From positions 62,001 to 126,000 of the forward strand of contig JAJRZA010000045.1 in the NCBI GenBank assembly GCA_024275485.1: 64,000 bases of DNA. Direction: 5' to 3'. Positions within the stretch are counted from its first letter, which is position 1, and every line of letters starts with the position of its first letter. A model generated the notes under the pieces. The model worked only from the letters and a program-made list of their open reading frames with translations. It was not told where the DNA came from and did no database searches. The stretch comes from Candidatus Krumholzibacteriota bacterium. GTDB taxonomy: Bacteria > Krumholzibacteriota > Krumholzibacteriia > LZORAL124-64-63. This document shows positions 1 to 64,000 of the stretch, piece by piece. The position numbers and the translations under genes were made by a program.

Positions 1-1
1 C

Positions 2-826
2 ATGGCCCTGGCCGGGTGGAGTTTTGACCAAAGCGATTTCGGCTCTGATGTTGGTGCCGGAGGATACGAAATGGATACCGAGGAGGAATTCAGCGGCAAT
101 GGTGCAAGCGCCGGACTGACTATGCTTGCTTCCATGGTTCTGCCTGGTTCGGGTGAAGCTATCATGGGCTACAAACGGGGTTACCTGATGATGGCCGTGG
201 ATATTTTTGCCTGGACCCAGGTCAGCAAGTACCACAACGACGGCGAAGATCTCAGGGATGAGTATTACGCATTTGCCGACGCCCATTACACAGATCAGCA
301 ACTGGTCCAAGCATACAATCCGGCCAGCACGGATTTGGAGCGATCCGGCGAAGGAGCCCTCTATTTTCCGGCCATTGAACCGGTGGCTGATGTCTCTGAA
401 TTGGGTAATCTTCCCCTGTATGTGACCAAGGAAGATGACTTCCGCGAGTACTATGAAAACCTGGGAAAGTGGGACCAGTTCATATTTGGCTGGGACGATT
501 ACACCCGGGCCAGCGTAGAACATCCCGAATACGGTTATGTGCCCACCAATACCATCAGCGACCTGCGTCAGCCTTGGGTCAGCAGGAACCGCGAGATCTA
601 TCGTGAAATGCGCGTTGAAAGCAATGACGCCTTCAAGACCCGTGACCGCTGGATGTACGTGAACATTGGCATGCGTGTCTTCAGTGTCTTGCAGGTGGCC
701 TACCTGCAGGGGCTGCTCGGTGGCGGTCCTGCCAACAATCTGGAAATGGCCGGTCATTCGGTGGAATTCATTGCCCAACCCTACGGATTTACCCGCGGGG
801 TGATGGCGGCGAAAGTATCGTTCTAG
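2..826 (+). CDS. LPGxG-motif membrane/secreted protein, 5' end cut by window
   Basis: This frame is open from the first bases to TGA, and the ATG at position 2 is probably internal, because the protein lacks the signal peptide its neighbour has. Residues 45-60 carry an LPGSG motif followed by a hydrophobic stretch, as in DUF5683-type small membrane proteins that usually read PGxGQ. A second hydrophobic segment lies near residues 220-240, just after the motif NDAFKTRDRWM. The next gene has the same two landmarks (LPGAGQ, then NNAYDRRD and a hydrophobic segment), so the two are diverged paralogues in tandem. They are 29 bp apart and probably cotranscribed with the envelope genes downstream. The function is unknown; a role in outer-membrane assembly is only suggested by the neighbours. 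Family assignment is from motif resemblance. Confidence 0.7.
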   Translation: MALAGWSFDQSDFGSDVGAGGYEMDTEEEFSGNGASAGLTMLASMVLPGSGEAIMGYKRGYLMMAVDIFAWTQVSKYHNDGEDLRDEYYAFADAHYTDQQLVQAYNPASTDLERSGEGALYFPAIEPVADVSELGNLPLYVTKEDDFREYYENLGKWDQFIFGWDDYTRASVEHPEYGYVPTNTISDLRQPWVSRNREIYREMRVESNDAFKTRDRWMYVNIGMRVFSVLQVAYLQGLLGGGPANNLEMAGHSVEFIAQPYGFTRGVMAAKVSF

Positions 827-855
827 AATTTAGCCCCCAAGAGGAGCCCGACCTG

Positions 856-1740
856 ATGAGTTTCATGAAATTGCGAGTTCTATGCCAAGTTGTCCTGGTG
901 ATTTGCTTGTGCGGGATTTTCCCGACCACCGGTGCCGATGCGCTGGAACTGCCCAGCAACTCCGCTTTTTTGCAAACCGAATTGATTGTCACAGGCACCA
1001 GCCCGACCAGATTGTGGCCTGGTGGTGGTGCATCCATGGGTCTTGCTTTCGATCAAATTGGTGGTGATGGTATCCAACAGCCCGATGAATTCGGTGGTGG
1101 CACCAAGGCTGATGACCAGGAGGAAGACGAAGCTGCGGGCCCATCCAATACAGGTGAAAAGGTGAGGGTGGGTATTTACTCCGCCCTACTGCCTGGTGCG
1201 GGTCAGTACTACAACGGGGAAAGAAAGAAGGCCTACATCATGGCAGGGGCAGAAGTGGCCATCTGGACCGCCTATTTTGTTTTTGATGCCCAGGGTGACA
1301 ATCGCATGGAATCGGCCCGGGAATATGCCGCAATCTACGCCGGAACCAGCGGTGGCCATGCTGAATCCTACTGGCAGAGCGTTGGGCGCTACATGGACAG
1401 CGATGGTTTCAACGATTCCCGCAGGCGTGAAGCCCGGGCATTGCAGGAGAGTGTCAGTGGGCTGGTCTCGAACTCCGATTCGTGGCAATGGGTGAACAAT
1501 GGCCGCCGCACCGATTATCTGATAATCCGGGCTGACGCCAACAACGCCTACGACCGTCGCGATTTCATGATCCTTTTTGCAGTGGTCAACCGGGTCATTT
1601 CAGTGGTTGACGCTGTCCTTGGCGCCGGCAACCAACCCGGTACCCTGGAAACTGAAGTTTTGGGAATGAAGCTGGGGGTTGAGATGTTGCCTTCATGGCA
1701 TGATCCCGGCGCCCAGTGTGTTTTCTCTCGGAGTTTCTGA
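856..1740 (+). CDS. Signal-peptide protein of the LPGAGQ (DUF5683-like) family
   Basis: 294 residues. The ATG at 856 follows GAGGAG at 841-846. Residues 1-30 form an export signal (MKLR then a hydrophobic run ending TTGADA). After an acidic, Gly-rich linker, residues near 110-120 read LLPGAGQYY followed by NGERKKAYIMAG, the core signature of small DUF5683-like proteins with two or three hydrophobic helices. The C-terminal NNAYDRRDFM motif and following hydrophobic segment match the upstream gene, so this is a tandem duplicate. The stop overlaps the ATG of the next gene (TGATG), indicating translational coupling. No enzymatic motif is visible. Function unknown; the envelope location follows from the signal peptide and neighbours. 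Confidence 0.8.
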   Translation: MSFMKLRVLCQVVLVICLCGIFPTTGADALELPSNSAFLQTELIVTGTSPTRLWPGGGASMGLAFDQIGGDGIQQPDEFGGGTKADDQEEDEAAGPSNTGEKVRVGIYSALLPGAGQYYNGERKKAYIMAGAEVAIWTAYFVFDAQGDNRMESAREYAAIYAGTSGGHAESYWQSVGRYMDSDGFNDSRRREARALQESVSGLVSNSDSWQWVNNGRRTDYLIIRADANNAYDRRDFMILFAVVNRVISVVDAVLGAGNQPGTLETEVLGMKLGVEMLPSWHDPGAQCVFSRSF

Positions 1741-2717
1741 TGATTTTTCGCACGGGATTGTTTATGGCGTTGTTTGCCACGATGCTGTTGGTTGGTTGTA
1801 CTTCCGGTGGCGGTTCGTCCAAAATCCAAGTTCATTCTCCAGTCAGAGCGGGATCCACACCAGTGGCCCTGGAATTTGTCCATGTTTTTGAAAATGATGC
1901 CAGTGCGACATATTTCCCCCTCGAAGGTCTTGCCGGTTGCGTTTACACCAGTGATGGTTCGCTGATATTTTGTGATGAAAAACGGGGGAAGGTTTTCGGC
2001 TTGGATTCCGGGACCGACCGCTGGTACGAATTTGATGTTCCCATGGTGCGGCCCTACCATCCGGTTGATGTGGCCGTGGATGGATTCAAGGTGCTGGTGC
2101 TGGAAAACGGATCCGACACGGTTCAGCGCTTCGATCTTTCGGGAGCCCACCAGGATCAGCTTTTGGATTTGCGCCGCGTTGACCCCGGTACCATGACCCG
2201 GGCTGGTAGTTTCGCCCTGGATCGGGATGGCAGCATGGTGGTGACGGATAAATCAGAGCAGCAGGTGCTGCAACTGGATACCTTCCTGAATTTGATCGGC
2301 CGCCTGGGAGAGCCCGGCGTACAGGATGACCAGTTTACCGGAATCGGGGGTATCGCCTTCCTGCCCGATGGCCGTATCGTAGTTGCCGATACCGGCAATT
2401 CACGCCTCTGTATTTATGGGCGAAGAGGATTTTTCGAAAACACCATCGGCTGGCGATTTGACCCAGAGAATGTTTTTCTCTCCCCCTCTGGCGTGGCCAC
2501 CGACCGGTACGGCAATATTTTTGTGACCGATCAGGCCGACGGTCAGATTCATGTTTTCGGACGAAACCTGCGCCTTCTGTTCTCCAGTGGTCGTGAAATG
2601 ATCACCGCCGCCTTACCCGAGGTGCCGGTCAGCTTGGCGGTGGGACCGGCTGACCAGTTGGCTGTAACCGACCGTTCGCGTCAGTCGATCCTGGTCTACC
2701 GGATCATTTACGAATGA
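1740..2717 (+). CDS. NHL-repeat beta-propeller lipoprotein
   Basis: I start it at ATG 1740, which overlaps the previous stop as TGATG. The frame is open further up, but only this start puts a lipoprotein signal at the N-terminus (MIFRTGLFMALF, then LLVGC with Cys at about residue 20). The rest is a series of blades of the type DGRIVVADTGNSRLCIY and DRYGNIFVTDQADGQIHVF, typical of six-bladed NHL propellers, which often serve as binding or scaffold domains. The predicted product is a lipid-anchored periplasmic or outer-membrane propeller. Its last codons overlap the start of the next gene (ATGA at 2714), so it belongs to the same operon. The ligand is unknown. Confidence 0.85.
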   Translation: MIFRTGLFMALFATMLLVGCTSGGGSSKIQVHSPVRAGSTPVALEFVHVFENDASATYFPLEGLAGCVYTSDGSLIFCDEKRGKVFGLDSGTDRWYEFDVPMVRPYHPVDVAVDGFKVLVLENGSDTVQRFDLSGAHQDQLLDLRRVDPGTMTRAGSFALDRDGSMVVTDKSEQQVLQLDTFLNLIGRLGEPGVQDDQFTGIGGIAFLPDGRIVVADTGNSRLCIYGRRGFFENTIGWRFDPENVFLSPSGVATDRYGNIFVTDQADGQIHVFGRNLRLLFSSGREMITAALPEVPVSLAVGPADQLAVTDRSRQSILVYRIIYE

Positions 2718-5700
2718 TTGCCACCCGGCTTACGGGTCCGATCGCCTCGTTGTGCCTGCTCTTTTGTCTTACTTTTCCCGGCGAAAGTTCCGGCGCCGAA
2801 AACACCCCTCTTAAATCTAGTTACCGTGAAGAAACCGAGTTCATCCTTGGTCCATCCCAGGACAACCCCTTGAAACTGACTCATGGCTTTCTGGATCGCC
2901 AAACCGTGCGACTTTTTGTGGACGGAAAAAAATGGCAAAAGGGAGAAGATTTTCAAGTCCAGGCCCGCTCAGGCGTGATCATTCCGCTGCGCTTGTGGTC
3001 AACCAACGATGACAAGGCCCTGGTGGTGGTAAGGTACCATTTTCTGCCCGTGGCCCTGCCCCCCCGACAGGATTTGCGGCCCATGGCCAAACCACCCCAA
3101 AGGGATCCGGTGACGGGGCGGCTCAGTACCGGAACGCCCACCTTCGAAGAAACCATGTGGCGCAGCGGCAATTTGGAGGTCAGTGGCAGCAAGACGGTTC
3201 AGGTCAGCTCCGGCAATCGCCGGGAAATGACCGTGGATCAGAATTTACGGCTGACAATCATGGGCCAGCTGACCGACGACATTGCCGTTCGGGCCTTCCT
3301 TTCCGATGATAATTTGCCGGTCATCCCCGAAGGCAACACTGAAGAGCTGCGGGACATCTACAAGGTTTTAGTGGAAATGAAAGCTAAAAATTGGGCCGCC
3401 ACTTTGGGGGATTTTGTGGCCCGGCGTTCCGGGTCCACTTTTGGCAACTATCGGCGCAAATTACAGGGATTCGCCCTGGAAGCCCATCCGGGACAAACCG
3501 ATTTTGAAGTTCTGGCCGGCTCTCCCCGGGGCCTCTATCGAACCCTGCAAATCCGTGGTCAGGAATCCAACCAGGGCCCCTATTTTCTGGGTGGTGCCGG
3601 TGGTGGGGCAAACCTCTTTCTGGTGGCCGGAAGTGAAAAAGTCACCCTTGATGGGGAAGTCCTGACTCGCGGCGCTGATCGTGATTACACCATCGACTAT
3701 GTTCGCGGCAGCATCACCTTCACCTATCGCCGTCTTATCACGGCCGAATCAACCATAGTGGTGGAGTACGAACAGGGCGAAGGGCCTTACGGACGGACGG
3801 TGGTGGGAGGTGGAACTGGTGCGCGATTCCAATTGCCGGGCGTTGAGGTTCCTGGGAGTCTCCATGCCAGAATTATCAAGGAAAAGGATGACCCTCATCG
3901 TTTGCGCACCGGGGAACTTTCGCCCTCTGATGAGGCGATTCTGGCGGCTGCCGGTGACAATCCTCTCTTGGCCGTGGCCTCTGGTGTTTCGGCTGTTCCG
4001 GCTGGGGAAGGGCTGTACGATGAATCCGTGGACAATGGCAAAACCATTTACGTCTATAATGCTGCCGGTGGGAGTTTCAATCTGAGCCTTTTTCACGTAG
4101 GCACCGGTTTGGGCGATTATTCCCTGGATTTTCTAACCGAAACTGGACAAAAGGTTTTTGTCCACAAAGGTGCCGGCAACGGCAATTACTTGATTGGCCG
4201 ACCCCTGGATCGTCCTCAGATGCAAAGCATCGCAATTTTGACCAGCACCCTTGGTGATTCCAGCTCGACCCATCTGAAAGCGGAATGGAATTTTGGAAAC
4301 CTGGATGTCAACCAGCTTTCCGAAATCGACAACGACGACAACAAATCCACTGCCGGACACCTCAGTGCCCGACTGGCTCCCCAGGGCCTCCATCTGGCAG
4401 GGCAATCTTTTGGGTCTTTGGCAGTGGATGGATTTTGGGAAATGAGTGAAGAAGGTTTCAAGCCTTTTCAGGTCTACAAAACCGTTTTCGATTATGACCG
4501 CTGGGGGTTGTCCGATCGGGCCCGGAGGTTTGGTTTTCTGAATCAGAGAGACAGCGAAACCGGGGCTACAGCCATCTGGAAAATGGGTGCTGAAGGCAAG
4601 AATTTGGAAATCAAAGGGAATTGGGGCAATCTGGTTCATGGAAACGATCTGAAGGCGAACCAGGTTTTCGGCCAGGCCAACTGGTCCCTGGCCGGTGGTT
4701 CGGGCCTTCACAGGGAACAGTCGGCCACCGCCTCGGACACCGTAGATCCGCTGGATATCCAACGGGTCAGTCGTTTGCACCAGATTCGCTGGGGGTTGGG
4801 TCCGGTTGAACCGGATGTGCGCTACCATTTCCAGTCCTGGAACGATGGCGCCATCCAGGGTGGAAGGGCCGCCGGTTATCGTCTGGAAGAAACGGGTTTT
4901 GGGCTGAAATCAAGGTCCGGACGCGTGCTGGACTGGCGTCTTTCCTTCAAACGTGGATTGGCTGATTCGTTGGTGTCGGGGGTCTGGCATACGCAACGGG
5001 ACAGCCGCACCTACATGGCAGGGGTGACCTCCTCCCTGGTGGGCGGAATGCGCCTGGTGAGCGATGGCACAGTACGGCAGATCCTGCAACCCGGTGGACC
5101 GGAGCAGACCACCAGGTTGGGCCGCTTGAATCTGTCCGGCCAATGGGACAAAACCGCCAGCGACTGGTCTCTCGGTTACCGGCTGGACAACAGCCGCACC
5201 AGGGTGCTGGATCGGCAGATTGTATTTGTGGGCGAAGGTCGGGGTGACTACAACGAAGACGGCGATTACCTGGGACCAGGTTTGGGGGATTTCGATTTGG
5301 TTCAAGCGGCCACCGACAGCCTGGTGGCCACCACCACCGTGGTTACGGATGTAAGTTGGCGTCAGGGTTTCAAGTTTCTGGGGAAAGACAAGATCTATGG
5401 CGCCTGGACTGCCCGAACCCTGGCTTCGGTCGAAGGTCGCAGCACCACTGATGATGTGGGCTCATTGCTCGCCCTGAAACCGGGTGCAATCTTCAACGAA
5501 GAACATACGGTCCTGGGTGTTTTCAAAATATCCGAAGAGTTTACCTTTTTGCAGCACATCCCCACGGCTGATCTACGGGCAAAATTCGACTATCAGGAAA
5601 CCATGGACCGCCAATTTGCCGACCACCCGGAAGACCGCCTGAACCGGAGCTACCAAATGAACGCCACCTTCAACCTGGGACGACGCGCTTCAATTCGCGC

Positions 5701-6160
5701 CAAGTGGTTGCAAAGAACCGAAAGCCGGTATTCCACCGAAAGCACCACCAGCAGCCGTCGCAGTTATGAGAGCCTTGGGCAGGAGTCGGAACTGGGGTAC
5801 ACCTATCGTCCGTCATCGGATTTGAGATTGACCCTCACGGCCGCCTATCTCACCAAGAACGACATAGTCTCGGGAGTCAGCCAGAAGGAGTATGCCCTGA
5901 AGCCCAATGCCCGGCACAAGTTCCTGGGACAGTGGACTATTCAGGCCGACATGCGTTTTTCGGAAGTCAAAAGTGATGAGCCAGGTGGTGCTCTCAGGCC
6001 GTGGTTCTATCCGATTCCTGGTCGCAATGTGGAATCTTCGGTACGTCTGGGATGGGAACCATCATCTTATCTCGACATGGGGATCAGCTATTTTGCCCGC
6101 AAACAGGGAGACAGGGGGTGGCAACATGATGTACGACTGGAATCCACAGCGCGTTTCTAA
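2714..6160 (+). CDS. Large outer-membrane beta-barrel protein (SprA-like features)
   Basis: 1148 residues with an N-terminal signal peptide (hydrophobic residues 10-25, ending ESSGAEN). Residues about 30-115 form a beta-rich domain containing FVDGKKWQKGEDF, and a second copy-like segment near 300-360 reads DGEVLTRGADRDYTIDY then GSITFTYRR. This pattern occurs in SprA-like and other large surface proteins of FCB bacteria. Between them lies a conserved stretch with VTLGDF-like wording (WAATLGDFVARRSG). From about residue 560 to the end alternating hydrophobic/polar strands with aromatic girdles dominate, ending in TARF, which fits an outer-membrane barrel ending in Phe. It overlaps the NHL lipoprotein upstream and the Omp85-like gene downstream. 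Function unknown; transport or assembly of surface material is inference. Confidence 0.75.
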   Translation: MIATRLTGPIASLCLLFCLTFPGESSGAENTPLKSSYREETEFILGPSQDNPLKLTHGFLDRQTVRLFVDGKKWQKGEDFQVQARSGVIIPLRLWSTNDDKALVVVRYHFLPVALPPRQDLRPMAKPPQRDPVTGRLSTGTPTFEETMWRSGNLEVSGSKTVQVSSGNRREMTVDQNLRLTIMGQLTDDIAVRAFLSDDNLPVIPEGNTEELRDIYKVLVEMKAKNWAATLGDFVARRSGSTFGNYRRKLQGFALEAHPGQTDFEVLAGSPRGLYRTLQIRGQESNQGPYFLGGAGGGANLFLVAGSEKVTLDGEVLTRGADRDYTIDYVRGSITFTYRRLITAESTIVVEYEQGEGPYGRTVVGGGTGARFQLPGVEVPGSLHARIIKEKDDPHRLRTGELSPSDEAILAAAGDNPLLAVASGVSAVPAGEGLYDESVDNGKTIYVYNAAGGSFNLSLFHVGTGLGDYSLDFLTETGQKVFVHKGAGNGNYLIGRPLDRPQMQSIAILTSTLGDSSSTHLKAEWNFGNLDVNQLSEIDNDDNKSTAGHLSARLAPQGLHLAGQSFGSLAVDGFWEMSEEGFKPFQVYKTVFDYDRWGLSDRARRFGFLNQRDSETGATAIWKMGAEGKNLEIKGNWGNLVHGNDLKANQVFGQANWSLAGGSGLHREQSATASDTVDPLDIQRVSRLHQIRWGLGPVEPDVRYHFQSWNDGAIQGGRAAGYRLEETGFGLKSRSGRVLDWRLSFKRGLADSLVSGVWHTQRDSRTYMAGVTSSLVGGMRLVSDGTVRQILQPGGPEQTTRLGRLNLSGQWDKTASDWSLGYRLDNSRTRVLDRQIVFVGEGRGDYNEDGDYLGPGLGDFDLVQAATDSLVATTTVVTDVSWRQGFKFLGKDKIYGAWTARTLASVEGRSTTDDVGSLLALKPGAIFNEEHTVLGVFKISEEFTFLQHIPTADLRAKFDYQETMDRQFADHPEDRLNRSYQMNATFNLGRRASIRAKWLQRTESRYSTESTTSSRRSYESLGQESELGYTYRPSSDLRLTLTAAYLTKNDIVSGVSQKEYALKPNARHKFLGQWTIQADMRFSEVKSDEPGGALRPWFYPIPGRNVESSVRLGWEPSSYLDMGISYFARKQGDRGWQHDVRLESTARF

Positions 6161-7991
6161 GGTCCTGGCTTTGGTCTTTGTGATTATTTTCCCGGCCGCG
6201 GTTTGCCACGCTGCCACATTCCTGCCCCGGCTGGTCTGGTCAGCTGAGACCAGTGCATCCCTTCAGGAGCAAACATGGTTGGATGAGGATGGCCGCTGGT
6301 TGAGTGGACTCAATGGAGCCGTGCCAACCAGTGCCTTGCCTGATCCTTTCAGCACTTCTGAAGACAGTCTGGATGTCCTGCGACGTTGGGTGGAAACCTC
6401 GGCTTTGGATGATTCGATTCCCCGGCGGCGACCGGTCGCCTCTCTTTTAAGGGAACGCTGGCAGGAGCGTGGATACCTGGCGGCACGGGTCACCGGAAAA
6501 GATACTTTGCGGCTCTCGGCTGGGCCCCGTTACCACTGGGACACCCTGGAGATTTCGGGAGACGATTTTTCCGGTCGCCAACATCTATTGGCCCTTTGGC
6601 TGCCTCGCCAAGGCGATGTATTCAACAAGGATGTTATGCTAAAGGGCATTGAGATGGTCCTGCTGGCCACCGGTGAAGCGGGCTACCCCTTTGCCCGATG
6701 GGTGACCCAGGATTTCATGCTGGACCAGGACGCCGCCCTGGTCTCTCTCAAGGCGCGTTTGCTGCCGGGCAACAGGGCTGTTATTGGCCCTATCAGCAGC
6801 ACACTGCCCAGCGAAAGAGCGTCCCGGTTTTTGACAAGGGCCACTGGTTTGCGGCACGGAGAAGTATTGCGTCAATCGGATTTGACAAGAGCCACCGACC
6901 GACTTTTGTCCAGAGACCTGTATTCCTACGTTGGCACCCCGGAGGTGTACCTGACATCCAGTGTCGACACAGTGGGTATTCATTTTCCAGTGACCGAACG
7001 GCAAAAGGTGAATCGTTTTCAGGTGGTGTTGGGCTTGAGCCGCCAGGTTGAGGGGGAACCCAGTCGCATCAGCGGGGAGGTGGACCTGAAACTGCCAAAC
7101 ATGGCCGGCACCGGCCGCAGCTTGGGCATTGGTTGGCGCGACGACGGCAGCAAAAAATCCTGGTTCGGCTTTTCTTATCTGGAGCCTCTGGCTTTCGGCA
7201 CACCTCTTGATACCGAGGTAATCCTGGACAATGAAGTTCAAACCGATTCGTACACTCGGTTCCGTTTGGATAACCGCTGGCGTATGTCTGTGGTGGCCCT
7301 CTGGGGCGTAGAATTGGGTCTCGGCTGGGATCGTTCAACCTTTCCCTCAGGCTCTTTGGCACACACCAGCCGTTTCCGGGGTCGAGGTGCAATTTTACAC
7401 AATCGGGGCGACCGTTCCCGCAGTGGCTGGAGCGGACTGTTTGCCGTTGAGACGGCTTACCGTTCATCCACCCTGCGAGTCGAGGATGAAAGCGGCAGCG
7501 AACCAAATCCGCAGCTGGGCGAAGCCTTGACGCAGCGCATTTTTAAAGGCGATTTTTCCGCCGAGTGGTGGGTAAGTTCCACCATCAGTCTCTTTGGACG
7601 CAGCAGTTACCGTCAGCTTACCGGCGGCGGCTTGGATGTTCCGCTTTCGGAGCAGTTTCGATTTGGCGGAGCGGCTTCTTTGCGAGGGTATCGGGAGGAT
7701 GAATTCAACGGGACCCGAGCTTACTGGGGGGCTGTGGAGTTGCGCATCGGACGCGCCGGTGGCTCCCGCCTTTACACTTTCTACGACCTGGGGTATTTTC
7801 AATTTTCAGCCCTCGATCCATTGCCCGACGAGCCTGATCGTCGTTCTCTGAAGGAAGGCTGGCCCCGTGGCTATGGATTGGGTATTCTGGCCCGCACCCA
7901 GGGTGGAGACATCAGCCTGGCGGTGGGTTTCCCCGGTACGGTTGACTTTGACCAGGCTAAACTGCACATCACACTTCTGGAATCTTTTTAG
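6126..7991 (+). CDS. Omp85/BamA-family outer-membrane protein
   Basis: The open frame extends upstream to 5907, inside the previous gene. The first start giving a signal peptide is ATG 6126 (ATG 6129 also possible), preceded by AGGGGG at 6113-6118 and followed by an Ala-rich hydrophobic segment ending CHAAT. This gives 621 residues overlapping the barrel gene by 35 bp. Residues about 100-290 look like POTRA-type repeats (short alpha/beta units, for example YHWDTLEISGDDF). The C-terminal half is a 16-strand-like barrel with the family hallmark LRGYREDEF and a terminal aromatic (LLESF). Proteins of this family insert or export outer-membrane and surface proteins. Being translationally linked to a very large barrel gene, it may be a dedicated assembly or secretion partner for it. 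It could also be a TamA- or patatin-associated-type relative rather than BamA itself. Confidence 0.82.
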   Translation: MMYDWNPQRVSKVLALVFVIIFPAAVCHAATFLPRLVWSAETSASLQEQTWLDEDGRWLSGLNGAVPTSALPDPFSTSEDSLDVLRRWVETSALDDSIPRRRPVASLLRERWQERGYLAARVTGKDTLRLSAGPRYHWDTLEISGDDFSGRQHLLALWLPRQGDVFNKDVMLKGIEMVLLATGEAGYPFARWVTQDFMLDQDAALVSLKARLLPGNRAVIGPISSTLPSERASRFLTRATGLRHGEVLRQSDLTRATDRLLSRDLYSYVGTPEVYLTSSVDTVGIHFPVTERQKVNRFQVVLGLSRQVEGEPSRISGEVDLKLPNMAGTGRSLGIGWRDDGSKKSWFGFSYLEPLAFGTPLDTEVILDNEVQTDSYTRFRLDNRWRMSVVALWGVELGLGWDRSTFPSGSLAHTSRFRGRGAILHNRGDRSRSGWSGLFAVETAYRSSTLRVEDESGSEPNPQLGEALTQRIFKGDFSAEWWVSSTISLFGRSSYRQLTGGGLDVPLSEQFRFGGAASLRGYREDEFNGTRAYWGAVELRIGRAGGSRLYTFYDLGYFQFSALDPLPDEPDRRSLKEGWPRGYGLGILARTQGGDISLAVGFPGTVDFDQAKLHITLLESF

Positions 7992-8014
7992 ACCTATTGC
8001 GGACCGGAGTTGCC

Positions 8015-12806
<4,792 letters not shown>

Positions 12807-12834
12807 TTTTCCTGATCCCCTGGAAAGAGCCACC

Positions 12835-14439
12835 GTGAACTCTCGCAAAACAACCCACTTTGTTATTGGTGAATCCACCTTGAACCTGGAGATATTTGAA
12901 GAAATTTGCCACGGTAGCCTGACGGTGGGTCTCTCTGAATCGAGCCGGGTCAAGGTTCAGCGTTGCGATGATTTCAGGCGCAGCCTGGCCACTTCATCCC
13001 GCAGGATTTATGGGGTGAACACTGGTTTTGGACGTCTGGCAGATACGGTGATCCCCGTAGAGCAACAAGCGACGTTGCAAAAAAATCTCATCCGGAGCCA
13101 CGCTGTCGGATGGGGCAAGCCTTTGAGTTTGCCGGAGGCCAGGGGCATGATTTTTCTTAGAGCCCTGAGTTTGTCCCATGGCTTTTCAGGTGCCAGGGTG
13201 GTGGTCATTGAGCAGCTCTTGTGGCTTTTGGAAGAAAATCTGCATCCCTTTATTCCCAGTCGTGGCTCAGTTGGGGCATCGGGTGATTTGGCACCGCTTT
13301 CGCATCTGGCCCTGGTGCTGATGGGTGAAGGTCATTTTCTGGATGCCGAGGAAAACCGTCGTCCGGCAGGACCGGATCTGGAACAGTTGGGTCGCCAGAA
13401 GCTGGAACTGGAAGCCAAAGAAGGCCTGGCTTTGATCAATGGAACCCAATTGATGAACTCCCTGGGATTGCTGAATGCGGGTGAGTCTCTGGAATTGATG
13501 CGCTGGGCCACCCTGGCTGCAGCCCTCTCCCTGGAAGCTCTCGAAGGCAGCGCTCTTCCCTTTGGCGAAAAGTACCACCTGGCTCGCCTGCATCCCGAAA
13601 TTGGCGACATTGCCCACAGTTTCCGCAATCTTTTGGCAGGAAGTCAGGTTCTGGCCGGGCATCACGATTGTCCAAGGGTTCAGGACCCCTATTCGGTGCG
13701 TTGCAGTCCGCAGGTTCTCGGTGCCAGTCTGGGGGTTGTTCGCCAAGCCTGCCTGGTTTTTCTGCGTGAAGCCGGTTCAGTGACCGACAACCCGGTTTTG
13801 TTTCCTGATGGAGGAGAAATAATCACTGGCGGCCATTTTCACGGTCAACCACTGGCATTTCAACTGGATTTTCTTTACCAGGCCATCAGTGAAATGGCCA
13901 ATATCAGCGACCGCCGGGTCAACCTCTTGCTCGGAGGAAATGGCGGACGCCTGCCTCGCTTTTTGGCCGGGCAACCCGGACTCGAATCCGGTTTGATGAT
14001 TGCCCAGTATCTCACAGCCGCTTTGGTTTCCGAAAATAAATCCAAGGCCTTTCCCGCTGCTGTGGATTCCATACCCACAAGCGATGGTCAGGAAGATCAT
14101 GTGAGCATGGGCAGTGTTTCGGCGGTGAAGCTGGCAGGAGTGCTGGACCGCACCCGCACCGTCATCGCGGTGGAAATGATCACCGCCGCGCGGGCCCTGC
14201 AATTCATCATCCGCAAAGACCTGGCTGCACAAATGGGACGGCAACCATTGCAGATTTCTGGTCCTCTGCAGGATCTTGTCCAGGCCCTTGGTATGTTGAT
14301 CGATTTGGGACCTGGAGATCGACCCCTAACCGAAGATCTGGAAATTGTCACGACCTGGATGAAAGATCGGGGAATCCCTGCCACATCCCGAACCTGTCTC
14401 GAACCTATCGCCCCGACTGAAGATTCCGGAAAGGACTAA
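12835..14439 (+). CDS. hutH: Histidine ammonia-lyase
   Basis: I choose GTG 12835 (preceded by GGAAAGAG at 12822-12829) over an upstream in-frame TTG at 12781 that lies inside dinG. This gives 534 codons, the usual size. The enzyme deaminates L-histidine to urocanate. The signature GSVGASGDLAPLSH, whose Ala-Ser-Gly cyclises into the MIO cofactor, lies near residues 145-155. The family segments YGVNTGFG (about 58-65) and QEDHVSMG (about 420) are also intact. It is followed after two bases by hutI. No urocanase (hutU) or formimino-glutamate gene lies in the window, so the pathway must be completed elsewhere. Confidence 0.95.
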   Translation: MNSRKTTHFVIGESTLNLEIFEEICHGSLTVGLSESSRVKVQRCDDFRRSLATSSRRIYGVNTGFGRLADTVIPVEQQATLQKNLIRSHAVGWGKPLSLPEARGMIFLRALSLSHGFSGARVVVIEQLLWLLEENLHPFIPSRGSVGASGDLAPLSHLALVLMGEGHFLDAEENRRPAGPDLEQLGRQKLELEAKEGLALINGTQLMNSLGLLNAGESLELMRWATLAAALSLEALEGSALPFGEKYHLARLHPEIGDIAHSFRNLLAGSQVLAGHHDCPRVQDPYSVRCSPQVLGASLGVVRQACLVFLREAGSVTDNPVLFPDGGEIITGGHFHGQPLAFQLDFLYQAISEMANISDRRVNLLLGGNGGRLPRFLAGQPGLESGLMIAQYLTAALVSENKSKAFPAAVDSIPTSDGQEDHVSMGSVSAVKLAGVLDRTRTVIAVEMITAARALQFIIRKDLAAQMGRQPLQISGPLQDLVQALGMLIDLGPGDRPLTEDLEIVTTWMKDRGIPATSRTCLEPIAPTEDSGKD

Positions 14440-14441
14440 AA

Positions 14442-15752
14442 ATGAGCACAGTAGCCCATTATGATCAGGCGTTCCTTGATGGAGACAAACAAGCCACTTT
14501 GCTGGTTCGAAACATCGGCCAGTTGTGCACCCTCGATTCAGGCGACAACCTGGGGCCCCGCCGCAAGGACGAAATGACCCAACTTGGGATATTTGAAGAC
14601 GCCGCTCTGGTGGTGTCTGGAGATGAAATTGCAGCAACAGGACCCGAGGTTGAACTGATGGCTCGCCTCTTCCCTGATGGCCCGCCGGTGGCTTTGCAGG
14701 TCGTGGACGCCGGAGGCAAAGCTGTGATTCCTGGCTTCGTCGATCCGCACACCCATACGGTTTTTGGCAAAACCCGTCAGGATGAATACGAGCGGCGCCT
14801 CAGGGGTGAAACCTATCTGGAAATTTCTGCAGCAGGTGGTGGAATCCATTCTTCTGTGCGGGACCTGCGCGAAAGATCCGAAACGGAACTGGTGGAATTG
14901 GCCACTGTCCGGTTGCGGGAAATGTTGGCCCTTGGAACGACCACCGTGGAAATCAAAAGTGGTTACGGCCTCACCCTGGAAGACGAATTGAAAATGTTAC
15001 GGGCCGCAAAAACGGCTGCCGAGGAAGTAGGTTTGCGTTCGGTTCGAACCTGCCTTGCTGCTCATGAAATCCCTCATGAATACAAAGACCGGCGGCGTGA
15101 CTATGTGAATCTGGTCACCGATGAGATCCTGGTTCGTGTCAAGGCTGAAGGGTTGGCTCAACGCTGCGATGTCTTCTGCGAACCGACTGTTTTTGACTTG
15201 GAGGAGACCCTGATCATTTTGAGCCGCGCTCGGGATCTTGGCCTGGGCCTTACTGTTCACGCTGATGAATTGGTTCCTTTTGGGGGAGCACTGCTGGCCG
15301 CTCGTATGGGAGCCGACTCGGCCGATCACCTGATCAAAATTGATGAAAAGGGACGTCGGGCCCTGGCAGCATCCAACACCATTGCGGTGATGTTGCCTGG
15401 AACCGTTTTTTCCCTGGGGCTGAAAGCCTATGCACCCGGACGGGACATGATTGATCAGGGATGTGCCTTGGCCCTGGCCAGTGATTTTAATCCCGGCAGC
15501 TGCCCCATCAATTCCATGCCGCTGGTTATGGCCATTGCCTGCACCCAGATGCGATTGCTTCCCTCCGAAGGTCTGGTTGCTTCCACCCTGAACGCGGCCT
15601 GGGCCCTTGGACTGAGTGCCGAAGTTGGTTCCCTGGTCCCGGGTAAAAAGGCAGACTTCCTCATTCTCGATGGTGATGATTACCGCTTGATACCCTATCG
15701 GGCAGGGCACAACCCGGTGGAATCGGTCTTTCTGGGCGGGCTGCGGATTTGA
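14442..15752 (+). CDS. hutI: Imidazolonepropionase
   Basis: 436 residues, amidohydrolase superfamily, hydrolysing imidazolone-5-propionate to formimino-glutamate, step three of histidine breakdown. The metal-binding DPHTHTVFGKTR segment (about residue 105), the following GGGIHSSVRDLRE segment, HADEL (about 272) and SDFNPG (about 346) are all in place and typical. The start ATG at 14442 lies two bases after the hutH stop; the only nearby purine-rich sequence is GGAAAGGA at 14428-14435. The metal is Zn or Fe in known members. The two genes form a short catabolic unit. Confidence 0.95.
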   Translation: MSTVAHYDQAFLDGDKQATLLVRNIGQLCTLDSGDNLGPRRKDEMTQLGIFEDAALVVSGDEIAATGPEVELMARLFPDGPPVALQVVDAGGKAVIPGFVDPHTHTVFGKTRQDEYERRLRGETYLEISAAGGGIHSSVRDLRERSETELVELATVRLREMLALGTTTVEIKSGYGLTLEDELKMLRAAKTAAEEVGLRSVRTCLAAHEIPHEYKDRRRDYVNLVTDEILVRVKAEGLAQRCDVFCEPTVFDLEETLIILSRARDLGLGLTVHADELVPFGGALLAARMGADSADHLIKIDEKGRRALAASNTIAVMLPGTVFSLGLKAYAPGRDMIDQGCALALASDFNPGSCPINSMPLVMAIACTQMRLLPSEGLVASTLNAAWALGLSAEVGSLVPGKKADFLILDGDDYRLIPYRAGHNPVESVFLGGLRI

Positions 15753-15897
15753 AGAGGTATTTTTAGTCAAATGCAAAGAAAAAGGCTCAACTCCACCCTG
15801 GCAGGGGCGATAATGGTGAAACAGGATTCACCGGAATAAGCCGGTAGTTTCATCAGAGCAGATAACTCAAAATGTTATTGTCTGCGGGGTTTGTCAC
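15753..15897 (+). other. Intergenic region after hutI, small hairpin
   Basis: This 145-bp gap has no credible ORF. A short inverted repeat GGTGAA/TTCACC (15815-15820 and 15827-15832) is followed by CCGG/CCGG (about 15831-15844). No T-run follows either, so neither is a convincing terminator. I compared the gap with fluoride and c-di-GMP riboswitch cores and could not match the conserved bases. Confidence 0.3.
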
Positions 15898-17547
15898 TTG
15901 TCGAAGCTTAGCCGACTCAAACAAGATGCCTATCAGGCGGGTAAAAATCGTGACTGGGACCAGGCTGTGGCTATTTACGAGCAGATTCTGGAACTGGACA
16001 AAAGCAACCCGACCCTGATCAATGAACTTGGTGATCTTTGCCTGAAGGCCGGGCAAACAGCAAGTGGCGTGAAGCACTTTCTCAGTGCTGCGTCCAAGTA
16101 CCGTCATACGGGATTGCTGAACAACGCGGTAGCCATCTACAAAAAGATTCTTCGCTACGATGCGGACAACATGAATGCCCACTGGTATCTGGCGGAGAGC
16201 CGTGCCAATCAGGGCCTGCTCATGGATGGCGCCCAGCATGCCTTGGTTTTTCTGGGAAACCAGGAAAACCTCACCGGCGACATCAAAGAAATTTTTCTCA
16301 AGCGTTGCACACATCTCTTTGAGCTTTATCCTGAAAATCCAGAAATACTTGAAAGCCTGCTGCAAGTGTTCCGCATGTGGAACCTGGCGCAGGAGTCAGG
16401 ACGAACGCAAATCCAGCTGGCCTGTTTGAAGTGGGATGCCGGCGAAGAAGAAACAGCCCAGCGCATGGTCGAGGAGACTTTGGCCCAAACTCCGGAATTG
16501 GCCAACTATCCTGAGCATTCCCGTTGGATGGAAAAACAGAATCCTGGGGCCCAGCCTGGCAGCGCCGGAGGGTTCGACAACGTCAGCTTTGATGAATCCA
16601 CACCTGCGGAGGCACCGGCTAAACCTGAGATTCCCGATACTGGATCGGTGAGTCAGGTCCACGATACAATAGCCTCTGAGGGTCCTTCAACCCCAGTTCC
16701 TCCTGCAGGGCCTGTCGCACCTGCAGAGCCTGTCGTATCTGCAGAGCCGGTATCACCTGCAGGGCCGGTCGCTCCTGCAAAACCGGTCGCACCATACGGA
16801 CCGGATCCAGCCGTCTGCGAATCGGTTTCAGTGGCGAAGGGGAAAGCAGAACCCACCAAGGAAGAACCTGATGAAGGCGGATGTTTCAATCTGGACATGG
16901 GCGAAGGTTGCAGCTTTGATGATCTGATAGCCCAGGCAACCGCCGGAGTCCCCGACGTCACCAGTGAAGTGGAGGAATTTCCAGGGACCGGGAAGGACTC
17001 CGACGATGAGAAGGTATTACCGGAGGGCACTGATGTGCCTGTTCCGGAACCCAGCACGGTGAACCTGCTTGATGAACTCCTGGCTGAAGACTCAGATTCC
17101 GACATTCAAGAGTCAGTGCGTGAAGAAGAAACCATCAGCGAAGAAATCGGTTCCCAGTTGGGTGGTGCAAATTCCAGTGACGATCCGTCCAGTCTCTATG
17201 AAATGGGCATGGTCTACCTTGAAATGGGTATGCACGACAAGGCCTGCACAAGTTTTCAAAAGGCGTCCTGCCATGCTGAATTCGCCATCAGGGCCCTCGA
17301 AATGTGGGGAATCACCCTTCTGCGTGGGGGCAAGGTCGAAGATGCCATCGCTGTTCTGACCGAGGGGCTGGATATTCCCGAAGAGGGCAGCCATGAGTAC
17401 TTGGGCCTACTTTATCATATTGCGCGTGCCCACGAACAAGGCAACAACACCGATGAAGCCTTGAGGCTATTTGAGATGATCCACGATCAGGATCCAGTGT
17501 TCCTGGATGTTGGAAGAAGGGTTGCCAAGCTGGCTTCCTTGACTTGA
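15898..17547 (+). CDS. Tetratricopeptide-repeat protein with Pro/Ala repeat linker
   Basis: The start TTG 15898 has GGGG at 15886-15889 at good spacing, and no ATG or GTG in frame gives the same N-terminus. Residues 1-180 are TPR units (RDWDQAVAIYEQILELDK, then TGLLNNAVAIYKKIL). Residues 215-440 are an acidic, disordered linker that includes five six-residue repeats (PAGPVA-like, residues 269-298). Residues 440-549 are TPR units again (MGMVYLEMGMHDKACTSFQKA). There is no signal peptide, so it is probably cytoplasmic. Such proteins are scaffolds; nothing identifies the partner. The gene stands alone between hut genes and the transporter fusion. TTG start and function are inferences. Confidence 0.8.
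   Translation: MSKLSRLKQDAYQAGKNRDWDQAVAIYEQILELDKSNPTLINELGDLCLKAGQTASGVKHFLSAASKYRHTGLLNNAVAIYKKILRYDADNMNAHWYLAESRANQGLLMDGAQHALVFLGNQENLTGDIKEIFLKRCTHLFELYPENPEILESLLQVFRMWNLAQESGRTQIQLACLKWDAGEEETAQRMVEETLAQTPELANYPEHSRWMEKQNPGAQPGSAGGFDNVSFDESTPAEAPAKPEIPDTGSVSQVHDTIASEGPSTPVPPAGPVAPAEPVVSAEPVSPAGPVAPAKPVAPYGPDPAVCESVSVAKGKAEPTKEEPDEGGCFNLDMGEGCSFDDLIAQATAGVPDVTSEVEEFPGTGKDSDDEKVLPEGTDVPVPEPSTVNLLDELLAEDSDSDIQESVREEETISEEIGSQLGGANSSDDPSSLYEMGMVYLEMGMHDKACTSFQKASCHAEFAIRALEMWGITLLRGGKVEDAIAVLTEGLDIPEEGSHEYLGLLYHIARAHEQGNNTDEALRLFEMIHDQDPVFLDVGRRVAKLASLT
16702..16791 (+). repeat. Five 18-bp tandem repeats inside the TPR gene
   Basis: Five consecutive 18-bp units start at 16702, 16720, 16738, 16756 and 16774, each of the form CCTGCAGGGCCTGTCGCA with a few substitutions. 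They encode PAGPVA, PAEPVV, SAEPVS, PAGPVA and PAKPVA in frame. Because the unit length is a multiple of three, copy-number change would lengthen or shorten the linker without breaking the frame. Confidence 0.85.
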
Positions 17548-17633
17548 TTTCGATAAAATCCCCAAAAATTTTCATAATTTTTTCACCCAAGCGAAACCTT
17601 GCTCTGGTTGTGGTGTTCCCTTAAAATACGGGT

Positions 17634-20225
17634 ATGAAAAAACCGGGAAAGCTTGGAACAAAACACTCCCCGGTCCGGCAACCCGTGTTGTTGGGCCTTT
17701 TTGCTGGCACCGCCGTGGGTGCCGGGTACCTTCTCGCAGGTATTCCCAATGTGGAGTTGATGTCCCTGGTCATCGCTCTTTCGGGTGCGGTGCTTGGCCC
17801 GGTGGCCGGGCCACTTTGTGGGGTGTTGTCCGGGACAATTTATTCTCTTGGGAATCCCTATGGTCCACCGCCACCAGTTTTACTGGCGGCCCAGATGCTG
17901 GGGCACGGTCTGACGGGATTTTTGGGTTGGTTTTTTGGCAGACAAATTCTGCAAGCCGGGAAGAAAGCTGGATTTATCAGGATTTCACTGCTGGCGGCCA
18001 CCTCAGGTTTCGCGGGAACATTTTTCTACCAGGTCTTCACCAATCTGGCAATTGTCCTGATGGCCCCGGACGCGGATCCCAGGATAATCCTGGCAGGCAT
18101 GATCTACTTTGCCCTTGTTCACATTGGAGTCAATACGATCCTTTTCTTTCTCTTTTTCCCACATCTGGTGCGTCGGTTGGCGCAGGCGGGACAGTCGCCT
18201 CTGGTGGGGCGAAGCATCGGTGTTCTTTTTTTTGGTCTGTTGGTTTCCGGAATATTTACCTTTGACGAGGCTCGGGCCCAACAAGCCTTGCCTGACTCCA
18301 TGGTGATGGCTCCAGGTGATACACTTTCCCATGCGGAGGTCGATTCCCTCACTTTGCCCGACGCTGTTTCCCTCCCCGTACCTGGTCCCCATGGCTGGAA
18401 ACGTCCTCTCTGGAATCCTTTTTCCGCAACCACCATTCAATGGCTGAACAACCGAACCAACTGGGTGCCGGTGACCGACGGAGGTCTCGGCGGGATGACA
18501 GTGATTTTGGGAGAGGCCAATACCTCGGTCTCACCTATGTTCTTGAGGGACGGAATCCCCCAAGGAACAGGTCACCGCCTGGCCGATGATCCCTGGCTGG
18601 TCTCCAATCAGGCCGTGGTGCTCGTTCAGCAAAAAACTGGACGGGACTGGTCTGGTGGAACCGACGGCGTTGTGAATATGGCCACCGATGAAAAGGACCT
18701 TGCCAAGGCTGTTTCCTTCTATCGTGGAATCAAGGGGCCCCACGAAACCTACATGCGCGGCATCAGCCTGATGACCCCGAAAACCGCCTGGCGATTGGGT
18801 TTTGAATTCGATGAAAACATTGATCGCGACGGCTACAATTATTCGGACCAACCTGATGAGGACTTTAATCTCAACAATGAATTCCGCGGCCACTCCAGCA
18901 TTCGCCGCAGCCGGACCCGGCTGATCCGCCACCTGGATGATGACAACAGTTTGACTCTGGAGTACTCCACCGCACGCAAAACCAAGGATGATTTGCCGAC
19001 CATCGGAGCCGAACACCAGGAGATCTGGTCCGATGGCGCTTCAGCCACCGTACGCAGCCGCACGGGCGACTGGGCTCTCCGTACGGCAATATTCTGGAAC
19101 AGCCGCACTGTGGAGTGGGGGGATCGACCTGTCGGGACGGTGCCTGGGATCAACCTGCGTAAACTTGAAGCCGGTCGGGAAGGGGTGGTGCTGGATCTTA
19201 TTCATTCGCCCAGGGATACCAGTGATCTGATCTCCCCGTTCCAACCCGATGCCGGCCTGCGACAAGAAAGTCTGAATGGTCCCGCAAGCGGATTGCGACT
19301 CATGGTGAACCATTGGGACATTCACGATGATGGTGTTGATTGGGACCTTTTGCCAGCATCGGCCAGCAGTGCAGATGGAACTGAAGCACGGTTGGCGGCC
19401 CGCACCGGCCTGGCCCTTGGATCATCCCGACTGAATTTTGGTCTCTTTGGCGACTATCAGGATTATGCAGGCTTGTGGCCCGGTGGATTTGTCGCCTTTC
19501 AGCAGGCCCAAATCAATCCCTGGTGGAAAATGGTGGTTGAAGCCGGGGGACGTGCCCCGCGCAGTGACGAATTGTTGACACCTTTGCTGCATGTTGTCGA
19601 CACCCAGGAACTTTATCTGCTGCCCAATGTCGACCTGACCCACGAGAAAACCTTGCGCGCCAACCTCTTGTTCAATACTAGTGTCTTGGGCTTCGATCTT
19701 GCCCTGGATTTGAGCGCCCGGCAACTGCGCGATGGCATCACCTGGATAGCCGACCCAGCTGAAGCCTTCGTCGGCCACTGGCGCAACCAATTGGATATGG
19801 ACAGCCAGCGCCTGACAGCCTCCATCGCCCGACAGGGGCGGTTTCTCGGCTGGGGCCGAGCCAGGGTGGAGGGAACATGGCAGGAATTCGACGAAAAAAC
19901 AGCCAAGGCAGCCTTTCTGCCGCCCAACCAATATCTTCGCATGGAACTAATGTGGGAACTGCATCTGTTCAAGGAAGACGGGATCCTTCAGGCGGCCCTT
20001 CTGAGCACATACCGGGGCCCCATGGGCGATCCGTGGGATGTGACCAGGACGGTCACGCTGCCATCGGCGACCACCCACGACCTGTTGGTTGGGTTCCGGC
20101 TGGTGGGGACCCACCTCTCCCTGAATTTCCGCAATGTGACGGATCAGCGGATTCGCCTGAGCTCGGCCACGTTGAGTCCGGGTCGCGAAATCGATCTGCG
20201 GCTGAATTGGGTCTTTCTCTACTGA
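17634..20225 (+). CDS. Fusion: ECF-S-like membrane domain + TonB-receptor-like beta-barrel
   Basis: A single uninterrupted 863-codon frame. Residues 15-180 hold about five very hydrophobic helices with Gly-rich wording (IALSGAVLGPVAGPLCG, then YSLGNPYGPPPP and MLGHGLTGFLGW) like substrate-binding S components of ECF vitamin transporters. Residues 191-215 then look like a fresh signal peptide (RSIGVLFFGLLVSGIF ending in ARA before Gln). The remaining 648 residues resemble a TonB-dependent receptor: a short plug-like part (MFLRDGIP, then SGGTDGVVNMAT), long amphipathic strands, and a last segment FRNVTDQRIR ending in WVFLY. An inner-membrane and an outer-membrane protein in one chain would need cleavage at 215, or a second start (GTG 18204 sits exactly there, with weak GCGGG upstream). 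Vitamin uptake is the inferred role; the substrate is unknown. No EcfA or EcfT gene is in the window. Confidence 0.72.
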   Translation: MKKPGKLGTKHSPVRQPVLLGLFAGTAVGAGYLLAGIPNVELMSLVIALSGAVLGPVAGPLCGVLSGTIYSLGNPYGPPPPVLLAAQMLGHGLTGFLGWFFGRQILQAGKKAGFIRISLLAATSGFAGTFFYQVFTNLAIVLMAPDADPRIILAGMIYFALVHIGVNTILFFLFFPHLVRRLAQAGQSPLVGRSIGVLFFGLLVSGIFTFDEARAQQALPDSMVMAPGDTLSHAEVDSLTLPDAVSLPVPGPHGWKRPLWNPFSATTIQWLNNRTNWVPVTDGGLGGMTVILGEANTSVSPMFLRDGIPQGTGHRLADDPWLVSNQAVVLVQQKTGRDWSGGTDGVVNMATDEKDLAKAVSFYRGIKGPHETYMRGISLMTPKTAWRLGFEFDENIDRDGYNYSDQPDEDFNLNNEFRGHSSIRRSRTRLIRHLDDDNSLTLEYSTARKTKDDLPTIGAEHQEIWSDGASATVRSRTGDWALRTAIFWNSRTVEWGDRPVGTVPGINLRKLEAGREGVVLDLIHSPRDTSDLISPFQPDAGLRQESLNGPASGLRLMVNHWDIHDDGVDWDLLPASASSADGTEARLAARTGLALGSSRLNFGLFGDYQDYAGLWPGGFVAFQQAQINPWWKMVVEAGGRAPRSDELLTPLLHVVDTQELYLLPNVDLTHEKTLRANLLFNTSVLGFDLALDLSARQLRDGITWIADPAEAFVGHWRNQLDMDSQRLTASIARQGRFLGWGRARVEGTWQEFDEKTAKAAFLPPNQYLRMELMWELHLFKEDGILQAALLSTYRGPMGDPWDVTRTVTLPSATTHDLLVGFRLVGTHLSLNFRNVTDQRIRLSSATLSPGREIDLRLNWVFLY

Positions 20226-20680
20226 TTCTCCCCAGACGCCAGGGCCTGGGATTGGTGCTGGCTGTGGCCCTGCTTGTGGCAGGTCGGCAGGTGCGCACGC
20301 ACATGCTCCTGGATGATCAGGGATTGTGGCGGGATCACATGTGGCTTGACGAATTGGTGCTGCCCGATGGCGCCCTGGCCGGACAGGATGCCGGCAAACC
20401 AGTCAAAATTGTGCTGACGACCCCCTTGCCCATCAACACTTGCAGCCAAGACAGCCTGCGGCTGCTGCCCGGGGTGGGAAAGGTGATGGCTCAACGCATA
20501 GCGGATGCCCGCCTGAATGGATTCGTTTTTCGCTCTGCCGAAGACCTACGAACCATAAAAGGCATCGGGAAAAAGCTCTCTGCCAGGCTCGATTCCCTTG
20601 TTCTTTACCTGCCAACTGCTGCAATGACCCCTGAACTACCCGATTCAAGTCTTTTTGGAATTTTACGATCTTCACCCTGA
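20207..20680 (+). CDS. Helix-hairpin-helix protein (ComEA-like)
   Basis: The frame is open far upstream inside the preceding gene, so the start is uncertain. TTG 20207 (overlap of 19 bp) or TTG 20252 would place a single hydrophobic segment (LGLVLAVALLVAG) at the N-terminus. The C-terminal part has two helix-hairpin-helix motifs, LLPGVGKVMAQRIADAR and IKGIGKKLSARL, as in ComEA-type DNA-binding proteins. With one membrane anchor and a DNA-binding tail this looks like a periplasm-facing DNA receptor, possibly working with the type IV pilus encoded just downstream in DNA uptake. dprA at 40429 would fit the same process. That link is inference. Confidence 0.65.
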   Translation: MGLSLLILPRRQGLGLVLAVALLVAGRQVRTHMLLDDQGLWRDHMWLDELVLPDGALAGQDAGKPVKIVLTTPLPINTCSQDSLRLLPGVGKVMAQRIADARLNGFVFRSAEDLRTIKGIGKKLSARLDSLVLYLPTAAMTPELPDSSLFGILRSSP

Positions 20681-20799
20681 TTCCCGTTAAAGTTAAGTCC
20701 CCATTGGTCGAAAATACGGTGGAGCAGGAAAAACCGTTTTGCCGTCATGGGGTTAGTGTCGGCTGCATTGGTTCAGGGAAGTGACAGGGAATCAAAAGC

Positions 20800-22497
20800 A
20801 TGAATTCAACGCCCACGCCGCTTGTGAAAGACAAGGTTGCCAAACAGCTTCTTGAAGCTGGCATTATTGATGAAGCCAATCTTACAAGCGCCCTTGAGAT
20901 CCAGGAAAAAGAAGGTGTTACCCTTGGCCAGGCTCTTGTGCGAACCGGGGCCGTGGACGAAATCACTTTCACCCAGCACTTGGGACAGGTTTTTCGGCTG
21001 CCGGTTGTTGATTTGGGTGAAGTGGAAATCGAGATGGAATGCATCGATCGAATTCCTGATGATGTGGCTCGCAAATTCCAGGTTCTGCCCATCAGCCGGA
21101 CCGGCCGGGTCCTGACTTTGGCAATGGCCAACCCCAGCAATATTTTCGCTATAGACGACATCAAATTCATCACCGGATTGGAAGTCCAATCGGTGGTCGC
21201 CGGCGAAATGGCCATCAAACAGGCCATTGACAAATATTATGCAACCACCGATTCCCTGGCTTCGATCATGGAAGGCTTGGAAGACGACATCGAACTGGTT
21301 GAGGAGCAGGAAGCCGACGACCTGCTTGGTGAGGACGGTCAAAACGCTCCCGTAGTCAAGTTGGTCAACACCCTGTTGGCAGAGGCGGTCAAGATCGGTG
21401 CCAGTGATATTCACATTGAAGCCTACGAGCGTAGCATGCGTGTTCGGTATCGTGTAGATGGTGTGCTTGAAGAAGTCATGGAACCCCCGATCAAACTGAA
21501 AAATGCCATAATCAGTCGTCTGAAAATCATGTCTGAACTTGATATTGCCGAACGACGCATACCCCAGGACGGCCGCATCAAGTTGAAGGTCGGTTCCAAA
21601 AAAGTCGATCTGCGCGTCAGCACCTTGCCATGTATTTATGGTGAAAAAGTTGTGATGCGTATTCTGGATAAAGGCAATCTGAACCTGGATTTGGCCGATT
21701 TCGGCATGGAAGAGCAAGCCATCAAGGGTGTATACGATGCCATTGCCGCCCCTTTTGGCATGGTTCTGGTTACCGGGCCCACCGGTAGCGGTAAAACTAC
21801 TACGTTGTATTCCTGCCTGTCCAAATTGAACATCGAGGGAACCAATCTCATGACAGCCGAGGATCCAGTCGAGTACAATCTTGACGGCATCAATCAGGTC
21901 CAGGTTCGCGAATCGGTTGGGCTGACGTTCGCCACCGCTCTGAAGGCCTTCCTGCGTCAGGACCCGGATATCATCATGGTAGGTGAGATTCGTGATCTGG
22001 AGACCGGTGGTATTGCCACCAAGGCCGCCCTGACTGGTCACCTTGTTCTTTCCACACTGCATACCAACGATGCCCCCAGCACCATCAACCGAATGATCGA
22101 CATGGGCATTGAACCGTTTCTGGTGGCCAGCAGCACCCTTTTGATCATGGCACAGCGTCTGGTCAGGCGTATATGCAGTGGTTGCAAGGAAGAAATCAAG
22201 TTATCGGACGAAGCCTTGGGAGATGTCGGTTTGCCGGCGGGAACTCCTGTCTTCAAGGGCAAAGGGTGCGACAAATGCAAGGGCACCGGGTATTCCGGGC
22301 GTCAGGGTTTGTACGAAGTCATGCCAATCACTCCGGCTATCCGGGAGTTGATTCTGAACCGGGCCTCCACAACGGAAATCCGGCACACGGCAACCGGCGA
22401 AGGCATGCTCACTCTGCGGGATGACGGCATGATCAAAGTCCAAAAAGGAATAACAACCATTGAAGAAGTGCTGCGTGAAACAGCAGTGGCCGATTAA
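20800..22497 (+). CDS. pilB: Type IV pilus extension ATPase PilB
   Basis: 565 residues of the GspE/PilB family. The N-terminal 150 residues are an MshEN-type domain (LLEAGIIDEANLTSALEIQ). The ATPase core has Walker A GPTGSGKTTT (about residue 327), an Asp box, Walker B (DPDIIMVGEIRD) and a His box (GHLVLSTLHTNDA). A zinc-binding pair of CxxC motifs (CSGC and CDKC) follows, which distinguishes PilB from PilT. It powers pilin polymerisation at the inner membrane. ATG 20800 opens the pil cluster; the 119-bp gap before it shows no promoter I trust. Confidence 0.96.
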   Translation: MNSTPTPLVKDKVAKQLLEAGIIDEANLTSALEIQEKEGVTLGQALVRTGAVDEITFTQHLGQVFRLPVVDLGEVEIEMECIDRIPDDVARKFQVLPISRTGRVLTLAMANPSNIFAIDDIKFITGLEVQSVVAGEMAIKQAIDKYYATTDSLASIMEGLEDDIELVEEQEADDLLGEDGQNAPVVKLVNTLLAEAVKIGASDIHIEAYERSMRVRYRVDGVLEEVMEPPIKLKNAIISRLKIMSELDIAERRIPQDGRIKLKVGSKKVDLRVSTLPCIYGEKVVMRILDKGNLNLDLADFGMEEQAIKGVYDAIAAPFGMVLVTGPTGSGKTTTLYSCLSKLNIEGTNLMTAEDPVEYNLDGINQVQVRESVGLTFATALKAFLRQDPDIIMVGEIRDLETGGIATKAALTGHLVLSTLHTNDAPSTINRMIDMGIEPFLVASSTLLIMAQRLVRRICSGCKEEIKLSDEALGDVGLPAGTPVFKGKGCDKCKGTGYSGRQGLYEVMPITPAIRELILNRASTTEIRHTATGEGMLTLRDDGMIKVQKGITTIEEVLRETAVAD

Positions 22498-22516
22498 TCA
22501 ATCAGAGGAGTCTCCT

Positions 22517-23590
22517 GTGGTAGGAATGAGAGAATTGTTGGAAGAGATGGTCAGCAAAGGGGCCAGTGATCTTCACCTTACAGCGGGGTTACCGCCGCTT
22601 TTCCGGGTGGACGGGAACGTAGCCCAGAGCCAGTTCCCTCAATTGTCGGGTGATGACACCCGCCATCTTGCATACAGCATCCTGAACGATGAGCAGAAAA
22701 AGCGCTTTGAAAACGACAAGGAATTGGACCTGAGTTTTGGCGTCCAGGGTATCAGTCGTTTTCGGGCAAACGTTTTTCAACAACGTGGGGCCACAGCCAT
22801 GGCCATCCGGCAAATCCCCTACAAGATCAATACTTTTGAAGAGCTGGGCCTGCCTCCGGTGTGCCGCGAACTGATCAACAAAACCCAGGGCATGGTCCTG
22901 GTAACTGGCCCCACCGGAAGCGGCAAGTCGACGACCCTCGCCACCATGGTCGACACCATCAACTCCACCCGCCAAAGTCATATCATCACCATCGAGGATC
23001 CCATCGAATTTGTGCATCAGCACAAGAAGTGCATCGTCAATCAGCGTGAAGTCAATAGTGACACCAAGAGTTTTTCGAATGCTTTGAAGTACGTTTTGCG
23101 GCAGGATCCGGACGTTATTCTCATCGGTGAAATGCGTGACAAGGAGACCATCGCTGCGGCTTTGACCATTGCCGAAACCGGCCATCTGGCCATGGCTACA
23201 CTTCATACCAACAGTACTTTTGAGAGCATAAACCGCATCGTGGATGTATTCCCGCCGGAGCAGCAGAACCAGGTGCGCAGCCAGCTGGCTTTCAGCCTTT
23301 CCGGCGTGATTACACAGCAGTTGGTCCCGCGCATGCGCGGTAGCGGACGAGTCCTGGCCCTGGAGATCATGGTTTGCACTCCTGGTATCAAGGCCATGAT
23401 CCGCGACAACAAAGTTCACCAGATTTATGGACACATGCAGGCCGGGCAAAAGCACGGCATGCAGACCATGAACCAGAGTCTGTATCAGGCATGTATCAAC
23501 AAATGGATCTCGGTGGAAGAAGCTGTTGGACGTAGTTCCGATCCCACCGAATTGTCCCAGATGCTGGGCGACCCGGCACTGGCAATCTGA
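22517..23590 (+). CDS. pilT: Type IV pilus retraction ATPase PilT
   Basis: GTG 22517 is chosen because AGAGGAG (22504-22510) lies six bases upstream; the frame is open back into pilB, but that part reads as noise. About 357 residues, the normal PilT length. It starts MRELLEEMVSKGASDLHLTAG-like, has Walker A GPTGSGKST, Walker B (DPDVILIGEMRD), the GHLAMATLHTNS His box and the PilT-type EQQNQVRSQLA segment. It lacks the zinc module seen in PilB. It depolymerises pili to pull the cell (twitching) or drive uptake. It sits 19 bp after pilB and 14 bp before pilC. Confidence 0.96.
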   Translation: MVGMRELLEEMVSKGASDLHLTAGLPPLFRVDGNVAQSQFPQLSGDDTRHLAYSILNDEQKKRFENDKELDLSFGVQGISRFRANVFQQRGATAMAIRQIPYKINTFEELGLPPVCRELINKTQGMVLVTGPTGSGKSTTLATMVDTINSTRQSHIITIEDPIEFVHQHKKCIVNQREVNSDTKSFSNALKYVLRQDPDVILIGEMRDKETIAAALTIAETGHLAMATLHTNSTFESINRIVDVFPPEQQNQVRSQLAFSLSGVITQQLVPRMRGSGRVLALEIMVCTPGIKAMIRDNKVHQIYGHMQAGQKHGMQTMNQSLYQACINKWISVEEAVGRSSDPTELSQMLGDPALAI

Positions 23591-23604
23591 GGAAGGTAAT
23601 TCTT

Positions 23605-24816
23605 GTGAGTTCCACCATGTTTGTTTGGAAGGGAAAGACGGCCAAAGGCGAGAGCCTTTCCGGCGAGTACGAAGCTGAAGACCGCAAGGAAGTGGGAAGC
23701 TATCTGCGCCAGCGGCGCATCGTTATCACTTCCATCAAGAAAAAACCCAAGGATATCCAGATATCTTTTTTTCAGAATAAGGGTGTGGGGGTCAAGGACC
23801 TGTCGGTTTTCACCCGACAGTTCGCCACCATGGTCAACGCCGGCCTGCCGTTGGTGCAGTGCCTGGATATTCTGGGTCGACAACTGGAGAAGCCGCATTT
23901 CAAAAAAGTGGTGCAGGAGGTAATGGCCGATGTGGAGGGTGGAACGACCCTGGCCGAAGCCATGGCAAAGCATCCAAAGGTTTTCAGTGATCTGTTCGTG
24001 CACATGATCGCCGCCGGTGAAGCTGGTGGTATTCTGGATATTATCCTGAACCGTTTGGCTGTTTTCCTTGAGAAAGCCGATGCCCTGCAGCGCAAGGTCA
24101 AAGGCGCCATGACCTATCCAACCATCGTTCTGACAGTGGCCGGTGGAGCGTGCATCTTCATGCTGATGTTCGTGATTCCTGTTTTCGCCAAGATGTTCAG
24201 CGACTTTGGCGGGGAATTGCCCACTCCGACGCGAATCGTCATGAACCTCTCCGATTTCATTCGCGGCTATTGGTGGGCGCTGCTCGCCGGAGGAGCCGCC
24301 ATTTCGTTTGCCTATAAAACGTATCGGTCCACTAAAAGTGGCCGCTATATGACCGACAAGCTGGCCATGAAGATTCCCATCCTGGGAACGGTGGTGCAAA
24401 AAAGTGCTGTGGCCCGTTTCACCCGTACCCTGGGTACCTTGATTGGCTCCGGTGTTCCCATCCTGCAGGGTTTGGACATCACCAGCCGAACTGCAGGCAA
24501 TACGGTTATCCAACAGGCCATTGAAAAAACAGCCGAAGCCATCAGTCGAGGTGAAACCATCGCCGCGCCCCTGAAAGAGAGCGGTGTATTTCCACCCATG
24601 GTGACGCAAATGATCGGCATCGGAGAACAAACCGGCGCCCTTGATGAAATGTTGTCCAAAATAGCCGATTTTTATGACGACGAAGTGGATTCGGCGGTGG
24701 AAGCCATGACTGCGGCCATTGAACCTTTGATGATTGTTGTAATGGGTGGGATGGTTGGCAGTATGCTGGTTGCCATGTATCTGCCCATGTTCAAGATGTC
24801 CAGCATCGTGGGGTAA
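23605..24816 (+). CDS. pilC: Type IV pilus inner-membrane platform protein PilC
   Basis: 403 residues of the GspF/PilC family with GTG start 23605 and GGAAGG at 23591-23596. Two repeated cytoplasmic GspF domains are seen (VFTRQFATMVNAGLPLVQ near residue 70 and RFTRTLGTLIGSGVPILQ near 270), each followed by a hydrophobic segment. Three transmembrane helices lie at about 170-195, 220-240 and near the C-terminus (MIVVMGGMVGSMLVAMYL). PilC joins the PilB/PilT motors to the growing pilus. It is followed after 4 bp by the sensor kinase gene. Confidence 0.96.
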   Translation: MSSTMFVWKGKTAKGESLSGEYEAEDRKEVGSYLRQRRIVITSIKKKPKDIQISFFQNKGVGVKDLSVFTRQFATMVNAGLPLVQCLDILGRQLEKPHFKKVVQEVMADVEGGTTLAEAMAKHPKVFSDLFVHMIAAGEAGGILDIILNRLAVFLEKADALQRKVKGAMTYPTIVLTVAGGACIFMLMFVIPVFAKMFSDFGGELPTPTRIVMNLSDFIRGYWWALLAGGAAISFAYKTYRSTKSGRYMTDKLAMKIPILGTVVQKSAVARFTRTLGTLIGSGVPILQGLDITSRTAGNTVIQQAIEKTAEAISRGETIAAPLKESGVFPPMVTQMIGIGEQTGALDEMLSKIADFYDDEVDSAVEAMTAAIEPLMIVVMGGMVGSMLVAMYLPMFKMSSIVG

Positions 24817-24820
24817 GCCG

Positions 24821-26389
24821 TTGGACTTTATTTCAGTGAGAGACAAAACAAACGGCCCTGGTAGCCGGCGATTTTTCGGTCGGATAGCTTTGCTGGTTGT
24901 TTTGTCGCTGATAGCCGCAGTGGCTTACCAATTAGCACCTGAATACACTTCGGGCACTGGTATGATAGGTACTCTGGTCGTTTTGGGAACTTCCATCGGC
25001 CTGGCCTGGATGGCAGAATCGGGGCGCTGGAACAGCCGCGCTCTAATCCCCATACAAATGATTATTGATGTCTTGGCCGTGGGGCTGATTGCGTTTTTTT
25101 CCGGCCAAACCCCCGGTGTTATTGCACTTCTGCTGGTCTCTGCTGTGTTGGTTCAGGCGGTGTCGTGGAATTTTTTCCGTCGGGCCATGGTGATGCAGAA
25201 GCAGGATGCGTTGAACCACTTGCGGGTGCAGAAAGCGCGCTGGGAAGTGCGCAACATTATCGACAACATTCGCAGTGGTCTGCTGACCATTGATCGCCAG
25301 GGAGTGGTAATCCGTGTTAATCCTGCCTGCTGCCGCATTCTGGAAATGGAAGATCGGGACATGCTGGGCCGCAAGCTAATCGACATTTGCCGTGGCGGCA
25401 TGGAGCAACTCACTGAAACCATCCTGCCTGTGGCCGAAGGTGCCCCGGCGGTTGACCGTGGCGAAGTGCAGCTCAAGCGCATGGGGCGGGAAATGCCCAT
25501 TGGCCTGAACGTCAATCATCTCACTACCCCCAACGGAAAAATCATTGGTGCCATTTCCCTTTTCACTGATCTCACGCGGGAAAAGGAAATGGGGGAGCGA
25601 GTTCGGCAGAGTGATCGGCTGGCGGCCATTGGTGAACTGGCAGCCAGCATTGCCCACGAAATCCGCAATCCTCTGGCCAGCATCCGTGGCAGCGTGGAAA
25701 TGCTTTCCGATGATTTGGAACTGGAAGGAGACCAGGCGGAATTGATGGCCCTGGTGCTGAAGGAAAGCGCCCGTGTCAACACCATCATCAACGATTTTCT
25801 TGCCTATTCACGAATGCGAGCAACAACCAGACGCCGTTTCAAGGGACAGGAATTCCGGGATGAAATTTCCCTTCAGATTCGACAACACATCACGGCCAAA
25901 GGTGGCCAAGTTGGACTCCATTGCGATATTCAGCCCGAAGACATGGATGTGGTGGCTGACCCCGGACAATTGACCCAGATGGTCTTGAATCTTGTGATCA
26001 ATGCCTGTGAAGCCATGAACTACAAGGGTGAATTGCGGCTCCGATTGAGGTTGCTGGCGGCTGGCACCAGCCAGGAGTTGGTGGTAACCGACAACGGTCC
26101 CGGCTTGGATGACGACATCCGCCACGAACTGTTCACCCCGTTTGTCACCAACAAGGAAAAAGGGACCGGTTTGGGGTTGAGCATTGTGCAACGCATTGCC
26201 AACGCCCATGGTGGCGATGTGCGCGTCCAAGATGCCCCGGGTGGTGGAACCACCTTCAGGGTTCGTTGGCCTGTGGTCCATGTACCGGAATTGGCGAGGG
26301 AGCCTGCGAGCGGGAATTCCCAGGATCAAGAATCTGTAACGGCAGTCGAATCGCCAGGTCGAGTTTCTGAAGAATTGATGCCTGCTTGA
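24821..26389 (+). CDS. pilS: Sensor histidine kinase PilS
   Basis: The ORF is open upstream inside pilC. TTG 24821, 4 bp after the pilC stop with GGGGTAA in front, is the best start (GTG 24836 is an alternative). Four transmembrane helices cover about residues 20-130, then a PAS domain (IIDNIRSGLLTIDRQG), HisKA with the phospho-acceptor in SIAHEIRNPLASIRG, and a HATPase domain (NLVINACEAM, DNGPGLDDD, GTGLGLSIV). Followed by a sigma-54 response regulator and surrounded by pil genes, it is the PilS of this system: in known systems it senses pilin in the membrane and sets pilin transcription through PilR. Confidence 0.9.
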   Translation: MDFISVRDKTNGPGSRRFFGRIALLVVLSLIAAVAYQLAPEYTSGTGMIGTLVVLGTSIGLAWMAESGRWNSRALIPIQMIIDVLAVGLIAFFSGQTPGVIALLLVSAVLVQAVSWNFFRRAMVMQKQDALNHLRVQKARWEVRNIIDNIRSGLLTIDRQGVVIRVNPACCRILEMEDRDMLGRKLIDICRGGMEQLTETILPVAEGAPAVDRGEVQLKRMGREMPIGLNVNHLTTPNGKIIGAISLFTDLTREKEMGERVRQSDRLAAIGELAASIAHEIRNPLASIRGSVEMLSDDLELEGDQAELMALVLKESARVNTIINDFLAYSRMRATTRRRFKGQEFRDEISLQIRQHITAKGGQVGLHCDIQPEDMDVVADPGQLTQMVLNLVINACEAMNYKGELRLRLRLLAAGTSQELVVTDNGPGLDDDIRHELFTPFVTNKEKGTGLGLSIVQRIANAHGGDVRVQDAPGGGTTFRVRWPVVHVPELAREPASGNSQDQESVTAVESPGRVSEELMPA

Positions 26390-26568
26390 ACACCGAGGGC
26401 CCGGGAACCGCTAAAATCAAGCAAATTGCATGGTGATTGTCTTTACTTACCCCCCAAATTCTTTCAATTTCCTCAATTTTTTTTCCAAATCATGGTTAAG
26501 TAGGCTCCCTTTGCCGCCGATAACTCCTTCAACACTGCAATTTGCCCTAATCCGATGAAGGAGACAAC
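26390..26568 (+). other. AT-rich gap between pilS and pilR
   Basis: 179 bp, much richer in T and A than its surroundings, with long T-runs on the + strand (around 26460-26490). No ORF and no sigma-54 or convincing sigma-70 elements were found. It may hold a promoter for pilR or a bend site. The ribosome binding site of pilR (AAGGAG at 26557-26562) closes the gap. Confidence 0.35.
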
Positions 26569-28077
26569 ATGGCCGAGGACAAGATCCTGATTGTCGACGA
26601 TGAAGAGTCGATGTGCCAGTACCTTGCCATCCTGTTGCGTAAGGAAGGTTATGAAGTTCTGACGGTCAATTGTGGGGTGCAGGCCTTGAAGGTGATCGCC
26701 AAACAGAAAATTGATCTGGTAATGACCGACATCCAGATGCCCAAAATGGATGGCATCCAATTGTTGAAGGGTATCAAGGCCCTAGATCCGTCCACCACGG
26801 TTATCATCATGACAGCGTATGCCAGCGAGCAGTCCGCCATCGACGCGGTGAACCTGGGTGCGTTCTCCTATCTGCAAAAACACTGCAAAAATGACGAGAT
26901 CCGCATGGTTGTGCGCAACGCACTGGCTTTGCGTCAAGCCCGCACCGAGAACACCGAACTGAAGAAAAAGCTGACCCGGACCACCAAATCCAAGAAAATC
27001 ATCGGACAGAGTCCGGGTATGCGTTCGGTATTCAAAATGGTCGAAAAAATCGCCTCCACCAGTGCCACGGTTTTGATCAAGGGTGAGAGCGGCACGGGCA
27101 AGGAACTGATTGCCCAGTCCATCCACCAGTACAGTGGTCGGGTTGATGGTCCCTTTGTGGCCATCAACTGTGGAGCCATCCCAGAAACCCTGTTGGAGAG
27201 CCAACTCTTCGGGCATGTTAAAGGCTCGTTCACCGGAGCTGATCGGGATCATGACGGTTTCTGCCGTCAAGCCTGCGGCGGAACCATCTTTTTGGATGAA
27301 ATTGGGGAAACACCCCACGCCATCCAGGTCAAATTGCTGCGCATGTTGCAGGAGCGGGAAATATATCCCGTGGGCAGCAGTAAACCGGTGAAGGTTGATC
27401 TGCGGGTGGTCGCGGCCACCAATCGGGACCTGGAGCAGGAGGTTGCGGAGGGAAATTTCCGCATCGACCTGTTTTACCGCTTGAACGTCATTCCCCTGAA
27501 CTTGCCGGCCTTGCGCGCACGAATCGATGATATCCCTCTGCTCGTGGACCATTTCCTGCGCCGATTGTGCCCCACCGAATACCAGGGAAACCTGAGCTCC
27601 ATGATAAGCGATGCAGCTTTGAAAGCCCTACATGCCTACGATTGGCCGGGAAATGTTCGCGAACTGGAGAATATTATCGAACGGGCCAGCATCATTCGTG
27701 ATGCCGAGGTGATCACGGTGAATGACTTGCCGCTTGATTTGCAGGTTGAGAGCAGCTCCGAGCAGATTGCAGGCCAAATGTCCGTTGGGGGGCACATCAC
27801 CCTGGATGATCTGGAGAAAGCCCACATACTGGCCGTGCTCGAGAGCACCAACGGAGCGCGTAAGCAAACCAGCGAGATTTTGGGAATAAACGCTTCCACC
27901 CTCTACCGCAAACTCAAGAAGTACGGGGTGCAGGATCCGGACGAAGTCCAAGACGGTCTGGATGAAGACGAGGAAGGCGTCACCAAATCTGACTTGCTCA
28001 ATGCCGTGGACTCGGCCTTGAGGGAGGCTGATGTCGAGGCCTCTAAGATGGAAGATGAGCCCCTGGAAGTAGTTTGA
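26569..28077 (+). CDS. pilR: Sigma-54-dependent response regulator PilR
   Basis: 502 residues in three parts. The receiver domain has acceptor Asp54 in LVMTDIQMPKMDG. The AAA+ sigma-54 activation domain has Walker A GESGTGKEL, the sigma-54 contact loop GSFTGAD, and WPGNVRELENII. The C-terminal Fis-type helix-turn-helix is KQTSEILGINASTLYRKLKKYG-like. A non-conserved acidic tail of about 40 residues follows the HTH. RBS AAGGAG is seven bases before ATG. With pilS it forms the two-component pair. Two sigma-54 promoters in this window, at 28233 and 33367, are its natural targets. Confidence 0.94.
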   Translation: MAEDKILIVDDEESMCQYLAILLRKEGYEVLTVNCGVQALKVIAKQKIDLVMTDIQMPKMDGIQLLKGIKALDPSTTVIIMTAYASEQSAIDAVNLGAFSYLQKHCKNDEIRMVVRNALALRQARTENTELKKKLTRTTKSKKIIGQSPGMRSVFKMVEKIASTSATVLIKGESGTGKELIAQSIHQYSGRVDGPFVAINCGAIPETLLESQLFGHVKGSFTGADRDHDGFCRQACGGTIFLDEIGETPHAIQVKLLRMLQEREIYPVGSSKPVKVDLRVVAATNRDLEQEVAEGNFRIDLFYRLNVIPLNLPALRARIDDIPLLVDHFLRRLCPTEYQGNLSSMISDAALKALHAYDWPGNVRELENIIERASIIRDAEVITVNDLPLDLQVESSSEQIAGQMSVGGHITLDDLEKAHILAVLESTNGARKQTSEILGINASTLYRKLKKYGVQDPDEVQDGLDEDEEGVTKSDLLNAVDSALREADVEASKMEDEPLEVV

Positions 28078-28232
28078 CAGTGCTGCACAGAGGGAGGGAA
28101 TCGCACGATTTTTTCGGACTGGTGGGCAAAATGCACTTCATATTCATGGAAAATGACTTTGATGGACTCGATGAAATTTTGCAAGATTCTAAAAATCAAC
28201 AACTTGAGGAATTGGCAAAATTTCGGGATAAG

Positions 28233-28248
28233 TGGCACAACCATTGCA
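28233..28248 (+). promoter_or_regulatory. Sigma-54 promoter of pilA
   Basis: TGGCAC (28233-28238), five bases, TTGCA (28244-28248): a perfect match to the -24/-12 consensus TGGCACN5TTGCA. Transcription would start near 28259, giving a leader of about 93 nt before the GTG of pilA. PilR, encoded just upstream, is a sigma-54 activator. Confidence 0.88.
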
Positions 28249-28283
28249 ACAACTTGACCGCCGAAGGTAGGTTATCCGAGAAG

Positions 28284-28333
28284 CCGGTCCTCAACTAGAC
28301 CGGTATCTAACATCCCAAGGTCTGTGAGACCGG
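28284..28333 (+). promoter_or_regulatory. Structured pilA leader with alternative hairpins
   Basis: Hairpin 1 pairs CCGGTC (28284-28289) with GACCGG (28298-28303). Hairpin 2 pairs GGTCT (28319-28323) with AGACC (28327-28331). The two downstream arms are the same heptamer AGACCGG (28297-28303 and 28327-28333), so the arms could exchange partners. The ribosome binding site AAGGAGG follows at 28338-28344. Confidence 0.45.
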
Positions 28334-28351
28334 AAACAAGGAGGACGTATA

Positions 28352-28762
28352 GTGTTTAATCGTAAGGGATTTACTCTGATTGAGCTGATGATCGTAGTCG
28401 TAATCATCGGTATCTTGGCTGCGATTGCCATCCCCAATTTTATCAGCATGCAGGATCGGGCCAAAGAGGCCAAAGTTAAGGGTGCTGCCCACACCGTGCA
28501 ACTGGCTGCCGAAGATTGGGCTGTCCGCAACGACGGCATCTACTCGGATGCTGCTGGTGATCTGACTGCTCTTCTGCCTGGTGGCGCTCTTCTTGAGAAC
28601 GCTTTTACCGGTGCTGGCACCGAACCTCAATTTGCCGGTGCTGCCACTACTTCCGGTCAAGTTGGTATCGTTGCCGTGGTCCAGGGCGGCGTCAACGTTG
28701 GATACTCCATCAACGGTTGGGGCAAGACCGCTGAGGTTGTAACATTGACCAGCGGCCAGTAG
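28352..28762 (+). CDS. pilA: Major type IV pilin PilA
   Basis: 136 residues, GTG start with AAGGAGG seven bases upstream. The class III leader is very short: MFNRKG is cut before FTLIELMIVVVIIG, with the essential Glu5. The N-terminal helix ends in AIPNFISMQDRAKEAK. The globular part is small and has no C-terminal disulfide, like the pilins of delta-proteobacteria and the GspG group. It sits behind a perfect sigma-54 promoter and in front of a strong terminator, which suggests a very abundant, mostly monocistronic message. It is closely similar to the second pilin at 29351 (same YSINGWGK segment, both end SSGQ/TSGQ). Confidence 0.93.
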   Translation: MFNRKGFTLIELMIVVVIIGILAAIAIPNFISMQDRAKEAKVKGAAHTVQLAAEDWAVRNDGIYSDAAGDLTALLPGGALLENAFTGAGTEPQFAGAATTSGQVGIVAVVQGGVNVGYSINGWGKTAEVVTLTSGQ

Positions 28763-28786
28763 AATTTTCCTGAATCTGGGAATGCA

Positions 28787-28816
28787 AGCGGGGCCGGTTT
28801 TCCGGTCCCGCTTTTT
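28787..28816 (+). terminator. Intrinsic terminator after pilA
   Basis: An 11-bp stem, AGCGGGGCCGG (28787-28797) with CCGGTCCCGCT (28802-28812), a four-T loop and a run of five T (28812-28816). One G-T wobble. It stands between pilA and the pilin-like gene at 28832. Confidence 0.9.
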
Positions 28817-28831
28817 CAACAAGGTAAGCAC

Positions 28832-29260
28832 GTGAAACTCAAACTGGAGATACCCAAAAACTACCCTGATCTGGTCTTGGCCATTGGATCCGCCAGCATG
28901 ATCGTGGTTTGTTTGTTTTTGCTGGGGATTCCCGCCTTCAACTATCTGCAGGGGCGTGCCTTCGAGGCAGCCATCAGGGGAAACGCCGCAACTCTACAAT
29001 TGGCGGCGGAAACCTATGCTTCAGCTAATTTGGGCCTATATCCCGAAGACCCACGGGATTTGATCAAATATTTGCCAAACAATGAACCACCGCTTAATCC
29101 TTTCACTGGAGAAGCCGCGATTTTTCGGGGCCTTCCAGGTGATTTGACTTATCGTTCGCCCACCAATGGCCAGGACTATGTCATTGAAGCATGGGGCCAG
29201 AACAAGGGCGACCAACCCAAGCTATTGTTACTCTTGAAGGGCCACATACCGCGCCGCTAA
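28832..29260 (+). CDS. Pilin-like protein without prepilin cleavage signal
   Basis: 142 residues, GTG start 28832 with AAGGTAAG at 28821-28828. It aligns along its length with PilA: a hydrophobic N-terminal helix (MIVVCLFLLGIPAFNYL), then the pilin-specific RGNAATLQLAAETYA segment (PilA has AHTVQLAAEDWA), LYPEDPRDL in place of the YSDA...L stretch, an NPFTG motif (PilA: NAFTG) and a final EAWGQN (PilA: NGWGK). The Gly-Phe-Thr-Leu-Ile-Glu processing site is absent: the N-terminus is MKLKLEIPKNYPD. It therefore cannot be processed by PilD in the usual way and probably stays in the inner membrane. It could be a pilin regulator, a PilS ligand or an assembly cap. All roles are inference. Confidence 0.8.
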   Translation: MKLKLEIPKNYPDLVLAIGSASMIVVCLFLLGIPAFNYLQGRAFEAAIRGNAATLQLAAETYASANLGLYPEDPRDLIKYLPNNEPPLNPFTGEAAIFRGLPGDLTYRSPTNGQDYVIEAWGQNKGDQPKLLLLLKGHIPRR

Positions 29261-29350
29261 AACTTTGAATCATTTTTCTCAATTTCTCCATTTTCCAACC
29301 GATTATCTTTACATAACAATTAATTTTGAGTTTGAACCTGGAGGTCGGTT

Positions 29351-29761
29351 TTGCTGGGGAAACATGGATTCACCCTGATTGAGTTAATGATTGTCGTGGT
29401 CATCATCGGCATACTGGCTGCTGTGGCCATTCCCAACTACATGAGCATGCAGGACCGGGCCAAGGAGAGCAGGGTAACCGCAAATGCCCATACGGTGCAA
29501 TTGGCTACTGAAGACTTTGCGGTGCGCCACGATGGTGTATATTCCGATGCTCAGGCGGATATTTTGCCGTTGCTGCCCGGTTCCAACCGACTTGCCAATG
29601 CCTTCACCGGAGCCATGACCGAACCCCAGTTTGGCAATGCTGCTGCTTCGTTGGGCCAAGTGGGGATCGTGGGCATCCAACAGGGCGGCGTGACCACCGG
29701 ATACAGCATCAATGGCTGGGGAAAAAACGGGGAGATTCTGGTCTATTCCAGTGGGCAGTGA
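29351..29761 (+). CDS. Second type IV pilin (PilA paralogue)
   Basis: 136 residues, TTG start 29351 with GGAGG at 29340-29344. The leader MLGKHG is cut before FTLIELMIVVVIIG. Length and wording follow PilA closely, with VAIPNYMSMQDRAKESR and a YSINGWGKNG end, so this is a recent paralogue or an alternative pilin. No sigma-54 site precedes it: the 90-bp AT-rich gap (29261-29350) contains no clear promoter, so it may depend on read-through or a weak promoter. A hairpin follows the stop. Confidence 0.9.
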   Translation: MLGKHGFTLIELMIVVVIIGILAAVAIPNYMSMQDRAKESRVTANAHTVQLATEDFAVRHDGVYSDAQADILPLLPGSNRLANAFTGAMTEPQFGNAAASLGQVGIVGIQQGGVTTGYSINGWGKNGEILVYSSGQ

Positions 29762-29784
29762 TGCATGGATGGGATGATTTGAAA

Positions 29785-29815
29785 CCACCGGGAGACACAT
29801 TCCGGTGGGCTTTCT
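29785..29815 (+). terminator. Intrinsic terminator after second pilin
   Basis: CCACCGG (29785-29791) pairs perfectly with CCGGTGG (29802-29808) across a 10-base loop and is followed by the T-rich GCTTTCTTT. A plausible rho-independent terminator for the pilin gene. Confidence 0.7.
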
Positions 29816-29923
29816 TTGTCCACAAGTTTGGAGAATCTGGCATCAGCTTTGCAGTTAAACTTTCATAGTGTCATAACTCCCTTGATATCCAGGCTGAGAT
29901 CCATAAGCGGTCGGAGGTGGACG

Positions 29924-30940
29924 TTGAGTTTCCAGAAAGTGGTAACAAATAAGGCAGATGTTGGGCAACTCATACCCGTTTCTGTTGAAAAATTGGAATT
30001 GCCCGATTTCCCTGTTGCCGTTTCCACAACTAAAGCGCCCGGGACGCAATCGGGCCAGTTGGAAGCTCTGCGGGTCCTGGACCTCAACAAGAATTTCCGG
30101 TCCGGATTCCTACGCCGTTCCATCCGGGGTATCAGTGGTGTTTCCTTCACCGTTGCCCGGGGTGAAGTTTTTGCGCTGCTAGGGCACAATGGTGCCGGCA
30201 AGACAACCACCATCAACTGCATCCTGGATTTGGTTCATGCCGACTGTGGGGAGGTTCGGCTATTCGACTGCCCCAACACCGACATCCACTCCCGGGCCAG
30301 GGTTGGATACCTGCCTGAACGGCCATATTTCTTTGAACACTTGAGTGGCCGGGAATTACTGGTTTTTTACGGCAAACTCCTGAATATTCAATCAGCCCAA
30401 ATTGAAGCGCAAGTGACTTCGATACTGGCCAAAACAAAAATGACGGCTGTCGCGGATCGTCCCTTGCGAAAATACAGCAAAGGCATGCTTCAGCGAATTG
30501 GCTTGGCCCAAACCCTCTTGGGTGATCCCGACCTGTTGATTCTGGACGAACCAATGAGCGGATTGGACCCCGTGGGGCGTCGAGAAGTTCGGCAACTGTT
30601 GCAGGGCTTGAAGGCCGAAGGTAAAACAATAATCCTCTCTTCGCACATTGTTCCCGATGTGGAGATGCTTGCTGATAGGGTGGGAATCATGTGTGGTGGA
30701 CAGTTGGTCGAAGTGTGTGCCATGGCCAGTTTGGCCAGCCAAAGCAGTTACGATATTCGGATCGTCGACGACTCCTCGACCCTGGGACATCGAACTGTAA
30801 GGGTTGGCGACGTGAAAATGCTGGTAAGGAAACTTGAACAATTGACTCAATCGGGGCAAGAGGTCCTGGTTGTTGAAACCCGGCACTCGGGTCTTGAAGA
30901 CCTTTTCATGAAAGTCCACGACCAAAGGAACTCAAAGTGA
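29924..30940 (+). CDS. ABC transporter ATPase of the pil cluster (PilH-like)
   Basis: The frame is open from 29816, but TTG 29924 has a strong GGAGGTGG (29913-29920) at the right distance and gives 338 residues. The first 60 or so residues are a variable extension, then an ABC domain of the ABC-2 exporter type: Walker A GHNGAGKTTT, Q-loop region, signature YSKGMLQRIGLAQ, Walker B LLILDEPMSGLDP and HIV switch His. In Myxococcus the same place in the pil cluster holds the ABC genes pilH and pilI, needed for pilus assembly. By position this is the PilH counterpart. The exported substrate is unknown. Confidence 0.85.
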   Translation: MSFQKVVTNKADVGQLIPVSVEKLELPDFPVAVSTTKAPGTQSGQLEALRVLDLNKNFRSGFLRRSIRGISGVSFTVARGEVFALLGHNGAGKTTTINCILDLVHADCGEVRLFDCPNTDIHSRARVGYLPERPYFFEHLSGRELLVFYGKLLNIQSAQIEAQVTSILAKTKMTAVADRPLRKYSKGMLQRIGLAQTLLGDPDLLILDEPMSGLDPVGRREVRQLLQGLKAEGKTIILSSHIVPDVEMLADRVGIMCGGQLVEVCAMASLASQSSYDIRIVDDSSTLGHRTVRVGDVKMLVRKLEQLTQSGQEVLVVETRHSGLEDLFMKVHDQRNSK

Positions 30941-31710
30941 TGCTTTCAAACATCAATGCCCTGGCCATGAATACTTTTCGCGAAACCGTTCGCGACCGGA
31001 TTTTTTATCTGGTGGGGGCTTTCGGTTTTGTCATGCTGGTTTCCACCGCCGTGGTCTCGCCTTTGACCATTGGTGCCCAGGGAAAAATCATGTCCGACGT
31101 GGGGCTGGCTGCCATGAGTGTCTTTGGTCTGCTGGTGGTTGTTTTTGTGGGCAGTAATATGGTTCACAAGGAGATGGACAAAGGCACCATCCTGACAATT
31201 TTAGCCAAGCCTGTCAGTCGCCGGCAATACCTGTGGGGGAAATTCCTGGGCTTGAGCCTGACCCAAATCTGCATGGTTGCCATCATGGGTGCGCTGTTTT
31301 TGGTGATGACCTTGATTGCACCGGGCGACTTCACCTTCCGCTACCTGCCGGCCATCTATTTGATTTTTCTGGAAATGATGCTGATTACGGCCGTGGTTGT
31401 TCTGTTCTCGACCAGTGTATCTCCGGTCTTGGCAGCCGTTTTCAGCCTGGGTGTGTTTGTCATGGGGCATCTGAGTGAAAGCATTCATGACTTCGGTGTC
31501 ATGCAGGATTCGGTTTTTCAGGCCAGAGTCGCCCAGGTGGTGTATTACCTGATTCCAAATCTGGAAGTCTTCAACGTGCGTGGAGCAGTGGTGCACGGAG
31601 CGACGGTGGGGGTTGATCATATTCTGATGGCCACTCTTTACGGAGTGTCATATTCTTGCCTGCTCTTGATTCTTGCCGGATCCATTTTTGCCAGGAGGGA
31701 GTTGCGCTGA
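30940..31710 (+). CDS. ABC-2 type permease of the pil cluster (PilI-like)
   Basis: The start ATG 30940 overlaps the stop of the ATPase gene (a GTG at 30937 is also possible). 256 residues with about six transmembrane helices and the ABC-2/NosY-like opening NTFRETVRDRIFYLVGAF, then GSNMVHKEMDKGTILTILAKP(V)SR-type wording that marks permeases of this class. It pairs with the ATPase before it. Position in the cluster matches Myxococcus PilI, a membrane protein required for pili. The next gene overlaps its last base (TGATG). Confidence 0.85.
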   Translation: MLSNINALAMNTFRETVRDRIFYLVGAFGFVMLVSTAVVSPLTIGAQGKIMSDVGLAAMSVFGLLVVVFVGSNMVHKEMDKGTILTILAKPVSRRQYLWGKFLGLSLTQICMVAIMGALFLVMTLIAPGDFTFRYLPAIYLIFLEMMLITAVVVLFSTSVSPVLAAVFSLGVFVMGHLSESIHDFGVMQDSVFQARVAQVVYYLIPNLEVFNVRGAVVHGATVGVDHILMATLYGVSYSCLLLILAGSIFARRELR

Positions 31711-32426
31711 TGAAGGCCGTTTCCCGGGAGAACCTATGGCGTTTCGCTGTTTTTAGCCTGTTGTCAGTGGTCATGGTCTTTTCCTTGCGTGCCTTCGATC
31801 AGAGTCGTTCATCCCAAGAAAAATTTGATCAATTGTATTTTCCTTCGGGACAATTCCTGAAAGAGGCCAGTGTCGGTTACCGTGAAGCACATGCCGATTA
31901 TCTCTGGTTCCGCTTCATCCAGTACTACGGAGCTTTTGCCAAGGGTTTCAACAATTTTCGCCATTTTGAATTACTGATCAACGGCATCACCACCCTGGAC
32001 CCAAAATTTGTCGAGGCCTACCATTTTGCTTCTCTGATCACCTGGTCCGATTTGGGAAAGCCTTACAAAAGCATTGATATTCTCAAACGCGGAATCCTGC
32101 ACAATCCTGACACGGCGCGATTGCCATTCCAAATTGGTTTGATCTACTACGTTGTGGATGGCGATTATTCCCGGGCTTCTTTTTGGTATGGACAGGCGGT
32201 CAAGTGCAGCGATGCTACTGATTTGGAGCGACGGTTTGCAGCTTTCAGCAAGTATCGTTCCGGTGACAATTTTGGTTCCCTGGCCCTTTGGAAGGATTTG
32301 TACAACAATTCCGACAAACCAGGAATGCAGTTGCTGGCGGCCAAGATGATCCGGCTGCTGAATGAAAATATGGATGCGGACCAAATACCTCAACCACGAA
32401 AATCCACCACCAGACCGGGAGTTTGA
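31710..32426 (+). CDS. Membrane-anchored TPR-like protein of the pil ABC module
   Basis: ATG 31710 overlaps the permease stop. The open frame starts earlier at 31656, but the earlier part lies in the permease. 238 residues: one N-terminal membrane anchor (FAVFSLLSVVMVFSLRAF), then helical repeats (HADYLWFRFIQYYGAFAKG, LDPKFVEAYHFASLI, SIDILKRGILHNPD) with TPR character. Translational coupling to the ABC genes suggests a third subunit; the Myxococcus cluster has one further gene (pilG) beside its ABC pair, but I see no sequence basis for equating them. Probably periplasmic, anchored in the inner membrane. Confidence 0.75.
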   Translation: MKAVSRENLWRFAVFSLLSVVMVFSLRAFDQSRSSQEKFDQLYFPSGQFLKEASVGYREAHADYLWFRFIQYYGAFAKGFNNFRHFELLINGITTLDPKFVEAYHFASLITWSDLGKPYKSIDILKRGILHNPDTARLPFQIGLIYYVVDGDYSRASFWYGQAVKCSDATDLERRFAAFSKYRSGDNFGSLALWKDLYNNSDKPGMQLLAAKMIRLLNENMDADQIPQPRKSTTRPGV

Positions 32427-32427
32427 A

Positions 32428-33207
32428 ATGGCAGCCCCTGCATATCCCATGTGGTTCTGGATTGCAATGGCCACCATTCTGGGTGCCTGTTTCGGCAGTT
32501 TTTCCAACGTCCTTGTTTATCGCCTTCCGCGCAACCTGAGTGTGGTGGGGCCGCGATCGTTTTGTCCCGGTTGCAAAAATCAGGTTTCCTGGTATGACAA
32601 CATTCCTTTGCTAAGCTGGATTATTTTGCGAGGCAATTGCCGCCATTGCGGCACCGGCATCAGCCCTCGTTACCTGGTGCTTGAAGTGGCAGGAGCGGGT
32701 TGTGCGCTGGGCGCTTTTGCCCGCTTTGGAGTGACCATTGAGGGAGTGTCAGCGGCACTGTACCTGATCCTGTTGCTGGACATCGCCATCATCGACTGGC
32801 AGCACATGATCATCCCGCACACCCTGACCATCTGTGGGATGGTGCTGGGATTGGCGTTCAGTTTTTTTACTCCTGTCGGACAAGTCGACTCATTCCTCGG
32901 ATTGGCCCTGGGCGCCGGAATTATCCTGGCTGTTTCCTACGGTTACAAATTGCTTCGCGGGGTGGTCGGCATGGGTGGCGGCGACGTCATGCTGATGGCC
33001 ATGGTGGGAGCTTTCCAAGGTCTCTGGGCTGTGCCGGCGGTGCTCTTTGGCGGGGCAGTCATGGGAACAATTTATGCCGTCACCGTTGGCCGGGGTAAGG
33101 TGTCTGGCGAAACCAAACTCCCCTTTGGTACTTTTCTCTGCGCAGCCGCTCTGTTGGTCCTGCTGGCCGGCGACTGGATATGGACTACCTACCTGACTCT
33201 TTTCTGA
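32428..33207 (+). CDS. pilD: Prepilin peptidase / N-methyltransferase PilD
   Basis: ATG 32428 (GGGAG at 32417-32421) is one base after the previous stop; the frame is open from 32362 inside that gene. 259 residues. The N-terminal methyltransferase domain has GSFSNVLVYRLPR and two CxxC pairs (CPGC, CRHC) for zinc. The peptidase part has both catalytic aspartates, in LLLDIAIIDWQHMIIP and GMGGGDVMLM, within about eight transmembrane helices. It cuts the leader of the two pilins and methylates the new Phe1. Confidence 0.95.
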   Translation: MAAPAYPMWFWIAMATILGACFGSFSNVLVYRLPRNLSVVGPRSFCPGCKNQVSWYDNIPLLSWIILRGNCRHCGTGISPRYLVLEVAGAGCALGAFARFGVTIEGVSAALYLILLLDIAIIDWQHMIIPHTLTICGMVLGLAFSFFTPVGQVDSFLGLALGAGIILAVSYGYKLLRGVVGMGGGDVMLMAMVGAFQGLWAVPAVLFGGAVMGTIYAVTVGRGKVSGETKLPFGTFLCAAALLVLLAGDWIWTTYLTLF

Positions 33208-33450
33208 CCCATTGATCCTCCCTCCGGCATTTTTTTCCATTCCGTCTTGGTAGTCATTTAGTCACAATAGATTTCTAAAATTCAAAACTATCAAATAAAT
33301 GCTAAATATTCCAGAATTAGGCCATTTTTTTCTCAAGGCCATGCTCCATCGAGCCGAATCGATTCATGGCACAAGAGTTGCCATTCCCATGTGGGGTAAG
33401 GTCATGGTGACCATTTTCCCAAATAGTTTCAGCATCAAGGCAGGATCGAC
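33208..33450 (+). other. AT-rich gap before pilM carrying a sigma-54 promoter
   Basis: 243 bp with no credible ORF. The middle (33250-33330) is markedly AT-rich, a likely bend or integration-host-factor-type region. The only clear element is the sigma-54 promoter listed separately at 33367-33382. An upstream activator site for PilR would be expected within this stretch, but I cannot define one. Confidence 0.5.
33367..33382 (+). promoter_or_regulatory. Sigma-54 promoter of pilMNOPQ
   Basis: TGGCAC (33367-33372), five bases, TTGCC (33378-33382). It matches the -24/-12 consensus at all key positions, with the essential GG and GC doublets correctly spaced. It lies 68 bp before the pilM start and is the second such site within 5.2 kb. 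Confidence 0.82.
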
Positions 33451-34620
33451 ATGTTCGGGTTCCTGAAAAAGAAGAAGAAATCACTTATCGCCATGGACAT
33501 CGGGTCCAATGTTATCAAAGTGCTGCGCCTCGATACCAGCGAGGAGAGACCGGTGATCACACATTTCGCCATGAAGGACCTCCCGCCTGAGGCCATTGTT
33601 GATGGTGAAATCATGGACCGTGAATTGGTGATCCAGATTATCCAGGATTGCGCAGCGGAAGCCGATATCCCCGATGAGCCGGTAGCCAGTGCCGTTGCTG
33701 GCCGCGCCGTGATCGTCAAGAAAATCGTGATGGACAAGATGAGCGAAGAAGACGCCCGCGAAGCCATCTATTGGGAAGCGGAGCAACACGTGCCTTTCGA
33801 CATCGACGATATCACCCTCGACTTTCAGGTCCTGCACGAAGATGTTGGAGCAGATCAGATGGAGCTCATGCTCGTTGCTGCAAAAAAAGACATGATCCTT
33901 GGCCAGGCCGAGCTCATTCGTGATGCCGGTTTCCGGCCTGAAGTCATCGATGTGGCCTCTTTTGCCAATCAGAATTGCTGGGAATATCTTTCGGCAGAAA
34001 CAGTTATCGAGCCGATAGTAGCCGATAATCCGGTGCTGCCTGAACCAGGCGATGATGATATTGCCGACTTTGTCGGCGATGACAGCGAAACACTCGAACC
34101 GGAGGCAAATACGGATGAATTTGTGGCCTTGCTTGATGTGGGTGGTGGATTGACCAATGTACACATCGTCAAGGATGGCATCCCGTATTTCACCAAGGAT
34201 TTGCCTATTGGGGTTGCGCATTTCACGGAAGAATTTCAAAAGCAATTGGGCCTTTCATGGGAAACAGCCCAGCAGGTGGCCCGTGGCCAACTCGATGGTG
34301 TTGACAAGGACCTGGTCCTGGACATCGTGCGAACGGTTGGTTCTGAAATCTACAAGGGGCTGGAACCCAGCCTCAGTTATTTGAAGACTGCCGGTGAAGC
34401 CGATGGCATCGACCGTATCGTTTTGAGCGGTGGCGGAGCCCACTTGCCGGGCCTGTTCCAATACCTGGCCGAAGTCTATGCAATACCCAGCGAAATTGCC
34501 GATCCCCTGGCGTGCCTGGACTATGATCCGGATCTGTTTGCAGCGGGTGAAGCGGAACACCTCAGCCCATTGCTGACCGTCGGCATTGGACTGGCTTTGC
34601 GCGAGGGGGTGAGTTCATGA
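33451..34620 (+). CDS. pilM: Pilus assembly protein PilM (actin-like)
   Basis: 389 residues. It opens MFGFLKKKKKSLIAMDIGSN, with the actin-fold phosphate-1 loop DIGSNVIKVL. It also has LLDVGGGLTNVHIV (phosphate 2) and VLSGGGAHLPG (adenosine loop). PilM is a cytoplasmic ATP-binding protein that holds the N-terminus of PilN at the pilus platform. An acidic insert near residues 190-225 (EPGDDDIADFVGDDSE) is longer than I expect in the family. It overlaps pilN by ATGA. Confidence 0.94.
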   Translation: MFGFLKKKKKSLIAMDIGSNVIKVLRLDTSEERPVITHFAMKDLPPEAIVDGEIMDRELVIQIIQDCAAEADIPDEPVASAVAGRAVIVKKIVMDKMSEEDAREAIYWEAEQHVPFDIDDITLDFQVLHEDVGADQMELMLVAAKKDMILGQAELIRDAGFRPEVIDVASFANQNCWEYLSAETVIEPIVADNPVLPEPGDDDIADFVGDDSETLEPEANTDEFVALLDVGGGLTNVHIVKDGIPYFTKDLPIGVAHFTEEFQKQLGLSWETAQQVARGQLDGVDKDLVLDIVRTVGSEIYKGLEPSLSYLKTAGEADGIDRIVLSGGGAHLPGLFQYLAEVYAIPSEIADPLACLDYDPDLFAAGEAEHLSPLLTVGIGLALREGVSS

Positions 34621-35195
34621 TTCGCATCAATCTTCTGCCGCGTGATGAACAGCCAAAACAAAGAAGTCTGAAAATCCCCCAACTGGGTGCTTTTGCACCA
34701 ATGGCACTGATCTTGGTGGCGGCGGTGGTTATCACCGGTGCGCACTTTCATCAGGCCAAGGAAATTGTGGCGCTCAATGAAACCATTGCCGAAGAAGAAG
34801 CGGAGAGCCGTCGTCTGGCTCCCGAAATCGCCAAGATCAAGCGCCTCAACAAACAGCGCAAGGATCTGAACGATCGCCTGGACGTAATCATCGATCTGGA
34901 CAGGGATCGTTATTTCCGGGTTCATCTGATGGACGAACTGAATCGTAGTCTGCCGGATCACATGTGGCTGACTCGTTTTGAGGATATCGGTGGAGACAGC
35001 TATCAGGTTGAAGGTGTGACCTTCAGCAACTTCCTGATCAGTGATTTTCTGCAAAACATCACCAGCAGTCCCTGGTTTGCCTCGGTCGACCTGACGGTGG
35101 CCGAAAAAGGCAAAATAGGAGAAGTGCAAGTAATTAAATTCAAGGCCAGGGCGCGCGCCATGCGGCGAGCGCCCAAAGCGGCTTTCGAAGGGTAG
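34617..35195 (+). CDS. pilN: Pilus assembly protein PilN
   Basis: 192 residues. The N-terminus MIRINLLPRDEQ carries the INLLP motif that docks into PilM. One transmembrane helix follows (FAPMALILVAAVVITGA), then a coiled coil (residues 50-85) and a small ferredoxin-like fold in the periplasm. The ATG overlaps the pilM stop. PilN and PilO form the inner-membrane alignment subcomplex. Confidence 0.93.
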   Translation: MIRINLLPRDEQPKQRSLKIPQLGAFAPMALILVAAVVITGAHFHQAKEIVALNETIAEEEAESRRLAPEIAKIKRLNKQRKDLNDRLDVIIDLDRDRYFRVHLMDELNRSLPDHMWLTRFEDIGGDSYQVEGVTFSNFLISDFLQNITSSPWFASVDLTVAEKGKIGEVQVIKFKARARAMRRAPKAAFEG

Positions 35196-35206
35196 GAAGG
35201 ACGATC

Positions 35207-35854
35207 ATGGATATCGACATCAAAGACCCCAAATTATTGCGTTGGGCCATAGCCATCATCGTGGTGTTGGTGGCTGTTCCCATGTACTTCATGTCCGATA
35301 TGTACCCATTCACCTATGCCTCAGGAAAGGCCAAGGTGACCGTGCTGGAAGCCAGGCACCAGGAATTGAGTCGAGATCTGGAAAAGGCCCGCCTCCTGGT
35401 TCGCAACCTTGAGCGGGTGGAGCAGGAGTACGCCATTCTCCACGACCAATGGGACGTGGCTCAGACCCTATTGCCAGAGTTGAACCAAATGCCCGATCTG
35501 TTGCGCAAGGTGACTGCGGCCGGTCAACAGTCCGGTGTCGAATTTCAGATTTTCAGACCGCAAAATTCGGTGAGTCACGGTTTCTATGCCGACAACTCCA
35601 TCGAAGTGAGCATCGAAGGTGGCTATCACCAGACCGGTGTATTTTTGAGTCGGCTGGCCAACCTTAACCGCATCGTCAATGTATCGAAGTTGCGGATGCA
35701 GGGGGTGGCCAAGCAGGAAGATCAGCCCTACACCATGAAAACAGATCTGATCCTTACCGCCTACACTTTGGATTCAACCCAGCCCATGGCTCAAGGTGAT
35801 GGTTCAAGGGAAACAGTTAAACCAGCCGCGGCCCAGGCCGGCGGCAAACATTAG
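35207..35854 (+). CDS. pilO: Pilus assembly protein PilO
   Basis: 215 residues: a short cytoplasmic start, one transmembrane helix (WAIAIIVVLVAVPMYFM, about residues 12-30), a coiled coil (VTVLEARHQELSRDLEKA to about residue 85) and a ferredoxin-like domain containing IEVSIEGGYHQTGVFLSRLANL, the conserved PilO core. It lies 11 bp after pilN and, with it, spans the periplasm towards PilP. Confidence 0.93.
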   Translation: MDIDIKDPKLLRWAIAIIVVLVAVPMYFMSDMYPFTYASGKAKVTVLEARHQELSRDLEKARLLVRNLERVEQEYAILHDQWDVAQTLLPELNQMPDLLRKVTAAGQQSGVEFQIFRPQNSVSHGFYADNSIEVSIEGGYHQTGVFLSRLANLNRIVNVSKLRMQGVAKQEDQPYTMKTDLILTAYTLDSTQPMAQGDGSRETVKPAAAQAGGKH

Positions 35855-35866
35855 GAGAGGGTGGAA

Positions 35867-36325
35867 ATGTTTCACCGAAGAAAATTGTTAACAGCGGTTG
35901 TTGCCGGCCTTCTCCTGGTGATGATATCTGGTTCCCTGGCCATTTCCGGAAATGACCTTGCATCGGTTTCTCCTTCGCAGGAGTCGCGTGCCCGGATCAA
36001 CGCCCTGAGGGCCAACGAATTTTTTTACCAGTCCTATGGCAAGGATGATCCTTTCCGGGTGCTGGTTGATGGCGAATACAAGGAATCTGTCGCCAGCGAG
36101 CTGGTGGATATGAACAGCGCTCACCTGGTGGGCGTTATGTGGGGCCAGGATGATCGTTTCGCCCTGGTCGAAGATGGAGAAGGTTTCGGTTACATCCTGC
36201 GTGTGGGCGATCGCGTCCGCTTCGGTCGGGTCGTCAGCATCCGCAAGAACTTACTCACCGCGCGGGTCACTCTTTACGGTATCACCAACAAGGTGGTTCT
36301 CAAGCTCGAAAATACGGAGGGCTAA
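35867..36325 (+). CDS. pilP: Pilus assembly protein PilP
   Basis: I take ATG 35867 (AGGAGAGG at 35853-35860) over GTG 35861 two codons earlier. 152 residues. The N-terminal hydrophobic segment (LLTAVVAGLLLVMISGSLA) has no Cys, so there is no lipobox, although PilP is a lipoprotein in many species. The C-terminal half is the beta-sandwich that binds the secretin (GVMWGQDDRFALVEDGEG, then RVGDRVRFGRVVSI). It starts 12 bp after the pilO stop; pilQ follows after 3 bp. Confidence 0.88.
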   Translation: MFHRRKLLTAVVAGLLLVMISGSLAISGNDLASVSPSQESRARINALRANEFFYQSYGKDDPFRVLVDGEYKESVASELVDMNSAHLVGVMWGQDDRFALVEDGEGFGYILRVGDRVRFGRVVSIRKNLLTARVTLYGITNKVVLKLENTEG

Positions 36326-36328
36326 ACA

Positions 36329-37678
36329 ATGTTCGGAAGGATCCGCTTCACCAATACTCTGTTTTTGATGGTTGTCGCCATCATCAACATGAGTTCAATC
36401 GCCCTGGCCCAGGATGCAGAAATTCCACCGGCCGAAGAATACATGGGTCGTCCCATTTCATTGGATGTTCAGGAGGCTGAAATCGGGACGGTTCTGCGCT
36501 CGTTGTCCAGCTTCTCGGGCAGCAACATTGTTGCTTCCCCAAGGGTTGTGGGCAAAATCACTGTCCGGCTGGAAGAGGTGCCCTGGAAAGAAGCCCTCGG
36601 GGTGATTCTGCGCTCACACAGCTTCGATTTCATTGAAGAAAACGGCGTCTTGCGCATTGATACGGCGGAACAACTGCGGGAGGAAAAACTCTCCGTGGAA
36701 CGTGCCCGCAAACAAGTGGAGGGTTTGGAGATTCTGAACCTCGGACTTGTCACATTGCACTACGCAAATGCCGAAGAGGTCCAGGACAGCCTCAAGGAAA
36801 TGCTAACGGACCGGGGGCATATCGATGTGGATGTGCGAACCAACAGTTTGTTGGTCAACGACATTCAGGAGCGGGTAACTCTTATCAGTGACATGGCCAA
36901 AAATCTGGATTCCCAGACGCCGCAGGTGGAGATCAACGCCCGTCTTGTGGATATGAACCTCCGGGCCACGCGCGAGTTGGGCATCACCTGGGGCATCAAC
37001 AATTTCAAACCTTCGGGTGCCAACGTTGCCGGCAGTGGTGTAATCCAGAACACTTTTCAGAAACCTTCGGCTGATATCAAGGTGGCCACGGTGCAGAACT
37101 GGGGCGAGTTGATGGTCCAGGTGCAGGCTCTGGAACAATCCAACGACGCCCACCTGATCAGCAACCCCATCATCACTACGACGGACAACCGCCAGGCCAA
37201 AATCCTGGTGGGCCAGAAAATTCCCCTGATCGTGGCTGATAAAGCAGGCAACGCCATTACCCAGTTGACGACCATCGGTATCATGCTGGAAGTGACTCCT
37301 CACATCAACAGCAACAGGCACATCACCCTGGATATTCACAACGAAGTGAGTGATCTGTCCAGCCAGGCCACCGTGCAGGGGGGCGTGATCATCAACACCA
37401 GTGAATCAGATACCCGGGTTGTGGTTGAAGATGGAGAAACAGCCATCATCGCGGGTTTGATTCGCAAGGTTGAAAGCGAGTTGGAAAGTGGCGTTCCAGT
37501 GTTGAAGGACATCCCGCTTCTTGGTGCCCTTTTCAAGCACTCCAGCAAAACCATTGACCATCGTGAACTGGTGATATTTGTCACCCCTCACATTGTCACT
37601 CCTGAATATATTCGGCGTGGAAGCCTGACCACCAATTCAAAGGTGGTGATTGAACCGGAAACTCTGGCTGATTTCTAG
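36329..37678 (+). CDS. pilQ: Type IV pilus secretin PilQ
   Basis: 449 residues with a signal peptide ending ALAQ. An N0 domain starts at ISLDVQEAEIGTVLRSLS, an N1/KH-like domain follows (NLGLVTLHYANAEEVQDSL), and the secretin barrel occupies the C-terminal 250 residues (ISNPIITTTDNRQAKILVGQ-like, then GVPVLKDIPLLGALFKH). It is short for a PilQ: the N-terminal AMIN (peptidoglycan-binding) domains found in many PilQ proteins are absent. It forms the outer-membrane pore for the pilus. Confidence 0.94.
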   Translation: MFGRIRFTNTLFLMVVAIINMSSIALAQDAEIPPAEEYMGRPISLDVQEAEIGTVLRSLSSFSGSNIVASPRVVGKITVRLEEVPWKEALGVILRSHSFDFIEENGVLRIDTAEQLREEKLSVERARKQVEGLEILNLGLVTLHYANAEEVQDSLKEMLTDRGHIDVDVRTNSLLVNDIQERVTLISDMAKNLDSQTPQVEINARLVDMNLRATRELGITWGINNFKPSGANVAGSGVIQNTFQKPSADIKVATVQNWGELMVQVQALEQSNDAHLISNPIITTTDNRQAKILVGQKIPLIVADKAGNAITQLTTIGIMLEVTPHINSNRHITLDIHNEVSDLSSQATVQGGVIINTSESDTRVVVEDGETAIIAGLIRKVESELESGVPVLKDIPLLGALFKHSSKTIDHRELVIFVTPHIVTPEYIRRGSLTTNSKVVIEPETLADF

Positions 37679-37707
37679 CCCCGGTTGAAATAATTTTTAG
37701 AAGATAT

Positions 37708-37745
37708 ACGCCCTCCCTGATTGCCTTCAGGGGGGGCGTTGTATT
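37708..37745 (+). terminator. Terminator of the pilMNOPQ operon
   Basis: ACGCCCTCCCTG (37708-37719) pairs with CAGGGGGGGCGT (37728-37739) around an eight-base loop, with one T-G wobble near the middle, followed by TGTATT. It closes the pil cluster just before the shikimate kinase gene. Confidence 0.78.
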
Positions 37746-37756
37746 AGAATTGGGTT

Positions 37757-38290
37757 ATGTGGACTTCAATAATCGGATTCATGGCCAGCGGAAAATCGAC
37801 GGTTTCGGCGAGCTTGCTGGCCAGCACCAATCGTCTAAGTGCGTCCATTGATGAGCTGGTGGAGCACAACGACGGTTCTGGGGTTGCGGAAATTTTCAGC
37901 ACCCGCGGCCAGGCTGCCTTTCGCGACCTTGAACTGAAAGCATTGGGTGAATTGGATCCTTCGCGGAATCTGGTGGTCGATACCGGGGGTGGCATCGTGG
38001 AAACTGCGGCTGCGGTTGCGATGTTGCGGGCCAATGGAGTGGTGATTTGGCTGGATTGTTCGTGGAAAGAGGTTCGGGCTCGGCTGAAAAATGCCCCGGT
38101 TGGAATGAGGCCGTTGGTCACTGAACTGGGTTGGGCCGGGCTGGAAGAGCTGTTTCGCAGCCGTCGGCCACTGTACGCCGCAGCGGCTGATTTCCGACTC
38201 AAGGCCGATGGCGATCTGGACATCATCGCTCGTACGGCCATGCTGCGCAGTCTTATCTGGCAACGTCATCTGGAAAAGAGTCGCCCATGA
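37757..38290 (+). CDS. aroK: Shikimate kinase family protein
   Basis: 177 residues. P-loop GFMASGKST at the N-terminus, the shikimate-binding region FSTRGQAAFRDLELKAL, the DTGGGIV motif and the lid RPL segment (GMRPLVTEL) are in the family order. The expected product phosphorylates shikimate for chorismate synthesis. Some positions differ from typical AroK (SIDELVEHNDG instead of D-D-I-E-wording near residue 34), so substrate assignment is moderately certain. No RBS is clear. It overlaps rsmD by 4 bp. Confidence 0.78.
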   Translation: MWTSIIGFMASGKSTVSASLLASTNRLSASIDELVEHNDGSGVAEIFSTRGQAAFRDLELKALGELDPSRNLVVDTGGGIVETAAAVAMLRANGVVIWLDCSWKEVRARLKNAPVGMRPLVTELGWAGLEELFRSRRPLYAAAADFRLKADGDLDIIARTAMLRSLIWQRHLEKSRP

Positions 38291-38844
38291 GGGTAGTATC
38301 GGGACAATGGCGGGGGCGCAAGCTGTGCTCCCCCAAAGGTGATCTGGTGCGTCCCACCACCGACAAGGTCAAAGAGGCCATGTTTTCCATTTTGGGTCCT
38401 TCGGTGCACGGCTGCCTGGTGCTAGACCTGTGTTGCGGTGCTGGCGGGTTGGCCATTGAGGCCCTGAGCCGGGGCGCCGGCAAGGCCATCCTGGTCGATA
38501 TCCACCGAAAATCGTTGGATCTGGCCCGTCGCAACCTTGAGTGGTGCGGAGCCAAAACCGATCGTTACGAATTGGTGAAATCCGATGCGGAAGTGTATTT
38601 CGCCGCTTGGCAGCCACCGAGAGATGAAACTTCATGGATGCTGCTTTGCGATCCACCCTATCATTCCTCGGTGGCTGCAGGTATTCTTCAGCGACTGACC
38701 CATGGTGAACCGGCAGCTGGTTTTGCCGCGGGAATCATCGAACACGGGGTCGGGGAAGTTTTCGACGACACCGAAGATGGTCCCTGGAAGATCCGCACTC
38801 GACGATACGGCGAAACTGGTTTGACAGTGGTCAGATGCGGTTGA
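38287..38844 (+). CDS. rsmD: 16S rRNA (guanine-966-N2)-methyltransferase RsmD
   Basis: 185 residues. It begins MRVVSGQWRGRKL and has RPTTDKVKEAMFSIL, the SAM-binding loop VLDLCCGAGGLAIEALSRGA, and the catalytic DPPY motif (CDPPYHSS), all diagnostic of RsmD. It methylates G966 of 16S rRNA in the 30S subunit. Followed by coaD, a very common pairing in bacteria. Confidence 0.95.
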   Translation: MRVVSGQWRGRKLCSPKGDLVRPTTDKVKEAMFSILGPSVHGCLVLDLCCGAGGLAIEALSRGAGKAILVDIHRKSLDLARRNLEWCGAKTDRYELVKSDAEVYFAAWQPPRDETSWMLLCDPPYHSSVAAGILQRLTHGEPAAGFAAGIIEHGVGEVFDDTEDGPWKIRTRRYGETGLTVVRCG

Positions 38845-38877
38845 TCCGCCAACCAGTTGCCAGAAACGAGGATGATG

Positions 38878-39348
38878 ATGGAACGGCATGTTATTTACCC
38901 AGGCTCATTTGATCCTGTCACTCTCGGGCACCTGGATATATTGGAAAGGGCCTGTGCCCTGTTCGATCGGGTCACAATTCTGGTGGCTGAAATGGGCAAG
39001 GCCGGTTTGCTGCCTGTGGAGCAGAGGGTGGATCTTTTTCGCCGTTCGATTGCCCATTTGCACAATGTGGAAGTGCAATCATTTTCCGGCCTCTTGGTCG
39101 ATGAAGTCCAGACTCGCGCAGCGGTGGCTGTGGTCCGGGGTATCCGCACCGCCGGGGACTACGAACACGAATGGACCCTCGCGGGTGTCAACGCATTGCT
39201 GGATTCCGAAGTGGAATATGTTTACTTTCTGGCCCGGCCACACATGGCCGCTATCAGCAGCAGCCTGGTGCGTGACGTCATTGTCCATCAAGGCCCTCTT
39301 GAAAAACTGGTTCCCGAGCCGGTGGTCAAAGCCCTGCGCAAGGTTTGA
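38878..39348 (+). CDS. coaD: Phosphopantetheine adenylyltransferase CoaD
   Basis: Three in-frame ATGs stand in a row (38872, 38875, 38878). The third is taken because GAGG (38868-38871) then sits at usual spacing and the protein begins MERHVIYPGSFDPVTLGH as expected. 156 residues. The nucleotidyltransferase signature GSFDPVTLGH, the RGIRTAGDYEHE motif and the SSSLVRD motif are intact. It makes dephospho-CoA from 4'-phosphopantetheine, the penultimate step of CoA synthesis. Confidence 0.95.
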   Translation: MERHVIYPGSFDPVTLGHLDILERACALFDRVTILVAEMGKAGLLPVEQRVDLFRRSIAHLHNVEVQSFSGLLVDEVQTRAAVAVVRGIRTAGDYEHEWTLAGVNALLDSEVEYVYFLARPHMAAISSSLVRDVIVHQGPLEKLVPEPVVKALRKV

Positions 39349-39387
39349 TCCCGTTATTTTTTCTGATTCTCACCAGGAGTGTTGACC

Positions 39388-40410
39388 GTGTTTTTGGATA
39401 TTGCCACCATCAAGCTGGTAGCGGGCCGTGGGGGAGATGGTTGCGTTTCCACTCGTCGGGAAAAATTTGTTGCCCGTGGCGGACCCGATGGCGGCAACGG
39501 TGGTCGTGGAGGATCGATTTGGTTTGAAGCTTCCGATGAGCTCAGCACCCTGTTGGATTTTCGTTACAAACGAAACTACAAAGCTCCGGCCGGGGTGGCT
39601 GGCGGTGGGCGCCGCAAAACTGGTCCCGACGGTGAGGATATCATCCTGCGAGTCCCGTGTGGAACATCCATCCATTGCACCGACGACAACACGCCTTTGG
39701 GTGATCTGCTGGAGAATGGTGACAAAATTCTGGTGGCCGCGGGCGGTAAGGGCGGCAAGGGCAACTGGGAATTCCGCAATGCCCGCAACCAGACTCCCAC
39801 GAAAGCCACCCCCGGCAAGGCGGGCCAGGAACTGGAAATTCGCCTGGAGTTGAAGCTCATCGCTGACATCGGCCTGGTGGGCGAGCCCAATGCCGGCAAG
39901 AGCACCTTGCTGTCGGTGATCACCGCTGCCCGTCCCAAAGTTGCCGAGTATCCCTTCACGACGCTGGTGCCAAACCTCGGTATTGTCGATTTGGGTGATT
40001 TCGCCAGCTGCACCATTGCCGACATACCCGGCCTCATCGAAGGCGCAGCCGAAGGCAAAGGCCTGGGACATGAATTTTTGCGCCATGTGGAACGCACCAG
40101 GGCCCTGCTCTTGCTTGTGGATTCCACCTACGAGTCGCCTCAACGTGCCCTGGATGTCTTGCGCGAAGAGTTGAAGCGGCACGGCAAACGTCTGGCCGAG
40201 TTGCCTTTTGCCGTGATTGTGACCAAGCAGGATGTCCTGCCCGAAGATCGTAGTGCAGAAGTCATGGACCAGGCCAGGCAGTGGTGCCAAGACCACGGGG
40301 GTATTGAAACGCTCATGATCTCTTCGGTGGCCCGCCTGGGCATTGAGCCACTGCGCCACCTGGTCAAGCGCATGTACAACTACGAATATGGCGCCGAGTC
40401 GCAGGAATAA
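39388..40410 (+). CDS. obg: GTPase Obg
   Basis: GTG 39388 is preferred over GTG 39379: CAGGAG (39374-39379) lies eight bases before it and the protein then starts MFLDIATIKLVAGRGGDG like other Obg proteins. 340 residues. The Gly-rich Obg fold (GGPDGGNGGRGGSI) covers residues 1-155, then the G domain with GEPNAGKST, the DIPGLIEGA switch II, TKQD (G4) and SSVA (G5). The variable C-terminal domain is absent. It binds the 50S subunit and acts in ribosome assembly and stress signalling. Confidence 0.95.
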   Translation: MFLDIATIKLVAGRGGDGCVSTRREKFVARGGPDGGNGGRGGSIWFEASDELSTLLDFRYKRNYKAPAGVAGGGRRKTGPDGEDIILRVPCGTSIHCTDDNTPLGDLLENGDKILVAAGGKGGKGNWEFRNARNQTPTKATPGKAGQELEIRLELKLIADIGLVGEPNAGKSTLLSVITAARPKVAEYPFTTLVPNLGIVDLGDFASCTIADIPGLIEGAAEGKGLGHEFLRHVERTRALLLLVDSTYESPQRALDVLREELKRHGKRLAELPFAVIVTKQDVLPEDRSAEVMDQARQWCQDHGGIETLMISSVARLGIEPLRHLVKRMYNYEYGAESQE

Positions 40411-40428
40411 GCCTGTTCCTCCCTGCAA

Positions 40429-41379
40429 TTGATCGACCGTCCTCCCGGACTGGCTGATTTCCCTATGATCCAGGCAAGTGACCCACGCGGTGCGCCCATG
40501 GTGCAGATCCATCCCGAACATCCCTGTTGGCCCTCCCTTTGGGCCGAAATCAAGGACCCTCCGACGGCTGTCAATGTCCAGGGACAGGTCCAGGCCCTGG
40601 TGGAACCTGCGATTGCCATCGTGGGCACCCGAAATGCCACCCTTCGAGGATTGGCCTTTGCCCGGGCCCTTGGTTTGGTGTTGGCCACAAGACGATGGTG
40701 CGTTGTCAGTGGCATGGCCCTGGGTATTGATGCGGCTGCTCACCGAGGCGCCCTGGACGGGGGTGGAAAAACCGTGGCAATAATGGGCACCGGTCTGGCA
40801 AGAGTATACCCTGCCGTTCATGGCGCCTTGCGGCGGGAAATTGAAAACCAAGGATGTTGCCTTTCCGAGTACGAAAACGACACCGGGCCCCGTAAATACC
40901 ACTTTCCCCAGCGAAATCGATTAATCGCCGGCATGGTTCAGGCCGTAGTTGTGGTCGAAGCACCGCTCCAAAGTGGAGCCCTGCTTACGGCCCAAATGGC
41001 TTTGGACAACAATCGCGAGGTTTTTGCCGTGCCCGGTCCCGTGGATCAGGAAACCAGCCGTGGGTGCCATCACCTTTTGAAGCAGGGGGCCCATTTGTTG
41101 GAGACGGCTGATGATTTGTTGCAGGTCCTCGGCAATCCTTCCCCGGCTTCGGACAGTTCTGTGGATGTTCCTGCAAATGTCCTGGGCCCGGTGGGTGGTT
41201 CGGCGGCTCGCTGGATTCTTGACCGTTTGGATTTCGATGGCATTGGCCGCGATGAATTGCGGCGGCGTTTCAATGGAACCGAAGAGGTTTGGAGTGAAGG
41301 CCTCTTGGCTCTTGAGCTGGCCGGTTTGATTCGGAGGTTGCCTGGTGGAGTCTTGGCCCGTACCATGTGGCGAATTTAA
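40429..41379 (+). CDS. dprA: DNA-processing protein DprA
   Basis: 316 residues from TTG 40429; ATG 40465 is an alternative and neither has a good RBS. The Rossmann-like DprA core is clear: IAIVGTRNATLRGLAFARAL, VSGMALGIDAAAHRGAL, GTGLARVYPAVH, FPQRNRLIAG and VVEAPLQSGALLTA, with a C-terminal winged-helix domain. The N-terminal SAM domain of longer DprA proteins is missing. DprA loads RecA on incoming single strands during transformation. With the pilus and the HhH protein it supports possible natural competence, which is inference. Confidence 0.93.
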   Translation: MIDRPPGLADFPMIQASDPRGAPMVQIHPEHPCWPSLWAEIKDPPTAVNVQGQVQALVEPAIAIVGTRNATLRGLAFARALGLVLATRRWCVVSGMALGIDAAAHRGALDGGGKTVAIMGTGLARVYPAVHGALRREIENQGCCLSEYENDTGPRKYHFPQRNRLIAGMVQAVVVVEAPLQSGALLTAQMALDNNREVFAVPGPVDQETSRGCHHLLKQGAHLLETADDLLQVLGNPSPASDSSVDVPANVLGPVGGSAARWILDRLDFDGIGRDELRRRFNGTEEVWSEGLLALELAGLIRRLPGGVLARTMWRI

Positions 41380-41464
41380 ATGATGCTCGCAGGCAACTTT
41401 TTATGCGGCAACATCGTAGGTGGGTTTTCAATCATCACTGGTCCATGGCAGCAGGGAGATTCTC

Positions 41465-42406
41465 TTGATCAAGGTGCAGAATCTGGTAAAAAAATTCGGT
41501 TCGGTGCGGGCCGTCGACGGCATCAGCTTTGAAGTTGGCAGGGGTGAACTTTTTGGCCTGCTCGGGCCCAACGGTGCCGGCAAGACCACCACCATCAATT
41601 GTCTGGCCACACTTTTGTCCCAGGATGGAGGAACCGCCAGCATCGGGGGCCATGATGTGGTCCATGAACCGGACAAGGTGCGCCGTTTGCTGGGAGTGGT
41701 GCCCCAGGAGATTGCTCTTTATACCGATCTGAACTCCCGGGACAACCTGCGCTTCTGGGGAGAGTTGTACGGTCTGGGGGGCAAATCCCTGGAAACCCGG
41801 GTCGATGAGCTCTTGGAATTGGCTGCCCTCAACGAGCACGCGACCCAAAAAGTAAGCACCTTCTCCGGTGGCATGAAGCGTCGGCTGAATATGGTGGTGG
41901 GCTTGATCCATTCACCGGAAGTGCTCTTCCTGGACGAACCCACCGTCGGCATCGACGCCCAGGCTCGCACCCGTATCCTGGAAATGATTCGTCAACTGGG
42001 CCAAAAAGGCCTGACGGTGATCTATACCACCCACTACCTGGAAGAAGCGGAGCAGCTGTGCGATCGCATAGGGGTGATCGACCAGGGCCACATGGTGGCC
42101 CTGGGCGACAAAGAGGAGCTCATTGCCCAGGTCGGGCATCACGACCTGGTGCGCTTCCAGCTTCCCGAGGCTCAACGATCGGCACTTCTGGCCACCTGCA
42201 CCTCGTGGACCGGCTATCATTCTGCCGCCCGAAAACGAGGTAAAATGGAGATTGAGGCCCGGGATGGTGCCCGGTTGCTGCCGCATCTGCAAGCCTGGCT
42301 GAATGAGCAGAACCTGCCTCTGGAACAACTGGAAATCGAAAGGCCGAACCTGGAAACCCTGTATCTGAATCTCACGGGCCGAGACCTCAGGGAACAGGTG
42401 AAGTGA
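41465..42406 (+). CDS. ABC exporter ATPase
   Basis: TTG 41465 follows AGGGAG (41454-41459) and gives the standard start MIKVQNLVKKFGSVRAVDG-like; the frame is open from 41420. 313 residues. Walker A GPNGAGKTTT, signature FSGGMKRRLNM, Walker B VLFLDEPTVGIDAQ and a C-terminal domain of about 90 residues as in DrrA/NatA-type exporters. It is overlapped by two permease genes (TGATG at 42405-42408), making an ABC-2 exporter of the YhhJ/NatB kind. The substrate is unknown; drugs, lipids or Na+ are options for the family. Confidence 0.92.
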   Translation: MIKVQNLVKKFGSVRAVDGISFEVGRGELFGLLGPNGAGKTTTINCLATLLSQDGGTASIGGHDVVHEPDKVRRLLGVVPQEIALYTDLNSRDNLRFWGELYGLGGKSLETRVDELLELAALNEHATQKVSTFSGGMKRRLNMVVGLIHSPEVLFLDEPTVGIDAQARTRILEMIRQLGQKGLTVIYTTHYLEEAEQLCDRIGVIDQGHMVALGDKEELIAQVGHHDLVRFQLPEAQRSALLATCTSWTGYHSAARKRGKMEIEARDGARLLPHLQAWLNEQNLPLEQLEIERPNLETLYLNLTGRDLREQVK

Positions 42407-43746
42407 TGTTGGTTAAAGTACTGGCTAAAAAGGATATCCTGCGTTTGATGAGTGACCGTCGGGCTCTGGTGGTGAACATGGTTTTGCCCTTACTGCTGAC
42501 CTTCATCATGGGCCTGAGCTTTGGCGGCGGCATTTTTGGCAAGAGCAGTGGCATCAGTGCCATCCCACTGGCCCTGGTGGGCAGCGACTTGCCGGAGATG
42601 TTGAAAGATCGCCTTGCCCAGGGATTGCGTGATTCCGATTTTTTCGAAGTCACCTGGACCGACAGCCTGACTGCCGATGCCATGGTCCGCCGTGGTGAGG
42701 TTGCAGCCGCCGTGGTTCTACCGCCGGGCATGATGAAGGATTTTTTCCAAATGAAACCGATGGCGGTGCAGTTGTGGAAAGACCCCGGAAGTGAGTTGAA
42801 ATCAGGCATTGTTGAGCAGATCATCACACGTGCGATCAGGCAGTATCAGGCGGGGGAAGCCGCTTATCTCGCTTTGTGGCCCAATGAAGAATACCCGAAC
42901 CTGGTAGACGATAACGAAGATTTGGATGACAGTTTTTTCTCCGGTGATGTGGTCAAGGTATGGCAACGGTGGCGCAGCACCAGCGACGATCCCCGCTGGA
43001 CCGAAGCGCGGGGAAACATGATCGAGGCCGTGGATCGTCACCTGGCCCTTACCAAGGCTTTTGATCAACCGGTGATCAGCTTGACGGTTCACGACAAGGC
43101 CCCTGTCGGCCAGGACGAAACGTCCAAAGACGTCAATCTGTTCGATTATTTCCTGCCTGGATTTTCTGTTTTCTTCTTGATGTTTGCCGTGGCTGCCAGC
43201 GCGCGAGATCTGCATCGCGAAAAGCTCAACGGCACGCTGCATCGGCAACTTCTGTCGTCCATGAGTTCCACTGATTTTCTCTTGGGCAAATGGGTGTCGG
43301 CGACTTTTCAAGGTGTTTTTCAACTGGTTGTTCTATATCTGGTGGGGGCGATTCTCTTTCAGGTCAACCTGGGGCCCAATGCCTGGTCGCTTCCCCTGGC
43401 CGTCCTGCTGTGTTGCTCGGCTGCGGCTGGTTTGTTCCTGATTATCGCCCTGATCACCACCACCGAGAAAATGATGGACAATATCAGCACCGTGGTGGTC
43501 TTGATCTCCGCCATGGTGGGTGGAAACATGATGCCTCTTGATGCCCTGCCTCTGTGGGTGCATACCTTTGGCCGATTCGGCTTCAATTACTGGGCCAACA
43601 TCAGCTTCAACAACATCATGGCCCAAAATCATAGCGCCGCCGACAACCCTCAACCCTTGTTGGTCTTGTTGGGCATGAGCGTGGCGTTCCTTGCCGTCAA
43701 CCTGATCCTGATCCGATTGAAATCGCGTAAGGGGGTGTGGGCATGA
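42406..43746 (+). CDS. ABC-2 exporter permease, subunit 1
   Basis: 446 residues from ATG 42406, which overlaps the ATPase stop. Layout typical of ABC-2 permeases with a large periplasmic insert: one N-terminal helix (LVVNMVLPLLLTFIMGLSFG), about 200 residues outside, then five helices from about residue 255 (FFLMFAVAASARDLHREKLNGT, the ABC-2 signature region). It pairs with the next gene as a heterodimer. Confidence 0.9.
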   Translation: MLVKVLAKKDILRLMSDRRALVVNMVLPLLLTFIMGLSFGGGIFGKSSGISAIPLALVGSDLPEMLKDRLAQGLRDSDFFEVTWTDSLTADAMVRRGEVAAAVVLPPGMMKDFFQMKPMAVQLWKDPGSELKSGIVEQIITRAIRQYQAGEAAYLALWPNEEYPNLVDDNEDLDDSFFSGDVVKVWQRWRSTSDDPRWTEARGNMIEAVDRHLALTKAFDQPVISLTVHDKAPVGQDETSKDVNLFDYFLPGFSVFFLMFAVAASARDLHREKLNGTLHRQLLSSMSSTDFLLGKWVSATFQGVFQLVVLYLVGAILFQVNLGPNAWSLPLAVLLCCSAAAGLFLIIALITTTEKMMDNISTVVVLISAMVGGNMMPLDALPLWVHTFGRFGFNYWANISFNNIMAQNHSAADNPQPLLVLLGMSVAFLAVNLILIRLKSRKGVWA

Positions 43747-44972
43747 ATTTTTCCGTCATCAGGGCCATGATCCGCATCCGTTTGCTTCGGGTTTTTCGCG
43801 ATAGAAGCAACCTGATCTGGCTCTTCGTCATGCCCATGGTTTTTTCGCTGATCATGGGGCAACTCATGGGGGATTGGGACTCCAGCAGTGCATCGAACAA
43901 ACCCAGATTCATGGTCTACGATCTCGACGGTGGGCCTGCCGCCGATAGACTCTTGGCGCCCATGGTGGACAATGATTTTTTTCTGCTGGTGAGGGCCGAT
44001 TCCACCGTCACAACCGAACGGGCCAGGCTGCTTGTAGAGGAGGGCCGCATCACCGCCGCCCTGTTCATTCCCTCCGATTTTTCTGCTGCCGCAGAGGAGG
44101 GCCGCAGCGCCTCCCTTGAACTTTTCTACAACAGTGAGCGCCTCAGCAGCCAGACCGTTCGCACCCAACTGGATGAAAGCCTGCTGAAGGTCAATACCCT
44201 GACCTCGGCCTATTCCCTTGTCTCGACCCCTGACAGTCTAGGGAACATCCCATTGGGGCACAGTGCGGCTCTGGATGAAAAGGTCTTTCAGGAAGGATTG
44301 TCGAACCCAAGAGTGACCCTGAACGTACGCACCCTCGGCCGTATTGAGAAGAAGGAATTTGCACTCAACCGATCTGCCCAGCACGTGGGACCGTCGTACA
44401 CCCTGTTCTTCATGATGATGTTCCTGATGATGTCTTCCAAGGACCTGGTCACCGAACGCCAGGACCGCACCCTGGCCCGGCTGATGGTCAGTCGCGCCAC
44501 CAATGTGGATCTGGTCCTGGGCTTTTTCCTGGGCGGGTTGATCCTGGGCATGATCCAGGCCTCGGTGCTTTTGGTGCTGAACATGCTGCCACCCTTCCGG
44601 GTGGATTATGGTGATTCCCTGATGGGCCTGGCCCTGGTGGTTTTGCTCTTTGGTGGATTCTGCTCCGCTGCCTCGGTGCTGCTCGGAAGCATCGCCCGCA
44701 GTGGACCGCAAGCCGATGGTTTGGGCATGACCTTCACCATGGTGCTGGCTGCTCTCGGCGGGTTGTGGTGGCCCTTGGAGATTGTGCCGGGCTTCATGCA
44801 AAAGTTGGGTTATAGCTTGCCTTCGGGTAAGGCCATTTCCGTATTCCACGATATGATTGGGCGTGGGTATGGAGTGGAGGAGCTGAGTGGTTGGTTGATT
44901 GGGTTGGCTGTTTGGTTTGTGGGGACGATGTTGCTGGCTGTTTGGCAATTTCGCCGGGTTGCGGCGGTTTAA
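43743..44972 (+). CDS. ABC-2 exporter permease, subunit 2
   Basis: ATG 43743 overlaps the stop of subunit 1 (ATGA). 409 residues with the same plan: helix at about residues 20-45 (LIWLFVMPMVFSLIMGQL), a periplasmic domain to about 220, then TLFFMMMFLMMSSKDLVTERQDRT-type ABC-2 region and five helices. Similar to subunit 1, so the pair arose by duplication. It ends the + strand run before a convergent gene. Confidence 0.9.
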   Translation: MNFSVIRAMIRIRLLRVFRDRSNLIWLFVMPMVFSLIMGQLMGDWDSSSASNKPRFMVYDLDGGPAADRLLAPMVDNDFFLLVRADSTVTTERARLLVEEGRITAALFIPSDFSAAAEEGRSASLELFYNSERLSSQTVRTQLDESLLKVNTLTSAYSLVSTPDSLGNIPLGHSAALDEKVFQEGLSNPRVTLNVRTLGRIEKKEFALNRSAQHVGPSYTLFFMMMFLMMSSKDLVTERQDRTLARLMVSRATNVDLVLGFFLGGLILGMIQASVLLVLNMLPPFRVDYGDSLMGLALVVLLFGGFCSAASVLLGSIARSGPQADGLGMTFTMVLAALGGLWWPLEIVPGFMQKLGYSLPSGKAISVFHDMIGRGYGVEELSGWLIGLAVWFVGTMLLAVWQFRRVAAV

Positions 44973-45002
44973 GTGTCATCTTTATGGAAATCTATGAGGC
45001 TT

Positions 45003-45099
45003 AATAATGAAAATATAATTTCATTATTCTTCCCGCCGGCGGGAACATTTCATAGGTACCAGGGCGGCGGGTATTAAAAAACCGCCCCCTGGCCTTTTT
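45003..45099 (+). terminator. Palindrome-rich convergent terminator region
   Basis: Three inverted repeats lie between the ABC exporter and the convergent DUF3467 gene. AATAATGAAA/TTTCATTATT spans 45003-45028, the 12-bp palindrome CCCGCCGGCGGG covers 45032-45043, and a GC hairpin CCAGGGCGGCGG pairs with CCGCCCCCTGG over 45059-45092, followed by TTTTT (45095-45099). The last is a standard terminator for the + strand; preceding A-runs would serve the - strand. Confidence 0.75.
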
Positions 45100-45133
45100 C
45101 CCCGAGAGCGGTTCAAAATACCAAAAAAATCAA

Positions 45134-45445
45134 TCAGTTTGCTTGAAACCCAATCCCAGGTCCATCCTGTCCAGGCTGTCCGGCCAACTTGATTTCACCG
45201 TGAAGGCCTTCAAACCGCTCAATATTCGCGCCCAAAGATTTGTGCAGCGCCTTGACCGCTTGCGGCGTCATGATGATCCGGGCGTGCACTTTGCTTTTGG
45301 CCATACCCGGCACCAGCCGGGCAAAATCCAGGATGAATTCTGCGGGGCTGTTGCTGATCAGAGTCAAATTGGAATAGATGCCTTCGGCTTCTTTTTCACC
45401 CAGGTCCAAGGTGATGCGCTGTGGGGTTGGTACTGGTTTGTTCAT
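45134..45445 (-). CDS. DUF3467 family protein
   Basis: The only - strand gene in the window, 103 residues. Read on its own strand, AAGGAG lies a few bases before the ATG at 45445. The sequence has the DUF3467 pattern: GIYSNLTLISNSPAEFILDF, then a central ARIIMTPQAVKALHKSLGANI segment. The biochemical role of this family is not known to me. It is divergent from the peptide transporter, with a shared 196-bp upstream region. Confidence 0.85.
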   Translation of the reverse strand: MNKPVPTPQRITLDLGEKEAEGIYSNLTLISNSPAEFILDFARLVPGMAKSKVHARIIMTPQAVKALHKSLGANIERFEGLHGEIKLAGQPGQDGPGIGFQAN

Positions 45446-45641
45446 GGTCGACTCCTTGGCAGATGAAAATTTCTTTTCCCCAAAGTACTACTGAAAGCGT
45501 GATTTGGAAAATTCATTTGCAGATGATAGGCAATACTTTGCCCAGCCCGCCCACTTGACACTTCCCAATCATGCCAATAGGTTCCATTCAACAACTCAAT
45601 TTGTCGGCCAATTCCAATTCTTCCCCAATTCAGGAGCAATC

Positions 45642-47012
45642 ATGACCCAGGGGCACCCCAAGGGCCTTTATGTCCTTTTCTACACCGAGATGTGGGAACG
45701 CTTCAGTTATTACGGAATGCGCGCCATTCTCGTCCTCTATATGACCCGGGCCCTGATGTTCGACGTCTCCCGCGCTTCAACCATCTACGGCAATTTTACC
45801 GGCCTGGCGTATCTCATGCCTTTGGCCGGCGGATATATCGCCGATCGCTGGTGGGGCAACCGTCGTTCAATTTTGGTTGGGGGGGCAACCATGGCCGTGG
45901 GGCAGTTCATCATGTTCCTCAGTGCCTCCTACTATGACAATGCGGAGCTGGCCCACCTGCTGTTGTGGACCGGCCTTGGCGTGATCATCGTCGGGACGGG
46001 ATTGTTCAAGGCCAACATCTCAAGCATGGTGGGATCGCTTTACGCTCCGGATGATACCCGCAAGGATTCGGCGTTCACCATCTTCTACATGGGCATCAAT
46101 ATTGGTGCGTTTCTGGCGCCCCTGGTGGCCGGCGGGGTGGGCGATACCGGCGATCCTTCCGATTTCCGCTGGGGATTCCTGGCTGCCGCCATCGGGATGG
46201 CTGTGGGCACCATGGTTTTTCAGTTGTTCAAGAACAAGCACATCGTGGATGCCGATGGACACGCACTTGGTTTGCCCCCTTCAGAACGCCTGCAGGGTCG
46301 TGACAAGAGTCTGGACGAGCCCTTGAACAAGCAGGATTGGGAGCGCGTGGGCGTCATTTTCATTCTCAGTTTCTTTGTGATCTTTTTCTGGGCCGCCTTC
46401 GAGCAGGCAGGCGCTTCGTTGACCGTATTCGCCGACCGCCAAACCGACCGGGATGTCATGGGCTGGACCATACCCGCCAGTTGGTTCCAATCGGTCAACG
46501 CGGTGGCCATCGTCATTTTTGCGCCGGTGTTCGCCTGGTTGTGGTCCCAACTGGGCAAACGGGGATTGGACCCCAGCACGCCGGTGAAGATGTCATTTGG
46601 TTTCGTTTTTCTGGCCGTTGGATATTTGATAATTGCCTTTGGCGTCAAAGGGGTGGATCCAACCACCAAAGTGAGCATGATGTGGCTGATAGGTTTGTAT
46701 ATGATGCATACTTTCGGCGAATTGTGTCTGTCGCCCATCGGATTGTCGGCGGTCAGCAAATTGTCGCCGCCGCGTTTTGCTTCGCTGATGATGGGAGTGT
46801 GGTATCTGTCCAGCTCCGGGGCGAACAAGATGGCCGGGGTGTTGAGCAGTTTTTATCCCGAAGAAGGCAAGGATACGCCGGTGTTGTTGGGGTATGAAGT
46901 CACTGATCTGCACAGTTTCTTTCTGATTTTTGTGGTCATGGCGGCGGTGGCCGGCGTGGTGCTGTTTTTATTGGCCAAGCCTATTTCCAAGTGGAGTCAT
47001 GGGAGGGCCTAG
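45642..47012 (+). CDS. POT-family proton-coupled peptide transporter
   Basis: ATG 45642 (CAGGAG at 45631-45636) is chosen although the frame is open from 45504. 456 residues, about 14 transmembrane helices. The proton-coupling motif ExxERF is present near residue 17 (EMWERFSYYGMRAIL), followed by the POT signature GGYIADRWWGNR and a GTGLFKANISSMVG segment. It imports di- and tripeptides with protons (DtpT/PepT type). It has no operon partner in view. Confidence 0.92.
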   Translation: MTQGHPKGLYVLFYTEMWERFSYYGMRAILVLYMTRALMFDVSRASTIYGNFTGLAYLMPLAGGYIADRWWGNRRSILVGGATMAVGQFIMFLSASYYDNAELAHLLLWTGLGVIIVGTGLFKANISSMVGSLYAPDDTRKDSAFTIFYMGINIGAFLAPLVAGGVGDTGDPSDFRWGFLAAAIGMAVGTMVFQLFKNKHIVDADGHALGLPPSERLQGRDKSLDEPLNKQDWERVGVIFILSFFVIFFWAAFEQAGASLTVFADRQTDRDVMGWTIPASWFQSVNAVAIVIFAPVFAWLWSQLGKRGLDPSTPVKMSFGFVFLAVGYLIIAFGVKGVDPTTKVSMMWLIGLYMMHTFGELCLSPIGLSAVSKLSPPRFASLMMGVWYLSSSGANKMAGVLSSFYPEEGKDTPVLLGYEVTDLHSFFLIFVVMAAVAGVVLFLLAKPISKWSHGRA

Positions 47013-47261
47013 GTTGTAGGGAATTCCTGTGGATTTTGGGGCTTTTGTTACCTGCCAAGGGTAATATTGGGGGTTTTTCCGGCCTACAGAATGACATGAT
47101 CTCTTCCTCCTTTTGGTGGTCAATGTCCACATTGAGAGAGCGAAATTGTCACTTATTTTGTTATTGAGAGGACGGACATGATATAATAGATGCTACATCT
47201 TATTCTTAATAGTGGGGAATACGTTTGAGCCCCAAAATTGGAGAGGTAAGAGAAAATTGAA
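47013..47261 (+). other. AT-rich gap with a sigma-70-type promoter
   Basis: 249 bp without an ORF of interest. The part next to the peptide transporter holds only weak inverted repeats (TTACC/GGTAA near 47050-47072). The part before the beta-helix gene has the promoter listed at 47158-47187 and a purine-rich ribosome site (GGAGAGG at 47240-47246) about 15 bases before ATG 47262. Confidence 0.5.
47158..47187 (+). promoter_or_regulatory. Sigma-70-type promoter before beta-helix gene
   Basis: -35 TTGTTA (47158-47163), 18-bp spacer, -10 TATAAT (47182-47187) preceded by TG one base upstream (extended -10). Start of transcription is expected near 47194, about 68 nt before the ATG. Confidence 0.6.
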
Positions 47262-47750
47262 ATGAAACCGAGAACGATTTTATTCTTGAGCCTGCTGCTG
47301 TTTCTCTCCGGGGCGGTTGGAGCCGCGACTTGGTCTGTGGAACGTGACGGCACAGGTGATTTCACTGTGATCCAGGATGCTGTTGACGCAGCCGAATCAG
47401 GAGATACGATCTTGATAGGTCCCGGGCGCTATCCGGAGACTTCCGACTTTGATTACTATTACAATCAAACCGTACAATCCTGTATTAAGTTGGAAAAAAG
47501 TTTGGCCATTATTGGCGCCGGCAAGGACCAGACTTTTATTGGTCCGGATTTTGGAAATAAAAACGAGTACGGCACCTACGGCTTGGCAAGCCGGTCCACC
47601 CAACTTCAGCTTGAGCTTCGGGATCTAACCTTTATTGATTGTGACGGGCATGCCGTCCTTTTCGATATGGAATCCGGTGGGCGGTTGATGATGGACGATG
47701 TGGATACGGAGAATTGTTGGGGGGGTGGTTTTGAAGAGGACTGTAGATAG
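47262..47750 (+). CDS. Secreted right-handed beta-helix protein, N-terminal piece (frameshifted)
   Basis: A signal peptide (ILFLSLLLFLSGAVGAAT) precedes a typical opening of secreted beta-helix proteins: WSVERDGTGDFTVIQDAVDAA-like, then GDTILIGPGRYPE. The frame holds sensible sequence to NCWGG and then hits TGA after ten more residues. The neighbouring frame continues the fold from the same place. The break coincides with a run of seven G (47719-47725). With six G the reading would pass straight on as NCWGVVLKRTVDSHI. The two pieces are therefore one gene of about 388 codons, broken in this sequence. Function: probably a polysaccharide-binding or surface protein; no catalytic residues identified. 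Confidence 0.75.
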   Translation: MKPRTILFLSLLLFLSGAVGAATWSVERDGTGDFTVIQDAVDAAESGDTILIGPGRYPETSDFDYYYNQTVQSCIKLEKSLAIIGAGKDQTFIGPDFGNKNEYGTYGLASRSTQLQLELRDLTFIDCDGHAVLFDMESGGRLMMDDVDTENCWGGGFEEDCR

Positions 47751-48429
47751 CCATATCCGCCATTGTAATTTCACTGGCTTGGTTTCGAACGGAATTATCA
47801 TTTTACACGGCGGCAATGGGATGGAAATTGCGGACTGCCGTTTCTTTGGCAGGGGCGCCCAAGTCGAAGTCGTGTTTCATGAGTCGGAGAATATTTCTAT
47901 TCGCCGATGCCATTTTGAAGGTGGAGCAGCTGGTGTTGTGCTTACCGACTGCGGTCCGGTGGGGATATATGATTGCACCTTTGACAGCCACCATAATCGT
48001 GGAGGTCACATCGCAGGCACAACCGGGGTGATTGTGGAAAACAACTTTTCTCAAGAGTCAACTTCAGGTGGAACAGTGCTCGCCAACAACCAAGGACTGG
48101 TTTTTAAAAACAACATCATTGAAGGAGGGGTGGTAGCGATTGCTATTTACTCACCTTCACCGGGGATGTCGTTTTCCCAAAACCATATTTTGAAGGCTCC
48201 AGAGGGATGGTCCATATGGGTATCACCTGGGTATTCGGGTCCTGAAGCCGAACTGGATTTCACCAACAACTACTGGGGCACCACCGATCTTGCTGAAATT
48301 TCCGCAGGTATCCTTGACGGCTTCGACAACGATGATATCGATATGTATGTTCTGTTCGAGCCAATTGCGGACGGCCCAGTCAGCACCGAGACCATGAAAT
48401 GGGGAGGGGTGAAGGCACTCTTCCGATAG
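47698..48429 (+). CDS. Secreted right-handed beta-helix protein, C-terminal piece
   Basis: This is the continuation of the preceding frame after the G7 tract; the start at 47698 is only where the frame opens, and real homology begins near 47726. Repeated rungs of the type HRCNFTGLVSNG, IADCRFFGRGA, IRRCHFEGGAAG, IYDCTFDSHHN and FTNNYWGTTD mark a parallel beta-helix, ending with the NYWG-type capping region common in such proteins. It lacks its own signal peptide or RBS, so it is not a separate gene unless frameshifting occurs. Confidence 0.7.
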   Translation: MWIRRIVGGVVLKRTVDSHIRHCNFTGLVSNGIIILHGGNGMEIADCRFFGRGAQVEVVFHESENISIRRCHFEGGAAGVVLTDCGPVGIYDCTFDSHHNRGGHIAGTTGVIVENNFSQESTSGGTVLANNQGLVFKNNIIEGGVVAIAIYSPSPGMSFSQNHILKAPEGWSIWVSPGYSGPEAELDFTNNYWGTTDLAEISAGILDGFDNDDIDMYVLFEPIADGPVSTETMKWGGVKALFR

Positions 48430-48473
48430 GTTGCTATTGAAGCAGGTGTCATCCTACAAAAAAAAAGGGAAAT

Positions 48474-49382
48474 ATGATGCAGAAATCTCTATTTTCTATG
48501 ACGGTTGTCATCTTTTCTTTCATCGCGGGAGCGGCTTTGTCTGGAGGCGGTGGCGGTGATGGTGGCTCTCAGTATCCAGGGGTGCAGGGTGTCATGGGGG
48601 TCATTCCTGCTTTGGAAAATTCCTGCGTTGCAGTCTGGTTGCCGATACCTGATGGCTTGGCTGTGTCCGGTCTCCACTGGTTCAACAACGATGGTGCCGT
48701 TGCCTTTCCCGGTTTGTATTTGGAAAGCGGTGATGTTGATCAACCGGTAGCCCTATTGGAAACCGTCCAGGTTGCAGAAAATGTTTTTGGTGTTTCAGCG
48801 GGTTGGAGTGAAGTGTTTTTCTCGGAACCCTTTACTTGCGCCAGCAGTGGTCTGTACGTGGTGTTCCATTTCCCGGCCGGTCTCCAAGCTACCGGGTATG
48901 GAGAAGGAGGAGGGCCCGCTATCGGCTTTGTGGGCGATGGTGCCGGGGCTTCGGGCTGGCTTTGTGCCGATGGTATCTCTTGGGATCGAATCGGTGGAGA
49001 TTTCGGTTTTGCGGTAGTCCCCGAATTTGTTCAGGCGGAACCTGGAATGGTTCAATTGAATGGCAGCGGTGGTCAATCAGACGAGCTTCCCTCTTCCGTA
49101 GGTGTTATCACTGCCCTGAATCTTCCCTTTCCCAATCCGTTCAATCCGGAAACCGAGATCAGTTTCACCCTGGCTCGGGATACTGAGGTGAAATTGACCG
49201 TGTTCGACCTTCGGGGGCGCAAGGTCGCTGACTTGGCCAATGGCCTCCATGCTGCTGGAAAACACTCCTACCCCTGGAGCGGAAAAGACGGATCTGGGCG
49301 AAGGGTAGCTAGTGGAGTATATTTCGTTCGGTTCCAAGCGGACGACGTTACCATGCACTACAGACTGGTAATGGTAAAATGA
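48474..49382 (+). CDS. Secreted protein with FlgD-like/T9SS-type C-terminal domain
   Basis: 302 residues; ATG 48474 (48477 also possible) after AAAGGGA. A signal peptide is followed by a Gly-rich start (LSGGGGGDGG) and a beta-rich domain of about 180 residues without recognised motifs. Residues about 220-302 form the FlgD-Ig-like C-terminal domain found on many secreted proteins of FCB-related phyla: FPNPFNPETEISFTL, then LTVFDLRGRKVADL, SGVYFVRF and a final LVMVK. In Bacteroidota such domains are type IX sorting signals; whether that system exists here cannot be seen. It follows the beta-helix gene by 44 bp. Confidence 0.8.
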   Translation: MMQKSLFSMTVVIFSFIAGAALSGGGGGDGGSQYPGVQGVMGVIPALENSCVAVWLPIPDGLAVSGLHWFNNDGAVAFPGLYLESGDVDQPVALLETVQVAENVFGVSAGWSEVFFSEPFTCASSGLYVVFHFPAGLQATGYGEGGGPAIGFVGDGAGASGWLCADGISWDRIGGDFGFAVVPEFVQAEPGMVQLNGSGGQSDELPSSVGVITALNLPFPNPFNPETEISFTLARDTEVKLTVFDLRGRKVADLANGLHAAGKHSYPWSGKDGSGRRVASGVYFVRFQADDVTMHYRLVMVK

Positions 49383-49447
49383 CTTGATTTATTTCTGCAT
49401 AATCCTGAAGCCCATTGCCTCGCTTTGGGCAGCATCTGGGGCATCAA

Positions 49448-49476
49448 TTGACACCGCCAGCCCTCAATGCTAATTT
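49448..49476 (+). promoter_or_regulatory. Possible promoter before heptose kinase gene
   Basis: A perfect -35 TTGACA (49448-49453) is followed after 17 bp by TAATTT (49471-49476), a poor -10. Low confidence. Confidence 0.3.
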
Positions 49477-49532
49477 CCGCCATGAAATAACCAAGCATTC
49501 CAACCGAAAACAACTCCCAAAAAGGCATCAGA

Positions 49533-50525
49533 ATGAGCGAAACCCCAAACATCCCCGACCCCGCCATCATTCCCACCTTTGCCAAGTGCCGGCTGGCCGT
49601 CATCGGCGACAGCATGCTGGACCGTTTCCTCTGGGGCAAGGTCGACCGCATCAGCCCCGAAGCTCCCGTGCCGGTGGTCAAGCTGGACCGTGAAACACGC
49701 AAGCTCGGCGGCGCGGCCAATGTGGCGGCCAACATCCGCGCCCTTGGGGCTGAAGTGGTTCTCTTCGGGCTCAACGGCAACGACGAGGCCGGCACCTGGA
49801 TGAACGAGCTTCTGGCCGAACGGGGCATCGATTCCCAGGGAATGGTCGAGACCAAGGACCGACCCACCACCATCAAAACCCGCATCATCGCCCACCACCA
49901 GCAGGTGGTGCGCACTGATCGTGAGGACGACAGTCCGGTGGCCGACGATTATGTCGATCTGCTTTTGAAACATCTGGAGTCCATGGGGCCTTTTGACGGT
50001 TATGTGCTGAGTGATTACGGCAAGGGTGTTCTGACCGATGATGCCCTGCGACGGTGCATCGCTTTGGCTCAGGCGGCCGGTCGCCCCATCATCGTCGATC
50101 CCAAAAATGGCGACTACAGCCAGTACAAAGGTGTGACCAGCTTGACGCCCAACCAGAAGGAAGCCGAGCTGGCCTGCGCCCTGGCCATCACCAACGAGGC
50201 CAGTTTGACCAAAGCCGGAACGCTGTTGCTGGAGCGCACCGCTGCCGAAGCAGTGCTGATCACTCGTGGTGAACATGGCATGGCCTTGTTTGGCAAGGAT
50301 GGCCGTCAGCACCATCTGCCCACCGAAGCGTCCCATGTTTTTGATGTGACCGGTGCGGGTGATACCGTGATCGCGGTCTACACCACCGCCTTGGCTGCCG
50401 GGGCGGATTTTGCCCTGGCTGCGAGTCTGGCCAACCACGCCGCCGGTGTTGCCGTGCGCGAGGTGGGGACCGTGGCCGTGACTGCCGAGCAGTTGCGTTC
50501 AGCTTTGAGCGAGAAAGAATCCTAG
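49533..50525 (+). CDS. rfaE1: D-glycero-beta-D-manno-heptose-7-phosphate kinase
   Basis: 330 residues, PfkB/ribokinase fold, corresponding to the N-terminal half of bifunctional HldE. Markers: DSMLDRFLWGKVDRISPEAPVPVV at the N-terminus, LGGAANVAANIRALGA, VLSDYGKGVL, and the catalytic GAGDTVIAVYTTAL with its Asp. It phosphorylates heptose-7-phosphate at C1 on the way to ADP-heptose for LPS inner core. The adenylyltransferase half is encoded separately 57 bp downstream. Confidence 0.93.
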   Translation: MSETPNIPDPAIIPTFAKCRLAVIGDSMLDRFLWGKVDRISPEAPVPVVKLDRETRKLGGAANVAANIRALGAEVVLFGLNGNDEAGTWMNELLAERGIDSQGMVETKDRPTTIKTRIIAHHQQVVRTDREDDSPVADDYVDLLLKHLESMGPFDGYVLSDYGKGVLTDDALRRCIALAQAAGRPIIVDPKNGDYSQYKGVTSLTPNQKEAELACALAITNEASLTKAGTLLLERTAAEAVLITRGEHGMALFGKDGRQHHLPTEASHVFDVTGAGDTVIAVYTTALAAGADFALAASLANHAAGVAVREVGTVAVTAEQLRSALSEKES

Positions 50526-50582
50526 TGCGGAACGTGCCGAATTTGCGGCAAGGCCAAACCAGCCAAATGGAGAGAACGCAAC

Positions 50583-51071
50583 ATGGCAGCATTTGAAACC
50601 GGAGTGGTTCTGGCTCGTCAGGACCTGGCCGCCTGGGCAAAAAAAGTTCACGCCGCCGGCCGAACCATCGCCTTTACCAACGGCTGCTTCGACATCCTGC
50701 ACCGGGGTCATCTGGAAAGCCTGCGCCAGGCCTCCGAAGCCGCCGATGAGCTGGTTGTAGCCCTCAACTCCGATGCCTCCGTCACCGACCTGAAAGGCCC
50801 TGGCCGCCCCATCCTTCCAGAAAAGGATCGTGCCGCTCTCATTGCTGCCTTGCGCCCCGTCTCCGCCGTCACCGTTTTTGGCGAACCAACCCCTTTGGAG
50901 TGCATTCTCCAGATTCGTCCCGACGTATTGGTCAAGGGTTCCGAATACGAGGAAGATGACATCGTCGGCGCCGGGGAAGTGAAATCCTGGGGGGGCAGCA
51001 TTGTGCGGGTTCCCATGGTGGAGGGTTGGTCGACTTCGCAGATAATCAAGGCCATTCAAAAACTCCCCTGA
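50583..51071 (+). CDS. rfaE2: D-glycero-beta-D-manno-heptose 1-phosphate adenylyltransferase
   Basis: 162 residues, nucleotidyltransferase fold, the counterpart of the C-terminal half of HldE. FTNGCFDILHRGHLESL is the HxGH-containing active-site motif; RPDVLVKGSEYEEDDIVGA and the final VPMVEGWSTSQIIKAI complete the family pattern. It converts heptose-1-phosphate to ADP-heptose. ATG 50583 after GGAGAG. A degraded copy of its C-terminal third follows directly. Confidence 0.94.
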   Translation: MAAFETGVVLARQDLAAWAKKVHAAGRTIAFTNGCFDILHRGHLESLRQASEAADELVVALNSDASVTDLKGPGRPILPEKDRAALIAALRPVSAVTVFGEPTPLECILQIRPDVLVKGSEYEEDDIVGAGEVKSWGGSIVRVPMVEGWSTSQIIKAIQKLP

Positions 51072-51072
51072 G

Positions 51073-51336
51073 ATGCCCAACAATCAAGTGATTCCAATTG
51101 CCGCCTTGCGGCCCGATTCCCCTGTTACCATATTCGGAGAACCGTTGCCACTGGAGTGCATTGTCCAGAGCCGGCCCGACGTGCTCGTCAAGGGGTCCGA
51201 GTGCCAGGAACCAGATATCGTCCACGTGCCCATGGTGGAAGGTAAGTCGACCTCCCTAAAAAATTGCTGCGATACGGATTCTTTGCCGTTCGCGGCGGCC
51301 CGTGGCCCCATCCGGGGCGCGAAGGAGCTACTATGA
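51073..51336 (+). pseudogene. Decayed partial duplicate of rfaE2 C-terminal region
   Basis: From about 51099 this 87-codon frame repeats rfaE2 residues near 88-160: AALRPDSPVTIFGEPLPLEC matches AALRPVSAVTVFGEPTPLEC, then RPDVLVKGSECQEPDIV matches RPDVLVKGSEYEEDDIV. About 14 residues (GAGEVKSWGGSIVR in the parent) are missing before VPMVEGKSTS. After that similarity ends. The N-terminal active site is absent, there is no RBS, and the tail runs into the start of the next gene. It is a tandem duplication remnant; the open frame has survived, so a small expressed peptide cannot be excluded. Confidence 0.75.
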
Positions 51337-52649
51337 GCATGATCAAGGTTATCATCCTCGGCGCGGCAGGCCGCGATTTCCACAACTTCAATTGTGTGTA
51401 TCGCGGCAACGATCAATATGAAGTCGTCGCCTTCACCGCGACCCAGATTCCCGACATCGACGGTCGCAAGTATCCCGCGGAGCTGGCAGGGGACTTGTAT
51501 CCCAACGGTATTCCCATCGAAGACGAATCCGAACTCCTGAACATGATTGAAAAATACAACCCCGACATGTGTGTCATGAGCTACAGCGATCGCAGTTACG
51601 AACAGGTCATGAGCCTGGGCAGTATCGTCAACGCAGCCGGGGTGGATTTCTGCATGTTGGGCGAACGCCACACCCAACTCAAGAGCACCAAACCCGTCAT
51701 CAGTGTGGGCGCCGTGCGCACCGGTTGCGGCAAAAGCCAGACCAGCCGCCGCATCTGCAAAATCCTGCGCGCCGCCGGTAAAAAGGTGGTGGCCATTCGT
51801 CACCCCATGCCCTACGGCGATCTGGTGGCCCAGCGGGTGCAACGCTTTGCCACCTACGAAGACCTGGCCAAGCACAAGTGCACCATCGAGGAGATGGAGG
51901 AGTACGAACCTCATGTGATGGCCGGCGGCGTCATCTATGCCGGTGTAGACTACGAAGCCATCCTGCGCGAGGCCGAAAAAGAAGCCGACATTATCCTGTG
52001 GGACGGCGGCAACAACGATACGCCTTTCTACAAGAGCGACCTGCACATCGTGGTGGCCGATCCCCATCGTGCCGGTCACGAGAAGAGGTACTTCCCCAGC
52101 GAGACCAACGTGCGTCTGGCTGATGTGGTGATCATCAACAAGGTCGTCGAGGCCGAGTTTGAGAACATCGAAGAGGTGCGGGACAACATCCGCGAGATCA
52201 ACCCCGACTGTGTGATCATCGACGGCGCCAGCCCCCTGACCCTGCATGGCGATGTGGACCTGATGGGCAAGAAGGTGCTCGTGGTGGAAGACGGCCCGAC
52301 TTTGACCCACGGTCAGATGGCCTACGGTGCCGGTGTTGTGGCGGCCTTGCGGGCCGGCGCTGAAGAGCTGGTGGACCCGCGCCCCTGGGCTGTGGGCAAA
52401 TTGGCCGAGACCTTCGAGCTGTATCCCGAGGTGGGCACCCTGCTGCCGGCCATGGGTTACGGCGACGAGCAAGTGGCCGACCTGGAGAAGACCATCAACG
52501 CCGTCGAGTGCGACGTGGTGGTCATCGGCACACCCATTGATTTGAACCGGATCGTCAAAATCGACAAACCCACTGTTCGGGTTTCGTACGAGCTCCAGGA
52601 GATCGGATCGCCGAATCTGGACGAATTGTTGGCAAGGTTCATGGACTAG
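51333..52649 (+). CDS. Cyclic 2,3-diphosphoglycerate synthetase-like GTPase
   Basis: ATG 51333 with AAGGAG at 51322-51327; the frame is open from 51264. 438 residues. The N-terminus has a Rossmann start (IKVIILGAAGRDFHNFN), then a P-loop-like SVGAVRTGCGKSQTSR (about residue 130), LWDGGNNDTPFY and a VIINKVVEAE base-recognition-like segment. This is the pattern of the archaeal cyclic 2,3-diphosphoglycerate synthetase family, which also occurs in bacteria with no proven role there. It follows the heptose genes and precedes succinyl-CoA synthetase. Whether it makes cDPG in this organism is unknown. Confidence 0.82.
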   Translation: MSMIKVIILGAAGRDFHNFNCVYRGNDQYEVVAFTATQIPDIDGRKYPAELAGDLYPNGIPIEDESELLNMIEKYNPDMCVMSYSDRSYEQVMSLGSIVNAAGVDFCMLGERHTQLKSTKPVISVGAVRTGCGKSQTSRRICKILRAAGKKVVAIRHPMPYGDLVAQRVQRFATYEDLAKHKCTIEEMEEYEPHVMAGGVIYAGVDYEAILREAEKEADIILWDGGNNDTPFYKSDLHIVVADPHRAGHEKRYFPSETNVRLADVVIINKVVEAEFENIEEVRDNIREINPDCVIIDGASPLTLHGDVDLMGKKVLVVEDGPTLTHGQMAYGAGVVAALRAGAEELVDPRPWAVGKLAETFELYPEVGTLLPAMGYGDEQVADLEKTINAVECDVVVIGTPIDLNRIVKIDKPTVRVSYELQEIGSPNLDELLARFMD

Positions 52650-52678
52650 TTGTATTGTTGCAATCGATTGATCAGAAT

Positions 52679-52707
52679 GGTCGGTCGATCATGGTGATCG
52701 ACCGACC
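52679..52707 (+). promoter_or_regulatory. Perfect 13-bp hairpin before sucC
   Basis: GGTCGGTCGATCA (52679-52691) and TGATCGACCGACC (52695-52707) are perfectly complementary with a three-base loop TGG. The sequence after it (GTCGCTTTCAAA) is not a good T-run, so it may be a weak terminator for the upstream gene, an mRNA 5'-end stabiliser for sucC, or an operator. The sucC start is 29 bases further on. Confidence 0.7.
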
Positions 52708-52736
52708 GTCGCTTTCAAATTCCGGGGAGGAATTGC

Positions 52737-53867
52737 GTGAATATTCACGAGTATCAGGCAAAGGAGATTTTCACACGCTTTGGTCTGCCGGTTCCCGGCG
52801 GAACGGCTGTGCAAACTGTCGATGCCGCAGTGGCCAGTGCCGAACAGTACGGTCTGCCCGTCATGGTCAAGTCCCAGGTGCTGGTTGGCGGCCGGGGCAA
52901 AGCCGGTGGAATCAAGTTCTGCAAAACCATCGAAGATGTGAAAGCCGGTGCCGAGAAAATTCTTGGCATGGACATCAAGGGTCACACGGTGCAGACCGTG
53001 TTGATCACTCCAGCAGTGGACATCGACAGTGAGTTCTATATTGGGATGCTCATTGACCGCAACACCAAAAAAGTTCTGCTGATGGCCAGTGCCGAAGGTG
53101 GTATTGAGATCGAACAAGTGGCCAAGGACACCCCCGAACTCATCTTCAAGTTTGCCATCGACCCTCGTTACGGTCTGCTGGATCATGAGGCCATGGACAT
53201 GGGCATGCGCCTGTGCCCGGACGACATCAAAAAAGCCCGCCAACTGGCAGCCGCCATGCAAAAGCTTTACCTGGCTTTCATGGACTCGGATTCCAGCCTG
53301 GCCGAAATCAACCCCTGGATCTTCACTCCCGAAGGCAAGGGCCACGCCATCGACGCCAAGGTCAACCTGGATGACAACGCCATGTTCCGTCATCCGGACT
53401 ACGAAGCCATGCGCGATCTCGATGACGAGGATGCCAGCGAACGGGTTGCCCGCGAAGCCAACTTGAGCTTCGTCAAGCTCAGTGGCAACGTTGGCTGCCT
53501 GGTCAACGGCGCCGGTCTGGCCATGGCCACCATGGACCTGGTCAAATACTACGGCGGTCAACCCGCCAACTTCCTGGACATCGGCGGCAGCTCCAACCCG
53601 GAGAAGGTCGTCAACGCCCTGAAAATCATTCTGTCCGACGAAGAAGTGAAGGTCATTCTCTTCAATATCTTCGGTGGCATCACCCGTTGTGACGATGTGG
53701 CCAAGGGTATTATAGAAGCCACCAAACGCATGGACATCAACGTGCCCATCGTTGTGCGTCTGACCGGTACCAACGAGGTAGAAGGTCGCGCACTGCTGGC
53801 CGATACCGAACTGGTCTCCGCCGATACCATGGATGAAGCCGTCAAAAAGGCCATTGAGCTGGGTTAA
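52737..53867 (+). CDS. sucC: Succinyl-CoA synthetase beta subunit
   Basis: 376 residues; GTG 52737 preceded by GGGGAGG (52724-52730). Begins [16 protein letters not shown] as in all SucC proteins. The ATP-grasp domain ([17 protein letters not shown]), NPW and the C-terminal CoA-ligase domain ([23 protein letters not shown]) are intact; the GG signature fits the family. It catalyses the substrate-level phosphorylation step of the TCA cycle together with SucD. Confidence 0.96.
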
Positions 53868-53881
53868 TTCCAGCAGGCCGC

Positions 53882-53917
53882 AATGAGTTTCGGAATGAGT
53901 TTCGGAATGAGTTTTAT
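53882..53917 (+). repeat. Three 12-bp tandem repeats between sucC and sucD
   Basis: AATGAGTTTCGG occurs at 53882-53893 and 53894-53905 exactly, with a third partly changed unit AATGAGTTTTAT at 53906-53917. A short hairpin GACGC/GCGTC (53921-53935) follows before the sucD RBS. Confidence 0.85.
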
Positions 53918-53955
53918 AATGACGCGAACAGCGTCTTGAAGAGGAGAGAATTCTA

Positions 53956-54831
53956 ATGGCGATTTTTGTCGACGACAATACCAAGGTTGTCGTTCAGGGA
54001 ATCACCGGCCGTGATGGCGGTTTCCATTCCAGTCAAATGCTGGCTTACGGAACCAAAATTCTGGCAGGCGTCACCCCCGGACGCGGCGGTCAAATGTTCG
54101 AGGACAAGGTTCCTGTTTACGATACGGTCAAGGAGGCAGTTGAGAAGCACGGCGTCAATACCTCGGTAATCTTCGTTCCGCCTTTCGGCGCTGCCGGTGC
54201 CATCTATGAAGCGGCCGACGCCGGTTGCAAACTCATCGTTTGCATCACCGAAGGTGTTCCCACCTGTGACATGGTCAAAGTCATGCCGTACCTCGAAGAG
54301 CGTGGAGTGCGTCTCATCGGCCCCAACTGTCCCGGCCTGTTGGCCCCTGGCATTGCCAAACTTGGCATCCTGCCTGCGGACATCGTCAAGGAAGGCAGCG
54401 TTGGCCTGGTCTCGCGCAGCGGCACCTTGACCTACGAAGTGGTTTACCAGCTTTCGGCTGCCGGCCTCGGCCAGACCACCTGCCTGGGCATTGGCGGCGA
54501 CCCCGTCATCGGCACCACTTTCATGGATGCCATCAAGGCCTTCAACGACGATCCCAAGACCGAAGCCTTCGTCCTGATCGGCGAAATCGGTGGCGACGCC
54601 GAAGAGCAGGCCGCAGCCTGGATCAAGGAAAACTGCAAGAAGCCGGTGGTCAGCTTCATCGCCGGCCAAACCGCGCCTCCCGGCAAACGCATGGGACACG
54701 CCGGGGCCATCGTCAGCGGCGGCACCGGTACGGCTGCGGAAAAACGCAAGGCATTGGAAGCAGCCGGCATCCCCGTGGCGGATCGTCCCATGGACATCGT
54801 GCCCAAGTTGCTGGAAATCTGGAAGAAGTAG
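53956..54831 (+). CDS. sucD: Succinyl-CoA synthetase alpha subunit
   Basis: 291 residues; ATG 53956 with GAGGAGAG upstream. [21 protein letters not shown] gives the CoA-binding Rossmann domain; [16 protein letters not shown] and the phospho-His loop [14 protein letters not shown] are all present. It accepts the phosphate from succinyl phosphate on His and passes it to ADP/GDP bound by SucC. Confidence 0.96.
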
Positions 54832-54864
54832 TTGCAAACTACTTTGAACACGGTGTTTGACAAA

Positions 54865-54900
54865 ACGGGTTGGTTCGGTTATCTCAACCGGACCGCCCGT
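54865..54900 (+). terminator. Imperfect hairpin after sucD
   Basis: ACGGG-TT-GGTTCGGT (54865 on) can pair with ACCGGACC-G-CCCGT (ending 54900) with mismatches around a TATCTCA loop. It lacks a proper T-run, so termination is only possible. Confidence 0.35.
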
Positions 54901-54946
54901 TGAATTTCAAAACCGGGATGACCCGTAACAAAGGAAGATTAGCCAA

Positions 54947-55351
54947 ATGCAGCAGACCTATTTCATGATCAAACCCGAGATCGTGGCCGCCGGCGACCAG
55001 AAAATCGGCGCCATCCTGGACATCGTCAACAAAGCCGGGTTCCGCATCACCGCCCTGCATATGCGCCAGCTGGACCGGGATTTTGTTGAAAATTTTTACG
55101 GTGAGCACAAGGAACGTCCATTCTTTGGCGACCTGTGCGATTATATCACCAGTGGGCCCGTGGTCACCATCCGCATGGAACGCGAAAACGCCGTTGCAGC
55201 CCTGCGCGAACTGATTGGCGCCACCAACCCTGAAGAAGCGGCCATAGGGACTATTCGGGATCTTTACGGCGAATCCCTGAGCAACAACGCAGTGCACGCT
55301 TCGGCCAACACCGACGACGCCTTGCGTGAGCTGGGGTTGTTTTTTGGATAA
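54947..55351 (+). CDS. ndk: Nucleoside diphosphate kinase
   Basis: 134 residues, the usual length. Opens QQTYFMIKPEIV, has the GATNPEEAAIGTIR substrate loop and the catalytic His in NNAVHASAN. The motif following His is normally HGSDS; here it reads HASAN, an unusual change next to the active site, while the C-terminal LGLFF is normal. It balances NTP pools using ATP. Its position after sucCD fits the known link between nucleotide phosphorylation and succinyl-CoA synthetase. Confidence 0.93.
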   Translation: MQQTYFMIKPEIVAAGDQKIGAILDIVNKAGFRITALHMRQLDRDFVENFYGEHKERPFFGDLCDYITSGPVVTIRMERENAVAALRELIGATNPEEAAIGTIRDLYGESLSNNAVHASANTDDALRELGLFFG

Positions 55352-55381
55352 AGGCGCCATTTTGGCTGATTGGGGGGGGCT

Positions 55382-55432
55382 GAGCTGACTGTATGGATGA
55401 GCTGACTGGATGTTTGAGCTGACTTGACACAA
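55382..55432 (+). promoter_or_regulatory. Three 17-bp-spaced direct repeats over a -35 element
   Basis: GAGCTGACT occurs at 55382-55390, 55399-55407 and 55416-55424, exactly 17 bp apart. The last copy runs into TTGACA (55424-55429), a perfect -35 box; the best -10 (TATTAA at 55444-55449) is closer than normal. The array sits directly before the DUF177-rpmF-plsX-fab operon, so it may be an operator. It may also be only a tandem duplication. Confidence 0.5.
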
Positions 55433-55463
55433 GCCCTTGCGGCTATTAAGGTGTTGCGCTTGC

Positions 55464-55967
55464 ATGAAATTGGATATCGACAGGCAGGAACATGGCCGGA
55501 CGCAGCTTGACCTTTCAGGCACTTTGCCCCTTGATATGGGCGAAGGAAGACCTGAATCCGCCAAGTTGGAGGGTGTTCTGGTAGTTGACAACCTGGAGTC
55601 CCGATTTCTGTTGCACGGCACTTTGAAGGCCACCGGTGACGCCCTTTGCGGACGCTGTCTGGAGACCTTCTCTTTTGAATGGAAAGTCCCTGTGGATATC
55701 ATGGTTCTGCTTCGGCAGGAAAGGAACCAGGATCCTTTTGAGGGGCAGGGCAAAACCCATGTTCTGCACCAATCCCGTGGAGAGGTGGACCTTGGCCCGA
55801 CCCTGACTGAATGTCTGGTGCTGGCTTATCCCATCTCCACTGTTTGCCGGGAAGATTGCCAGGGCCTCTGCGCTTCTTGCGGCATCGATCGAAACAAGCA
55901 ATCTTGTAATTGTAAAGACGAAGACTTCGACCCCAGATGGGCTGCATTGGACGATTTAAAGTTCTGA
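55464..55967 (+). CDS. YceD/DUF177 family protein
   Basis: ATG 55464 is taken; the frame is open from 55437. 167 residues. The conserved core ALCGRCLETFSFEWKVPVDI and the closing DPRWAALDDLKF are those of the YceD family, always found next to rpmF. Cysteine pairs (CGRC, CASCG) suggest a bound metal. The family is linked to 23S rRNA/50S precursor processing in bacteria and plants. The ribosomal protein L32 gene follows after 28 bp. Confidence 0.9.
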   Translation: MKLDIDRQEHGRTQLDLSGTLPLDMGEGRPESAKLEGVLVVDNLESRFLLHGTLKATGDALCGRCLETFSFEWKVPVDIMVLLRQERNQDPFEGQGKTHVLHQSRGEVDLGPTLTECLVLAYPISTVCREDCQGLCASCGIDRNKQSCNCKDEDFDPRWAALDDLKF

Positions 55968-55995
55968 TTGCGGCTCGTGAAAAGAGAGAAAGACC

Positions 55996-56175
55996 ATGGC
56001 TGTTCCAAAGAAAAAAACGTCCCAGTCCCGCAAGGGAAAGCGTCGCGCAAACTGGCATCTGACCAAACCGGATCCCAACAAGTGCCCCCACTGTGCCGCA
56101 CCTCGTCTGCCCCATCGCGTTTGCCGCGAATGTGGTTATTATGGTGAGCGGGAAGTAATGGTGGTTGAGTCCTAG
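55996..56175 (+). CDS. rpmF: 50S ribosomal protein L32
   Basis: 59 residues. It starts MAVPKKKTSQSRKGKRRANW, and has the four-Cys zinc pattern CPHC then CREC typical of the zinc-bound form of L32. GAGAGAAAG lies upstream of the ATG. It sits between DUF177 and plsX as in most bacteria. Confidence 0.95.
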   Translation: MAVPKKKTSQSRKGKRRANWHLTKPDPNKCPHCAAPRLPHRVCRECGYYGEREVMVVES

Positions 56176-56191
56176 GACAGGAGGTCCGGCA

Positions 56192-57187
56192 GTGAGTGAA
56201 AATAGCAAACTCATGATCGCCCTTGATGCCATGGGCGGAGATCACGGGCCTTCGGTTGTAGTCCCCGGCGCAATTGCTGGCATGACCGCCGAATCGCCCT
56301 ATGGCATCACTCTGTATGGTGATGAAAAAGCAGTGGGGGATGAGCTGGCCAAACTGGATACCCATGGGCTGACCATCAGTGTTGTGCATTGCACCCAGGA
56401 CATAGAAATGGGAGAATCTCCTGCTTCGGCCATCCGCAATAAAAAAGACAGTCCCATTGTTCGGGCCATGCTGGATCATAAGCAAGGTCTGGTTCAAGCT
56501 GTTGTTTCTGCTGGTTCCACCGGTGCCATGGTTGCCGGCAGCCTGATCATTTTGGGCCGCCTGCCCGGAGTGGAGCGTCCGGCGATAGGAACTCTGATCC
56601 CTACCATCAAAGGCGATTTGCTGTTGCTCGATGCCGGTGCCAATATCCAGTGCACTGCCGAATATTTGTTGTCTTTTGCCCGGATGGGCGATGTTTTCGC
56701 CCGGGAGATACTAAAGGTTGATAACCCGACCATTGGCCAACTCAACATCGGTGAAGAACCCAAAAAGGGTACTGATCTGAACGTTGAAACCTACCAACTG
56801 CTTCAGGGCTCGGAATTGAATTTCATTGGGAACATCGAAGGTAACCAGATCATGTTGGGGCCCTGTGATGTCATTGTCACCGATGGTTTCACTGGAAACA
56901 ACACCCTGAAACTGGTGGAAGGCATTGCCCATTTCCTGTATGCCCTGGCCAAAAAGCCCGGTCTAGGTGACGAAGAACGTGCGGCCATCAAGCCGGTTCT
57001 CGGCCTCCTGATGCGGGAATTCAGCTACGAAGTGTATGGCGGAGCCATGCTTTTGGGTGTGGCTGGCAACAGCATCATCGCTCACGGACGCAGCTCTTCC
57101 TTGGCCATCACCAACGCGGTCAAAATGGCCTGGCGTGAGATCGAAAGCGATCTTCCCACCAAGCTGGCTGCCGCCCACTCTGAATGA
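56192..57187 (+). CDS. plsX: Phosphate acyltransferase PlsX
   Basis: GTG 56192 with AGGAGG (56179-56184) seven bases upstream; the frame is open from 56165 within rpmF. 331 residues. MIALDAMGGDHGP is the diagnostic opening; SAGSTGAMVAGS, LLDAGANIQCT and VTDGFTGNNTLK complete the family pattern. It makes acyl-phosphate from acyl-ACP for the first acyltransfer of phospholipid synthesis. fabH, which usually follows, is missing here. Confidence 0.96.
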   Translation: MSENSKLMIALDAMGGDHGPSVVVPGAIAGMTAESPYGITLYGDEKAVGDELAKLDTHGLTISVVHCTQDIEMGESPASAIRNKKDSPIVRAMLDHKQGLVQAVVSAGSTGAMVAGSLIILGRLPGVERPAIGTLIPTIKGDLLLLDAGANIQCTAEYLLSFARMGDVFAREILKVDNPTIGQLNIGEEPKKGTDLNVETYQLLQGSELNFIGNIEGNQIMLGPCDVIVTDGFTGNNTLKLVEGIAHFLYALAKKPGLGDEERAAIKPVLGLLMREFSYEVYGGAMLLGVAGNSIIAHGRSSSLAITNAVKMAWREIESDLPTKLAAAHSE

Positions 57188-57218
57188 TGCCTCGTCATAA
57201 AGTGAAACTGGGGAGACC

Positions 57219-58172
57219 ATGATTCAGGTTCCAATGTTATTTCCCGGTCAAGGGTCCCAAGCTGTCGGCATGACGGCGGACCTGATGGACCACTGCGGGC
57301 CTGCTGCGGATTTTTTGAACACCGTCAACGATATTCTGGACACCAATCTCCTGCAGGCCATGCACCATGGCCCCGAGGAGGTTCTGACCGAGACCCGCAA
57401 CGCACAACCTGCCATCCTGGCCCATTCCGTGGCCGTAACCTTGGCCCTGCGCGAGATGGGGGTCACCCCTTCAGTGGTGGCCGGCCACAGCATCGGCGAA
57501 TTCAGCGCTGCGGTTGCCGTCGGGGTGTTGGATCCTGCCGACGGCCTCAAAGTGGTTCGCCGACGTGGTGACTTGATGTTTGCCGCCGGCCAGGAAGTTC
57601 CTGGAACCATGGCCGCGGTTATGGGTTTGAACGGCGCCCAGGTCACCGAGGTTTGTACCCAGGTCACCAAAAACACCGGCGTGGTGGTTCTGGCCAATCA
57701 CAATTCAGAGGCCCAGGTGGTTATCTCGGGTGAAGTGGAGGCCATCGCAGCTGCTGCCGAGGCCCTTAAGGATGCCGGTGCCCGACGGGTGATAACCTTG
57801 AATGTCAGCGGGGCCTTCCATTCGCCCCTGCTCGACGGTGCCGGATCCAGTTTTACCAAGTTCCTCAAGGGCATCACCATCAAAAATGCCGAGATGCCAC
57901 TGGTGGCCAATGTTTCCGCCACCCGAGTCACGGACTCAGCACAACTGGCAGACGGTTTCGGTCGCCAACTCACATTACCAGTGCGTTGGCATGAAACGAT
58001 GGAGTTGCTGGCCGGCCAAGCGGCTGATCGGCCAAAAATCATTCTGGAGGTTGGGCCCGGCAAAGTGCTGACCAACCTCGCCCGGAGAGCCTATCCGGAA
58101 GTTAAATTCATCCCAGTCGGCACCAATGCCGATCTGGATGGAATCCTGGATTTTTTGCACGAGAATCTCTAG
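57219..58172 (+). CDS. fabD: Malonyl-CoA:ACP transacylase FabD
   Basis: 317 residues; ATG 57219 after GGGGAGA. MLFPGQGSQAVGM opens the fold; the nucleophile Ser lies in AGHSIGEFSAAV (about residue 93), Arg and His partners in LKVVRRRGDLM and SGAFHSPLL. It loads malonyl groups on ACP for elongation. It is 31 bp from plsX and 24 bp from fabG. Confidence 0.96.
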   Translation: MIQVPMLFPGQGSQAVGMTADLMDHCGPAADFLNTVNDILDTNLLQAMHHGPEEVLTETRNAQPAILAHSVAVTLALREMGVTPSVVAGHSIGEFSAAVAVGVLDPADGLKVVRRRGDLMFAAGQEVPGTMAAVMGLNGAQVTEVCTQVTKNTGVVVLANHNSEAQVVISGEVEAIAAAAEALKDAGARRVITLNVSGAFHSPLLDGAGSSFTKFLKGITIKNAEMPLVANVSATRVTDSAQLADGFGRQLTLPVRWHETMELLAGQAADRPKIILEVGPGKVLTNLARRAYPEVKFIPVGTNADLDGILDFLHENL

Positions 58173-58196
58173 AAGTCCCTCAGGAGGCCTGGTTTC

Positions 58197-58931
58197 ATGA
58201 GCAACCAAACGATCCTTGTCACCGGAGCAAGCCGTGGCATCGGGGCGGCCATCGCCAGGGAATTGGCGGCTGCCGGCTACAACCTGGCCCTGGTTGCCCG
58301 CAGCGCCGAACCTCTGGAAAAACTGGCTGCAGAGCTGAACAATGAAAATGTTACGGCCAAAGCCTGGCCGGGAGACATTTCCGACCATGATACAGCTGAA
58401 CGCATCGTCAAGGAAGTCCACAAGGAGTTTGGCTCCATTTTCGGTCTGGTAAACAACGCTGGAGTGACCCAGGACGGGCTCTTTATGCGCATGAGCCCGG
58501 AAAATTGGAAAAAGCCTATTGACATAAATTTGAATGGTACCTTCTACTTTACAAGGGCTGTCGCACCGATTATGATGCGCCAGCGAGAAGGACGAATCAT
58601 TAACATTTCTTCTGTTATTGGACTGACCGGCAATGCCGGCCAAGCCAATTATGCGGCCTCCAAGGCCGGCATTATCGCCCTGACCAAATCGGTGGCCAAG
58701 GAACTGGGCGGCCGTGGTGTGACTGCCAATGTAATCGCACCCGGCTTTATTGCTACCGACATGACCGAGGACCTTCCCGAGAAGGTTCGCACTGAAATGC
58801 TGGGCCGAATTCCTCTCAAGAGGTTTGGCGAAGGCAAGGATGTAGCGGGCGTGGTCAAGTTCCTGTTATCTGAAGAGGCCTCCTACATCACCGCGCAAAC
58901 GCTGGTGGTTGATGGCGGCATGATTGCTTAA
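58197..58931 (+). CDS. fabG: 3-oxoacyl-ACP reductase FabG
   Basis: 244 residues of the short-chain dehydrogenase family. NADPH-binding TGASRGIGAAIA, catalytic Ser in INISSVIGLTGN, and the Tyr-Lys pair in ANYAASKAG are placed as in FabG. CAGGAGG precedes ATG 58197 at good distance. It reduces 3-oxoacyl-ACP in each elongation round. Confidence 0.96.
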   Translation: MSNQTILVTGASRGIGAAIARELAAAGYNLALVARSAEPLEKLAAELNNENVTAKAWPGDISDHDTAERIVKEVHKEFGSIFGLVNNAGVTQDGLFMRMSPENWKKPIDINLNGTFYFTRAVAPIMMRQREGRIINISSVIGLTGNAGQANYAASKAGIIALTKSVAKELGGRGVTANVIAPGFIATDMTEDLPEKVRTEMLGRIPLKRFGEGKDVAGVVKFLLSEEASYITAQTLVVDGGMIA

Positions 58932-58974
58932 ACCGGGGTAAAACCCACATGTTACCCAGGAGGGTTAACTGATT

Positions 58975-59211
58975 ATGGCCACCATTGAGGAACAGGTGTA
59001 CGAGATCATCCAGCGCAAGCTGAGCGTCAACCTCGAGCAAATCACCCCTGAAGCATCCTTCACCGAGGATCTGGGCGCTGACAGTCTCGACACTGTAGAA
59101 CTGGTGATGGATCTGGAAGAACAGTTCAACATCACGATTCCCGAAGAGGAACAGGAAAACCTGAAAACCGTCCAGGACGCCATCGATTACCTCGAGCAGC
59201 ACCTGGACTAA
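58975..59211 (+). CDS. acpP: Acyl carrier protein
   Basis: 78 residues, strongly acidic. The phosphopantetheine attachment site is Ser37 in [16 protein letters not shown], the universal ACP motif. A strong CAGGAGG precedes the start. It carries all acyl intermediates of the surrounding fab enzymes. A 142-bp gap with a hairpin separates it from fabF. Confidence 0.97.
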
Positions 59212-59295
59212 ACTGGTTCCTGATCCCGGGCTGGACTGGTCATTCAGATCATTCAGTTGGTCCTGATCGTCCTGATCGAAGTTCGGAGAGATATC

Positions 59296-59326
59296 CCGGT
59301 CCCATTCACTTTCAGAGTGGGACCGG
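59296..59326 (+). terminator. 12-bp hairpin between acpP and fabF
   Basis: CCGGTCCCATTC (59296-59307) pairs with GAGTGGGACCGG (59315-59326) with one wobble and a seven-base loop, followed by ATTTGCT. It probably causes partial termination or sets the 3' end of the acpP message, in keeping with the high need for ACP. The DNA before it (59241-59280) contains short direct repeats (CATTCAG twice, TCCTGATCG twice). Confidence 0.6.
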
Positions 59327-59353
59327 ATTTGCTATCAGCCGCGGAGGTGGGTT

Positions 59354-60592
59354 TTGGAGTCGCGCAAAGTTGTCATCACGGGCATGGGTATGGTTACGGC
59401 AGTCGGGAACGATCTCGATTCCAGCTGGGAAGCCCTGAAAGCCGGGAAAAACGGTATTGCTCCCCTGGTGCAATTTGATACCGAGGGATTCAAGGTCAAT
59501 TTTGGTGGCGAAGTTAAAAATTTCGACCCCCTGATAGCCATGGATGCAAAAGAAGCCCGCAAAGCGGATCGATTTTGCCAATTGGCCATGGCCGCGGCCG
59601 TGCAAGCCATGGATCAAGCTGACATCAAGGAATTGGACGATTCCTATCGTGCCGGAGTTATCATCGGTTCGGGAATCGGCGGTATGTTCACTTTCGAGGA
59701 ACAACACTCCAAATTGCTGAAACGCGGCGCCCGTGGTGTATCGCCCATGTTCATCCCGATGATGATCGGTGATATGGCCAGCGGACTGGTCAGCATTCGT
59801 TACGGTTTCCGAGGTGCCAACTACTGCACCGTTAGCGCCTGCGCCAGCGGCGGGCACGCCCTCGGCTCGGCCTACGATCAAATTATTTTGGGCCATGCCG
59901 ACGTCATGATCGCCGGCGGAGCCGAGGCAGCTGTTTGCTCCATGGCTTTGGCCGGATTTGCCAACATGAAGGCCCCTTCCACACGCAATGACAATCCTGG
60001 CCGAGCGAGCCGCCCCTTCGACAAGGACCGTGACGGCTTTGTCCTGGGTGAAGGTGCCGGCATCATGGTTCTGGAATCCGAGCAACACGCCCTGGACCGG
60101 GGCGCCACCATTTATGGTGAACTTTGTGGATACGGCATGACCGGCGACGCCTATCACATGACCCAACCGGATACCGAAGGCCGCGGGGCCTTTGGCAGCA
60201 TGAGCCAGGCCTTGCGCACCAGTGGCATCAACACCCATCAGGTTGGTTATATCAACGCCCACGGCACCAGCACCCACTTCAATGATAAAATTGAATCTGG
60301 CGCCATTCGCCAGGTTTTTGGCGATCATGCCGATCATGTGAAAGTCAGCTCGACAAAGAGCATGATTGGGCATTTGCTCGGTGCAGCCGGTGCTGTCGAA
60401 GCGGTCATCACCACTTTGGCACTCAAAGATGGCATCCTGCCGCCGACAATTAATTACGAGACACCTGACCCCGAATGCGATCTCTTCTACTGCCCCAACG
60501 AGGCGGTAAAGCAGGAGGTCGATTTCGCATTGTCCAATTCATTCGGCTTCGGCGGCCACAACGTGACGCTCTGTTTCGGCGCACGCCGCTGA
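59354..60592 (+). CDS. fabF: 3-oxoacyl-ACP synthase II FabF
   Basis: TTG start 59354 with GGAGGTGG (59343-59350). 412 residues. Condensing-enzyme triad: Cys163 in TVSACASGGHAL, His in NAHGTSTHFNDK (about 305) and His in SMIGHLLGAAGAVE (about 342). Elongates acyl-ACP with malonyl-ACP. Because fabH is absent from this cluster, initiation must be done by an enzyme elsewhere. Confidence 0.96.
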   Translation: MESRKVVITGMGMVTAVGNDLDSSWEALKAGKNGIAPLVQFDTEGFKVNFGGEVKNFDPLIAMDAKEARKADRFCQLAMAAAVQAMDQADIKELDDSYRAGVIIGSGIGGMFTFEEQHSKLLKRGARGVSPMFIPMMIGDMASGLVSIRYGFRGANYCTVSACASGGHALGSAYDQIILGHADVMIAGGAEAAVCSMALAGFANMKAPSTRNDNPGRASRPFDKDRDGFVLGEGAGIMVLESEQHALDRGATIYGELCGYGMTGDAYHMTQPDTEGRGAFGSMSQALRTSGINTHQVGYINAHGTSTHFNDKIESGAIRQVFGDHADHVKVSSTKSMIGHLLGAAGAVEAVITTLALKDGILPPTINYETPDPECDLFYCPNEAVKQEVDFALSNSFGFGGHNVTLCFGARR

Positions 60593-60623
60593 TTTCGCTG
60601 AGGGAGGATGGAGCCCCCAAGCC

Positions 60624-61466
60624 ATGGGATTCAAAGATGGGTTGCAACAGATTTTGATTCGGCTGGGCGGGAAAAGCCCAGCTGGTCATCGGGACACCCG
60701 CAAACCTGTGGATGAGACGTTCTCCGATACCGAAATTCCCCTTGATTCCATCCAGCTGGAAGCCCTGGAAGCCAAACTGGGTTATACTTTCCATGACCGG
60801 GGACTGCTCATCAACGCCCTGCTGCACCGTTCTCATATTCATGTGACGGGCCAGGATCGTGAACAGAGCAACGAACGTCTTGAATTTTTGGGCGATGCAG
60901 TGCTGGGACTTGTGGTCAACGAACATCTCTATCACAAATTTCCGGAACGCAGCGAGGGGGATCTGACCAAGATGAAATCCCTGCTCGTTTGCGGGTCTCG
61001 ATTGTTCGAAGTGGCAGGGGAATTAGATCTTGGTGTCCACATTCGCATGAGTCGCAGCGAAGCCGCCACAGGAGGTCGGCACCGCTCATCCATCCTGGCC
61101 GACACCACTGAGGCCATCATTGGTGCCGTTTATCTCGATGGTGGTTTGGCACCCGCAGCCGCAGTCATTCAAAGAGTTGTGCTGATGGGAAGCGACAAAA
61201 TTCTGGTGCGGCGGTCTTTGCGAAATTACAAGAGCCGACTCCAGGAATTGATCCAGGCCCGTTACAAATCCCCTCCGCGGTACAAGGTTTTGGAGGTCAC
61301 CGGCCCGGATCATGACCGCTTGTTCAAGGTGGTTGTCACCTACAATGGCACAGCCTTGGGAGAGGGCGAGGGCCGCAACAAGAAGGCGGCCGAACAAAAC
61401 GCCGCACGCAAGGCCCTTGATAACCTGGACATCGATCCGAAACTTCTGAAGGATCCCGAGGAATGA
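60624..61466 (+). CDS. rnc: Ribonuclease III
   Basis: 280 residues from ATG 60624 (GGAG at 60610-60613). An N-terminal extension of about 45 residues precedes the RNase III domain: ERLEFLGDAVLGLVV carries the metal-binding Glu and Asp, and DTTEAIIGAVYLDGG the second pair. A double-stranded-RNA-binding domain follows (YKSRLQELIQARYKSPP to the C-terminus). It processes rRNA and other structured RNA. Its place after acpP-fabF is conserved in many bacteria. Confidence 0.95.
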   Translation: MGFKDGLQQILIRLGGKSPAGHRDTRKPVDETFSDTEIPLDSIQLEALEAKLGYTFHDRGLLINALLHRSHIHVTGQDREQSNERLEFLGDAVLGLVVNEHLYHKFPERSEGDLTKMKSLLVCGSRLFEVAGELDLGVHIRMSRSEAATGGRHRSSILADTTEAIIGAVYLDGGLAPAAAVIQRVVLMGSDKILVRRSLRNYKSRLQELIQARYKSPPRYKVLEVTGPDHDRLFKVVVTYNGTALGEGEGRNKKAAEQNAARKALDNLDIDPKLLKDPEE

Positions 61467-61533
61467 ACCCAGGGGAAAATCCCTGGAAAACAAACCACGG
61501 GAATCGATCCATTCAACCCACGCTGGAGACCGG

Positions 61534-63348
61534 GTGCTAATTTTTAAAAGTATTGCATTCATCTTTGCCCTGCTTTGGGCCATGCCTCTGCTGGCCCAGG
61601 ATTCATCTGTTGCCAATGACGATGTTCCCTACGGTGTCGCCTCAAGCTGGCTATACGGCCATCATATGCTGGCTGATGGCAACGTGGAAGAAGCCTTGCG
61701 AAACCTCCACTATGCCTACCGCACTCACCCTGACGTGCCCCTGGTGGCCTGGGACTTTCAGCAAGCCCTGGTGGCTGGTCATTTCTACAAGGATGCTCTT
61801 GAAGTGCTCGGGAAATTGGTGGACGATTATCCCGACAGCGCGGAGTACAGGCTGCAACGTTCCCAGGTTTACCTTCAGGTTGGGAAGAACAAGAAGGCCC
61901 TGGCCGATTTGCGTGAACTCCGTCGTCGCAATCAAACCAGCTTGGATGTCATTGTGGGTGAAGCCACTATTTTGGCAGCCATGGGCAAATCCGATGAGGC
62001 CCTCGATACTTGCCGGGACGCCCTGGCAGAAACCCCAGATCAAGGTCCAAGGATTTACCTCACCATGTCTGTAATCCTGGATCAGGAACAACGCCATGAT
62101 GAGTTGCCCGCCTTAATGGAAGAGGCTGTGGCGGCTTATCCCGATTCTCCGCAATTGCGTGACATCCTTATTCGCAGCCTGATGACGGTTGGCCGTGCCG
62201 ATGACGCCTTGGAAACTGCCCGCCAGTCGGACCGGCATTTTGCTGAATTACTTCAAGTTCCTCCTCCGGAAGATTTGGATAATCCTGAAAATTCGGATTT
62301 GATTCTGCCACCGCGTGTAGAGCCACCATCCTTCGTGGTGGAATTGGCGGATATTTACTCCCAGATGGGTGCTCCCGAAAAGGCCATCGAAATACTTGAA
62401 CCAAAGTTTGAGGACCGCTCCTTGGCTCTGGACCCCAGTCTTTGGCTGGCTCGATTGCAATTGGGGACCGGTCACGTAGATGAAGGAATGCTGCTTGTTG
62501 AAGAGATCCTGAAACGTTGGCCAGGCACCGGCGAGGCCTGGTTTATTCGAGGGCGTGCCCTGGAAGGAAAAGGTCTGCTGGACGAAGCCCTGGTTGATTT
62601 TGCCAAAGGAGTGAAGTTCGCTCCCCACGATCCACAGGTCAGTTTGGGTTACCTTCGAGGAATGCTGGTAGCCTGGGAACGCGATTTGCAAGTCCGAAGC
62701 AAGAGCTCCGCACAGTTGGCTCAAGTGGAGCAACTGCGGGTACAGGCCAGTCTTGCAGAGGGTTTGGTTCCTGCCTCGGATGCCGAAGGCCAGTTGGTTC
62801 TGGGTTATGCTTTCCGCAGCACCGACCAGCTTGAAAAGGCTGTGATAGCTTTCGAAAAAGCGGCGCTTCAGCCTGAACTGATAGTTCCTGCAACCTTGCA
62901 GATGAGTGTTTGTTACGATGATCTTGAGCAGCCGCAGAAAGCCCGGTTTGTGCTTGAAGATTTGTATAAAAAATTTCCAGACGACGCGGAAGTTGCCAAC
63001 TCCCTAGGCTACTATCTTGCTGAAAAAGGTGAAGATCTGGACAAAGCTCAAAGGTTGGTTGCCCAGGCCCTGGAAGATGGACCAGGCATTGGTGCCTACC
63101 TGGATTCCATGGGTTGGGTGCTCTATCAACAGGGGAAAACCGACGAGGCCTTCGATTACATGATCCAGGCCGTCAACGTTTTACCCGACGACCCTGTCAT
63201 CCTGGAACATCTGGGTCTGGTTCTGCTGAAGATGGGTCAGGCCGATGAAGCAGAAGAAATGCTGCGTCGGGCTCTCATTCTTGGCGGTGACAAGGAACGA
63301 CTGGGTGGCTACCTGGACAGTTTGCTCCAATCAGGAGATGACGAGTGA
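61534..63348 (+). CDS. Exported tetratricopeptide-repeat protein
   Basis: 604 residues; GTG 61534 with GGAG at 61523-61526. Signal peptide (FIFALLWAMPLLAQ) and then about a dozen TPR units across the whole chain (EEALRNLHYAYRTHPDVPL, KDALEVLGKLVDDYPDSAEY, DEAFDYMIQAVNVLPDDPV, ADEAEEMLRRALILGGD). It resembles the large periplasmic or outer-membrane TPR proteins that bacteria use as assembly scaffolds. Its stop overlaps the start of the next gene (TGATG), so the two are translationally linked. Confidence 0.85.
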   Translation: MLIFKSIAFIFALLWAMPLLAQDSSVANDDVPYGVASSWLYGHHMLADGNVEEALRNLHYAYRTHPDVPLVAWDFQQALVAGHFYKDALEVLGKLVDDYPDSAEYRLQRSQVYLQVGKNKKALADLRELRRRNQTSLDVIVGEATILAAMGKSDEALDTCRDALAETPDQGPRIYLTMSVILDQEQRHDELPALMEEAVAAYPDSPQLRDILIRSLMTVGRADDALETARQSDRHFAELLQVPPPEDLDNPENSDLILPPRVEPPSFVVELADIYSQMGAPEKAIEILEPKFEDRSLALDPSLWLARLQLGTGHVDEGMLLVEEILKRWPGTGEAWFIRGRALEGKGLLDEALVDFAKGVKFAPHDPQVSLGYLRGMLVAWERDLQVRSKSSAQLAQVEQLRVQASLAEGLVPASDAEGQLVLGYAFRSTDQLEKAVIAFEKAALQPELIVPATLQMSVCYDDLEQPQKARFVLEDLYKKFPDDAEVANSLGYYLAEKGEDLDKAQRLVAQALEDGPGIGAYLDSMGWVLYQQGKTDEAFDYMIQAVNVLPDDPVILEHLGLVLLKMGQADEAEEMLRRALILGGDKERLGGYLDSLLQSGDDE

Positions 63349-64000
63349 TGCCAAAACGAAAGGGCATTTTGAAAAACTTGCTCTTTCTCATGCCTTGGTT
63401 GATTTCCCTGAGCTTTTGTCCTCCAGCCAAGGGTCTAACCGAGGATCCTGATCCCCACCAGAATCTGTACTTTGTCCAATGGCAGGGGCACGTTTTTTCC
63501 TGGGAACACCAAGGATTTGCCTGCTGGGTGACCGACACTGCCGGCAACCTTCGTTTTGAAATCATGGCCGACGGGGTTTCCCAGTACCCCGAAAATCTCC
63601 ACCAACTCATGAGCTGGAATGGCGACGAAGGTTGGACCGCCATTTCCGTGGGTGGTGAAGAAGGGACCTTCAGCAGGTGGCAGGAAGAATGGCAGGAGTT
63701 GCCACCTTCCATGAACATCTGGCTGATGGTGATTGCCCATGTGTTGGCTTCGGATCAGGGCCTGGCCGGTCCGGTTTTGCCCTCGGGAGTCAGGGAAATC
63801 ACCCCCGGGGGTAGATCCCTGTCGTCATTCAAGTTTGTTTCTTCCCTAGATGCCCATGAGGTTAGGCGCTTACAACTGCCGGCCTTCACTTTTGACAATT
63901 CTGGTTACGATCATGGTGACGAAGGCTTCAGGGGGATGATGACCGGCAGGGGAAGAGGGCGTGGAGGTCGGGAAACAATCTTGAATTTGATGGGAAATGC
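63348..64000 (+). CDS. Secreted hypothetical protein, 3' end cut by window
   Basis: ATG 63348 overlaps the TPR stop. The frame stays open to the end of the window (217 codons). An N-terminal signal (LLFLMPWLISLSF) is followed by a soluble domain with LYFVQWQGHVFSWEHQGF, then FEIMADGVSQYPENL, and later an Arg/Gly-rich stretch GMMTGRGRGRGGRE. I do not recognise the family. Coupling to an exported TPR protein suggests both act in the envelope; a lipoprotein-release (LolB-like) barrel is imaginable but unsupported. Confidence 0.65.
   Translation, partial: MPKRKGILKNLLFLMPWLISLSFCPPAKGLTEDPDPHQNLYFVQWQGHVFSWEHQGFACWVTDTAGNLRFEIMADGVSQYPENLHQLMSWNGDEGWTAISVGGEEGTFSRWQEEWQELPPSMNIWLMVIAHVLASDQGLAGPVLPSGVREITPGGRSLSSFKFVSSLDAHEVRRLQLPAFTFDNSGYDHGDEGFRGMMTGRGRGRGGRETILNLMGN

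Follow-up and report, generated by a model that had tools for sequence, protein, structure and literature searches.

A conserved fusion of an ECF S-component-like domain to a TonB-dependent receptor-like barrel in Krumholzibacteriia, with a proposed role in cobalamin uptake

A single reading frame within the window (the whole stretch of 64,000 nucleotides analysed here) joins a domain predicted to adopt the fold of an ECF S-component to a domain predicted to form the plug and barrel of a TonB-dependent outer membrane receptor. Specifically, the frame at 17634-20225 on the plus strand runs without interruption for 863 codons, from an ATG at 17634 to a stop codon at 20223-20225, and encodes a protein of 863 amino acids; it lies on contig C28 of a genome of 3.98 Mb whose relatives are mostly named as Candidatus Krumholzibacteriia / Krumholzibacteriota. 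The conserved polyprotein architecture is real, and comparison among genomes supports well, without showing, that the protein is cleaved and that it transports cobalamin. That a single precursor serves both membrane steps of cobalamin uptake after being cut by signal peptidase is the account considered probable here, and it draws on the observed fusion, two predicted folds, a conserved cleavage pattern, a two-gene version in sister families and patterns of gene co-occurrence. An initial annotation of this DNA had proposed a polyprotein serving vitamin uptake across both membranes, a reading that stands with the cleavage itself remaining inferred.

The first part of the protein, residues 1-190 (17634-18203, plus strand), is a predicted ECF S-component domain whose C-terminus is predicted to be cytoplasmic. 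Its match to the Pfam family ECF_trnsprt (PF12822) is weak (E 1.2e-5, 25.9 bits) and does not reach the cut-off of 30.7; a standalone S relative in locus L032 clears it with 32.2 bits. Residues 1-215 were also modelled with AlphaFold2 (mean pLDDT 88); the best 20 fold matches of this model in the PDB are all S-components, namely RibU, FolT, PanT, ThiT and BioY, and at the level of the predicted model the S-component fold of the N-terminal domain is confirmed. When an S profile was compared with PDB sequences, the top match was ECF-CbrT (6FNP, chain 6fnp_A) at E 1.5e-4, followed among named S-components by RibU at E 0.19, while the fold search with the S-domain model did not single out CbrT among the S-components. 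Alignment of 28 S domains revealed no cysteine in any invariant or near-invariant column.

Beyond a putative internal signal peptide, discussed below, the chain continues with a linker predicted to be disordered and periplasmic (residues 216-254, 18279-18395, plus strand; pLDDT below 50 for 188-256). This linker is rich in Ala, Pro, Asp and Ser and measures 17-68 residues in relatives; the aligned fusions share a common AP[AG]D[ST] stretch within it, and no canonical TonB box was recognised in the linker at the predicted mature N-terminus. A WxRPLWxPF motif, in which W255, R257, W260, P262 and F263 are invariant in the alignment of fusions, then opens a modelled plug-like domain (residues 255-359, 18396-18710, plus strand), which is followed by a predicted outer membrane barrel of some 22 strands, the count being approximate (residues 360-863, 18711-20222, plus strand). 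The assignment of these two domains does not come from Pfam, in which residues 216-863 match no family, nor from direct sequence searches of the PDB, which returned nothing useful whether they started from the complete protein or from the profile of the barrel. Rather, a full-length model built from a 22-sequence alignment (mean pLDDT 78) displays the helical domain, a short helix at 195-206, disorder to residue 256, the plug-like part and the strands of the barrel, and Foldseek places this model among TonB-dependent receptors in the PDB at E values down to 2.3e-22, with BtuB (target TM 0.76) and PfeA among the matches. Similarly, profile comparison links the barrel to the adjacent-gene receptors of sister families with 93% probability (E 2.6e-7), and several of those receptors pass Pfam Plug (E 7e-16 to 2e-11). 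A separate sequence match lies in a record named Sideroxyarcus sp. MAG, a betaproteobacterium (L112:86-1858), which is 29% identical to receptor residues 230-861 and is possibly a misbinned contig.

The three-part anatomy described in the initial annotation, comprising a multi-helix S-component-like membrane domain, a signal peptide at residues 191-215 and a TonB-receptor-like plug and barrel at residues 216-863, is upheld by the fold models, the profiles and the pattern at the junction. Structure prediction yielded both an S-component fold for the N-terminal half and a barrel for the C-terminal half; absence of the latter, as the annotation had recognised, would have refuted the proposal.

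The substrate is probably cobalamin, an inference made without binding data. CobS is missing from all 58 relatives' genomes, and the source genome encodes the B12 enzymes MetH and Mcm (methylmalonyl-CoA mutase) as well as an IcmF-like protein. Furthermore, the S domain and strong FecCD (BtuC-type) permeases tend to exclude one another: S alone is found in 36 genomes, FecCD alone in 16, both in three and neither in three (Fisher p 9e-9; p 3e-5 at genus level). Absence of BtuCDF formed part of the argument by which CbrT and BtuM were assigned (PMC5997447; PMC6072759). The FecCD operons examined in genomes lacking S mostly encode a BtuF-like binding protein, a BtuD-like ATPase and BtuC, and in three S-less genomes of family f5 the gene for the adenosyltransferase PduO adjoins the FecCD operon. 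Of the three genomes possessing both systems, two (G026, locus L129, and G044, locus L126) have an iron-type binding protein in the operon, and the third (G037) combines a divergent S gene with a BtuF-type operon. Control by a cobalamin riboswitch was considered and dropped, as neither the window nor any of 12 BtuCDF/FecCD loci yielded an Rfam match. A polyprotein of the kind described could nevertheless carry some other vitamin, the precursor of one, or a metal complex: S-components of many substrates share one fold, the fold search does not prefer any of them, and the riboswitch is lacking. This possibility is judged doubtful, though not negligible, in light of the mutual exclusion with BtuCDF, the lack of CobS in the presence of B12 enzymes, and the standing of CbrT as the top sequence match.

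Candidate partners for cobalamin uptake were also identified. An orphan EcfT-like membrane protein is encoded between asd and truA (C19 114678-115451; L078:6679-7452), and its match to PF02361, at 22.7 bits, falls below the cut-off. Within the fusion family this gene is present in 23 of 25 genomes with S and in none of 10 without it (p 4e-7; 0.003 at genus level); it adjoins truA in several other families too. Both this comparison and that with FecCD treat related genomes as independent, and the p values are optimistic to that extent. No dedicated EcfA ATPase was identified, there being no TIGR04520 match above cut-off and none beside the EcfT-like gene. CbiQ matches in some relatives (L169 and L170), located in what seem to be loci for nickel/cobalt import, were discounted. 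TonB was found in all 32 genomes searched.

How one frame might yield two proteins is a question on which the junction itself is informative. Residues 191-215 (18204-18278, plus strand) form a predicted internal Sec signal peptide ending in ARA, with cleavage predicted after A215; a mostly positively charged region here precedes a short hydrophobic stretch, which is followed by ARA|QQ. While the surrounding stretch between S domain and receptor has diverged strongly, A215 is near-invariant, and all 23 of the 23 fusions have the pattern [AVSGP]-x-A|[QED] behind the hydrophobic core, as compared to a mean of 10.7 and a maximum of 20 when these residues were shuffled 20,000 times. Since the individual sites were set by eye with Ala at -1, the independent evidence consists of the shuffle test and the conservation of the column. 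Judged from the aligned sequences, the cleavage pattern is the sole conserved feature of the junction, and the signal peptide with an ARA site that was initially annotated there stands. Gln occupies +1 at 18 of the 23 fusion junctions. Products of signal peptidase I in Bacteroidetes typically begin with such a Gln, which is not general in related phyla, the rule reportedly not holding across the FCB group (PMC5837995). As in the Bacteroidetes rule, Gln also follows some N-terminal signal peptides of the source genome, and a census of +1 residues at such peptides gave too few and too noisy cases for a test of the rule here.

Two routes to a separate receptor were originally envisaged, namely cleavage within the chain and an internal start at GTG 18204, a codon that corresponds to residue 191 and was verified to be in frame. 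With regard to the start of the whole frame, a conserved sigma70-like promoter (17599-17627, plus strand) consisting of -35 TTGCTC (17599-17604), a 17-base spacer and -10 TAAAAT (17622-17627) ends 6 bases upstream of ATG 17634, which has no Shine-Dalgarno sequence. This distance is kept in nearly all of 20 fusion genomes whose upstream regions were aligned, and a scan of the window found only two such promoter matches before frames of at least 90 codons, the other being located inside another gene. Conservation of a promoter 6 nt from the ATG suggests that the mRNA for the whole frame may be leaderless.

A receptor made separately from GTG 18204 or a nearby codon, with the full-length chain minor or absent, would agree with the finding that the receptors of sister families start at the corresponding place and that a GTG or TTG is present in this region of many fusions. 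However, GTG 18204 is missing from relative G002, which is 84% identical, and as an unconserved codon it was rejected as the internal start. Nor is any other start-codon position conserved; an ATG occurs in the stretch in only nine of 23 fusions, and pairing of the candidates with the anti-Shine-Dalgarno sequence is no better than that of start-like codons elsewhere in the frame. Moreover, all of the genomes keep the frame open across the junction, something that separate translation would not call for. Internal initiation is consequently considered unlikely. Because the junction conserves a cleavage pattern, GTG 18204 is not conserved and a leaderless message is suggested, cleavage of one precursor by signal peptidase is inferred to be the best model, though it has not been shown biochemically; of the two routes first envisaged, the former is thus favoured and the latter loses its proposed start codon.

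It might be argued instead that the chain is never cut, such that the seventh hydrophobic segment remains anchored in the membrane and either holds the barrel at the inner membrane or bridges the envelope together with it. In favour of this, the segment has sufficient hydrophobicity for a membrane helix, and a physical link would allow substrate to be handed over directly. Such an arrangement is nonetheless very unlikely, since the linker of relative G005 consists of only 17 residues and would reach about 6 nm when fully stretched, less than the width of the usual periplasm. In addition, the feature conserved at the junction is a signal peptidase I pattern, and the receptors of relatives carry ordinary N-terminal signal peptides. 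Slimmer still is the chance that slow or incomplete cleavage leaves receptor and S-component transiently as one trans-envelope chain that hands cobalamin between the membranes.

Under the preferred model of precursor cleavage, translation of a probably leaderless mRNA would start at ATG 17634, and the S-component domain would insert into the inner membrane, its C-terminus facing the cytoplasm. Next, the seventh hydrophobic segment would serve as an internal Sec signal peptide behind which signal peptidase I cuts after A215, freeing a receptor of 648 residues to proceed to the outer membrane while the S-component stays in the inner membrane. The receptor, together with TonB, would import cobalamin into the periplasm, where the S-component would bind it and move it inward, probably with the EcfT-like protein encoded between asd and truA. 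Insertion, cleavage, energy source and substrate are each inferred, in the absence of proteomic or biochemical evidence.

A search of related genomes, as had been recommended at the outset, found the fusion, its junction free of stop codons, in about 29 of 38 genomes belonging to one Krumholzibacteriia family, spanning nine genera and 33-84% identity; the figure is a count from tables, and some genomes are split over contigs (the assembly of one fusion-bearing relative, G017, consists of four). Among 80 genomes of the class, the fusion was seen in this family alone. Other families (f2, f3, f4, f6 and f7) possess a standalone S gene and, immediately downstream, a receptor gene that encodes a signal peptide of its own, and where the surroundings were read this pair mostly lies between hutI/TPR and pilB, the place occupied by the fusion. 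The stop and start codons of the two genes overlap as ATGA in L032, and ATGA or overlapping junctions are found in other families as well. The initial annotation had noted that two separate genes in relatives would point to an assembly error; such genes do exist in the other families, but most of the fusion's own family is fused, and the fusion is therefore real. An assembly or frame error joining two genes, for which only the two-gene state of other families speaks, is effectively refuted by these relatives, the open junction recurring in independently assembled genomes of nine genera.

All fused receptors form one group in the barrel tree (support 63/99), and a single fusion event is thus likely, though not proven. 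Three genera of the fusion family (g3, g6 and g12) have a receptor with its own N-terminal signal peptide and lack S, and the tree does not decide between loss of their S domain and divergence ahead of the fusion event. As regards neighbouring genes, a TPR protein (window 15898-17547) is found upstream of the S gene or fusion in many of the genomes read, including those in which S and receptor genes are separate. On the other side, a small helix-hairpin-helix protein with an N-terminal hydrophobic segment, ComEA-like by appearance (window 20252-20680), sits between the fusion and the pilB/pilT/pilC genes.

Comparison with known transporters highlights both similarities and differences. ECF-CbrT of Lactobacillus delbrueckii (PMC5997447; PDB 6FNP) shares the S-component fold, is the top sequence-profile match (E 1.5e-4), and likewise occurs in users of B12 that lack BtuCDF (PMC5997447). 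In contrast to the Krumholzibacteriia S domain, which is fused to an outer membrane receptor, has an orphaned EcfT-like partner and lacks an identified ATPase, CbrT is a Gram-positive protein encoded by a separate S gene and served by a shared ECF module. BtuM, a solitary S-fold B12 transporter, resembles the present system in replacing BtuCDF in Gram-negative bacteria and in its linkage to btuB, but employs Cys80 to ligate cobalt (PMC6072759). Because the Krumholzibacteriia S family has no conserved cysteine, its S domain is, as far as can be told from the alignment, not BtuM; an EcfT-like protein moreover co-occurs with it, and no fusion has been described for BtuM. BtuB-type receptors share the plug and the barrel of about 22 strands, whereas the receptor of the fusion is divergent, without a Pfam match or recognised TonB box, and is proposed to derive from an inner membrane precursor. 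By analogy, the fusion may work like a pair formed by BtuB and either CbrT or BtuM.

Precedent for one bacterial chain in which an internal signal peptide joins a polytopic membrane protein to another protein is provided by the cytochrome b/c1 precursor encoded by Bradyrhizobium fbcH, in which signal peptidase cuts at the internal signal. Both products of fbcH remain in one inner membrane complex, whereas the second product of the fusion is proposed to go to the outer membrane. Similarly, an engineered signal peptidase I site placed after an internal helix of a polytopic Rieske protein releases AmiA (PMC5449189), a construct that, unlike the natural fusion, is artificial and delivers a single reporter. 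A literature search for an ECF S-component/TonB-receptor fusion or a comparable bacterial polyprotein found none, with subscription papers mostly outside its reach, and the routing of the two products of one chain to separate membranes appears to be new.

If the proposed account is true, Krumholzibacteriia would possess a natural bacterial polyprotein that supplies two membranes with each translation event, signal peptidase cutting the chain in its middle. Such a protein would offer a testable system in which to see how Sec, signal peptidase and outer membrane assembly handle a receptor synthesised behind inner membrane helices, and the close tracking of S by the orphan EcfT-like gene makes the putative partner directly testable as well.

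What the first reader, a model, noticed from the sequence alone, without database searches (positions are those of the whole stretch)
28832..29260. A full-length pilin relative that has lost the prepilin signal, between two normal pilins
It follows PilA through the AHTVQLAAE-like helix, the NPFTG loop and the terminal WGQN but has no GFTLIE processing site; its N-terminus is that of an ordinary membrane anchor. It cannot enter a fibre in the normal way. Sitting behind the pilA terminator, it would be made in small amounts. A permanently membrane-bound pilin mimic could be a ligand for PilS or a brake or cap on assembly.
Basis: partly seen in the sequence, partly recalled or inferred. Interest (0 to 1): 0.62.

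Follow-up and report, generated by a model that had tools for sequence, protein, structure and literature searches.

The report
Pilin turned permanent membrane protein
Between two ordinary pilus subunit genes, this bacterium and its relatives keep a third that has the pilin shape but has lost the cut-and-assemble signal, so it probably stays in the inner membrane and helps or controls pilus building instead of becoming part of the fibre.

Summary
Window 28832-29260 encodes a 142-aa homologue of the neighbouring PilA (35% over 99 aa). It has the pilin fold but no prepilin site. The window is a Candidatus Krumholzibacteriota MAG. The gene is not a local accident: 20 of 80 held genomes of the phylum carry it, all in one family, and 0 of 42 outside that family do. 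In all 20 it lies just downstream of pilA, and it is under purifying selection.

In 20 of 20 copies residue -1 is never Gly, residue +5 is never Glu, residue +1 is acidic (19 Asp, 1 Glu) and the pilin Pro22 is kept. The N-terminal tail is basic in 18 of 18 copies measured. A strong hairpin separates pilA from it in 18 of 18. A sigma54 promoter precedes pilA in 19 of 20, with none between pilA and this gene.

Best reading: a pilin converted into a low-dose, unprocessed, permanently membrane-bound pilin accessory protein, most likely an assembly adaptor or chaperone. This matches the gene layout and proposed role of Pseudomonas TfpY, but the protein has one transmembrane helix and descends from a pilin. 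Function is inferred, not shown.

The parts
28233..28247 (+). sigma54-type -24/-12 promoter TGGCAC-N5-TTGC upstream of pilA1
   Evidence: Pattern scan; present upstream of pilA1 in 19 of 20 carriers. Fits PilR (sigma54 activator) encoded just upstream (established knowledge).
28352..28762 (+). PilA1, normal type IV pilin with GFTLIE
   Evidence: ORF; N_methyl 3.7e-10; AF2 pLDDT 86.0
28786..28813 (+). 12-bp G+C-rich hairpin plus T-run after pilA1 (attenuator/terminator-like)
   Evidence: Fold z = -4.25, 1 of 200 shuffles as good; hairpin in the pilA1-ORF gap in 18 of 18 loci folded. The consensus scan does not list it.
28821..28824 (+). Shine-Dalgarno AAGG, 7 nt before the GTG
   Evidence: Read in sequence
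28832..29260 (+). Leaderless pilin, 142 aa
   Evidence: AF2 pLDDT 87.5; 20 orthologues
28832..28867 (+). Cytoplasmic tail, residues 1-12, basic (3 K/R, 1 D/E); 12 to 77 aa in orthologues, K+R exceeding D+E in 18 of 18
28868..28870 (+). Asp13, at pilin position +1 (normally Phe1)
   Evidence: 19 Asp and 1 Glu of 20; register set by Pro22 and by structure alignment, model residue 13 = chain residue 1
28880..28882 (+). Ala17, at pilin position +5 (normally Glu5)
   Evidence: No Glu in 20 of 20
28868..28933 (+). Transmembrane part of helix alpha1, residues 13-34, ending at the conserved Pro34 (pilin Pro22)
   Evidence: Hydropathy 2.6; helix 11-65; Pro22 20 of 20
29351..29761 (+). PilA2, second pilin with GFTLIE, also behind the hairpin
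   Evidence: N_methyl 1.2e-8
29785..29808 (+). Terminator-like hairpin after PilA2
   Evidence: 2 sites found in the region, 2.5 expected from shuffles, so weak alone
29838..29852 (+). sigma54-type site ahead of the ABC transporter genes
24746..26389 (+). PilS sensor kinase (possible partner under a rival reading)
   Evidence: HisKA/HATPase_c/PAS; 4 predicted TM segments

Best explanation
A duplicated pilin became a permanent inner-membrane protein. It keeps the long alpha1 helix and beta head, so it can still dock with PilA. It has lost Gly-1 and Glu5 and keeps a basic cytoplasmic tail, so PilD cannot cut it and it cannot be drawn into a growing fibre (inferred from pilin biology). It is made from the pilA transcript by leakage past a hairpin, so its dose is a small, fixed fraction of PilA and rises with PilSR/sigma54 output (arrangement shown, dose inferred). 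The most likely job is that of a pilin accessory protein working like TfpY: an adaptor or chaperone that holds PilA, and perhaps the co-transcribed PilA2, at the assembly platform to start a fibre (inferred). Shown: homology, predicted fold, loss of the site, conservation, synteny, hairpin. Not shown: expression, topology, partners, effect on piliation.
For: Pilin homology and fold (PilA1 control). Leader absent in 20 of 20, with a new conserved acidic +1 residue and invariant Leu and Gly at +4 and +7 (18 of 18). Purifying selection like that on PilA1 (dN/dS 0.06-0.32 in 7 of 8 pairs, 1 pair saturated). One origin: 18 copies form one side of a 100/100 branch against 60 pilins. Never found without pilA: 20 of 29 family genomes with PilA, 0 of 9 without. 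Hairpin in 18 of 18 gaps; no sigma54 site between pilA1 and it. TfpY precedent: encoded after pilA behind a terminator that sets its dose, low abundance, absent from sheared pili, needed for optimal assembly, two-hybrid signal with PilA, FimU and PilE (PMC11841053, abstract, sections 6 and 11 and passages read).
Against: Nine of 29 pilA-bearing relatives in the family manage without it, so it is not a general need. TfpY has three transmembrane helices and is not described as a pilin, so the analogy is by layout, dose and non-assembly only. The hairpin also follows pilA1 in relatives that lack the gene, so it may be just the old pilA terminator. Distance covariation did not single out PilA1 or PilA2 as partner (partial rho 0.10 and -0.28). 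No expression data.
Confidence: 0.5

Rival explanations
1. PilS ligand: the protein sits in the membrane beside PilS and mimics unassembled pilin, setting the baseline of PilSR signalling for pilA. Being uncleaved and unassembled, it would report transcription rather than pilin stock.
For: pilS-pilR lie directly upstream in the same cluster; PilS reads pilin in the membrane in P. aeruginosa (PMC6058289 passage; PMC11841053 section 6); the protein keeps a pilin-like transmembrane helix.
Against: No distance covariation with PilS (partial rho -0.04; -0.41 for its first 230 aa, 9 taxa). In the window's own genus PilS has only 3-4 predicted TM segments against 4-7 in the other carriers, by crude hydropathy, while this protein is conserved in both.
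Confidence: 0.2
2. Brake or cap: it docks on pilin pools or on the platform as a dead-end subunit that cannot be extracted, limiting the number or length of fibres.
For: Lost processing site, lost Glu5, basic tail retained, pilin docking surfaces kept. That unprocessed pilins do not assemble is general knowledge (recalled).
Against: A mere brake might be expected to be lost more readily, yet it is under strong purifying selection. The nearest layout analogue promotes assembly.
Confidence: 0.17
3. A minor pilin that is still cut at a non-canonical site and assembled.
For: The review read says many prepilin peptidases are promiscuous, and Gly-1 and Glu5 exceptions exist in archaea.
Against: Residue -1 is Pro 15, Ser 2, Asp 2, Ala 1 of 20, and +1 is acidic. 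Tails reach 77 aa, whereas the review gives 6-26 aa for leaders ending in Gly in bacteria.
Confidence: 0.06
4. A decaying pilin duplicate with no function, or an assembly artefact.
For: Divergent N-terminus, no Pfam match.
Against: 20 genomes from 7 genera, same place, intact, dN/dS 0.06-0.32.
Confidence: 0.02
5. The GFTLIE signal is supplied by read-through of PilA1's stop codon, giving a PilA1-ORF fusion.
For: In the window the two genes share a frame with only one TAG between them.
Against: In frame in 5 of 18 orthologues, near the one third expected by chance (gaps); the gene has its own Shine-Dalgarno.
Confidence: 0.01

Closest known systems
TfpY/TfpX/TfpZ/FimB type IV pilin accessory proteins (PMC11841053)
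   Same: Gene directly downstream of the major pilin gene behind a terminator element; dose tied to pilA and PilSR; small inner-membrane protein expected to stay out of the fibre (for TfpY: absent from sheared pili, helps assembly).
   Different: [quoted passage not shown] this protein has one transmembrane helix and a pilin fold and descends from a pilin. Found here in one family of Krumholzibacteriota.
Type IV major and minor pilins (PilA; GspG-like pseudopilins)
   Same: Long alpha1 helix with Pro22, alpha-beta loop, beta sheet; sequence homology to PilA1 and PilA2.
   Different: No class III signal, no Gly-1, no Glu5; acidic residue at +1; variable basic proline-rich tail up to 77 aa.
Geobacter PilA-N/PilA-C (Spc) pair (recalled; only search listings seen)
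   Same: A pilin-derived protein, outside the normal prepilin pathway, encoded beside the fibre subunit.
   Different: PilA-C is a split-off globular part, whereas here both neighbours are complete pilins and the third protein keeps its own transmembrane helix.
Myxococcus-type pil cluster with PilGHI ABC transporter (PMC6060248 passages)
   Same: pilBTCSR-pilA-ABC transporter-pilD-pilMNOPQ order in the window; the Myxococcus gene order itself is recalled.
   Different: No leaderless pilin is mentioned in the passages read.

Membership tests
Type IV pilin (assembled subunit) | Class III signal peptide ending in Gly-1, prepilin peptidase site | tested here: not met
   0 of 20 copies have Gly-1 or GFxxxE; no N_methyl match
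Type IV pilin (assembled subunit) | Glu5 in the hydrophobic stretch | tested here: not met
   Ala 15, Thr 3, Gly 1, Val 1 of 20
Type IV pilin (assembled subunit) | Pilin fold: about 50-residue alpha1 plus antiparallel beta sheet | tested here: met
   AF2 pLDDT 87.5, helix 11-65, three strands; the top 11 rows of VIA-align 2 are all pilins or pseudopilins, Z 5.1-6.9, e.g. 1ay2_A Z 6.1, rmsd 3.9, 105 aligned. The true pilin PilA1 scores at most 6.5. Foldseek alone gave no hit at E <= 0.001.
Type IV pilin (assembled subunit) | Sequence homology to pilins | tested here: met
   35% over 99 aa to PilA1; E 1.6e-9 in the genome
Type IV pilin (assembled subunit) | Presence in the fibre | not testable with these tools
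   Needs sheared-pilus analysis
TfpY-like pilin accessory proteins | Three N-terminal transmembrane helices and a periplasmic domain with mixed beta sheet | tested here: not met
   One hydrophobic segment; one long helix then beta sheet
TfpY-like pilin accessory proteins | Gene after pilA behind a terminator element | tested here: met
   20 of 20 just downstream of pilA1, hairpin 18 of 18, no sigma54 site between. Co-expression itself not measured.
TfpY-like pilin accessory proteins | Interacts with PilA and minor pilins; promotes assembly; not in fibre | not testable with these tools
   Needs two-hybrid and piliation assays
PilS ligand | Direct intramembrane contact with PilS that changes pilA transcription | tested here: inconclusive
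   Only distance covariation was tried; none seen

The most novel reading that the evidence does not exclude
A new way of making an assembly factor: a pilin turned into a non-extractable template. With Glu5 gone and a conserved Asp/Glu one helical turn nearer the cytoplasm at position +1, it could offer a Glu5-like carboxylate to the N-terminal amine of incoming mature PilA while its own uncut basic tail keeps it in the membrane. It would then seed fibres, or reload the platform, without being consumed, at a dose set by leakage past the pilA hairpin.
Probability: 0.2. Interest if true: 0.75.

Novelty: new variant of a known kind. Interest (0 to 1): 0.56.

Why it matters
It shows a pilin that selection has kept across seven genera of one family while removing exactly the features needed to become a fibre. 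Such a protein is a natural separation-of-function pilin: it would allow a test of what a pilin does in the membrane (priming, platform contact, sensing by PilS) apart from what it does in the fibre. The same gene layout as TfpY, reached by a different protein, suggests that a low-dose membrane partner encoded behind the pilA terminator is a recurring need.

Tried and rejected
Stop read-through from PilA1 (frame lost in 13 of 18; gaps). Pseudogene (selection). Non-canonical PilD site. A helical stripe of conserved transmembrane residues: the pre-set 95-110 degree test was not significant (1719 of 5000 shuffles as high); the peak at 120 degrees, i.e. spacing of three, was seen only afterwards and is not claimed. 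Distance covariation as a partner finder: highest for PilN, PilR and PilD (partial rho 0.70, 0.50, 0.49), none for PilA1, PilA2 or PilS, 8-11 taxa per test; I treat it as noise-prone and inconclusive. Foldseek alone found no PDB match at E <= 0.001. The terminator scan did not list the pilA1 hairpin, in my reading because the stem runs into the T-run; folding with shuffles was used instead. The NCBIfam match of this protein to a PTS IIC model (E 0.0037, 16 bits against a cut-off of 921) is taken as a chance match of a hydrophobic helix. Papers: searches listed no paper describing a pilin relative that lacks the leader (listings seen only; of their results I read passages of PMC4471445 alone); the held library is open-access only. 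The PilS-PilA interaction paper is not held and is known to me by citation.

Tree: rows were 18 carriers plus 60 pilins; the two carriers G058 and G060 were found too late for the ORF rows and are not in the tree, the 18-row alignment or the hairpin count, but are in the 20-copy residue count. The tree uses residues from Pro22 on, 114 columns, so most inner forks are unresolved and it does not say which pilin the gene came from. Searches of 'class' and 'phylum' returned the same 80 genomes.

Full report
Identity and observation. The window lies in a 3.98-Mb genome (G000, contig C28) whose relatives are mostly labelled Candidatus Krumholzibacteriia. Its pil cluster runs pilB, pilT, pilC, pilS, pilR, pilA1, the ORF, pilA2, an ABC ATPase and permease, a further ORF, pilD, pilMNOPQ (pil names other than the pilins, PilS and the ABC pair are my reading of the translations). 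The ORF at 28832-29260 is 142 aa from GTG with AAGG 7 nt upstream. It aligns to PilA1 at 35 of 99 identities (E 3e-14); a genome-wide search returns only itself, PilA1 and PilA2. PilA1 and PilA2 hit N_methyl; the ORF does not. No upstream frame supplies a leader: the frame closes at PilA1's TAG, 23 codons upstream, and the shared frame is not conserved (gaps divisible by three in 5 of 18 orthologues).

It is a conserved family. A search of 58 relatives with the single protein, then of the family with an 18-row profile, gave 20 carriers of 38 genomes with scores of 188-233 bits, against at most 70 bits for ordinary pilins. Class and phylum searches cover the same 80 genomes: 20 of 80, all in one family, 0 of 42 outside. 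By genus, 7 of 14 in the family. PilA1 homologues (E <= 1e-20) occur in 29 of 38 and PilQ in 29 of 38. The ORF is in 20 of the 29 with PilA and 0 of the 9 without. In all 20 it lies directly after pilA1. A second pilin gene follows it in 18 of 20; in G009 and G006 the next thing is the sigma54 site of the ABC genes (G006's contig ends soon after). Relatives without the ORF keep the cluster, with one or two normal pilins at this place. One such genome, G022, has its pilA-like gene on a contig without the cluster, so its absence there may be an assembly gap; G034 has PilQ but no PilA.

What has been lost and kept. In 20 of 20 copies the residue at -1 is not Gly (Pro 15, Ser 2, Asp 2, Ala 1), +5 is not Glu (Ala 15, Thr 3, Gly 1, Val 1), +1 is acidic (Asp 19, Glu 1), and Pro22 is kept. 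Leu at +4 and Gly at +7 are invariant in the 18 copies aligned, and Ser at +10 is in 15 of 18. The register rests on Pro22 and on structure: in alignments to full-length pilins the model's residue 13 meets chain residue 1, as PilA1's residue 7, its Phe1, does. The tail before +1 is 12-77 aa with more K+R than D+E in 18 of 18, which by the positive-inside rule puts it in the cytoplasm. The review read (PMC4471445, passages) states that the bacterial class III leader invariably ends in Gly; on that basis PilD should not cut it.

Fold. AlphaFold2 with the 18-row alignment gives pLDDT 87.5: helix 11-65, short helix, three-stranded sheet. PilA1 with 19 rows gives 86.0 and the same order of elements. 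Foldseek on its own found nothing at E <= 0.001; realigning its candidates, the best 11 rows are all type IV pilins or pseudopilins, Z 5.1-6.9. Z under 8 is middling by the tool's own note, but the genuine pilin PilA1 reaches only 6.5, and the sequence homology stands independently.

Selection and origin. Pairwise dN/dS of the ORF is 0.059-0.324 in 7 of 8 pairs (one saturated), against 0.086-0.326 for PilA1 in the same 8 pairs (several dS values exceed 1 and are rough). In a tree of 18 ORFs and 60 pilins the ORFs are one side of a 100/100 branch, so one origin is the simplest reading. The tree does not resolve which pilin it came from.

Expression layout. A strong hairpin lies in the gap between pilA1 and the ORF in 18 of 18 loci; in the window it folds at z -4.25. 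In G+C-rich relatives the T-run is short, so some may act on RNA stability instead. The hairpin also follows pilA1 in relatives that lack the ORF, so the ORF probably arose behind an existing terminator. A TGGCAY-N5-TTGC sigma54 site lies 121-141 nt before the mature PilA1 codon in 19 of 20 carriers (not G005 by this pattern). None lies between pilA1 and pilA2, apart from one in G006 that is after the ORF. The ORF therefore most likely depends on leakage from the PilR/sigma54 promoter of pilA1, in low and proportional dose. This is inference; no transcripts were available, and other promoter types were only scanned by consensus.

Function. The closest published case is TfpY (PMC11841053; I read the abstract, sections 6 and 11, and passages). 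It lies downstream of pilA behind a terminator whose leakage sets its dose, is co-regulated with pilA through PilSR, is absent from sheared pili, gives two-hybrid signals with PilA, FimU and PilE, and is proposed to prime assembly. [quoted passage not shown] I therefore propose that it works like TfpY without being one, at confidence 0.5. The PilS-ligand reading (0.2) and the brake or cap reading (0.17) remain open. Distance covariation over 8-11 taxa gave no support to PilS, PilA1 or PilA2 as partner and is inconclusive.

Novelty. Six text searches in an open-access library listed no paper describing a leaderless pilin homologue of this kind. I rate it a new variant of a known kind: a pilin-derived accessory protein.

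Noticed in passing
window 17634-20225 (+): An 863-aa ORF whose first about 170 residues weakly resemble an ECF transporter substrate component (E 2.8e-4, below Pfam's cut-off) while the rest reads to me like an outer-membrane beta-barrel receptor; a fusion of an inner-membrane and an outer-membrane part would be odd. Frameshift or true fusion not tested.
   Followed up: partly
window 28233, 29838, 33367 (+): Three sigma54-type sites in the pil cluster, ahead of pilA1, of the ABC transporter pair and of pilM, recur at these places in most related clusters.
   Followed up: partly
window 29816-31710 (+): An ABC ATPase and ABC-2 permease pair sits inside the pil cluster between the pilins and pilD across the family, resembling the PilGHI ABC genes of Myxococcus clusters.
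   Followed up: partly
L080, L081, L082, L088 (orthologues of the ORF in genus g11): The cytoplasmic tail is expanded to 73-77 aa (three of the four measured) with repeated KLPxLKLPALKLPAL-type segments, unlike the 12-33 aa tails elsewhere.
   Followed up: no
L094 and L095 (G029): This genome has two pilR-pilA-pilA-ABC loci on different contigs, a duplicated cluster or a mixed bin.
   Followed up: no
window 24746-26389 (+): PilS has 3-4 predicted transmembrane segments in the window's genus but mostly 5-6 in other carrier genera of the family, by crude hydropathy.
   Followed up: partly
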